Of a stretch of 35,146 nt of DNA, positions 1-35,146 are shown piece by piece; the first letter of the stretch is position 1, and each line of letters opens with the position of its first letter. The notes under the pieces are model-generated. The model saw only the letters and a program-made list of their open reading frames with translations. It did not search any database and had not been told where the DNA came from. The position numbers were made by a program, and so were the translations under genes. Source of the DNA: Candidatus Roizmanbacteria bacterium RIFCSPHIGHO2_12_FULL_38_13 (GTDB lineage: Bacteria > Patescibacteriota > Microgenomatia > UBA1406 > GWC2-37-13); assembly GCA_001789555.1 (NCBI GenBank), contig MFZZ01000004.1, positions 1 through 35,146 of the forward strand, in the 5' to 3' direction.

Positions 1-50
1 GTGGTTAACTATGACATTATCATATGGGTGTAATATAATTACGATTGTTC

Positions 51-80
51 TTGACAAATATATCTTCATTCACGTATTCT
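51..80 (+). promoter_or_regulatory. Candidate sigma-70-type promoter
   Basis: TTGACA at 51-56 and TATTCT at 75-80 are separated by 18 bp, close to a consensus -35/-10 pair. Transcription would begin near 87, about 27 nt before the ATG at 114. A weaker TACAAA at 104-109 lies 4 nt before that ATG and could instead give a nearly leaderless transcript. Confidence 0.5.
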
Positions 81-113
81 AGTATTATCAGTTATTATTT
101 TTTTACAAAGTTC

Positions 114-230
114 ATGGCAAAATCTCAAAAACCTGAAGAAAGTATCATTCTTCAAGCAGGCGTTATTTTCATCATTGTTTCTGCAATCGCACTCTTTGCT
201 TACGCCTTTGCACAAAGCCCTTTCAAGTGA
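114..230 (+). CDS. Small single-pass membrane protein, unknown function
   Basis: A 38-residue protein with a polar, charged start (MAKSQKPEES) followed by one hydrophobic segment at about residues 13-32 and a short tail. It would sit in the cytoplasmic membrane with a short N-terminal segment. I chose the ATG at 114 over the in-frame ATG at 45 because a good promoter (51-80) overlaps the longer N-terminus, and the extra residues there look like translated AT-rich noise. No Shine-Dalgarno site is visible. It is followed 17 bp later by the Nudix gene, which has its own -10 box. The size and shape recall small SecE- or Sec-accessory-like tail proteins, but no motif supports a name, so I call it unknown. 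Confidence 0.55.
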   Translation: MAKSQKPEESIILQAGVIFIIVSAIALFAYAFAQSPFK

Positions 231-239
231 TGATATAAT
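231..239 (+). promoter_or_regulatory. Extended -10 promoter of the Nudix gene
   Basis: TGATATAAT is a perfect extended -10 element (TGn plus TATAAT). It ends 8 nt before the ATG at 248, so the predicted transcription start is at or within 1-2 nt of the start codon and the mRNA should be leaderless. Confidence 0.6.
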
Positions 240-247
240 AGCTTTTC

Positions 248-685
248 ATGCAAAAAAAATCTGTCATAGAAACCTCTGCAGGAGGTGTTGTATTTAAATT
301 TGTTGAGGACGTTAGACATTGGCTAGTCATTCAGCATAATAAAGCAAAACACTGGGGTTTTCCCAAAGGACATGTTGGCGACAAAGTAGATAATGAATCT
401 CTTGAAGATGCAGCTCTGCGCGAGGTAAAAGAAGAAGGCGGAATAACCGCAAAAATTATTGATCATAAACCTTTTAGAAATACTTATTTCTACACGTTAA
501 ACGGCTTTCCACGAAAAAAAACTGTGTACTATTTTTTGATGGAATACGTTTCCGGTGACACTAAAGATCATGACTGGGAGGTACAAGAAGCTAAATTTGT
601 ACCTGAAGACGATATTTTTGATGTTCTGACATATAAAAACGACAAGAAGATATTGGAAAAGGTAATTGAAAAACTAAAAAAATGA
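248..685 (+). CDS. Nudix hydrolase, Ap4A-hydrolase-like
   Basis: A 145-residue single-domain Nudix protein. The Nudix box is complete: G44-x5-E50-x7-R58-E59-V60-K61-E62-E63-G64-G65-I66, which binds Mg2+ and cleaves a nucleoside diphosphate linked to another moiety. Upstream, the TSAGGVVF strand (9-16) and the WGFPKGH segment (36-42) resemble bis(5'-nucleosyl)-tetraphosphatases of the NUDT2/MutT group; this gives a likely housecleaning role on Ap4A, oxidised dNTPs or similar substrates in the cytoplasm. The length is normal for the family. The start is supported by the extended -10 box at 231-239. The TGA stop at 683-685 shares its last base with the discriminator position of the convergent tRNA-Gly. 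Substrate cannot be fixed from sequence. Confidence 0.9.
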   Translation: MQKKSVIETSAGGVVFKFVEDVRHWLVIQHNKAKHWGFPKGHVGDKVDNESLEDAALREVKEEGGITAKIIDHKPFRNTYFYTLNGFPRKKTVYYFLMEYVSGDTKDHDWEVQEAKFVPEDDIFDVLTYKNDKKILEKVIEKLKK

Positions 686-756
686 GCGGTGGAAGGGATT
701 CGAACCCTCGACCTTCTCCTTGGCAAGGAGACATTCTACCACTGAACTACCACCGC
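685..756 (-). tRNA. tRNA-Gly (GCC)
   Basis: On the minus strand the acceptor arms GCGGTGG/CCACCGC pair fully. The anticodon stem TCTCC/GGAGA encloses loop TTGCCAA, giving anticodon GCC. The T arm contains GTTCGAATC. The discriminator is U, as usual for bacterial tRNA-Gly. The 3' CCA is not encoded. The gene is convergent with the Nudix gene and overlaps its stop codon by one base. Confidence 0.95.
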
Positions 757-842
757 AATTTAGACTACAGACTTTAGTCGTTGGTCTTTAGACTTAAATA
801 TTTTACCTAATGTCTAACGACTAATGACCATCGACTATTTTG
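757..842 (-). repeat. Imperfect inverted repeat in the tRNA spacer
   Basis: The spacer between tRNA-Phe and tRNA-Gly is built from recurring GACTA/TAGTC words. The left part (AGTCGTTGGTCTTTAGAC) is roughly complementary to the right part (GTCTAA... GACC..CGACT) with a small insertion, so a long imperfect hairpin could form. It may act as a processing or termination structure, or be a low-complexity repeat. There is no gene here. Confidence 0.4.
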
Positions 843-915
843 TGCCGAGAGCGTGAGTCGAACACGCATCTGAGGTTTTTCAGACCACCGCCGTGACCAC
901 CTTGGCTATCTCGGC
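843..915 (-). tRNA. tRNA-Phe (GAA)
   Basis: Acceptor arms GCCGAGA/TCTCGGC pair fully. The anticodon loop CTGAAAA gives anticodon GAA. The T arm is GCGTG-TTCGACT-CACGC and the discriminator is A. The anticodon stem GTGGT/ACCTC has one T-T mismatch at its second pair, which is unusual. The CCA is not encoded. The first 14 nt of this gene, less the discriminator side, occur again at 1014-1027. Confidence 0.9.
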
Positions 916-976
916 TTTAACTATAAAGTTATCTTAACTATATCCAAATAAATTGACTGCTTGAGTTTACCTTTCA

Positions 977-1013
977 CCCGCCGTAGTCCCAAAATCATCT
1001 GGACGAAGGAGGG
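977..1013. repeat. Imperfect palindrome (37 bp)
   Basis: CCCGCCGTAGTCC (977-989) and GGACGAAGGAGGG (1001-1013) are inverted repeats matching at 10 of 13 positions around an 11-nt loop. It is richer in GC than its surroundings. It abuts a duplicated tRNA-Phe end, so it looks like a mobile palindromic element or the scar of a rearrangement rather than a plain terminator. Confidence 0.5.
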
Positions 1014-1027
1014 TTGGCTATCTCGGC
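1014..1027 (-). pseudogene. Duplicated 5' end of tRNA-Phe
   Basis: These 14 bases are identical to 902-915, the 5' end of tRNA-Phe (acceptor strand plus the start of the D arm). The rest of the tRNA is missing and replaced by the palindrome at 977-1013, so this piece cannot form a tRNA. It lies just downstream of an extended -10 box. Confidence 0.6.
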
Positions 1028-1037
1028 AATACGCACA

Positions 1038-1046
1038 ATTATATCA
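1038..1046 (-). promoter_or_regulatory. Extended -10 box between tRNA-Ile and tRNA-Phe
   Basis: The minus strand reads TGATATAAT here, with a predicted start near 1031, four bases before the duplicated tRNA-Phe end. The same bases lie in the loop of a 7-bp inverted repeat, CGCACAA (1032-1038) with TTGTGCG (1048-1054), whose right arm is the 3' end of tRNA-Ile. It may be the original tRNA-Phe promoter, now separated from the intact gene. Confidence 0.45.
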
Positions 1047-1050
1047 TTTG

Positions 1051-1122
1051 TGCGCCTGCTTGGATTCGAACCAAGGACATCTACTTTATAAGAGTAGCGC
1101 TCTACCACTGAGCTACGGGCGC
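1051..1122 (-). tRNA. tRNA-Ile (UAU)
   Basis: Minus-strand cloverleaf: acceptor GCGCCCG/CAGGCGC (one C-A mismatch at the sixth pair), D arm GCTC...GAGC, anticodon stem CTACT/AGTAG with loop CTTATAA giving anticodon UAU, T arm CTTGG-TTCGAAT-CCAAG, discriminator A. It reads AUA. Most bacteria read AUA with a CAU tRNA carrying lysidine, so this is a less common solution. CCA is not encoded. Confidence 0.9.
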
Positions 1123-1138
1123 GATATGGATAATCGAA

Positions 1139-1144
1139 ATTATA
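1139..1144 (-). promoter_or_regulatory. -10 box for tRNA-Ile
   Basis: The minus strand reads TATAAT, ending 16 bases before the tRNA-Ile 5' end, so transcription would begin about 10 nt upstream of the mature tRNA. No convincing -35 is seen. It lies in the 89-bp gap between the small membrane-protein gene and the tRNA. Confidence 0.45.
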
Positions 1145-1211
1145 ATATAAGGGACATAAAGAAGAAAGCTGTATCACAGTTAATACTCGATTTTGCAGAG
1201 CGAAAATGTAA

Positions 1212-1463
1212 TTACTTTTCCATAGCCGGACTTTCTTTAATCATGACTTCATCTTCAACCATTGTTGGTGTCAATTGAAATTCTTCTTCGTCCCCTTGCA
1301 ATTCTTTGACTTGGAAAAAACCTTCAGAAACCATCGCTTTAAGCTGCATCATCTGTCTATAAAGATAGTATTCTCCGGCAGCAAGCATAACAAATCCAAG
1401 TACAGAAACTGTCACAATCGTCATCATGTGTTTTCTAATATAAACCATAATTTGGTCATTCAT
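1212..1463 (-). CDS. Small membrane protein, unknown function
   Basis: An 83-residue protein with one membrane helix at about residues 14-31, followed by a charged region (VSEGFFQVKELQ) and an acidic tail ending in KESPAMEK. The topology is probably N-in with the acidic tail outside, but this is inference. The start is unusually well supported: AGGTGA, a Shine-Dalgarno-like site, lies about 7 nt upstream of the ATG, and an extended -10 box at 1510-1518 predicts a leader of about 40 nt. This contrasts with the many leaderless genes in the window. I do not recognise a family. Confidence 0.65.
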   Translation of the reverse strand: MNDQIMVYIRKHMMTIVTVSVLGFVMLAAGEYYLYRQMMQLKAMVSEGFFQVKELQGDEEEFQLTPTMVEDEVMIKESPAMEK

Positions 1464-1509
1464 AATTTATCACCTGCCCTTGTTAGGAACAATAAGGTAT
1501 CTAAGTATA

Positions 1510-1539
1510 TGTATAGCAGAAAACATGGAGATTAATCAA
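1510..1539 (-). promoter_or_regulatory. Promoter of the 83-residue membrane protein
   Basis: The minus strand carries TGCTATACA (1518-1510, extended -10) with a possible -35 TTGATT at 1539-1534, an 18-bp spacer. The predicted start near 1503 leaves a leader of about 40 nt that contains the AGGTGA ribosome-binding site. Confidence 0.5.
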
Positions 1540-1635
1540 GTTGCGAGCAAAAAAATGCATTCGATTATCCTATTTTCTAACTAATAGTAATAGATTTTTC
1601 CATTATTATTGAAATTGGATATGTAATAATAAACT

Positions 1636-2130
1636 ATGACTAATATCAAAAAATCGATTTATCTTTATGATGTTGCAGGAGCAATTATAGCTACCTTTTT
1701 TCTTGCTCCTCTAGTAAGTGTTGCTTGGAATGCTATTGTGGTTTTTATTTTACTTTATTTGTTTAAGAAAATAAAAACCACTCAATATATTTGGGGTGTC
1801 ATTCTAATTTCAATTGGAGGTGCGATACTAGACTTCATGACTTATATTTTACCAATAAATTTTTTTCTGGAATATCTTAATAACAAACATTTCAATGATT
1901 ATTTTGCAGCAAATCCTAACGGGACATTACCGGATATGGTATATCCCTCTAATTTTGGTCTTTATTTTATGATTCTTCCTATAGTATCTATTGGATTTTT
2001 TAATTACTACATGGGGAGAGGTTATTTTAAATTGAACAAAAAGCAGTCAATGATTTTTGCTCTAACAATGGGATTAATAACAGCTCCTTGGATTTTATAT
2101 TTGTATTCTTACGGACCAAATTACAAATAA
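1636..2130 (+). CDS. Polytopic membrane protein, unknown function
   Basis: A 164-residue protein with about five hydrophobic segments: roughly residues 11-30, 32-45, 51-75, 108-126 and 139-157. Short charged loops (KKIKTT, KLNKKQ) fit positive-inside cytoplasmic loops. A longer polar loop around residues 80-105 has a N-x-D and P-rich stretch but no motif I can tie to a family. Upstream, TGTAATAAT at 1622-1630 resembles an extended -10 box 5 nt from the ATG, consistent with a leaderless mRNA. It is convergent with the minus-strand tRNA-Ala, 8 bp away. Function unknown. Confidence 0.7.
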   Translation: MTNIKKSIYLYDVAGAIIATFFLAPLVSVAWNAIVVFILLYLFKKIKTTQYIWGVILISIGGAILDFMTYILPINFFLEYLNNKHFNDYFAANPNGTLPDMVYPSNFGLYFMILPIVSIGFFNYYMGRGYFKLNKKQSMIFALTMGLITAPWILYLYSYGPNYK

Positions 2131-2138
2131 TTGGAAGA

Positions 2139-2212
2139 TGGTGGACCGTAGGAGAATCGAACTCCTGTCCCCGCAATGCGAATGCGATGCATTACCACTG
2201 TGCTAACGGCCC
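2139..2212 (-). tRNA. tRNA-Ala (CGC)
   Basis: Acceptor GGGCCGT/ACGGTCC includes the G3-U70 wobble pair, the classic alanine identity element. The anticodon stem TCGCA/TGCGG encloses loop TTCGCAT, giving anticodon CGC, which reads GCG. The T arm is AGGAG-TTCGATT-CTCCT and the discriminator is A. The 3' CCA is encoded (2139-2141), alone among the five tRNAs here. It follows tRNA-Arg after 5 bp on the same strand. Confidence 0.95.
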
Positions 2213-2217
2213 GATTG

Positions 2218-2291
2218 TGCGCCCGAGAGGATTTGAACCTCCAACCTTCGGGTTCGGAACCCGATGCTCAATCCAGTTAAGCTACGGGTGC
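2218..2291 (-). tRNA. tRNA-Arg (CCG)
   Basis: Acceptor GCACCCG/CGGGCGC has one A-C mismatch at the third pair. The anticodon stem TCGGG/CCCGA with loop TTCCGAA gives anticodon CCG, which reads CGG. The D loop has the A that follows GG, typical of arginine tRNAs. T arm GGAGG-TTCAAAT-CCTCT, discriminator A, CCA not encoded. It begins only 3 bp after the uppP stop, so it may be cut from a uppP-tRNA transcript. Confidence 0.92.
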
Positions 2292-2294
2292 TAC

Positions 2295-3074
2295 TTAGAT
2301 TAGGAGGAGTAGAAGTATTATACCAATAATGATGCGGTACCAACCAAAAAATGAAAGCGAATTTTTTTGTAGAAATCCAATCAGCCATTTTACTCCGATA
2401 TAAGCACTGACAAAAGCGACGACAAACCCGATGATCAATAATCCAAGATAATTGCTGCTGCCAGAAACAACGTCCCTCATTTTATAAAAATCATAGACAG
2501 ATGCGGCAAGTATGGTCGGCACAGACAACATAAATGAATATTTGGCCGCTTCACTCCTTTTATACCCAAAACCCATCATGCCGACTATGACCGCACCTGC
2601 TCTTGAGACTCCTGGGAAAACCGCCAAAGACTGGATGAGACCCATTAATATTGCCTGACGGTATGTTAATTTTTTTAAATCCAGATCGATCTTCAGCCAT
2701 TTTTTTTGAATTAAATACTCAACAATCAAAAAAACTACACCGATAACTATAAAAGCAATCGTAATCGTTTGAGTGCTTTCAAAGAACACGCCCTTGATGA
2801 TTTTATACATGAGAAACCCGACAAGTGCTGTTGGAATAAAAGACAAAATTAATTTAATAATAAGTTGCCTGTCCTTCATAACTTCCTTAAAATAAAGAAA
2901 AATTACTGCAAGCACTGCTCCACCCTGAATAAAAACTTCAAATAATTTTGTGAAATCGCTCTGCGTGAGACCTAAAAATTTACTTGTCCAGATAAGATGA
3001 AATGTAGATGAAACCGGAAGGAATTCGGTGATGCCTTCGACAATGCCAAAAATTATGGATTGGAGAATGTTCAT
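2295..3074 (-). CDS. uppP: Undecaprenyl-diphosphatase UppP (BacA family)
   Basis: A 259-residue polytopic membrane enzyme that removes a phosphate from undecaprenyl diphosphate, recycling the lipid carrier for peptidoglycan and surface glycans. Both family signatures are present: E13-G-I-T-E17-F-L-P-V-S-S-T-F-H26 near the N-terminus, with the acidic pair, serine and histidine expected at the active site, and P154-G-V-S-R158-A-G160 later. Two positions differ from the usual form: F25 replaces the common Gly before His, and A159 replaces the common Ser after Arg. Length matches the family (about 260-280). It starts 3 bp after the upstream gene and has no Shine-Dalgarno site, so it is probably the second gene of a two-gene operon. 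It fits the glycan island further downstream. Confidence 0.95.
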   Translation of the reverse strand: MNILQSIIFGIVEGITEFLPVSSTFHLIWTSKFLGLTQSDFTKLFEVFIQGGAVLAVIFLYFKEVMKDRQLIIKLILSFIPTALVGFLMYKIIKGVFFESTQTITIAFIVIGVVFLIVEYLIQKKWLKIDLDLKKLTYRQAILMGLIQSLAVFPGVSRAGAVIVGMMGFGYKRSEAAKYSFMLSVPTILAASVYDFYKMRDVVSGSSNYLGLLIIGFVVAFVSAYIGVKWLIGFLQKNSLSFFGWYRIIIGIILLLLLI

Positions 3075-3077
3075 AAT

Positions 3078-3572
3078 TTAGAGGTGTATATTTGGAAACT
3101 CTTCAAGAATTTTCTTTCTTATTTTTTCACCGCTTTCTATATAAAAATTCATATCTCCGTTAACTCTTTCAAATCTTTCGACCTTTTCTCCACCCTTATC
3201 AATCGCATACATGAAACCTTGATGTTTTCTACCTTTTTCATCTTCAATCTCGACGCCTTCTTTTCTGTACCAAGTAGGGTATCGTTCATAATTATCCAAA
3301 ATTAATTCTTGTGAAGTAGTGATTTCATATGCTTTACCAGTGATTGCGTCATTGGGTTGAACTGATTTTTTTGCAAAAAGAAACGAAAAATTTTTCATAT
3401 CCCTATTTTCTGATAATTCTTTTCTGATAACTTCTGGCGCATCTTTTTCCGTACCCTTAAAAATAGAGTACCCTTTTACCGATGCCAAAAAGTGTCGGGG
3501 GACTTTTCCTAATAGTGAAGAAATAATTGAAGGTTCGTACAATGTCCCAAATGTAAAAACTAATCTTTTCAT
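3078..3572 (-). CDS. Gamma-glutamylcyclotransferase-like (AIG2-like) protein
   Basis: A 164-residue protein with the AIG2/GGCT layout. The N-terminal strand and loop FTFGTLYEPS (6-15) match the family's YG(S/T)L substrate-binding turn, with F in place of Y. Further on, LDNYERYPTWYRKEG (92-106) matches the LDxYEG...YxR block, where E96 is the likely catalytic acid. GGCT enzymes release 5-oxoproline from gamma-glutamyl peptides or amines, but the fold is shared by many proteins of other substrates, so the reaction is not certain. It is the first gene before uppP. Promoter: minus-strand TGATACAAT (3587-3579) ends 6 nt before the ATG, so the mRNA should be leaderless. Confidence 0.8.
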   Translation of the reverse strand: MKRLVFTFGTLYEPSIISSLLGKVPRHFLASVKGYSIFKGTEKDAPEVIRKELSENRDMKNFSFLFAKKSVQPNDAITGKAYEITTSQELILDNYERYPTWYRKEGVEIEDEKGRKHQGFMYAIDKGGEKVERFERVNGDMNFYIESGEKIRKKILEEFPNIHL

Positions 3573-3578
3573 AAAGAT

Positions 3579-3604
3579 ATTGTATCACTATCTCATGCTA
3601 TAAT
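3579..3604. promoter_or_regulatory. Back-to-back extended -10 promoters
   Basis: The 38-bp gap between divergent genes holds one extended -10 on each strand: TGATACAAT on the minus strand (3587-3579) and TGCTATAAT on the plus strand (3596-3604). Each ends 6 nt from its gene's ATG, so both mRNAs should be leaderless. Confidence 0.65.
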
Positions 3605-3610
3605 TAATCG

Positions 3611-4771
3611 ATGAAAATCGCATTAGTGCACGATCAGCTTCAGGAGTTTGGCGGCGCCGAACGGGTACTTGTTGCGCTAAAAAAAATCTTCCCTGAGGCC
3701 GATGTTTATACCTCATTCTACAATCCGGATAGCCTGGGAATGCATGCTAAGAAATTCGAGGGCTGGAAAATCTACACATCATGGGCAGACAAAGTGCCTT
3801 TTCTGAAAAAACTATACTCTCCACTTCGATTTATAACACCATATATATGGGAGTCATTTAATTTCAATAACTACGATTTAGTCATCTCTTCTGCCGGATC
3901 ATATATGTGCAAAGGCGTGATCACTTTGCCCAAAACCAAACACATCTGTTATCTCCATCACCCACCGCGTTATCTTTATGGATATGAAACAGCGATCGAA
4001 TGGCAAAGGTACTGGCCTATCCGAGTTTATGCAAATATTATCAATAAGCCACTTCGAAAATGGGATTATCTTTCATCACAGAGAGTCGATCATTTTATAG
4101 CAAACTCCGAGGAGACAAAAAAACGCATTCAGAAATTTTACCGCCGTGATGCAAAGGTGATCTACCCACCGGTGACTATTCCTGATGAATTCAAACTTGT
4201 CATCCCCGACTCCGATCGGGGATCCAGTAAAAATCTGGATTTCCTCTTTCGTGGGAATGACACTAACTACTATATCACCACCTCCCGCCTTGCTCGAGCA
4301 AAACACGTCGAAGTACTTATAAAAGCCGCAAACAAAGAAAAATTTAATCTTAAAATAATTGGCACTGGACGCGATGAAGAATTTTTGAAAAGTATTGCCG
4401 GAAAAAATGTCGAGTTCCTTTCAAATTTAAAAGATGAAGAATTTAAAGAAGTTTATAAAAATGCCAAAGCATTTCTTTTTGCCTCGGTTGACGAGGAGTT
4501 TGGCATCGCGCCTGTTGAGGCGATGGGATACGGTATTCCAGTGATTGCTTATGCGTCTGGCGGCGTGAAAGAAACTGTGATTGACGCTAAAAACGGATAT
4601 TTGTATGACGAGCTTAATGAAAACTCACTTATCAATAAAATAAAAATGCTTAATGCGCTTTCTAAAAACGAGTACTTAACTATGAGAAACAATGCCCGAA
4701 GTTCTGCGGAAAAATATACTTTTGATATTTTTAAGGAAAATATTGTAAATTTCACCCGATCACTAAAATAA
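3611..4771 (+). CDS. Family 4 glycosyltransferase with in-frame repeat insertion
   Basis: A 386-residue GT-B enzyme, expected to be cytoplasmic or membrane-associated and to transfer a sugar from a nucleotide donor. N-terminal domain: the glycine turn GGAER (14-18) and the HICYLHHPPRYLYG block (111-124). C-terminal domain: TTSRL (223-227) and the E295-x7-E303 motif inside DEEFGIAPVEAMG, the donor-binding signature of GT4. Residues 197-217 are encoded by a 63-bp palindromic repeat (4199-4261) that lands in the interdomain linker and keeps frame, so the enzyme can plausibly still fold. The start is supported by an extended -10 box ending 6 nt before the ATG. The partner glycan is unknown; mannosyl- or rhamnosyltransferase are possible. 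Confidence 0.9.
   Translation: MKIALVHDQLQEFGGAERVLVALKKIFPEADVYTSFYNPDSLGMHAKKFEGWKIYTSWADKVPFLKKLYSPLRFITPYIWESFNFNNYDLVISSAGSYMCKGVITLPKTKHICYLHHPPRYLYGYETAIEWQRYWPIRVYANIINKPLRKWDYLSSQRVDHFIANSEETKKRIQKFYRRDAKVIYPPVTIPDEFKLVIPDSDRGSSKNLDFLFRGNDTNYYITTSRLARAKHVEVLIKAANKEKFNLKIIGTGRDEEFLKSIAGKNVEFLSNLKDEEFKEVYKNAKAFLFASVDEEFGIAPVEAMGYGIPVIAYASGGVKETVIDAKNGYLYDELNENSLINKIKMLNALSKNEYLTMRNNARSSAEKYTFDIFKENIVNFTRSLK
4199..4261. repeat. Palindromic repeat inserted in frame within a GT4 gene
   Basis: This 63-bp element starts GTCATCCCC and ends GGGAATGAC (inverted, one mismatch). Inside are a perfect 8-bp stem ATCCCCGA/TCGGGGAT with 6-nt loop and a 6-bp stem ATCCAG/CTGGAT. The same GTCAT-type ends occur in the repeats at 5689 and 7004. 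Its length is exactly 21 codons and it has no stop in the gene's frame. Confidence 0.8.
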
Positions 4772-4805
4772 ATCCTTCGTGCTTTATGTTTTATAAAAAA
4801 TATTT

Positions 4806-4837
4806 CAAGTTTCAAGTTATAAGTTACGAGTTGCGAG
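4806..4837. repeat. AAGTT/GAGTT direct-repeat tract
   Basis: The gap before mutM contains near-repeats of the word (C/T)AAGTT, ending GAGTTGCGAG. A similar AAGTTGCGAG occurs at 1539-1548. It is low-complexity sequence with no clear function. No strong promoter or ribosome-binding site is seen for mutM in this 69-bp gap. Confidence 0.4.
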
Positions 4838-4840
4838 AAT

Positions 4841-5680
4841 ATGCCCGAACTACCTGAAGTCGAATCAATCCGAATGTACCTATCGGCTAATATTGTCGGG
4901 AAAACTTTGCAAGGGGTTGAAATCCTTGAGAAAAAAATGTTTTTTGGTGATCCGAAAAAAATCACCGGTAAAAAAATCATCGCCATACTTCGCAGCGGCA
5001 AAGTACTCACAATACAGTTTGAAAATAAACTTTATCTGAGTACACATCTAAAGCTTTCCGGACAGATTTTATATTCGCCAGATAAAAATAAGCCGATATT
5101 TAAAAATACTATTCCGCGAGCAAACACCAACAAAATGCCCGGTAAAACAACAAGAATAATTTTGAACTTTGATGATGATTCGGTAATTTATTTTAATGAT
5201 CTTCGAAAATTCGGCTGGATGAAACTTTCTGACAAACCAGCACATGCAAAAGGCACGGATGTTTTATCCAAAGATTTTACTTTTAAATACTTTGAAAAAG
5301 CGATTGCTAAAACTGCTCGGCCAATAAAAGTTGTGATCATGGATCAGGAAAGAATGGCGGGAATTGGAAATATTTACGCAAATGATGCTTTGTGGCTCGC
5401 GAAAATCCATCCTGCAAGAAAATGTAATACTCTAACTTTGCAAGAAAAAAAAATTCTTTACCGATCCATCTTAGATACAATCAAAGAAGGACTAAAATAT
5501 AAAGGCTCATCTGCCCATGATGAACTTTATTTATTACCCGATAGTTCAAAAGGTTCATATCAAAATCACTTCAAAGCTTATCATCAACATGGAACTCCAT
5601 GTAAACGCTGTAAAACGATCATGAAGCGTATGGAACTCGGCGGAAGAGGGACTTTCTTTTGTCCACACTGTCAGAAATGA
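4841..5680 (+). CDS. mutM: Formamidopyrimidine-DNA glycosylase
   Basis: A 279-residue base-excision repair enzyme that removes 8-oxoguanine and formamidopyrimidines and nicks the abasic site. The N-terminus is PELPEVE: after Met removal, P2 is the Schiff-base nucleophile and E3 the acid. K54 in RSGK matches the conserved catalytic lysine, and HLKLSGQ (69-75) is the usual core block. The helix-two-turn-helix segment reads MAGIGNIYANDALW. The C-terminal zinc finger is intact (C254-x2-C257, C274-x2-C277) with R269 in the beta-hairpin. Length is standard. It follows the GT4 gene by 69 bp on the same strand and converges on the MacAB-type operon across a palindromic repeat. Confidence 0.97.
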   Translation: MPELPEVESIRMYLSANIVGKTLQGVEILEKKMFFGDPKKITGKKIIAILRSGKVLTIQFENKLYLSTHLKLSGQILYSPDKNKPIFKNTIPRANTNKMPGKTTRIILNFDDDSVIYFNDLRKFGWMKLSDKPAHAKGTDVLSKDFTFKYFEKAIAKTARPIKVVIMDQERMAGIGNIYANDALWLAKIHPARKCNTLTLQEKKILYRSILDTIKEGLKYKGSSAHDELYLLPDSSKGSYQNHFKAYHQHGTPCKRCKTIMKRMELGGRGTFFCPHCQK

Positions 5681-5688
5681 AAATAATC

Positions 5689-5791
5689 GTCATCCCGAAT
5701 TTATTTCGGGATCTAGATGCTGAAACAAGCCTGTCCTGAAGAGGAGATGCCGAAACTAGTTCGGCATGACGAGTTCAGGATTCAGCATGAC
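5689..5791. repeat. Compound nested palindromic repeat between mutM and macB-like gene
   Basis: It starts with GTCATCCCGAA and ends with CAGCATGAC. First a perfect 8-bp hairpin, ATCCCGAA/TTCGGGAT with loop TTTAT. Then three stems nested like brackets: ATGCTGAA...TTCAGCAT outermost, TCCTGAA...TTCAGGA inside it, and ATGCCGAA/TTCGGCAT in the centre. It lies between two convergent genes, so it could also end transcription from both sides, though no U-run is present. Confidence 0.75.
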
Positions 5792-5796
5792 GTCAA

Positions 5797-6996
5797 CTAT
5801 TCGTAACGTATAGCATCTATAGGAGACAAGTCAGCAGCTTTTTTGGCAGGAAATACTCCGAAGATTATCCCGATTCCCGATGAAACTCCAAGTGCGAGTA
5901 CCACTGAAAACGTATCAATATATGCAGGAAAAAGCGGTTGCACAAAAAATACAATTATATAGGCAAGTAAAAGCCCGGCCAAGCCACCAAAAAGTGAAAG
6001 TATTATCGACTCTACTAAAAACTGCGATAAAATATCAAACTTTCGAGCGCCGAGTGCGCGTCGGATGCCGATTTCCTTAATTCTTTCCGTGACTGTCACA
6101 TACATGATGTTCATAATGCCGATGCCGCCCACAAGTAAAGAGATTGCCGCAATGGCAACAAGCACCGTGTTAACTATTGAAAATATTGAATTAATAGTTG
6201 AAAGCAGATCTTTCTGTTCTACAATCGAAAATTCGTCATCGTCAAAATTTTCAAGCATAATTTTTTCAGCTTGCCTTTTCATTTCTGGAATTTCTGCTTC
6301 AGTTCTTGCTTGAATATAAAATGCCATTATTGTTTTTTCTGTATTAAACACATAAGCTGTTTTATATGGCATATAAACCGCATTATCAAGATCTTGACTG
6401 GTAAGACCACCACCTTTACTTTTGGTGATGCCAATGACTTTAAATGATTGCTTTTCGATTTTTACCGATTGACCGAGTGCCTTTTTTGCTGAGCCAAAAA
6501 GTTTTTTTCCAAGTTCTGGGCCGATAACCACAATTTTTGATCTTTTTTCAACATCACGATTTGTAAATAATTTGCCGTATTCAGCTTTTTGATTAAAAGT
6601 AACAAAAATATCAGCCGTGCTTGCATAAAGTTCTGAATATTTGGAATCATTGCCTCCTGACACCGTAAAAGAACGAGAATAAAGAGGAACAACATTTTTT
6701 ATAATCCGAACTCTCTTTAATTTTTGAAAATCTTCTTCACTAAAATTGATACGCCCAAACGCCGGACCTCCGCTGCTCAGACCTTCATCAAGATTTCCAG
6801 GAAGTACGGTGACCAAATTACTTCCCAGTAATTCAAATTGTTGCTGAATATATTTTCGTAGTCCAAGTCCCGCTGCAGTAAGCAACACAACAGCAAGGAC
6901 ACCGATAAGAATACCAAGAGAGGTCAAAAAAGTTCGGCCTTTATTTCTTGAAAAATCAAATAAAGCGGATTTTAATGTAAAAATTATATACTCCAT
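5797..6996 (-). CDS. MacB-type ABC transporter permease (FtsX domain)
   Basis: A 399-residue permease with one N-terminal helix (about 21-45), a large outer domain of the MacB_PCD type (about 50-265) and three C-terminal helices of an FtsX domain. Family blocks visible: ERIKEIGIRRALGARKFDI, where the cytoplasmic coupling region meets the ATPase, and the closing FPAKKAADLSPIDAIRYE. It should work with the ATPase and adaptor upstream as a MacAB-like efflux or mechanotransmission pump acting on peptides, lipids or envelope components. Start: I prefer ATG at 6996. The in-frame ATG at 7008 is formed by the GTCAT end of the palindromic repeat at 7004-7095 and adds only MTKT. Repeat insertion separates it from the ATPase by about 100 bp. 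Confidence 0.9.
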   Translation of the reverse strand: MEYIIFTLKSALFDFSRNKGRTFLTSLGILIGVLAVVLLTAAGLGLRKYIQQQFELLGSNLVTVLPGNLDEGLSSGGPAFGRINFSEEDFQKLKRVRIIKNVVPLYSRSFTVSGGNDSKYSELYASTADIFVTFNQKAEYGKLFTNRDVEKRSKIVVIGPELGKKLFGSAKKALGQSVKIEKQSFKVIGITKSKGGGLTSQDLDNAVYMPYKTAYVFNTEKTIMAFYIQARTEAEIPEMKRQAEKIMLENFDDDEFSIVEQKDLLSTINSIFSIVNTVLVAIAAISLLVGGIGIMNIMYVTVTERIKEIGIRRALGARKFDILSQFLVESIILSLFGGLAGLLLAYIIVFFVQPLFPAYIDTFSVVLALGVSSGIGIIFGVFPAKKAADLSPIDAIRYE

Positions 6997-7003
6997 GGTT
7001 TTC

Positions 7004-7095
7004 GTCATCCTGAATTTATTTCAGGATCTTAATGTCATTCTCGCGAAAGCGGGAATCCAGAAATAAATGGATCCCGGATCAAGTCCGGGACGACG
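7004..7095. repeat. Three adjacent palindromic repeat units inside the ABC operon
   Basis: Unit A (7004-7029) is GTCATCCTGAA-TTTAT-TTCAGGAT, differing from the unit at 5689 by a C-G to T-A swap of one paired position. Unit B (7034-7060) has stem ATTCTCGC/GCGGGAAT closed by a GAAA tetraloop. Unit C (about 7068-7095) has stem CCCGGA/TCCGGG. They fill the gap between ATPase and permease genes. Confidence 0.75.
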
Positions 7096-7100
7096 TGATT

Positions 7101-7784
7101 CTAACTACTGACTATTTCCCCATCCACTATATGTATCTTGCGTCTAGTTTTTTCGGCTACATCATGCTCATGTGTGACAATGAGAACAGTTATTTTTTCT
7201 TTTTCATTTAACTTCTTTAAAAGTTGTATAATATCGTTTCCAGTTTTAGTATCCAAATTTCCAGTCGGTTCATCAGCCAGTATTAGAGACGGTTCCATGA
7301 TAAGCGATCTTGCTATTGCCACTCGTTGTTGTTGCCCTCCGGAAATGCGATTTGGGTATGACCTTGCTTTTTCCAAAATCCCAAACTGCTCCATGATCTC
7401 ATGTGCCTTTTTGATAGGATCATACGCCAGCTTTTTTCTTGCATAAACTGTTGGGAGAATGATATTTTCAACAACGGTCAGTTTATTTATAAGGTTAAAT
7501 TGTTGAAACACAAACCCGACATATTCGTTTCGCAGTGTCGAAATCTCATTATCTGAAAGGTGAGCTGTGTCTTTTTCATTAATAAAAATCTTACCTGTTG
7601 TCGGTTTATCGAGAAGTCCGATTATATGCATTAGAGTACTTTTTCCAGAACCTGACGGACCGATTAGAGCACTAAATTCACCTTTGTGAAGGGTCAAAGA
7701 AACATTGTTGAGAGCAGTGAATTTGACGTTATCATCAAGTTCATATGTTTTTTCAACATGTTCGATGCGGACAATTGGAGTCAT
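7101..7784 (-). CDS. ABC transporter ATPase, LolD/MacB type
   Basis: A 227-residue cytoplasmic ATPase that powers the FtsX-type permease next to it. All motifs are present (numbered from this start): Walker A GPSGSGKS (42-49), Q-loop Q94/Q95 in FVFQQFNLI, signature SGGQQQR (148-154), Walker B LILADE ending D171-E172, and switch H205 in IVTHEHD. The VFQQFNLI and ADEPTGNLD blocks are typical of the LolD/MacB/FtsE group. Start: I choose ATG at 7784, 4 bp after the adaptor's stop; the ATG at 7805 would add MRFPSSD and overlap the adaptor gene. It is part of the adaptor-ATPase-permease operon. Confidence 0.93.
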   Translation of the reverse strand: MTPIVRIEHVEKTYELDDNVKFTALNNVSLTLHKGEFSALIGPSGSGKSTLMHIIGLLDKPTTGKIFINEKDTAHLSDNEISTLRNEYVGFVFQQFNLINKLTVVENIILPTVYARKKLAYDPIKKAHEIMEQFGILEKARSYPNRISGGQQQRVAIARSLIMEPSLILADEPTGNLDTKTGNDIIQLLKKLNEKEKITVLIVTHEHDVAEKTRRKIHIVDGEIVSS

Positions 7785-7788
7785 ATCG

Positions 7789-8859
7789 CTACTTGGAAAT
7801 CTCAACTAAAACGTCTCCGGGTTGTACACCTTCTTTTATCTCGATCATATCTTCATATTCTCCACCAACCTCTACCTGTACTTTATTTATTTTACCGTTT
7901 TCTTTTTTATTGACAAAATTCTTTTCGTCTTCTTCAAGTACATATTGAAATGGTACTGCGATAACATTGGGAATTTCTTTGAGAATAAACTCTGCGTCAC
8001 CCGTCATACCGATCCGGAGCATTGCGCTTGGAGTACTTTCAGTAAGCACAACTTTAACCTCATACACCGTGCCTGTTTCATCTGTTTTGGGCGTGAATGA
8101 AATACTATCAACAGTCCCGACGATTGGTGCATCAGGATAGGCGTCAAGAGTAATAATACCTTTTTTTCCGGCAGACAAATTTACAACTTCGGTTTGATCG
8201 GCAGAGACAGCAAAAAATATTGTTTGTGGATTTATGACTTGATAAATATCCGTTATCGCAACGTTCATGCCAGAGGCAGGAGTATCAACTCTTGTCACTA
8301 TACCGTCTATCGGACTAAAAAGATAGGCATATTCTTTTGAAATTGTTTGAAGTTCAACATCGAGGACTGTGTTAGTTAAATCTGCCTGCGCATTCTGATA
8401 TACACGTTTTGCAGCGTCTCTTAACTCGCGTGTAAATCCGACCGAGCCATCGCCATTGTCCTGCTCGTTTTGGTCGAAATCGTTGCGTTCTTTTACATAA
8501 GTGTTGAGATATTTTTCGAGAGTTTTTTGCAATTGTCTTTGATCAAGTGAAGCTATGCCTTGATATTTTTTGACAACATCACCTTCTTTGACGCCAACCC
8601 ATGAAAGTCTGCCGCCGGACTGAAAATGCAGATCAATTTTTTCCGTTGCATCAATTTCACCTGATAAAATCAACGTATCCTTCAGATTTGTGCGATTGAC
8701 CGTGTAAGTTTCAGGTTGTACTTGCGACTTTGCAGTTTGCTGACGATAAAATAAATAGCCTCCGATGGCAATAAAAATAATGACAATATACCACCATTTT
8801 ATGATGATCCGCCACACAGAAACCGTAATTTGTTTTGAATGTCTAAGCACAAACTCCAT
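7789..8859 (-). CDS. Periplasmic-adaptor-like (HlyD/MacA family) membrane fusion protein
   Basis: A 356-residue protein with an N-terminal membrane anchor (about 19-38) and an extracytoplasmic part. The order is a lipoyl-like half (ILSGEIDATEKIDLHFQSGG and GDVVKKYQGIASLD), an alpha-hairpin (about 105-175, with QLQKTLEKYL), the second lipoyl half (FSPIDGIVTRVD), and beta-barrel regions ending GVQPGDVLVEISK. It would couple to the permease of this operon. The hairpin is short, which fits an organism with no TolC-type outer channel; none is seen in this window. It is the first gene of the operon. Minus-strand TATAAT (8870-8865) ends 5 nt before the ATG, so the mRNA is probably leaderless. Confidence 0.9.
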   Translation of the reverse strand: MEFVLRHSKQITVSVWRIIIKWWYIVIIFIAIGGYLFYRQQTAKSQVQPETYTVNRTNLKDTLILSGEIDATEKIDLHFQSGGRLSWVGVKEGDVVKKYQGIASLDQRQLQKTLEKYLNTYVKERNDFDQNEQDNGDGSVGFTRELRDAAKRVYQNAQADLTNTVLDVELQTISKEYAYLFSPIDGIVTRVDTPASGMNVAITDIYQVINPQTIFFAVSADQTEVVNLSAGKKGIITLDAYPDAPIVGTVDSISFTPKTDETGTVYEVKVVLTESTPSAMLRIGMTGDAEFILKEIPNVIAVPFQYVLEEDEKNFVNKKENGKINKVQVEVGGEYEDMIEIKEGVQPGDVLVEISK

Positions 8860-8864
8860 AACCT

Positions 8865-8870
8865 ATTATA
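8865..8870 (-). promoter_or_regulatory. -10 box of the MacAB-like operon
   Basis: The minus strand reads TATAAT, ending 5 nt before the adaptor ATG at 8859. The predicted transcription start falls at the start codon. No TG extension is present. Confidence 0.55.
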
Positions 8871-8884
8871 TCCTTTCATACCTT

Positions 8885-10042
8885 CTAAATAAAGGGTCGC
8901 CAGTCGGAAATCGGCAGAATATTATGCAGCATAAAGTTGATCGCAAATAAATATATTGCTGGAAGTAAAAACCAAAAAACAGTGCGAAATGTTGATGAGC
9001 TGAAAGTTTTTTCAAAAGCCATGATCGCAAATGGCCACAAGGGCAACATATAGCGTGAAAGGTCGCGATGTTGGACAAAAAGCGACCCGAAAAAAAACAC
9101 CAATGAAAAATAGAAAAAGCTTCTGAATTTCGTTTGCCAAAGAGCGACAACCGTCATGCCGTACATAAAAAAATAGAAAATTACATCCTCGAGCCATGCA
9201 GTATCCACCCACTTTCCTTGAAAATTAAATACGGAAAAAAGATATGGCATTGGTACAACTCCTCCGGTATTAAAATACGCAAAGAAGTTGTTATATTGCA
9301 CCGAATAAATAGCAAATACTGCGATCAGCGCCAAAGGAATAAAACCCAAAAACAACCATCTGATATCAAATTTTTTATTTTTTACAAATTCCTCGACAAT
9401 CACAAACATATATGCCACAAAAAGCAAAATTCCGGGTACTTTTGTCATTGCCGCAAAACCCCCTAAAAGACCGGCATATAAATACTGTTTTTTCTCGAAA
9501 AAAAATACCGAAAGCAAGATAAGTAAAAGAAATAAAGATTCCGGTGCACCGACAGATCGCAGGACAAAAAATCTCGGTAAAAATAGGAAAATGACTGTCA
9601 GTGGTAACGCGTGCTCGGTCAGCTTGAAATGTTTGAGAAAGTAGTAAAAAAATACTGCAAGTAAAACGGAAAAGAAAAGATTGATACCTACCATTGATCG
9701 TAGATAACCAACAACTGGTGCTGCCAAAGAAATAAATAAAGGATACAAAGGCAGGTGTGCAGCGTAATACTCCAGAGGTACATTAAACTCCAGCCTTAAG
9801 TTTTCAATGGCCTTTGGGTTATACCAAGTTTTGGCCGGAACCGTATATAAAATACCGTCGTAATTTTGGTAAACATATTGCATACCGCGATCCTCGACCT
9901 GAAATCCAAAGTATTCCAAAGAATTTGTAAAAAAGGGCAGAAAAAGTAAAAAAGATGAGAGTAGTGTTACTGCTATAATGGTAACTAAAGGGTATGCACC
10001 AAAGAGCCCTGCAAGTGAGCGATAAATACGTGATAAGCTCAT
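8885..10042 (-). CDS. PIG-V-like GT-C membrane glycosyltransferase
   Basis: A 385-residue polytopic protein with about nine or ten membrane helices. After the first helix comes an outer loop with NYDGILY (D62 is the candidate catalytic acid), then AAHLPLYPLF (95-103), which matches the FPLYP hallmark of PIG-V mannosyltransferases and their bacterial relatives; AAMTKVPG follows later. Such enzymes use a lipid-phosphate sugar outside the membrane, so a mannosyl or related transfer is inferred, not shown. It precedes the MacAB-like operon on the same strand, 25 bp away, but that operon has its own -10 box. Its own promoter is TGATACAAT on the minus strand, ending 9 nt before the ATG. It is divergent from the next GT-C gene. 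Confidence 0.8.
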   Translation of the reverse strand: MSLSRIYRSLAGLFGAYPLVTIIAVTLLSSFLLFLPFFTNSLEYFGFQVEDRGMQYVYQNYDGILYTVPAKTWYNPKAIENLRLEFNVPLEYYAAHLPLYPLFISLAAPVVGYLRSMVGINLFFSVLLAVFFYYFLKHFKLTEHALPLTVIFLFLPRFFVLRSVGAPESLFLLLILLSVFFFEKKQYLYAGLLGGFAAMTKVPGILLFVAYMFVIVEEFVKNKKFDIRWLFLGFIPLALIAVFAIYSVQYNNFFAYFNTGGVVPMPYLFSVFNFQGKWVDTAWLEDVIFYFFMYGMTVVALWQTKFRSFFYFSLVFFFGSLFVQHRDLSRYMLPLWPFAIMAFEKTFSSSTFRTVFWFLLPAIYLFAINFMLHNILPISDWRPFI

Positions 10043-10061
10043 ACAATGTATATTGTATCAA
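10041..10061. promoter_or_regulatory. Palindromic divergent promoter region
   Basis: ATACAAT-GTAT-ATTGTAT (10041-10058) is a perfect 7-bp inverted repeat. On the minus strand it yields TGATACAAT (10060-10052), an extended -10 box 9 nt before the gene starting at 10042. On the plus strand TATCAA (10056-10061) lies 6 nt before the ATG at 10068. The symmetry could serve two promoters or a repressor. Confidence 0.5.
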
Positions 10062-10067
10062 TAATAT

Positions 10068-11516
10068 ATGAAACGAATATATCTATTTTGTTTTGTCATT
10101 GCTATTGGCATCGCAGCGTTTTTACGCTTATACAATTTTGAAGGTTTTGTCACATTTTTGGGGGATCAAGGTCGTGACGCTATCATTGTTAAGCGCATTC
10201 TCGCACTCGAACATCTGCCGGCGATTGGCGCACCAAGCTCGGTCGGCCAGGTATATCTTGGGCCGTTTTATTACTACCTTATTGCTCCATTTTTACTACT
10301 TTTCAATTTCAATCCGGTCGGCCTTGCATTTGGCGTCGCACTCTTGTCAATTGCCGGGACAGCCTTTGCCTATCTTGCTGTCAAAAAAGAAACAAATAAT
10401 CTTACTGCATTGTTGTTCGTATTTTTACTTGCCACTTCATTGCCGCTTATCAATCTTTCACGTTTTTCCTGGAATCCGAACCTGTTGCCCTATTTTTCTT
10501 TTGCTACAATATACTTTTTTTACCTGTGGTATAAAAAAAATTCTTCCCTTTATGCCATGCTTTTTGGAGTATTCTTGGCATTTTCGTTTCAACTTCATTA
10601 CCTTACGGCACTCATTATGCCAAGTTTATTGATTTTTTACTTATATCTTTTGAGGAAGTCTAAATATAAAAAAAATTTACTTACTCAAACTTTATACGCC
10701 TTAATCGCTTTTATAGTTTTTGTAAGTCCGCTTATTATTTTTGATCTGCGGCATGATTTTTTAAACGTAAAGAATTTTATCGCACTTTTTAGGGAAAAGG
10801 GGTTAGCAAACAGCTCGTCTGTCGATGCTAAATTATTTGAGACAGTGAACTATTTTGTCGCACATAGTTTACAAATCGACGTTTCAAAAATTGTCTCTCT
10901 TGTAATAATTTTATTTTTAACTTTGTTAGCTTATTTAGCTAATAAAAAAAATACTGCGAGTGTTTTTATAAATCTTAATTTAATAGTTATTATTTTCTAT
11001 TTAATCGGTTTTTCTTTGCTTCAGACACCAAGATTATTGCATTATTACGGACCCATCTATTTGAGTTTTTATTTATTGTTGAGTCAGATACCGCTTTTTT
11101 TAAAAACGAAATACGTTCAGATTGCAACAGCAATTTTGATTGGTGTATCTTTTATCTTTGTAAATGTACAAAAATACAGCTTTTTTTACCAGCCACCCAA
11201 CAATCAAATTGGAGGTGCACGTAATTTTGCCGCTACATTTCATAACTACATTAAAAAACAACCTATTCAAATCGTGACTATCCCCTTTACAGAAACCGAC
11301 GGACAATTTCGTTACTTTCTAGAAAAAGACGGTTATCAAATCCTTTCACACGATTCTCCACAACAGGCCGAAGAACTATATGTGATATGTTTTCAAAAAT
11401 GCACTCCTCAAGATGATCCGCAATGGCAAATAGCCGCTTTTTACAATAAAAAAGTAGTGGCTTCATGGAAGGCAGATCGTGCTACAATTTACAAAATTAT
11501 TCATGGAACAAACTAA
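10068..11516 (+). CDS. GT39-like (GT-C) membrane glycosyltransferase, DQ subtype
   Basis: A 482-residue polytopic protein with an N-terminal helix (about 3-22), an outer loop with FLGDQGRD (D33, D37), then about ten helices and a soluble C-terminal part (from about residue 385). The D-Q motif sits where ArnT/PMT-like GT-C enzymes have D-E. It shares several blocks with the gene at 33490, including LIIFDLRHDFLN here versus LLLFDLRHDYLN there, so the two form one subfamily. Expected activity: transfer of a sugar from a polyprenyl-phosphate donor on the outer face of the membrane. It starts the large plus-strand cluster and overlaps the GT2 gene behind it by 14 bp. Sugar and acceptor are unknown. 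Confidence 0.8.
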   Translation: MKRIYLFCFVIAIGIAAFLRLYNFEGFVTFLGDQGRDAIIVKRILALEHLPAIGAPSSVGQVYLGPFYYYLIAPFLLLFNFNPVGLAFGVALLSIAGTAFAYLAVKKETNNLTALLFVFLLATSLPLINLSRFSWNPNLLPYFSFATIYFFYLWYKKNSSLYAMLFGVFLAFSFQLHYLTALIMPSLLIFYLYLLRKSKYKKNLLTQTLYALIAFIVFVSPLIIFDLRHDFLNVKNFIALFREKGLANSSSVDAKLFETVNYFVAHSLQIDVSKIVSLVIILFLTLLAYLANKKNTASVFINLNLIVIIFYLIGFSLLQTPRLLHYYGPIYLSFYLLLSQIPLFLKTKYVQIATAILIGVSFIFVNVQKYSFFYQPPNNQIGGARNFAATFHNYIKKQPIQIVTIPFTETDGQFRYFLEKDGYQILSHDSPQQAEELYVICFQKCTPQDDPQWQIAAFYNKKVVASWKADRATIYKIIHGTN

Positions 11517-12270
11517 AGAAAAAATTCACATATCGCTCATCGTCCCTTGTTTCAACGAGGAAGCCAATATTCAAAAAGGGGTGCTAGATAAAATTGGTAA
11601 TTACACTAAAGATCAACTTTTTAAAGAGGTGCTTATCGTAGATGATGGTTCCACGGATAGTTCTAAAGAAATCATTCGAAGTAAATATATTAAACTATTT
11701 CCAAAATTTAAACTCTTGGAAAACAATCATTTGGGTAAGGCGTTTGCGATTCTTCGCGGTATAAATGAAGCCAAAAGTGAATTTGTAATGTTCATGGATA
11801 TCGACCTGGCAACGCCTATAGATGAAGCGGAAAAACTCATTACAGAAGTACAAAACGGTTATAAAATAGTGATCGGCTCGCGTAACTCAAACCGCGAAGG
11901 AGCGCCTTTTACACGCAAACTTATGGCTTTGGGCATGATTTTTATAAGAAACTACTTTATCGGTCTGCATGGAATACGAGACACCCAGTGCGGTTTCAAA
12001 TTATTTGAAAATCAGGCGGCTAGGGAAATAGTCAAACATCTTCAGGTTTTTAAAAATAAACATAAAGTTGAAGGTTCGTCAGTGTCTGCCGGATTTGATC
12101 TTGAATTCCTATTTCTTGCGCAAAAAATGGGATACACAATAAAAGAGGTGCCGGTGATCTGGCGTCATGTCGAAACAAAAAATGTTACATTTATAAAATC
12201 ATCTCTTGAAGGATTGCAAGATATTCTTCTCATCAAATGGTATGACCTTACCAAAAAATATCCGCACTGA
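11503..12270 (+). CDS. Family 2 glycosyltransferase, ALG5/DPM1-like polyprenyl-phosphate sugar synthase
   Basis: A 255-residue GT-A enzyme. SLIVPCFNEEANI (11-23) is the usual GT2 start, VDDGSTD (46-52) binds the nucleotide, and MDID (98-101) is the metal-binding DxD. RDTQCGFKLF, VEGSSVSAGFDLEFLFLA and KEVPVIW match dolichyl-phosphate beta-glucosyltransferases (ALG5) and DPM-type synthases. It should move glucose or mannose from a nucleotide sugar to polyprenyl phosphate in the cytoplasm, making the donor that GT-C enzymes need. Start: ATG at 11503; an in-frame GTG at 11479 lies further inside the preceding gene. TGCTACAAT at 11480-11488 is a possible internal promoter with a short leader. It overlaps the next gene by 29 bp. 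Confidence 0.88.
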   Translation: MEQTKEKIHISLIVPCFNEEANIQKGVLDKIGNYTKDQLFKEVLIVDDGSTDSSKEIIRSKYIKLFPKFKLLENNHLGKAFAILRGINEAKSEFVMFMDIDLATPIDEAEKLITEVQNGYKIVIGSRNSNREGAPFTRKLMALGMIFIRNYFIGLHGIRDTQCGFKLFENQAAREIVKHLQVFKNKHKVEGSSVSAGFDLEFLFLAQKMGYTIKEVPVIWRHVETKNVTFIKSSLEGLQDILLIKWYDLTKKYPH

Positions 12271-13513
12271 TATAATTCCAATTTTGACTCTTATCATAGT
12301 CGCGATAGGCGTCATTTTTTATCAGTTTGTGGAAATTCCGAAAAATTTGCACTTCGATGAAGTGGAGTTTGCCAAGCTTGCTTTATCACTTCGGGATCAG
12401 AGTTATATACCTTACAGCCCAATGGCAACCGGCCATGCAACACTTTATTTTTACATACTACTTTTTTCACAAAGTTTATTTGGCATAAACACTTTTGCAC
12501 TGCGATTCCCGTCGGCATTATGTGGAGTTGTTAATGTGGTGCTTATTTACATCCTGATGAGACAAATTTTTGAAAAGGACAAGTATCAAACATTTATATC
12601 CTTTGCGGCAGCGCTTATTTTTATCTCCATGCGTTGGTATTTTAATTTTGCCCGCTTTTCATTTGAAGTCACTTTTTTACTAATGCTCGAACTTTCATCA
12701 CTTATCTTCATTATTTTATATAAAAAGAATAAAAAAAATTCTGCTTTAGTTTTATCCGGAATTTTTGCCGGATTGGCTTATAACTCCTATACTGCCGGTA
12801 GGCTATTTGTAGCTCTGCCTCTTTTTTTATTATTGTTTGAAATGTTTAAAGAAAAAAAATTTGCTTTAAAATGGAAAAATTGGCGCCCTCTTTTTATTTT
12901 TTTGATTCCGTTTTTAATTTTGATTATGCCGATCACCATTTATCTTTCGCAAAACAGGGACATACGCATCTATCAGTTATTTATGGTGATGAACGACAAA
13001 ATGGAACTGTCCGAAAAAATTGCTTTTGTCTGGGCAAATATTGTAAAAACATTTGCGATGTTTAACTTCAAAGGAGACCCCAACGGTGTACACAATTTCC
13101 CCAACAAACCGACATTGAATCCAATTTTAGGAATACTTTTTGTGTTTGGACTTGGGCTAAGTTTATGGAAATTTAAAAAATTTACCAACTCACTTTTTCT
13201 CTCCTACTTTTTTATCTCAATACTGCCGACGCTTCTGGTTTATCCATGGGAAAATCCTCACATGCTTCGCACGTTTACGGCTCTTCCCGCAATTGCCTAC
13301 TTTATCGCTGTAGCAATGCAATTTTTAATTGAAAAATTTGAGAAGAAAATAAATAAAAAATGGATTTTTGCAGCGTTAATTCTGGTAATAACAGCCTCAA
13401 TGATTTATGAGCTTCGAACATATTTTCTTTATCAAAGACTTGTACTTGAAGAGTCCTTTAGAAAGCAAAATAGTCTTGAGTTCCATTTACGACAAGAGGG
13501 GGTAAAATTGTGA
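12242..13513 (+). CDS. GT39-like (GT-C) membrane glycosyltransferase
   Basis: A 423-residue polytopic protein. After the first helix (about 10-30) comes NLHFDEVEFAKLALS, with D39-E40 at the catalytic position of ArnT/PMT-like enzymes, followed by GHATLYFYIL and about nine more helices. The C-terminal outer domain is almost absent, so this is one of the shortest complete GT-C proteins in the cluster. Start: ATG at 12242, inside the end of the GT2 gene (29-bp overlap); an in-frame TTG at 12206 would lengthen it but has no support. Translational coupling with the GT2 gene suggests that the two work together, perhaps as donor maker and donor user. Substrate unknown. Confidence 0.83.
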   Translation: MTLPKNIRTDIIPILTLIIVAIGVIFYQFVEIPKNLHFDEVEFAKLALSLRDQSYIPYSPMATGHATLYFYILLFSQSLFGINTFALRFPSALCGVVNVVLIYILMRQIFEKDKYQTFISFAAALIFISMRWYFNFARFSFEVTFLLMLELSSLIFIILYKKNKKNSALVLSGIFAGLAYNSYTAGRLFVALPLFLLLFEMFKEKKFALKWKNWRPLFIFLIPFLILIMPITIYLSQNRDIRIYQLFMVMNDKMELSEKIAFVWANIVKTFAMFNFKGDPNGVHNFPNKPTLNPILGILFVFGLGLSLWKFKKFTNSLFLSYFFISILPTLLVYPWENPHMLRTFTALPAIAYFIAVAMQFLIEKFEKKINKKWIFAALILVITASMIYELRTYFLYQRLVLEESFRKQNSLEFHLRQEGVKL

Positions 13514-13519
13514 TAAAAT
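13511..13519 (+). promoter_or_regulatory. Extended -10 box using the upstream stop codon
   Basis: TGATAAAAT: the TGA (13511-13513) is the stop codon of the preceding gene and also the TGn extension of the -10 box TAAAAT. It ends 6 nt before the ATG at 13526, giving a leaderless mRNA. Confidence 0.5.
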
Positions 13520-13525
13520 CGTATA

Positions 13526-15001
13526 ATGCACTATCTGTCGCGATATTTCAAACATAGTCTGGTCATAATTTACCTAATCATTTTTACCTTTCTCCTAGCC
13601 AGCAAACTGATAAATCAACCGACACCGTTTTATGACTGGGACGAATCAATCTATGCACAAGTCGGTCGCGAAATGGTTAAAAATAAATCAATTGTCCCCT
13701 TGTGGCAAGGACAGATCTGGCTTGATAAACCCCCATTTGTACCGCTTTTTTATGGATTGGTGTTGAATTCGACACAATTTGTCATGCCCGAAATTTCAAT
13801 GCGACTTGCCACTCTCATGCTTGCTCTCATAGTTTTGGCGATGATTTATTGGCTTTACTATCGGATCACAAAAGACGTCTTTATATCAACACTAACGGTA
13901 ATATTGACATCTACAACTTCAATATTTCTACAAAGATCACAGGTCGGCAACATCGATGTTTTTCTGCTTTTGGGCTGGCTTGGTTATTTGACTTTTTATA
14001 AACGTAGAGTAATCGCCTTCTTGTTTTTGACAGTTGCGGTGATGAGTAAATCTCTTGTTGGATTTTACCCAATTGCCATAATGTTGGCATATTACTTTTA
14101 CCTTTTTTATTCAAAGAAAATCAAGAAAAAAGAACTGCTTGCAGAAATAAAAATAATGCTGATCCAATCGGGGATTCTGCTTCTATGGTATGTCTTTATG
14201 TTAATAAAATATGGTCGAGCCTTCTTTATCCAACATATTATTGAAAGTCATGCAAAAAGAGTCACGGCTTCGATCGAGTCTCATTTCGGTAAACGCACAT
14301 TTTATATTGATATTTTATTTGAACATTTTGGAATATACTCATGGTCTGCATTATTCGGATTTGGGCTCATAATTTATCAATGGTTTAAAAAATTACTGAA
14401 AATCGATGAGGTTTTATATGCCTCATACTTACTGCCCTGGTTTCTATTTTTAAATCTCACTAAAACAAAAATTTTCTGGTACGGATATCCATACATTCCC
14501 CAGATAGTTTTTCTCATGTTTTATCCATTAACAATTATCAAAAAATATCTTGCCCGACCAATTTATATAGGAGTTTGTTTAATCATAGCCGGACTGTTAA
14601 TCAAAAACTATTTCGTGGATAAGAAAGTCTATGCAAAGCAGTATTCAAGCTACGAAGATTACCATCGTGTTGCTCAATATGCAAGGGATCGCTGTGATAA
14701 GCTATATGTACTGGTCGAACCGAACGAACGCGAAGCAAAGGCTACACTTAAAAAAATGGACTTATTGATTACAACATCTCTTTGGTGGGGCAATCATCCG
14801 TCAATGGTTTATTACTTTGGTCGGGATATTGAATATGTTTATACTATTGACAGATGGAGCGAGGTGATGAATGCGACAGAAAGATCATCCTGTCTAGTGG
14901 TCAGCGAAGAAGATAAATTACTCGTGCCTTTGTCAAACACACAGACTATCATAAAGTATGGTAATTTTTATTTGTTCCGATTTATAAAAGATTATGTTTG
15001 A
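13526..15001 (+). CDS. ArnT-like GT39 membrane glycosyltransferase
   Basis: A 491-residue protein and the most classical ArnT/PMT_2 member here. After helix 1 (about 11-29) it reads YDWDESIYAQVGREM, with D39-E40, and then WLDKPPFVPLFYG, the KPP block of ArnT-type enzymes. About ten helices follow, then an outer C-terminal domain (from about residue 375) with polar, charged sequence. ArnT enzymes move aminoarabinose or other sugars from a polyprenyl-phosphate donor to lipid or protein acceptors; the sugar here is not known. It overlaps the next gene by 8 bp and probably forms a transcription unit with it. Its own -10 box (13511-13519) supports the start. Confidence 0.88.
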   Translation: MHYLSRYFKHSLVIIYLIIFTFLLASKLINQPTPFYDWDESIYAQVGREMVKNKSIVPLWQGQIWLDKPPFVPLFYGLVLNSTQFVMPEISMRLATLMLALIVLAMIYWLYYRITKDVFISTLTVILTSTTSIFLQRSQVGNIDVFLLLGWLGYLTFYKRRVIAFLFLTVAVMSKSLVGFYPIAIMLAYYFYLFYSKKIKKKELLAEIKIMLIQSGILLLWYVFMLIKYGRAFFIQHIIESHAKRVTASIESHFGKRTFYIDILFEHFGIYSWSALFGFGLIIYQWFKKLLKIDEVLYASYLLPWFLFLNLTKTKIFWYGYPYIPQIVFLMFYPLTIIKKYLARPIYIGVCLIIAGLLIKNYFVDKKVYAKQYSSYEDYHRVAQYARDRCDKLYVLVEPNEREAKATLKKMDLLITTSLWWGNHPSMVYYFGRDIEYVYTIDRWSEVMNATERSSCLVVSEEDKLLVPLSNTQTIIKYGNFYLFRFIKDYV

Positions 15002-16514
15002 TATCAGAAAAATTTTTGACTTCATCAAAAAAAATTTTGCTGCTTATGACGTAGTTGTGATTTTAATTTTGGTTGTAGCATATTTCGCAACAAGACTTAT
15101 CAATCTTGATAAATGGCCGATATTTTCTGATGAGGGCATCTATATCCGCTGGGCCAAGGTAGCTTGGCACGACCCTAATTGGAGGTTCATTTCTGTGACT
15201 GATGGCAGACAGCCTCTTCAGACCTGGGCAACGATACCCTTTTTAAAAATTTTTCCCGATAATGCTTTGCTTGCCGGTAGACTATTTTCGGTAACAACTG
15301 GTTTTATCGGACTTTTGGGTATGTTTTCTCTGGTTTTTTATCTTTGGGGAAAGCGCGCGGCACTGATCGCGACAACATTTTTTGTTTTTATACCTTACTT
15401 AATTTTTTATGATCGAATTGCACTCGTAGATAGCACGGTCAACGCCGGATTTATCTGGATTTTGTTTTTCTCAATTTTACTTGTAAGAACTAGACGTCTT
15501 GATATTGCTTTAATCATGGGTTTTATTGGTGGATTTGCGTTGCTTGCAAAATCTTCCTCAAGAATGTTTCTCATGCTGGCAGCAACAGCTCCAGTACTGA
15601 TCTTTGATTTAAAAAGGAAAGTGGAATCGACAGTACAATCTCTAAACTACTATATTCTCCTTGGTATTGCCTTTGGAATAAGTTTATTTTTCTACAATGT
15701 CCAAAGGCTCTCACCGTTTTTTCATTATGTGGCTTTGAAAAATACGACATTTGTTATGACTTTTGAAGAATTTTTAAAAACACCTTTTGCCTACGTCCAT
15801 AATTTCAGATATATTCCTCTCTATATCACCTGGGAAGCCGGATTTGTGATCGTACCGTTTAGCATCGTAGGACTTTTTTTACTATTCAAAAAAGATTTTA
15901 GGTTTTTTCTCTATCTAATGATTTTTATCATTGCTCCCTATATTGCCATTGGTTTTTTTGCAAAAATTCTTTTTCCCAGATATGTTATTTTTTACGCTTC
16001 AATATTGATCATTACAGCGACATATGCATTGATGCAGATAAAAAATCTTAAAACGCGAAACTTGATGCTGGCACTGATTGTTGCATCGATGCTAGTTTTT
16101 GATTATCCTTTGATCTTCAATCCGTCAAGAGCAAGCTTCCCGGAAGTAGATCGCGGTCAGTATGTCGAGGGAGTAACCGCGGTCTGGGGTGCGCAAGACC
16201 TTATGGAGCTCATGCGCGTGCGTTCACATGAAAAACCAGTGCTAATTTTGGCTGAAGGCAACTTCGGACTGGTCGCCGATGTCCTGGATGTTTTTCTCAA
16301 AGAGGGAGACAAAATAGAGATAAAAGGCCTCTGGCCGCTTGACGAAAAGGATCTTTATGAATATCAACCCGAACTGGCAAAGCGCCAAGTCTATGTAGTA
16401 TTTTCTCATCGCACAGAGTTTCCCGAGAGCTGGCCAATCGAGCTTGTTAAAAAATACGAGAAACCTGGTGGAAAAGAAGCTCTTTATCTTTTTAAATTGC
16501 ATGAAGCGAAGTGA
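14994..16514 (+). CDS. GT39-like (GT-C) membrane glycosyltransferase
   Basis: A 506-residue polytopic protein: helix 1 at about 19-38, then WPIFSDEGIYIRWA with D46-E47 as candidate catalytic acids, DGRQPLQTW, about ten helices, and an outer domain of some 130 residues from about residue 378 with VEGVTAVWGAQDLMEL. The start codon lies 8 bp inside the preceding gene, so translation may be coupled; TATAAA (14983-14988), 5 nt before the ATG, is a possible second promoter. The family transfers a sugar from a lipid-phosphate donor outside the membrane. The end of the gene is followed by an unusual GC-rich block before the next start. Confidence 0.83.
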   Translation: MFDIRKIFDFIKKNFAAYDVVVILILVVAYFATRLINLDKWPIFSDEGIYIRWAKVAWHDPNWRFISVTDGRQPLQTWATIPFLKIFPDNALLAGRLFSVTTGFIGLLGMFSLVFYLWGKRAALIATTFFVFIPYLIFYDRIALVDSTVNAGFIWILFFSILLVRTRRLDIALIMGFIGGFALLAKSSSRMFLMLAATAPVLIFDLKRKVESTVQSLNYYILLGIAFGISLFFYNVQRLSPFFHYVALKNTTFVMTFEEFLKTPFAYVHNFRYIPLYITWEAGFVIVPFSIVGLFLLFKKDFRFFLYLMIFIIAPYIAIGFFAKILFPRYVIFYASILIITATYALMQIKNLKTRNLMLALIVASMLVFDYPLIFNPSRASFPEVDRGQYVEGVTAVWGAQDLMELMRVRSHEKPVLILAEGNFGLVADVLDVFLKEGDKIEIKGLWPLDEKDLYEYQPELAKRQVYVVFSHRTEFPESWPIELVKKYEKPGGKEALYLFKLHEAK

Positions 16515-16646
16515 TTGATTTTTGCAGAAAAAGTTACCGCGGAACAGGTGGCGCGAGCCAGAGACCTTGAAACAATGCGGGCTATCTTTACGCATTTTTC
16601 GAGGCGGCGAGCGGCAGAATCTGGAACGAGACTATACATAAAAACT
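16515..16646 (+). other. GC-rich intergenic block with possible RNA structure
   Basis: This 132-bp stretch is clearly richer in GC than the flanking genes. It contains AGGT-GGC-GCGA-GCC-AGAG-ACCT, a stem with a GNRA tetraloop, and ATGCG...CGCAT followed by TTTTT, which resembles a weak terminator. It stays open in the frame of the following gene from a TTG at 16515, but the translated piece is arginine- and alanine-rich and unlike a signal or membrane start. I read it as non-coding: a structured RNA, a repeat scar or a terminator. TATACA at 16633-16638 is a -10 candidate 8 nt before the next ATG. Confidence 0.4.
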
Positions 16647-18347
16647 ATGAACTTTTTACAAAACAAAAAATATCAAATTTATATTTTTATCTTTACACTG
16701 ATTCTAATAATTTGGATCTTTGGTCGAAACTTAAATCCATTCGACGTTATTTTTTTTACCGGACACGATGAAACTCAGGCAGCACGTGTTGCAGAATTTA
16801 CTTACAATCTCGAACAAGGGCAGATCCCACCACGCATTGCTCCCCACTTTTCCTATGGACTCGGTTACCCTATTTTTAATTACTATGCCCCATTTCCATA
16901 TTGGGTCGTCTCCGGACTAGATTTCATCGGATTTGATATCGTCGCCGCACTCGAGATCGGCTACATATTGGCAATGATAATTGGATTTACTGGAATGTAT
17001 TTTTTGCTTCGCAGCTACTTTTCTTTTTATGCGGCACTCGTCGGGGCAATCGCGTATTTAAGCTCTCCATACATAGCAGTTGATATTTTCGTACGTGGTA
17101 ATTTGGGAGAGATGTGGGCGTTTGCTTTATTACCGCTGACATTGTATTTTCTCAAAATAAACTCCAAAAAAATTTTTGTAATAACTTTTCTAACTACAGC
17201 AGCTTTATTTACATCTCATAATATTTTATCTCCAATTAGCCTTGCTATCGTCGTTCTCTATATTTTAGTTAACAAATCAAAGTTGCTAAACTTCAGCGTC
17301 ATAGGAGTTGCTCTGCTTCTTGATGCTTACTTTTTAATTCCTGCAATTACGGAGCTTGGATTTGTGCAAGCTGCCTCGCTAGCAGTCGAAACAAAATTTA
17401 CCGATCACTTTTTATGTTTATCTCAACTTTGGAGTTCGCCATGGGGCTTTGCCGGATCGGCACAAGGTTGTAGCGCTGACGGAATGTCGTTTATGATCGG
17501 TAAATTACAAATCTTGACTGCTATATCTGGAATATTATTTTTAGTATACCGATACTACAAAAAACAACTTAAAGATGTTAAAACTCCATTGTTTTTTTTG
17601 ATCCTAATGTTCGGGAGTGTTTTTATGACAACTTCGCTTTCACAGTTTTTGTGGGAGTGGTTAAAACCGATAACAGCTCTATTTCAATTCCCGTGGCGAT
17701 TTCTCATCATCACGGTTTTTGGAATGGCATTTTTTATTGCCTATTTAATAGACAATCTTCCAAAAGACTGGCGAGATTATGTCGGTATTCTATTTTTTAT
17801 TGTCATGTTGGCGATGAGCCAAAAATTTTTCTATGGACAAAGTATCTCACTTTCGGAGTTTAAAATAAAATACTTGTCGGAAAACTACATTAAAAATACC
17901 GTCGCTTATAAGATCGCGGAGTACTTGCCAAAATCTGCAGATTATAAAACCTGGAGGTCAATCGAGAATACCGATCAAAAACTTGAAATTGATGGACCAG
18001 TTATAAGCTTGGAAAATCAAGACGTTCTAATACTTCAAGACACTCCGCTTCAAAAAATTGTTATGGCAAAAACAAAAAACCCGCTGATCGCAAATATTCA
18101 TTACGCACCCTACTGGAAAATAACAATAAATCAAGAAGAATTTATACCGACCAGATTTGACTCACTCGGACGACCGATAATTCCAGTTTCAAATGAAACA
18201 TATGATGGGGTAGTTATCAAATACGAACAAACGGACATGGAATCTATCGCAAACTGGATAACGTTCTTTACATTTATTGGAGCAATCAGCTCATTGTTAT
18301 TCATTTACAAGCTTTCATGGAAGATAGTCACAGTGAAAAAAATATAA
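16647..18347 (+). CDS. Membrane protein of the PTPS-related (PF10131-like) / YfhO-like GT-C type
   Basis: A 566-residue protein with helix 1 at about 10-25, then FTGHDETQAARVAE (D41-E42) and a YGLGYPIFNYYAPFPYWV block (70-87), typical of membrane proteins annotated as 6-pyruvoyl-tetrahydropterin synthase-related. About eleven helices follow, then an outer beta-rich domain (from about residue 430) with NIHYAPYWKITINQEE, similar to the C-terminal part of YfhO-type proteins, and a last helix. Despite the Pfam name there is no sign of a pterin enzyme. A role in transferring a sugar to a surface glycan is inferred from the GT-C layout and neighbours. Start: ATG at 16647; the TTG at 16515 would add unlikely residues. 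Overlaps the flippase gene by 31 bp. Confidence 0.78.
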   Translation: MNFLQNKKYQIYIFIFTLILIIWIFGRNLNPFDVIFFTGHDETQAARVAEFTYNLEQGQIPPRIAPHFSYGLGYPIFNYYAPFPYWVVSGLDFIGFDIVAALEIGYILAMIIGFTGMYFLLRSYFSFYAALVGAIAYLSSPYIAVDIFVRGNLGEMWAFALLPLTLYFLKINSKKIFVITFLTTAALFTSHNILSPISLAIVVLYILVNKSKLLNFSVIGVALLLDAYFLIPAITELGFVQAASLAVETKFTDHFLCLSQLWSSPWGFAGSAQGCSADGMSFMIGKLQILTAISGILFLVYRYYKKQLKDVKTPLFFLILMFGSVFMTTSLSQFLWEWLKPITALFQFPWRFLIITVFGMAFFIAYLIDNLPKDWRDYVGILFFIVMLAMSQKFFYGQSISLSEFKIKYLSENYIKNTVAYKIAEYLPKSADYKTWRSIENTDQKLEIDGPVISLENQDVLILQDTPLQKIVMAKTKNPLIANIHYAPYWKITINQEEFIPTRFDSLGRPIIPVSNETYDGVVIKYEQTDMESIANWITFFTFIGAISSLLFIYKLSWKIVTVKKI

Positions 18348-19762
18348 AAAGAAGCTCACTGGTCAGTATTCTTAGCCTTTTTTTCCAGAGTGGTTACTCG
18401 GCAGCTCTTGGCTTGGCTTCAAACCTGATTTTGACTATTGTTTTGCCTCCAGCCACATTTGGTATTTATATACTTACTCTTGCCGCCATCTCATTTCTTA
18501 ACTACACTTCAGATATCGGTCTTGCGGCCTCACTCATCCAAAAAAAGGAAATTACCGATGATGATGTAAAAACTACTTTCACTGTTCAGCAACTACTAAT
18601 CATTATTCTTATCACAATAGCTATAATGCTAACACCTTTTATTAGAAATTTTTATGGCTTTCCTGTTGAAGCAGTTAATCTATACAAAGCGCTACTTTTT
18701 TCCTTTTTTTTATCATCGTTAAAAACTATCCCTTCGATATTTTTAGAAAGAAAGGTTCAGTACCAAAAAATCGTTCTAGTGCAGATCATTGAAAATACTG
18801 TCTTTTATATTGCGGTATCATTGTTTGCTCTTTCCGGACTTGGCCTAACCAGCTTTACTTATGCTGTAATAATAAGAGCCGTCATTGGCACGATTACAAT
18901 GTACTCTCTTTCTTTTTGGATTCCCCAGATTGGCATATCTGTTAAAAGTCTCAAAAAACTTCTCTCCTTTGGAGTTCCATTTCAAACCAATACACTTCTG
19001 GCGTTAGTTAAGGACGAGCTGGTCACTTTGTATCTTGGTAAAATGTTGGGACTTGAAGCTTTGGGATACATCGGCTGGGCTAAACGCTGGGCCGAGTCAC
19101 CGATAAGAATTATCAGTGATAATATCAATAGAATATTGTTTCCGGTATTTTCAAGGATACAGCAAGATAAAAATCGTGTCGGTCGCATAATCCAAAAAAT
19201 TATTTCGTATCAATCATTGTTGCTTGTCCCGATTTATGCCGGAATGATACTGCTAATGAATCAAGTGGTTTACCTCATACCAAAATACAGCAAATGGGCT
19301 CCTGCTTTACCGATTTTTTATCTTTTCTGTTTTTCAGCCATCCTTTCGACATATTCAACTCCGTTTATAAATCTGTTTAATGCTCTTGGCAAGGTACGAT
19401 GGTCATTTAAATTTATGCTTTACTGGACCGTGATGACCTGGATATTAGTTCCGCTTCTTACCCACTTTTTTGGTATATACGGATTTCCGCTAACTTTGGT
19501 CTTTCTCTCATTAACCGCGGTTGTCATCATACTTCTGGCGCGCCGTTTGGTGCCTTTTCATTTTTTGTTAAGCGTACTTCCTGCTTTTGTTGCCGGCCTC
19601 ATCATGAGTGCGGTTGTTCTAATTATCATCCAATTTGGCATCTCATTGTTAATACTGTTAACATCATCTCTGATTGGAGCCGTGATATATTTATCAGTGT
19701 TATATATCGTATTTCATATAAATATCGTTACAGAAATTCGTTCTCTATTTACCCATGAATGA
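18317..19762 (+). CDS. Wzx-like polysaccharide/oligosaccharide flippase
   Basis: A 481-residue protein of the MVF/MATE-like superfamily with about 13-14 membrane helices and short loops. The opening RSSLVSILSLFFQSGYSAALGL, the LPPATFGIYILTLAAISFL block and the later LLSFGVPFQTNTLLALVKDELVTLYLGKMLG segment match lipopolysaccharide and teichuronic acid exporters of the RfbX/Wzx type. It should flip an undecaprenyl-linked oligosaccharide from the inner to the outer face of the membrane. It is the only transporter of lipid-linked glycan in the island, which ties the cytoplasmic GT2/GT4 enzymes to the outward-facing GT-C set. The start overlaps the upstream gene by 31 bp and the end overlaps the next GT2 by 8 bp, so coupling is likely. 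Confidence 0.88.
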   Translation: MEDSHSEKNIKRSSLVSILSLFFQSGYSAALGLASNLILTIVLPPATFGIYILTLAAISFLNYTSDIGLAASLIQKKEITDDDVKTTFTVQQLLIIILITIAIMLTPFIRNFYGFPVEAVNLYKALLFSFFLSSLKTIPSIFLERKVQYQKIVLVQIIENTVFYIAVSLFALSGLGLTSFTYAVIIRAVIGTITMYSLSFWIPQIGISVKSLKKLLSFGVPFQTNTLLALVKDELVTLYLGKMLGLEALGYIGWAKRWAESPIRIISDNINRILFPVFSRIQQDKNRVGRIIQKIISYQSLLLVPIYAGMILLMNQVVYLIPKYSKWAPALPIFYLFCFSAILSTYSTPFINLFNALGKVRWSFKFMLYWTVMTWILVPLLTHFFGIYGFPLTLVFLSLTAVVIILLARRLVPFHFLLSVLPAFVAGLIMSAVVLIIIQFGISLLILLTSSLIGAVIYLSVLYIVFHINIVTEIRSLFTHE

Positions 19763-20651
19763 CATCACCGCAATCATTGTCGCCAAAGATTCTCCGCCTC
19801 ATATTTTTGAAGCCGTGGCGTCGATTCGAGATATAGTTAATGAGATAGTAATCCTTGACATTGGTTTACAACAAGAAATAATTGAAAAGCTAAAGGACAA
19901 CAAAAATATTCGGATAGTACCAATCAAAAAAGATATTCCTTATGTCGAGCTTATCCGTGAAGAATCAAAATCTTATGCAAAGACAGAGTATTTACTTTTT
20001 CTCGATCCCGATGAAATCATAACGCAAGCTCTTGCAAAAAAAATCATCGATGAATACAAAAAATATGATTATATTTCGATGCCAAGAAAAAATATAATTT
20101 TCGGAAAATGGATCGAACATGCCCGCTGGTGGCCGGATCATCAGATAAGAGTGTTTAAAAAAAATGCTGTAATCTGGGATAAAAAGCTTCATTCAAAACC
20201 TACGGCTAATGGAAATGGGTTAACGCTTGATGCTAATGAAAATCTTGCGATCACTCATCATAATTATGAAAACATTACCGAATATTTGATGAAAATGATC
20301 CGTTATGCCAAGAGCGAAGCCACGGAAAAATCAAAAACCGAATATCGACTCGGAGATGCTTTAAAAGACGGGCTAAACGAATTTATCAGTAGATATTTTG
20401 CCGGTGAGGGTTATAAAGATGGGATGCATGGATTTGTTTTATCGTTTTTACAACTGATGTACTACCCTCTCGTGTATTTTTATTTCTGGGAAATGAAAAA
20501 GTATGAAACAGTAAATGAAAAGAAGGTCGTTGATGAAACACATATTTTCACAAAAAAACTTTTTTTTGAAACTCAACACTGGCTTGGAGCAAAAAAATTG
20601 ATATCTTTTACTATGCAATTGAAAAATAAATTTTTAAATAAATTACTTTAA
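19755..20651 (+). CDS. Family 2 glycosyltransferase, WaaE/KdtX-like
   Basis: A 298-residue GT-A enzyme. AIIVAKDSPP (6-15) is the N-terminal strand, LFLDPDE (81-87) holds the DxD-type metal site (D84, D86), and ARWWPDHQIRVFKK matches the WaaE/KdtX subgroup (LPS core beta-glucosyltransferases). The first acidic site is weak: LDIGLQQ (34-40) stands where most GT2 enzymes read DxxSxD. The C-terminal third is amphipathic and could bind the membrane. It should be cytoplasmic and act on a growing lipid-linked glycan before export by the flippase encoded 8 bp upstream by overlap. The sugar is unknown. Confidence 0.85.
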   Translation: MNDITAIIVAKDSPPHIFEAVASIRDIVNEIVILDIGLQQEIIEKLKDNKNIRIVPIKKDIPYVELIREESKSYAKTEYLLFLDPDEIITQALAKKIIDEYKKYDYISMPRKNIIFGKWIEHARWWPDHQIRVFKKNAVIWDKKLHSKPTANGNGLTLDANENLAITHHNYENITEYLMKMIRYAKSEATEKSKTEYRLGDALKDGLNEFISRYFAGEGYKDGMHGFVLSFLQLMYYPLVYFYFWEMKKYETVNEKKVVDETHIFTKKLFFETQHWLGAKKLISFTMQLKNKFLNKLL

Positions 20652-20672
20652 TAAATTTTTCTTCATAAAATA

Positions 20673-22424
20673 ATGGATAAATTCATGAATTTCATAAAAA
20701 ATAATTACTTAATGATTTTTATATTTTCTCTGTTAATTCTACTGAGATTTATCTGGACTGATAGGTTTCCGCCTGGGATGCAGTACGATGAAATAGAATA
20801 TTCACTTAGTGGTAAAACATTTCAAATGATGGGCACTGATCTTTCAGGTGTAGGATTTCCTGAGTCATTGATCACAACTAGAACCCTTGGAAAAATAAGT
20901 CCAGTTCCTTATATGATTTTATCACCGTTCTGGAATATTCTTGACTTGAATATAACCACATATCGATCCTTATATGTTTTTCTAAATATTATTACTGCTT
21001 TTGTATTTATGATGCTGCTTCATCAACTATTCAAGGAAAAATTCATAATATATTCTGGCGGCTTATTGTTTTTGCTAAATCCCTGGAGTTTTTTCCTCTC
21101 GCGTCATGGTATGGATGGCTCATTCGCACTGATTTTTTATTTACTCGGGACAATATTTCTTTTGAAGAACTACTCCAAAAAAAACATAATTATTTCGTTT
21201 CTCTTTCTTATACTCGGAATCTTCTCTTATCATGGTGCCAAGCTTCCTGTTATCCCGCTCGTAACTATAGTTTCTCTTTACAAAATATTTACAGAGAAAA
21301 AAAGAGGAAAACAGTTGGTGCCTTATATAATACTTGTTACTTTGGTAACAGCGACAGTAGCTGCTTTTGTCTTCGGCGGAATCTTTTTGTCACAGTCAAT
21401 ACTGGATACGAGATCTCATGAATTTGTTTTTACTAATACTGATCAATTTTCTGGTGAAGTAAACTCAATTCGAACTGCATCCATAAACTCTCCAATCCAT
21501 AACCTCACGATAAACAAAGTAATTTTTGCAATGCAGTATTTCATTGGCAATTACTTGCATTCATTTGATCCTATATTACTTTTTCTCTACGCAGAAGTCC
21601 TGGAATTTCATGGATTTTTCTATATTTTTGAAGCTGCACTTCTAGTGACTGGATTTGTAATGTTATTCTACAAAAAACAAAATATTTTTTGGCTCATTAC
21701 TGGACTCGCTGCTATTGCACCCATATCAACGGCGACTAGCATGTCCGGATTCTCCATTATAAATCGAGCTATTTTCCTACTGCCAATGTTGATTATTTAT
21801 ATTTCTTATGGACTATATATTTTATATGAAACAGCAAAAAAGTTTATCTCAGCAAAAATATTATTATCAATAATAGTACTTGCATATCTAGGTGCTTTCA
21901 TTTTTTTTCAATATACATACTTTTTTATACTCCCGATACAAATTAACATGCATTATCAGACTAATACGCGAATTTTAGCCAAATACCTTTCTTTTGAAAA
22001 AAAACTATCACCAAAAATAATTATTGTCGCTGATAAACCACAAGTTCTTTTTAGCGGTCTCGTTTTCTATCTAACTCGTGAAGAACAAGAAAAAATATTA
22101 AAACAAAAACAAACATTTAAAAAAAATTTAGAGTTTACTATTGACAATATTTTAATCAGATATGAATGTGTTTCCCAATTCAATCCAGAATACACTTATA
22201 TCGTTGATCACAATAGAGATATCTGTACTAAAAAAATTCCGGCGGGGGATTATATTCTTAATCAAAAAGATGCCGCAACTGATCTTTTTATCATCGGAGG
22301 AAAAGCATGTCAGGAATATAAACTAAATCGCTGGCGTTATCCACATCTATTATCCGATTTTAACGTTGAAAGTATGGATACAGAACAATTCTGTAAACGT
22401 TGGATCGCAAGTCCGGATCAATAA
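20673..22424 (+). CDS. GT39-like (GT-C) membrane glycosyltransferase with large outer domain
   Basis: A 583-residue protein: helix 1 at about 11-27, then FPPGMQYDEIEYSLSGK with D39-E40, a long first outer loop, about eleven helices and an outer C-terminal domain of some 160 residues (from about 425) with five cysteines. The LNPWSFFLSRHGMDGS and GIFSYHGAKLP blocks are also seen in related form in the two minus-strand genes at 22418 and 24128. It lies 21 bp after the GT2 gene and is the last gene of the plus-strand run. Its end overlaps the next gene, on the opposite strand, by 7 bp. No clear promoter of its own: TAAAAT is only 1 nt before the ATG. Sugar and acceptor unknown. Confidence 0.82.
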   Translation: MDKFMNFIKNNYLMIFIFSLLILLRFIWTDRFPPGMQYDEIEYSLSGKTFQMMGTDLSGVGFPESLITTRTLGKISPVPYMILSPFWNILDLNITTYRSLYVFLNIITAFVFMMLLHQLFKEKFIIYSGGLLFLLNPWSFFLSRHGMDGSFALIFYLLGTIFLLKNYSKKNIIISFLFLILGIFSYHGAKLPVIPLVTIVSLYKIFTEKKRGKQLVPYIILVTLVTATVAAFVFGGIFLSQSILDTRSHEFVFTNTDQFSGEVNSIRTASINSPIHNLTINKVIFAMQYFIGNYLHSFDPILLFLYAEVLEFHGFFYIFEAALLVTGFVMLFYKKQNIFWLITGLAAIAPISTATSMSGFSIINRAIFLLPMLIIYISYGLYILYETAKKFISAKILLSIIVLAYLGAFIFFQYTYFFILPIQINMHYQTNTRILAKYLSFEKKLSPKIIIVADKPQVLFSGLVFYLTREEQEKILKQKQTFKKNLEFTIDNILIRYECVSQFNPEYTYIVDHNRDICTKKIPAGDYILNQKDAATDLFIIGGKACQEYKLNRWRYPHLLSDFNVESMDTEQFCKRWIASPDQ

Positions 22425-24112
22425 TCCTTATTCTCAAGTGAAAAATCATTGTTTAACGAATATATCTCATACGCTCGCGTTTCTCCCAGTCTTTTTATCG
22501 ACGTGATCCAATTAAATAACTCCTGATTTGGCTTGCAGTCAATATTGTCAATCACCAATATTTTTTCTGATATATCAATTTTTTTATTTTTTATATTATC
22601 TATCACCAGTTGAGAAGGACAGTTGTGTTCGACAAAAGACACATTGCCGACTTGAGGTAGACGAAAATTGCGCTGGAATTTGCCAATATATTCCGGGTTA
22701 TAATCGTTTTTGTAAAAAAGATAATATGTGGGCAACCATAATTCTTTATTAGTCACCAGAACTTTATCGTATTTATCTTGATTGGCTAGGACATATTGCA
22801 TTGCTTCTTTATTGCCATCGTTTCTATAAACGCTAGTAAAAATACTTATGTGTGAGAAGTAATTATGAAAATAAAATAACAATTCTCCGGCAAGCAATAT
22901 AAAGACCACAAATTTAATGGGTATTTTTTTTACGTTGAAATTAACAATACTATTGTAACCATATGAAGCGACTAAAATCAGTAATATAAAAAATGGCAAA
23001 GATCTGTGGATACTTGGCACATCCAGAATTGTTAGGGCGGCCGGTATTGGAGTCAAAAACACGAGATACAGCACAAAAATAAAAATGGGGTAATTAATTT
23101 GTTTGTTTTTACTCTGAAAATATCCGATGATGCTTAGAATAAATAAAGGAATTAATGCAAAATACAGTAATCCTGAATATGGTGCCATATATATCTGTGG
23201 AATTCCTTCTTGTCCGAAAATATAATTTGGCGAAAAGTAGCTTAAGTATTGATAAATAAACTCGAATCCATAACCGATAATTTTATTGTGAAACATTCTC
23301 GCAATAAAAATATTTTTTTCATTAAATATGAGTTGTTGAAGTTTGTTTTCTACTCCGGAAACAGGGCTAAGTATTGAAGTTTGCTCGAATCTTCCTTTCC
23401 CCCAGTATGTAGAACTTATTACCAGTGTCAAGGTAAAAGAAAGTAAAATACATGAAATAAGAATTGTCTTAAAAAGCTTATCTGTTTTGTAATAAAAAGC
23501 AAGTATTATAGTCGGTGCAAGAATGAGTGGTATCAAAATACGATAAGAAGGGTACATTAGATAGGTTGATAAAAGTAAGACTAAACCAATGATGAGAAAA
23601 TATTTATTACTTTTAAAAAATGATGTCAAAAAAATAAATAAACCTAAAAAAAATACCGTAAGCGCAACAATGCCTTCTGCATTTAACCTTGATAAGTTCA
23701 TGTGTACCGGAGTCACGGCAACAATGAAAGCAGAAAATAAAGCCGTCTCCTTTTTTTTGAAAATTAGAAGAGCTAATAAGTACACGGGAATAACAAGTAG
23801 TGCTCCTGTTACGGCAATCAATGCTCTTGAACCAAATTCATTGTTGCCAAATATAAACGTTCCTAGACCTGATAAATACATCGGCAGGATCGGAGGATAG
23901 TCTCCGAATTTATCCATAAAGAGTAGTGGCAATTTACTTCCATAAATATCCTTACCATTTAACAATATGAATTTTGTCGCGTATGTATTGGCTACCTCAT
24001 CGTTATGCAGACCGTGTGGTGAATCTCCAAGTTGGTATATACGTAAAAAAAATGAAAGAAGCAAAATCAATATAAAAATAACAAAAGATTTAGTAAATTT
24101 TTGATTTAGCAT
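22418..24112 (-). CDS. GT39-like (GT-C) membrane glycosyltransferase, tandem paralog 1
   Basis: A 564-residue polytopic protein. Helix 1 (about 8-24) is followed by GLHNDEVANTYATK with D38-E39, then NGKDIYGSKLPLLFMDKFG and about eleven helices; the C-terminal outer domain starts near residue 420. It is a clear paralog of the gene just upstream (24128): shared blocks include NGKDIYG, FGDY, YLSGL, IGYG.EFI.QYLSYFSP and a RNDG motif before the outer domain. The pair lies head to tail with a 15-bp gap, so a tandem duplication followed by strong divergence is likely. It probably belongs to the minus-strand operon starting at 27408. Substrate unknown. Confidence 0.83.
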   Translation of the reverse strand: MLNQKFTKSFVIFILILLLSFFLRIYQLGDSPHGLHNDEVANTYATKFILLNGKDIYGSKLPLLFMDKFGDYPPILPMYLSGLGTFIFGNNEFGSRALIAVTGALLVIPVYLLALLIFKKKETALFSAFIVAVTPVHMNLSRLNAEGIVALTVFFLGLFIFLTSFFKSNKYFLIIGLVLLLSTYLMYPSYRILIPLILAPTIILAFYYKTDKLFKTILISCILLSFTLTLVISSTYWGKGRFEQTSILSPVSGVENKLQQLIFNEKNIFIARMFHNKIIGYGFEFIYQYLSYFSPNYIFGQEGIPQIYMAPYSGLLYFALIPLFILSIIGYFQSKNKQINYPIFIFVLYLVFLTPIPAALTILDVPSIHRSLPFFILLILVASYGYNSIVNFNVKKIPIKFVVFILLAGELLFYFHNYFSHISIFTSVYRNDGNKEAMQYVLANQDKYDKVLVTNKELWLPTYYLFYKNDYNPEYIGKFQRNFRLPQVGNVSFVEHNCPSQLVIDNIKNKKIDISEKILVIDNIDCKPNQELFNWITSIKRLGETRAYEIYSLNNDFSLENKDY

Positions 24113-24127
24113 TAGTTGATTTTCATT

Positions 24128-25762
24128 TTATAACTTGCCGGTTCTGTATACAACTGACTTGAAAACCGGATCCCTACCTGAAATTTCAGTTACTTGAACA
24201 AAATTCTTAGGAATATTGCATTTTGGCTTATTAATTATCAAAGAATTAACTTTAGTATCCATCGATTCCAACTCTGTAAGACAGACCTCTTTTTCAAACT
24301 TTACGTTTCCAATTTTATCGATTAAAGCATCGTTATAAAAATCACTTATATATTTCTTATCGAAATCTTTAGAAAAGAAAAGATAATATAAAGCCAAATT
24401 CCCATATCCCGGCACATGCACTGCGTCAACTTTATTGTGATTTTCGATTATATATTGCACGATTTCACGTTGTCCGTCATTTCTTCTTGAGCCTAAATAA
24501 ATATCAGATTGCACAGAGTACTGATGCCAGAAATATATTATTTCAACGATTATTAGAATAGTGAGAACTGGTGTGATAAATTTATTGATACGCATTGTGA
24601 CGAGTTTAAATAATCCGATTCCAATGAAAATTGATAATATAACGGCAAAAAACACAGTTCTATGAAGGTTTGGCGATCCAAAATAGGTAAATGCTGCGGG
24701 TAATGGAGCAAGCAGAATCAAATATACAAAGTAATAAAGATATTTTTTCTCGTACTTTATCTTCTGACCAACTGCCAGAAGCAAAGTAATAATCGCAATT
24801 AAAAAGGTAAAGTAAAGCAATCCCTGATCCGGCACATCATAACGGGACTCTACACCGGTTTTGATAAATAAAAACAATGGTGAAAAATACGACAGATATT
24901 GAGTTATAAATTCATGCCCATAGCCGATTGCTTTATTGTGAAATAGTCTGGTAATTTGAGTATTACTATTACCGGAATTGTAAATCTGCTGTTGGATTTT
25001 GATATTTACACCTGACAAATCACTGAAAATTGATGTTTGCTTTAATCTTCCACCACCCCATTCTGTTGTACTGATATATAAGGTTAATGCAAAAAACAGT
25101 ATTGAAGTAATTGTTAATGCCAGTACCTGTTTTCTACTGAGATTTTTAAATAAAAAAAATAACGGGATAAAAACTAAAGGAGCATAGATTCTGAAGGGAT
25201 GATAAATCCAGTATGACATAAGAATAAGAAAAGCAGCAAAAGCCAAATCCCTTATTTTTCCTTTTTTTATGTAAAACAGTAATAAAACAATTGCAGTAAT
25301 AAAAATCGTGCTTCCGATTATTCCTTCGGCACTGGATCTGGAAAGAATTATGTGCCAAGGCATGATGGCGATGCTGAATGCCGACAGTATTCCGACAAGT
25401 TTATTGTTAGTTATCCAATATCCAAGAATAGCGACAGGAAAAATAATCAAACTCCCAAGGAATGCTGCCGGAAATCTGACTGCAAACTCATTTATTCCAA
25501 AAATATAGGTAGCTAATCCTGATAAATACATCGAACCAATGATGTAGTAATCGCCAAATTTGTTGAAATAAAGTAACGGCCAAGGATTACCATAAATATC
25601 TTTTCCGTTTTCCAAAATATACCTTCCGACGTAACCCACCAGAATTTCATCTTCATGCGGTTCAAAAGGCAGGCTTCCAAGTTTATAAAAACGTAAGAAA
25701 GCACCAATCAAAAATACCAACAGAAGTCCAGTGCGATAGGGATATTTTTTAATCAGATTCAT
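24128..25762 (-). CDS. GT39-like (GT-C) membrane glycosyltransferase, tandem paralog 2
   Basis: A 544-residue polytopic protein matching its neighbour at 22418 along the full length: helix 1 (about 11-24), FEPHEDEILVGYVGRY with D38-E39, NGKDIYGNPWPLLYFNKFGDY, a TSIFSDLSGV segment, QYLSYFSPLFLF, and a RNDGQREIVQYI block leading into the outer C-terminal domain. The N-terminal half is the most alike. Its ATG overlaps the stop of the upstream gene in an ATGA arrangement (25759-25762), a strong sign of coupled translation. The activity is expected to be lipid-phosphate-sugar-dependent transfer outside the membrane; substrate is unknown. Confidence 0.83.
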   Translation of the reverse strand: MNLIKKYPYRTGLLLVFLIGAFLRFYKLGSLPFEPHEDEILVGYVGRYILENGKDIYGNPWPLLYFNKFGDYYIIGSMYLSGLATYIFGINEFAVRFPAAFLGSLIIFPVAILGYWITNNKLVGILSAFSIAIMPWHIILSRSSAEGIIGSTIFITAIVLLLFYIKKGKIRDLAFAAFLILMSYWIYHPFRIYAPLVFIPLFFLFKNLSRKQVLALTITSILFFALTLYISTTEWGGGRLKQTSIFSDLSGVNIKIQQQIYNSGNSNTQITRLFHNKAIGYGHEFITQYLSYFSPLFLFIKTGVESRYDVPDQGLLYFTFLIAIITLLLAVGQKIKYEKKYLYYFVYLILLAPLPAAFTYFGSPNLHRTVFFAVILSIFIGIGLFKLVTMRINKFITPVLTILIIVEIIYFWHQYSVQSDIYLGSRRNDGQREIVQYIIENHNKVDAVHVPGYGNLALYYLFFSKDFDKKYISDFYNDALIDKIGNVKFEKEVCLTELESMDTKVNSLIINKPKCNIPKNFVQVTEISGRDPVFKSVVYRTGKL

Positions 25763-27408
25763 ATAATTTTGTATCGTCTTATGATGTAATACCCGCCAAC
25801 AAATGCTGCTAAAGAAAGCAATGTTACTGCGTTACCGAGCTGTCTTACTTTTGTTTCAGTAAATTTGACAGTGACTTGGTGCTGACCTTGGGGTATTTTA
25901 TATGTGATAACACCACGGTATTCAGGATCCTGAAACTCTATCAGTACTTCCGTACCATCGACATAGGCTCGCCAGCCGGGGAAATAAAAAGTATAATCAG
26001 CAAGACGTACCTCTGATTGAGCTTCAACTAAATATTGTCTTTCCGCATTTTTCACATCACTGCAAACTATTTTCCCCTTGCCTTCAATTATTTCAGCTTT
26101 TTGTTTTTTATAAGGATAACTTCTTACTTCTCCTGTCCAGACTGTATTCATCACCGTTGCATGAAGATTATAGTCGGTGACAAAATAAGTATTTTGAGGA
26201 TACTCCGTATAATTTTTTCCATAAAGCTGCGGAAAACGAATAAATGCTACGATGATAATGAGGAAGTACAATATCAATTTTTGATATTTAAATCTTTCTA
26301 ATAAAAATGCCAGCAAGATAGGCGGAATTAGAATATAACCAGACATCATCCGCCATGGATGCTGTATATTTCCAAGCAGTCTGATATTTTCATATAAAAA
26401 CTCGCTTATCGGCAGCATGAAAAAGATATAAAGAAGTCCTGCTGCCATAAATATATGCTCTACTGTAATCTTCTTTTTGCGAATAAGTGTTAACCCAAAT
26501 GTTATAACGGAAATAATAAATACACCTCCCTCTATGACTCCGCCAAGGTGATAATGGTATCGAGTAGATACGTCATGTCGGAAGTAAAACCATTGCTCTA
26601 CGATAAACTGCTGTATTGTCAAAAATTGTCCTTTGGCATAATGATCTGCAGACTGTCCGTAGTAAAAATATTTTATTTCACGTAATAATGGAACCAAAAA
26701 ATAAGCAGCAATCCCAAAACCTAAAATTAACAAAAAAATAACAATTACCGACATCTTAGCCTTTTGTCGATTTTTAATCCATAGGAATAGACCATAAAGT
26801 ACAAAAACAATACTTGCAACGACAAACATAAACGGGTGCGTCAACAATAACAGTGCAAGTGAGATTGTAAGTACAAAATATCCGCTCCTGCTTTTTTTTT
26901 CAAATAAAAGATGCAGACCAATAAGTGTACCTAGCATAAAAATGGAGGAAAAAAATTCCGGCAAAGCTCCGCGGATGTAGACGTTCATGATACGGTACGG
27001 CGCAAAATGAAAAAGAAATGCTCCTGTTACTGCAGGTATTTTCCCGACATATAAACGCAAAAATATATACATGAGGACGGTTGACAATAGCAGACCCATA
27101 AAAACTACAAGATTATATGAAAGTACGACATCATGAGTTATGAAGGTTAAAAAGGCACCCAGATAGGAGGTGACTTGTTGTGCAAAGATGGGAATCGGCA
27201 TACCATACCTTGCAAAACCGTCTCCCCAGCGTGCGGGGAACTCACCGTCGCTAAGTGCGCCGTAGATCTGTGCAATATTGGCAATATGAGTCGGTCCGTC
27301 AAAAGTCGTAGGCTGTCCACGATGAATGAACAGGTCAAAAATAAAAAACACTGATATAATTGATGCCAATACAAGTATGAAAGATATCTCGCTTCGTACA
27401 CGTTCCAT
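25759..27408 (-). CDS. PTPS-related (PF10131-like) / YfhO-like membrane protein
   Basis: A 549-residue protein of the same broad type as the gene at 16647. Helix 1 (about 8-27) is followed by TTFDGPTHIANIAQIY (D37), DGEFPARWGDGFARYGMPIPIF, about ten helices, an outer beta-rich domain with YTFYFPGWRAYVDGTE and GQHQVTVKFTETKVRQ, and a final helix. This C-terminal layout is typical of YfhO-like proteins, which are linked to glycosylation of lipoteichoic acid in Firmicutes. Function here is inferred only. Start: ATG at 27408; an upstream in-frame start at 27468 would overlap more of the divergent gene. TATTAA (27418-27413) lies 4 nt upstream as a weak -10. It leads the minus-strand operon. Confidence 0.78.
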   Translation of the reverse strand: MERVRSEISFILVLASIISVFFIFDLFIHRGQPTTFDGPTHIANIAQIYGALSDGEFPARWGDGFARYGMPIPIFAQQVTSYLGAFLTFITHDVVLSYNLVVFMGLLLSTVLMYIFLRLYVGKIPAVTGAFLFHFAPYRIMNVYIRGALPEFFSSIFMLGTLIGLHLLFEKKSRSGYFVLTISLALLLLTHPFMFVVASIVFVLYGLFLWIKNRQKAKMSVIVIFLLILGFGIAAYFLVPLLREIKYFYYGQSADHYAKGQFLTIQQFIVEQWFYFRHDVSTRYHYHLGGVIEGGVFIISVITFGLTLIRKKKITVEHIFMAAGLLYIFFMLPISEFLYENIRLLGNIQHPWRMMSGYILIPPILLAFLLERFKYQKLILYFLIIIVAFIRFPQLYGKNYTEYPQNTYFVTDYNLHATVMNTVWTGEVRSYPYKKQKAEIIEGKGKIVCSDVKNAERQYLVEAQSEVRLADYTFYFPGWRAYVDGTEVLIEFQDPEYRGVITYKIPQGQHQVTVKFTETKVRQLGNAVTLLSLAAFVGGYYIIRRYKII

Positions 27409-27964
27409 ATTTTTAATAAGTATAATATGTTCTTCACTTATTTTGTTTCTAATACTTGAACCGCACACCAGAACTACGTTATTTCCCTTTATCGCTAAAA
27501 GATCGTTTACGAGTTTTATTGAAAATTCGCTGCAAAATGGTGCGATTGATACTAGAAAATTTTGGGAAACCCGCGAGTTTTATGCCCCTGGATCATTTGA
27601 AATCAAGAAGGATGGATTTAAAGCTAATGATTTACCAGAATTTATCGGCCAGATCATACCTTTTTCAGCGCATGAGTACTTTACTCCGTTTCTGATATTT
27701 TCTTCAAGCAAATGGCAGTCCGTAGAGTTTCTTACCACGATCAGTCCGGCCGACCTTGCGATGTTTAAGGCTGATATTTCAAATAGCGACATTATTCTTG
27801 ACACAGCTTCTGACTTTATTTATAAAAAAAATGGGGCCACATACATTATTTTCCTACGCCCCATTGTGACGATGCAAGAAACTAATGGATTTCTTGATTA
27901 TGCAGAGTATGATAAAAAAATGGTGGAAAATAAGAGTTGGTTAGTTGTCTCATCTGTTTTTTAG
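27377..27964 (+). CDS. Membrane-anchored protein, unknown function, start uncertain
   Basis: About 195 residues: a charged start (MKDISLRTR), one hydrophobic segment at about residues 10-27, and a soluble, probably outer, domain with no cysteines. I recognise no family. The soluble part holds an aromatic-rich, beta-like segment (EFYAPGSFEIKKDGF) and ends in SWLVVSSVF. It lies alone on the plus strand between two GT-C genes. The ATG at 27377 is inside the opposite gene's start (32-bp overlap). A TATAAT at 27421-27426 suggests a shorter product from TTG at 27443, but that would cut the membrane helix, so I keep the ATG with low confidence. The 3' end overlaps the convergent gene by 15 bp. Confidence 0.6.
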   Translation: MKDISLRTRSIFLISIICSSLILFLILEPHTRTTLFPFIAKRSFTSFIENSLQNGAIDTRKFWETREFYAPGSFEIKKDGFKANDLPEFIGQIIPFSAHEYFTPFLIFSSSKWQSVEFLTTISPADLAMFKADISNSDIILDTASDFIYKKNGATYIIFLRPIVTMQETNGFLDYAEYDKKMVENKSWLVVSSVF

Positions 27965-29251
27965 GGAAAACCATTTATTTGTTACTGAACCATACATAAA
28001 TAATCCTGCAAACAATAATACAAAGCTTGACAGCCAAGATACATATCGATTGGTAAGGAACAACACTATCTGTTCTGGAAATGCTATCGGTTGCCATGCA
28101 GCAATAACATTTAATGAATGAACAATTGTTGCAACAATAAACACCCATAAAAACTGCCTCCTAAATCCGACATAAACCGCAAGTAATGGAAATAATGGAT
28201 AGAGATATCTCTCGTGCATAGTTGCTAAAAACAGATAGAAGACAAAAGCAAGCACCGAAAAAAGTCCAAAAAGATTTTCAGGTTCAATTACTCTTTTTTT
28301 TAATCGCTTTACTATAAACAAAAGTGGAATAAATAAAACTATGTAAAGAATATATCCCCAAGTAAAGTATGAAAAGAAAATGAATGTTTCACCTGCTTTA
28401 AGAGTTATATCAGTCACTTTGGGAGAAAGTATAATCCACCAAAAATTATATGCGTTTGAAGAAACATTGTCTAACTTTCCTGCACCGTTTGCGAGAATAA
28501 AATTCATGAGCCATTTATGCGGTTCTTGAGAAATCGGCAAGGTCAAAGCAAGAATTATTGAAATTGATATGAAGATATACAAGATAGTTTTTACTCTTGG
28601 GGTAATAAATAATAAAATGATAAAGTACAAAGGTAAAAGTGGTAATACTGAAAACTTTATATATAACGACAGAAAAACACTTAATATTGATAAAAAATAG
28701 TTACGTCTGATAAGTAAAAACAATGACAAAATAAAAAACATCGTCGGTATGGCATCAAACTGTCCCCAGACCGCACTATTATAGATAGTTATCGGATTGA
28801 ATAAAAATAGTGAGGAAGCAAATAATGCTTTTTTCTTATCTGATTTGTCAAGTATTTTATAAATTATAAACCCGATCAAGATGTCACTTACGACCGCAGG
28901 AATTTTGAGAAACATACTTGCAAATGTCCCGTCGTTTATCCACAACAATGTACCTGGCGGTCGCTGCATGAGCTTAAATACTATCTTGCTCGCCTGCATA
29001 TGCACTGAATACATTGCCTGGATAATATAAGTGGCTCCCGGAGGTAAGTTGTTAACAGCGCCCACATCTGCTATATGTTCTCTATTGTAGGTATCAGCGG
29101 GTCCGTAGAGAAACGACACTCTTCCCCAGTCACGATGCAGAAAAACGTCGCCATGTTCGCCCAATGAATTACTTGAGAATGTTATAAAAATTACTCTTAT
29201 TATTAAAGCCAGAGCAATAATAAGAAAAATTTTTGACTTTATTTTTTTCAT
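27950..29251 (-). CDS. GT-C membrane glycosyltransferase (WGQFD / HERYLYP type)
   Basis: A 433-residue protein with about eleven helices and no large outer domain. Helix 1 (about 6-25) is followed by EHGDVFLHRDWG (D35, D41) and a NNLPPGATYI block. In the middle, FNPITIYNSAVWGQFDAIPTMF and near the end MHERYLYPLFPLL are motifs shared by archaeal and bacterial GT-C proteins related to ALG6/ALG8-like enzymes; the WGQFD aspartate and the HER block probably shape the active site. Start: ATG at 29251, 4 bp after the upstream stop; the in-frame ATG at 29293 would overlap that gene by 38 bp. Substrate unknown; polyprenyl-phosphate sugar is likely. Confidence 0.82.
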   Translation of the reverse strand: MKKIKSKIFLIIALALIIRVIFITFSSNSLGEHGDVFLHRDWGRVSFLYGPADTYNREHIADVGAVNNLPPGATYIIQAMYSVHMQASKIVFKLMQRPPGTLLWINDGTFASMFLKIPAVVSDILIGFIIYKILDKSDKKKALFASSLFLFNPITIYNSAVWGQFDAIPTMFFILSLFLLIRRNYFLSILSVFLSLYIKFSVLPLLPLYFIILLFITPRVKTILYIFISISIILALTLPISQEPHKWLMNFILANGAGKLDNVSSNAYNFWWIILSPKVTDITLKAGETFIFFSYFTWGYILYIVLFIPLLFIVKRLKKRVIEPENLFGLFSVLAFVFYLFLATMHERYLYPLFPLLAVYVGFRRQFLWVFIVATIVHSLNVIAAWQPIAFPEQIVLFLTNRYVSWLSSFVLLFAGLFMYGSVTNKWFSLKNR

Positions 29252-29255
29252 AATT

Positions 29256-30947
29256 CTAGACGTTACTAAATATTGTGACTTTGTCGTTTTCAAAAGTTTT
29301 CTTGTATTCCTTCAAAGCGCTACTGCACTTTTTTAAATATTCGCTGCTGAAATATTTTTTATAGTAAATAAAGTTTACTTCATGGAAAATCCTACAGTCT
29401 AAAGATTGCACTCTTTCAAGTCTATGAGAATAGTCGACACCCACTAGTGCCAGCTGTGTCAGGTCGTCAATATAACTTTGCTTGCCGGTTAATGCCGGTA
29501 TATAGGAACTGTCATCAAAAACTCTTGCATTTTTTTTATCAACATAATGAAACGAGCTAAAAACCACTCCTTCTGGCTGACTTTTTAAATATTCAAGCGC
29601 TTCTAATTCCGATCTACTTACATATCCTTTAGGGGCAATAATGGTTCCTTTGATAATATCAATATTTATGGGCAGTGCGAGCAAAATTAAAATAATTCCG
29701 ATAACGGATATTATTCTGTTTCGCTGTTTTAAAAATGTGTATACCATTTGTGCAGCAAAAAAATTTGCTAAAAATATTACGTAGTAAAAAAATTGTACTG
29801 TATTCCACCAAATCCCCTTTTGAATAAAAAATATCGTAAGTAACGTCCCTAAAAGAATTGAGGCGGCAATATAAACTTCAAATCTGGTAATCTGCCTTTT
29901 TATCAATTTATATAAGAAATAAAATAAACCAAAAAATCTTGTTCCTAAATTGACAAATATAAAAAGTGTGGCAGAAAACAGTTCAATTGCCAATAAGCGC
30001 GGACTCATGGGATTCACTTCCTGAAGATAATATCTCTGTAACACTAAATCTTTTAAATATATAAGATCAGGTTCTTCAATTATGGAGTGTACTATTGAAA
30101 AAGGCGAAAAGATAAGAACGGTACCTGACTCAATTGCAGCAAACGGATTATAAAAAATTAGTACGCTACCAACTATACTTAGCCCGATAAGTAAACCATA
30201 TTTAAAGGTGAGTAAGAAATTTTTTTTGCTTAGATATAATTCTAATACGTAAAACACTGCAAGAAGTACGGCTATGACACCGCCATAAAACTTAAGTCCA
30301 ATGGTGATAAATGTTAAGATACAAAATAATAAGACTTTCCATAAATCAAATTTTGCGTTTTTGATCATGTAAAGCATGAAGAGTAAGACTGTAAAAGACA
30401 ATGCAAGTTGAACATTTGTCATCATAAGTCCGGACTGCATCGCAAGCACACTGGCAGATCCGTCAATCGTGCCGTTGTGGTAAAGCGTTAAGAAATAAGT
30501 GTATGAACCTCCAAAGAAAACAAATATTAAAAAAACGGCAACAAATTTAACATCGTCTTTTATCTTGCGACCAAGAATAACGGCTGAGACAGTAAATAAA
30601 ATAATCCATAAAATTGGAATTATTTTAAAAAATACAAATAATGGTAAGGCTCCAAAAAATGTGAATAAATAAATTACTAGATCTAAAAGTAAGTTATACC
30701 CTGAAAGAACACCCCCAGCAAATGTTGGAACAATAAACGGATATTGCTTGAAAGAGACTGTAGCTAATGCAATATGCCAGATAGAATCATGGCTGTGTAT
30801 ACCCCAAAAATAAAGACCGCACTCATCACCGATGCAGTAATTACTTCCACTTTGAACGATAAGAAACATATGAAAAAGAAAAGCCGTAGCGAGTATTATC
30901 AATAGGATTGTGTTGCTTTTGATATAATCGAAGACATGACGGAACAT
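29256..30947 (-). CDS. GT-C-like membrane protein with HSHD motif
   Basis: A 563-residue protein with about eleven helices. After helix 1 (about 13-31) comes YCIGDECGLYFWGIHSHDSIWHIALA: H51, H53 and D54 replace the usual D-E, and D41-E42 lie just before it. An outer C-terminal domain from about residue 435 includes ALEYLKSQPEGVVFSSFHYVDKK and three cysteines. The layout matches the other GT-C proteins, but the family is less certain. Start: ATG at 30947, backed by minus-strand TATAAT (30959-30954) ending 6 nt upstream. Its first 12 bp overlap the start of the divergent GT2 gene. It is followed after 4 bp by the gene at 27950, so they form an operon. Confidence 0.75.
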   Translation of the reverse strand: MFRHVFDYIKSNTILLIILATAFLFHMFLIVQSGSNYCIGDECGLYFWGIHSHDSIWHIALATVSFKQYPFIVPTFAGGVLSGYNLLLDLVIYLFTFFGALPLFVFFKIIPILWIILFTVSAVILGRKIKDDVKFVAVFLIFVFFGGSYTYFLTLYHNGTIDGSASVLAMQSGLMMTNVQLALSFTVLLFMLYMIKNAKFDLWKVLLFCILTFITIGLKFYGGVIAVLLAVFYVLELYLSKKNFLLTFKYGLLIGLSIVGSVLIFYNPFAAIESGTVLIFSPFSIVHSIIEEPDLIYLKDLVLQRYYLQEVNPMSPRLLAIELFSATLFIFVNLGTRFFGLFYFLYKLIKRQITRFEVYIAASILLGTLLTIFFIQKGIWWNTVQFFYYVIFLANFFAAQMVYTFLKQRNRIISVIGIILILLALPINIDIIKGTIIAPKGYVSRSELEALEYLKSQPEGVVFSSFHYVDKKNARVFDDSSYIPALTGKQSYIDDLTQLALVGVDYSHRLERVQSLDCRIFHEVNFIYYKKYFSSEYLKKCSSALKEYKKTFENDKVTIFSNV

Positions 30948-30959
30948 ATAGCCATTATA
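30920..30959. promoter_or_regulatory. Interlocked divergent promoters with crossed starts
   Basis: Plus strand: TGATATAAT (30920-30928), 7 nt before ATG 30936. Minus strand: TATAAT (30959-30954), 6 nt before ATG 30947. Each -10 box lies inside the coding sequence of the other gene, and both mRNAs should be leaderless. Confidence 0.65.
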
Positions 30960-31757
30960 ACCGTTGTCTATAATAATTACGACGTTCTTGAGGATTTTTT
31001 ACACTCGCTTCGTGCACAGATTAATCAGTCTTATCATCTATTTATTGTTGACGCCTCTGATGTCAAAAAACCTATAAATACACAAGATATTTATTCAACT
31101 ATCTTACCGATTAAAAATCATGGCTATGCATATGGAGTTAATGTAGGACTTGAGGAGGCAATAAAAAATAATATTCATACCTTTTGCATCATCAATGACG
31201 ATGTTTTTTTTCAGCCGGACTTTGTCCAGACTCTACAAATGTCTTTTAAATCCCATCCGCGTTCACTTATCGGCGGGGAAATATATTATGCAAAAGGGTT
31301 TGAATTCCACAAAGAAAAATATCAGACTTCAGATCTAGGTAAAGTCTTGTGGTATGCCGGAGGGTCGGTTGACTGGAATCATACATTTATTAAACATCGT
31401 GGAGTTGATGAAGTTGATTCTGGAAAATATGAGAGTGAAGAGAGAACTGGTTTTATAACAGGTTGCCTGACTTGTTTTGACAAGAGCGTGATTGACGCAA
31501 TCGGATTTTGGGACAGTCATTATTTCCTTTATTATGAAGATGCTGATTTTTGTGAACGTGCCAAGCAAAAAAATATACCTCTTGTGTTTGATCCGACCTT
31601 AAAAATCTGGCACAAAAATGCACAGTCGACTGAAGGTTCGGGATCGTCCGTTCATCAAAAGTTTCAAAAACAAGGCCGTTTGCGTTTTGCCATGAAGTAT
31701 GCGCCATGGAGAACAAAACTTCATATTTTAAAGAATTACTTTTTTAACAAACTGTAA
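30936..31757 (+). CDS. Family 2 glycosyltransferase, rhamnosyltransferase-like
   Basis: A 273-residue GT-A enzyme. IAIITVVYNNYDVLEDFL (5-22) is the nucleotide-binding start, FIVDASD (36-42) the first acidic site, GYAYGVNVGLEEA (63-75) the conserved G.a.g.N.g block, and CIINDDVFF (84-92) the metal site (D88-D89). TGFITGCLTCFDKSV and FLYYEDADFCERAK follow, with ED near the catalytic base position; these blocks are typical of WbbL/RfbF-type rhamnosyltransferases. It probably adds rhamnose or another deoxysugar to a lipid-linked glycan in the cytoplasm. It lies alone on the plus strand, starts under a perfect extended -10 box, and its 3' end overlaps the next, convergent gene by 22 bp. Confidence 0.88.
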   Translation: MTEHIAIITVVYNNYDVLEDFLHSLRAQINQSYHLFIVDASDVKKPINTQDIYSTILPIKNHGYAYGVNVGLEEAIKNNIHTFCIINDDVFFQPDFVQTLQMSFKSHPRSLIGGEIYYAKGFEFHKEKYQTSDLGKVLWYAGGSVDWNHTFIKHRGVDEVDSGKYESEERTGFITGCLTCFDKSVIDAIGFWDSHYFLYYEDADFCERAKQKNIPLVFDPTLKIWHKNAQSTEGSGSSVHQKFQKQGRLRFAMKYAPWRTKLHILKNYFFNKL

Positions 31758-32824
31758 ACTCTTTTATAAATAAGTAAATAAAGAAGATTTAAAATTATTG
31801 AAGAAATGATTATCCAGTGCTTCGTTAGCAATCTCTCATTTGTCCAATCTCCAAGGCGTATAAACGGGTAATAGGACATGAGCAAACCAAAAATAAATAT
31901 TTGCAGTTTATCTATGAACTTCGGATAAATTGGTAAAAAAATAAATAATGTTAAAAAATACCACGGCTGTATTTCTCGAAATAAAGATAAATATGCAATC
32001 AATAAAACCACTCCAAAAACAGCAACACGATTCAACCAATGTTCTTTTTTTTTGCGCAAAAATAATAGAGGTAAAGTGATGTACTTTATGCCGCCAGATA
32101 GCAATAATAATAATCTGCCCATCCACTCTTTTTTTTCTTTAAGATAATAAAATCCTGCAACAGCTAAACTTACCGCGATAAGATCGTTATGGGCATTGAC
32201 CAGACCTTCGATAATGATCAGTGGATGTGTCGCAAAAACAAGTGCTGATCTTTTATCAATCTTTTGCAGATAATAAACTCCAATGAGATAACTTGCAATA
32301 AATAGAAACTTAAAAAAAACAAAATTTAAAATAAACTTTCCGAAAGCTAAAAATGAAGGAATTATTGTAAGCACGAGAAAAGATGGTCCATATGGATATG
32401 AACGGTGCACCCAGTGCATGAATCGTAGCCATTCATCACGAGGGAAATCAAGCGGTGTTTTTAAATATGGATTTTGATGATAATAGGTAAAAATTTTTGC
32501 ATCAAAAATATAGTTAAAAAAATCATGTGATAAGAATGGATAAGAAATAACAATAATAAGCGAGACCAAAATGGCAAGGGTAAATGGACTGGCGATTTTC
32601 ATTGATCTACTTATAAAAATAAAATGAAATAAAAATAATAAAAGCACTAATGCAAGATATAAGTACCAGGATAACTCCCGCTGGTAATATCCAATCTGAA
32701 TGAATGTATCCTGAAATATTCTCCACCAAGAAGCATTTATCAGTGTGAGATTTGGGTCAATTAATACATATGAATATGTACTTAAACCTATTAGAACAAT
32801 CAAGTAGACAATAATAATAATCAT
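31736..32824 (-). CDS. MptA/MptB-like (GT87-related) GT-C mannosyltransferase
   Basis: A 362-residue protein with about ten helices. PFLSHDFFNYIFDAKIFTYY (D101) is followed by NPYLKTPLDFP (118-128) and SYPYGPSFL, then HPLIIIEGLVNAHNDLIAVSLA: this matches the DvysY...GxNPY, YGP and NPL...GHND pattern of alpha-mannopyranosyltransferases MptA/MptB and related polyprenyl-phosphomannose-dependent enzymes. It is shorter than actinobacterial MptA/B (about 500). A role in adding mannose or a like sugar on the outer face is inferred. It starts 1 bp after the stop of the GT39 remnant upstream, so both are on one transcript. Confidence 0.8.
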   Translation of the reverse strand: MIIIIVYLIVLIGLSTYSYVLIDPNLTLINASWWRIFQDTFIQIGYYQRELSWYLYLALVLLLFLFHFIFISRSMKIASPFTLAILVSLIIVISYPFLSHDFFNYIFDAKIFTYYHQNPYLKTPLDFPRDEWLRFMHWVHRSYPYGPSFLVLTIIPSFLAFGKFILNFVFFKFLFIASYLIGVYYLQKIDKRSALVFATHPLIIIEGLVNAHNDLIAVSLAVAGFYYLKEKKEWMGRLLLLLSGGIKYITLPLLFLRKKKEHWLNRVAVFGVVLLIAYLSLFREIQPWYFLTLFIFLPIYPKFIDKLQIFIFGLLMSYYPFIRLGDWTNERLLTKHWIIISSIILNLLYLLIYKRVYSLLKK

Positions 32825-32825
32825 G

Positions 32826-33299
32826 TTATCTTTCTGTAATTATCGAAAATGAATTATTTTTAGCTTTTAATTTATATGGCAAACCTGCCTTTTGGTAATT
32901 ATCGACAATACCGTTTCTTATCACTAGAATAACATTTTCCTTATGATCAAATTTCTTTTTCTTTGTTAATAATGTCAGTCCATATATTAAGTAACCGAAA
33001 GCGCCAATTGACAAAATCATGAAAGTAAGCAGCCAAATGTAATACCACTTACGAATACCCATGTGCAGATAAAACAATGGCAATTGCCATTCAAGATAAT
33101 CTTTCCCGTTAAATTGCAAATTAATCCAGTCATTGGTTATGATGATTTCTCTCGCTATTGATCCATACCATGCCTCATCCCAGCTCGTAAGAGAGTGATA
33201 ATCGAGTCTATAAAAAAACAATAAAGAAGAAAAAATGACAAGAATGTATAATAAAAAATTACTCTTTGTATGTGTAGCGAAAAACGAAGCTTTGTTCAC
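32826..33299 (-). pseudogene. Internally deleted GT39 (ArnT-like) remnant
   Basis: A 157-residue reading frame that keeps only the two ends of an ArnT-type protein. The N-terminal part has helix 1 (about 15-31), SWDEAWYGSIAREI with D41-E42, and the outer-loop block DYLEWQLPLFYLHMG. Right after that, where about nine helices should follow, it jumps to a single helix (KWYYIWLLTFMILSIGAFGYLIYG) and a short soluble tail resembling the end of the C-terminal outer domain. Full members have 420-580 residues, so about 300 are missing, yet the frame is kept. The start is GTG at 33299 with no clear promoter. It is probably inactive as a glycosyltransferase, but it could be expressed. It lies 1 bp before the MptB-like gene. 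Confidence 0.7.
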
Positions 33300-33489
33300 G
33301 TATTGATTTTTTTACAAAAATAATATTCTTCTTCTGCTATTTTAGATTAGTCACCATGTATTTTCAAACAGTTTGGATATACACGACTTTATTTTATTAT
33401 ATAAACTCACCTCATAAAGCATTGCTGAACCTGTACACGATTGGTATGATAAGAATAACGAGATAAATGATGAATGGTTGATAAAAAGC

Positions 33490-34860
33490 ATGAAAAAAAA
33501 ATTTCAAAAATATATTCTTCCTTTTTGTATCGTATTTTTATTATTTGCTTTTTTAAGATTTTATAATCTTGAAAGACGGATAGAGTTCTCTTGGGATCAG
33601 GAGCAATTTTCTACACAAATCAGAGAAATAGTACGTGATAACAAATTCACACTTCTTGGACCACGCGTAACCGATGACAAAGGGTTTTTTCTCGCGCCAT
33701 ATTTTACTTATTTACTTCTTCCCTTTTATTTAACGACAAATCTTCATCCGTCGGCACTTGTGCCTTTTCTTTACGTTGTAAATACAATCTTCTTTGTAAT
33801 GGCTTCATTTACAATCAGTCAAATATCTAATGTACGTTTTGCGCTCTTCTTTCTGATACTTTGGGCAATTAATCCTTTACTTGTCCATTATGATACGAAG
33901 CCATGGTGGCCAGTACTCATACCGCTTGGAGTGATTATTATTTGGTTTTTAATCTACAAAATCTATGAAAAAAATGAGTTGAAATATTGGTTATTACTGG
34001 GGATTACTCTTGGAATATTCATGAATATGCATTTTCAGTTTATTTTTATATGCGCATTTGCATTTATTTTTTTAATAATTCATTATTCGAAAAAAATAAA
34101 GCAAGTTTACTTGAAGATGATTTTCTTGATTACTTCGTTTGCTCTTATCTTCATCCCACTTCTACTTTTTGATCTCCGTCATGACTATCTAAATACTCGA
34201 CTTTTTATCAATTACTTCACCTCCAGAGCACTTGACGATTCAATTATTGTTTTTAGCTGGAAGCCTGTTCTTACCAACCTTATCTTGCCTTTAACAGGGA
34301 TAAAAAATCCCAACATATCGATTATTTTTTTGATTTTGATGGGAGGGGGATTGCTGTATCTAATAAAAATTAGAAAGAATTTTCAGCGCACTTTTTATAT
34401 CTCAACTTTAATTCTATTAATTCTTACTGTGCTAGGTTTTTCTTTCTATGGCAGTCGCCCATCGGAGTATTACTTCGTGTATCTTTATCCGTTTATCTAT
34501 ATTTTTATAGCAGATATTTTAATTTCTTCAAAAAATACTTTTGTTTCGATCTTTGCGATCATTTTTCTCATAATTATTAATGCTTCTGACCTTAAAAAAA
34601 GCATCCAAGATCATCCCGGAGGACTGTACTACAAAGATATCGCTGTACGACGGATCCTGCAATACACAAAAGATAAAAAAGTTAATATCGCTTTTGATAT
34701 GCCACCTGGTAATGACGGCTACTATTACTTCATGAAATATTACCGGATTGAAAGTTCACAAAATCCGAGCGACCCTACAATATTATTGCGTATCCCTCCC
34801 AAAAATGACGATATAAGAATCAAGAGTATTGGTTTACATATTCCTAAAGAACTTAAATGA
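33490..34860 (+). CDS. GT39-like (GT-C) membrane glycosyltransferase, DQ subtype
   Basis: A 456-residue polytopic protein: helix 1 (about 8-23), RIEFSWDQEQFSTQIREI with D36-Q37 in place of D-E, then DKGFFLAPYFTYLLLPFY, about ten helices and a short outer tail with IAFDMPPGNDGYYYFMKYY. It shares the DQ motif, the LAPYFTYLL/LGPFYYYLI block, the SF...NP.L region and FDLRHDYLN with the gene at 10068, so they are paralogs separated by 23 kb. Start: ATG at 33490 rather than the in-frame TTG at 33478. The 190-bp gap before it has no gene and only weak -10 candidates. Substrate unknown. Confidence 0.8.
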   Translation: MKKKFQKYILPFCIVFLLFAFLRFYNLERRIEFSWDQEQFSTQIREIVRDNKFTLLGPRVTDDKGFFLAPYFTYLLLPFYLTTNLHPSALVPFLYVVNTIFFVMASFTISQISNVRFALFFLILWAINPLLVHYDTKPWWPVLIPLGVIIIWFLIYKIYEKNELKYWLLLGITLGIFMNMHFQFIFICAFAFIFLIIHYSKKIKQVYLKMIFLITSFALIFIPLLLFDLRHDYLNTRLFINYFTSRALDDSIIVFSWKPVLTNLILPLTGIKNPNISIIFLILMGGGLLYLIKIRKNFQRTFYISTLILLILTVLGFSFYGSRPSEYYFVYLYPFIYIFIADILISSKNTFVSIFAIIFLIIINASDLKKSIQDHPGGLYYKDIAVRRILQYTKDKKVNIAFDMPPGNDGYYYFMKYYRIESSQNPSDPTILLRIPPKNDDIRIKSIGLHIPKELK

Positions 34861-34890
34861 TAGATTTATGAAATAGTCTTTAAGAATCTT

Positions 34891-35146
34891 ATGAAAATCA
34901 TGGAAAATAATTTGCTTGCAAAAATTGCGATTATACTGATAGCCAGTCTTCTGGTATGGTTTAATCTTATTTCACCCGTACTGCATTTTAAAAATAAATT
35001 CACCGAAAAATATAATCCGAAGCTTTACGAATTAAAATACAATCGTTCCCAATATGTTATTCCCCAGTCAAAAAATCCAATTTCCGATGAGGAAATTTAC
35101 AGTCATGCTGGATACATGTATGCAAAAGGATTAAACCCCATCCTCA
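34891..35146 (+). CDS. Partial GT-C-like membrane protein (runs off the window)
   Basis: Starts at ATG 34891 and is open to the window end, 85 codons. Helix 1 is at about residues 8-28, then an outer loop of about 35 polar residues, then ISDEEIYSHAGYMYAKGLNP, with D66-E67 and a GYMYAKGLNP block. This layout of one helix, a longer loop, and DE followed by a sugar-enzyme-like AGY..KG.NP block fits the GT-C proteins of the island, with an unusually long spacing between helix 1 and DE. The rest of the protein is not in view. It follows the DQ-type gene by 30 bp on the same strand. Confidence 0.6.
   Translation, partial: MKIMENNLLAKIAIILIASLLVWFNLISPVLHFKNKFTEKYNPKLYELKYNRSQYVIPQSKNPISDEEIYSHAGYMYAKGLNPIL

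Follow-up and report, generated by a model that had tools for sequence, protein, structure and literature searches.

The window analysed here is the stretch of 35,146 nt at positions 1 to 35,146 (forward strand) of contig MFZZ01000004.1 from Candidatus Roizmanbacteria bacterium RIFCSPHIGHO2_12_FULL_38_13, and it contains a GT4 glycosyltransferase gene that carries a palindromic repeat in frame (Table 1). Pfam analysis of this ORF revealed Glyco_transf_4 at residues 13-188 and Glycos_transf_1 at residues 216-363, with the insert between both domains, which bears out the first-pass annotation in placing it in the linker of a GT-B enzyme. The nearest solved sequence is wbaZ-1. Homologues were found in 72 of the 72 family genomes searched, and most orthologues are 49-72% identical to the window protein.

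Reading of the insert gave a 63-nt sequence, GTCATCCCCGACTCCGATCGGGGATCCAG-TAAAAAT-CTGGATTTCCTCTTTCGTGGGAATGAC, which ends in GTCAT...ATGAC and consists of two hairpin repeats facing inward with a short AT-rich spacer between them. The gene frame runs through it without a stop, and it corresponds to residues 197-217. An in-frame palindromic repeat within a glycosyltransferase had been proposed at first sight, and the sequence, the ORF, the Pfam domains and the genome-wide repeat family described below all confirm it. The same proposal spoke of two clean stems, which holds for the left half (a perfect stem of 8 bp with a loop of 6 nt) and fails for the right half, whose stem has decayed to 6 of 8 pairs. 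The insert folds more strongly than its dinucleotide shuffles, with a z-score of -2.4 under DNA parameters (3 of 200 shuffles were as good) and of -3.1 under RNA parameters.

Table 1. Positions of the glycosyltransferase gene, its insert and related repeats in the window (R1, covariance model of the half-element).
Feature	Position	Strand	Description	Evidence
GT4 glycosyltransferase gene with insert	3611-4771	+	386 aa, GT-B fold	Pfam, homologues, AF2
REP dimer (two inward-facing halves)	4199-4261	+	encodes VIPDSDRGSSKNLDFLFRGND, interdomain linker	sequence; R1 finds both halves
Left half of the dimer	4199-4227	+	tag GTC, stem ATCCCCGA/TCGGGGAT, tail CCAG	R1 37.8 bits, E 3e-9
Right half of the dimer	4235-4261	-	inverted, decayed stem	R1 32.1 bits, E 3e-7
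Intergenic family member	5689-5770		halves 5689-5716 (+) and 5745-5770 (-)	R1 38.6 and 20.7 bits
Intergenic cluster	7004-7094		three half-elements, 7004-7029 (+), 7034-7060 (+) and 7067-7094 (-)	R1 21.1, 37.4 and 24.1 bits

The insert belongs to a dispersed repeat family. Searching the 1.2 Mb genome with the pattern GTCATYCYNN{4,24}RGRATCYAG obtained 44 matches to half-elements (reversed control, 0), and the covariance model R1 found about 140 halves in the same genome, which formed 87 clusters after joining. Because the pattern had 44 matches against none when reversed, and R1 found about 140, the family is not a product of chance; the genome holds dozens of copies, and the likeness noticed earlier to the intergenic repeats at 5689 and 7004 is substantiated by the R1 matches there. 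In the element at 5689, an outer pairing GATGCTGAA...TTCAGCATGAC extends to 5793. Most multi-hit clusters have the orientation +-, and 50 clusters are at least 45 nt long. Typical copies have a stem of 8 bp and a loop of 4 or 5 nt; GTCAT and ATC are invariant in an alignment of 29 half-elements, and the base 5' of the GTC tag in the copies of this genome is C in 90, T in 39, A in 3 and G in 0. The tail is CCAG or CTAG, a finding partly built in, as the search pattern demanded CYAG. Across the family, the pattern search detected the element in 51 of 72 genomes, with a maximum of 110 matches in genome G061.

Some elements (L004, L005, L009, L014 and L029, on contigs 4, 5, 9, 15 and 34) lie within a larger repeated unit, and a promoter-like flank TTGACA...TATGAT was seen in this unit.

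In the features tested, the element agrees with CGTC-tagged REPs, the superfamily that includes Rickettsia RPE-4 and RPE-6 (Di Nocera et al. 2013, PMC3733652); the link to these two RPEs is by way of the published superfamily placement. CGTC-tagged REPs have a stem of 8-9 bp led by complementary AT, a loop of 4-5 nt and a tail that is mostly CCA, and are reported from Proteobacteria, Chlorobi, Bacteroidetes, Spirochaetes and Thermotogae (PMC3733652). The present family shares with them the unpaired CGTC/TGTC tag, the AT-led stem of about 8 bp, the short loop, the CCA-type tail, the mostly head-to-head dimers, the intragenic copies and the lack of any dedicated transposase found. It differs in its host, which belongs to Patescibacteria rather than to one of those five phyla, and the left loop of the window copy has 6 nt, not 4-5. 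With Rickettsia palindromic elements it has in common ATGAC-ended palindromes that lie in frame in conserved genes, at solvent-exposed positions, with differing groups at one site of orthologues; the lineage is another one, and recurrent gain fits better here than a single origin. The Rickettsia-like behaviour suggested in the first-pass annotation is supported by in-frame insertion in about 20 conserved genes, and the likeness extends to the Y-GTC tag, stem and tail of the copies. REPINs and GTAG REPs with RAYT are likewise short inverted dimers, dispersed in the genome and probably non-autonomous, whereas the tag here is YGTC rather than GTAG, and in relatives the elements do not border the RAYT-like genes.

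No match to Y1_Tnp (PF01797) was found in this genome (89% complete), and near the 30 Y1_Tnp genes examined in relatives there was one weak model match and no more. No association of the family with a transposase was detected, Y1_Tnp alone being searched, and neither the GTAG tag nor the flanking RAYT of a RAYT-mobilised REPIN was present. Copy number of the element correlates weakly with PF01797 count (rho = 0.40, p = 5e-4, 72 genomes, uncorrected for kinship). RAYT-type Y1 mobilisation was rejected as lacking support, in view of the absence of such a match from this genome and the unflanked genes of relatives; given the weak correlation, a Y1 transposase may still act in trans. Lengths and boundaries of the elements are variable, and no clean case of target-site duplication was found among near-identical copies, groups with common flanks being larger duplicated units.

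ORFs of at least 90 aa contain 26 of the clusters. In 22 of these the insertion is in frame, and 20 Pfam-supported genes for conserved proteins are affected, as is known of RPE-4/-6-type elements. These genes are purH, the window GT4 gene and a GT4 paralogue, aroC, tkt, leuS, a SpoU methylase gene, ychF (two), guaA, tatD, the gene for an ATP-citrate-synthase-like subunit, recJ, comEC, trmD, two genes for Wzy_C proteins, rplA (N-terminal extension), polX, and genes for a heavy-metal P-type ATPase and for a SAM methyltransferase (two). The clusters often fall within one Pfam domain, and the elements are read in three codon phases. Clusters outside ORFs, judged by eye, appear intergenic with no gene obviously broken. 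Frameshift-broken genes were considered as a further class, and 19 cases with flanking ORFs resembled ordinary gene boundaries by eye.

The window copy is exactly 21 codons long and free of stops, as first noted, and this does not describe a general route to keeping the frame. Other in-gene dimers measure 55, 56, 58 or 65 nt, and a rule of lengths in multiples of three was rejected, the in-ORF dimers leaving remainders of 0 (3 dimers), 1 (5) and 2 (6) on division by three, one doubtful ORF included. Since in-gene dimers do not as a rule have a length divisible by three, the junction bases must also set the frame, and chance had a part in the window copy being exactly 21 codons long. At one ychF site the insertion is a plain gain of 12 codons relative to all 29 orthologues aligned. 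A third insert in ychF (L205), SSSAKASERRG, is of a non-GTCAT type and has no counterpart in any aligned orthologue.

The linker of the GT4 enzyme has received elements in many relatives. In 76 GT4 homologues, 14 of the 16 in-gene model matches, from 11 genes, fall in the interdomain linker, which makes up about 4% of the length; the counts are given without a P-value, since the matches are paired and some of the genes are closely related. The two remaining matches lie elsewhere, in paralogues. Different GTCAT elements occupy the linker of orthologues from G001, G061, G065/G064, G045, G071 and G017 (G017 partial), and palindromes of a second type, GTCACCCT...AGGGTGAC with its kin, occur in the GT4 linker of genus g9 (L061, L064, L067, L106 and L123). 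In this genome, the GT4 paralogue L135 (G000:C9:18588-19763, minus strand) carries two elements, a lone repeat at about residue 137 and, in the same interdomain linker, a dimer that has diverged. The same pattern of recurrent inserts was found in the trmD loop and the ychF linker.

The linker of the window protein has 31 residues, against 13-16 unrelated residues in most orthologues. The expectation that homologues lack exactly residues 197-217 holds only roughly, as the linkers of most orthologues are unrelated and several contain other palindromes. No homologue was found that has the same 21 residues without the repeat DNA. Because the insert-free orthologues of the window gene are only 60-70% identical proteins with unrelated linkers, there is no base-exact empty site for this gene. 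Repeat-free orthologue linkers often consist of short tandem repeats; in those of L054, L124, L112 and L047, the tandem repeats (AAGTTACAAGTTAC and CTCGTTAACTCGTTAAC) resemble the intergenic filler of the window at 4803-4842.

In an AF2 model of the GT4 protein (48 sequences), the mean pLDDT is 91 and the pTM 0.90, and residues 201-216 are the sole segment with a pLDDT below 50. The model thus predicts that the enzyme fold is intact and that the repeat-encoded part is a disordered loop. Very probably, the insert is a non-autonomous CGTC/TGTC-tagged REP dimer, head-to-head and REPIN-like, which is tolerated in frame in a flexible linker. A dispersed dimer would have reached the linker between two Rossmann-like GT4 domains, and the protein would tolerate it because insert and junctions keep the frame, introduce no stop and lie in a flexible surface segment. 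The tolerated insert, presumably close to neutral, would be translated as a disordered extension of the hinge. Selection may purge gene-breaking insertions throughout the genome while in-frame ones stay in tolerant loops, and the permissive loops of orthologous proteins would take up elements repeatedly.

An adaptive module, in which selection retains the hinge residues or an mRNA hairpin for their effect on the motion of the enzyme or on translation, might be suspected from the repeated use of the same hinge in many genera. We consider it improbable, as the encoded sequences and lengths vary among genomes, the segment is predicted to be disordered, most orthologues are without it, and tolerance accounts for the recurrence equally well.

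Very improbable, in our judgement, is a single ancient insertion into the linker that diverged by descent into the present palindromes and was lost in most lineages. This second reading has been offered for Rickettsia RPE-4/-6/-7; in R. japonica, orthologues carry different RPE groups at identical sites, and a common origin was preferred there, with hotspots not excluded (PMC3767692). Here, descent does explain L045 and L126, which share one element. The linker elements vary from lineage to lineage, several having strong and mutually different stems, and the sister genes L042/L044 and L059/L060 are unlike in element presence. When the GTCAT state was mapped on a tree from which the linker had been omitted, 7 gains or losses were obtained, at least 6 of them forced by supported branches; in this count alone gains are indistinguishable from losses. 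Repeated insertion is favoured because the element is present in one sister gene and missing from the other, and because paralogues, as well as GTCACCCT...AGGGTGAC palindromes, occupy the same linker. That the GT4 gene is inactivated and its open frame across the repeat mere luck is scarcely credible: palindrome insertion is usually gene-breaking and a stop-free frame can arise by chance, as a general argument, whereas the remainder of the ORF is undamaged, reaches 72% identity to orthologues and has a predicted structure with pLDDT above 90, and the same in-frame pattern is seen in leuS, trmD, tkt, rplA and other core genes.

Beyond the REP dimer tolerated in frame, a wider process may be envisaged, to which we give only a low probability: protein linkers in this Patescibacteria family might be rebuilt again and again by mobile palindromes and other intergenic repeats, loops such as the GT4 hinge, the YchF linker and the TrmD loop being refilled by successive unrelated repeats, perhaps through target preference besides tolerance. 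If so, segments of core proteins would turn over by insertion and not by point mutation.

Palindromes that code for protein have been described chiefly in Rickettsia and Wolbachia, and only here and there in other bacteria rich in REPs. The present element is of a known kind, in a lineage (CPR/Patescibacteria) for which no earlier report of such elements was found in the open-access literature, and its recurrence at permissive sites is unusually clear. In this small-genome lineage, about 20 conserved genes are decorated and dozens of relatives have been sequenced for comparison, which makes it testable whether shared sites are hotspots or reflect one old insertion, and what the fate of the added peptides is. 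The first-pass idea that such elements supply new protein segments is correct in the literal sense, with no sign that the segments are useful. Caution is also needed, as residues gained by such proteins may stem from repeat DNA rather than from adaptation.

The two Wzy_C (O-antigen ligase-like) paralogues of this genome, L022 and L202, carry their elements in one shared loop, and an O-antigen ligase gene of Rickettsia is listed as carrying RPEs (PMC3767692).
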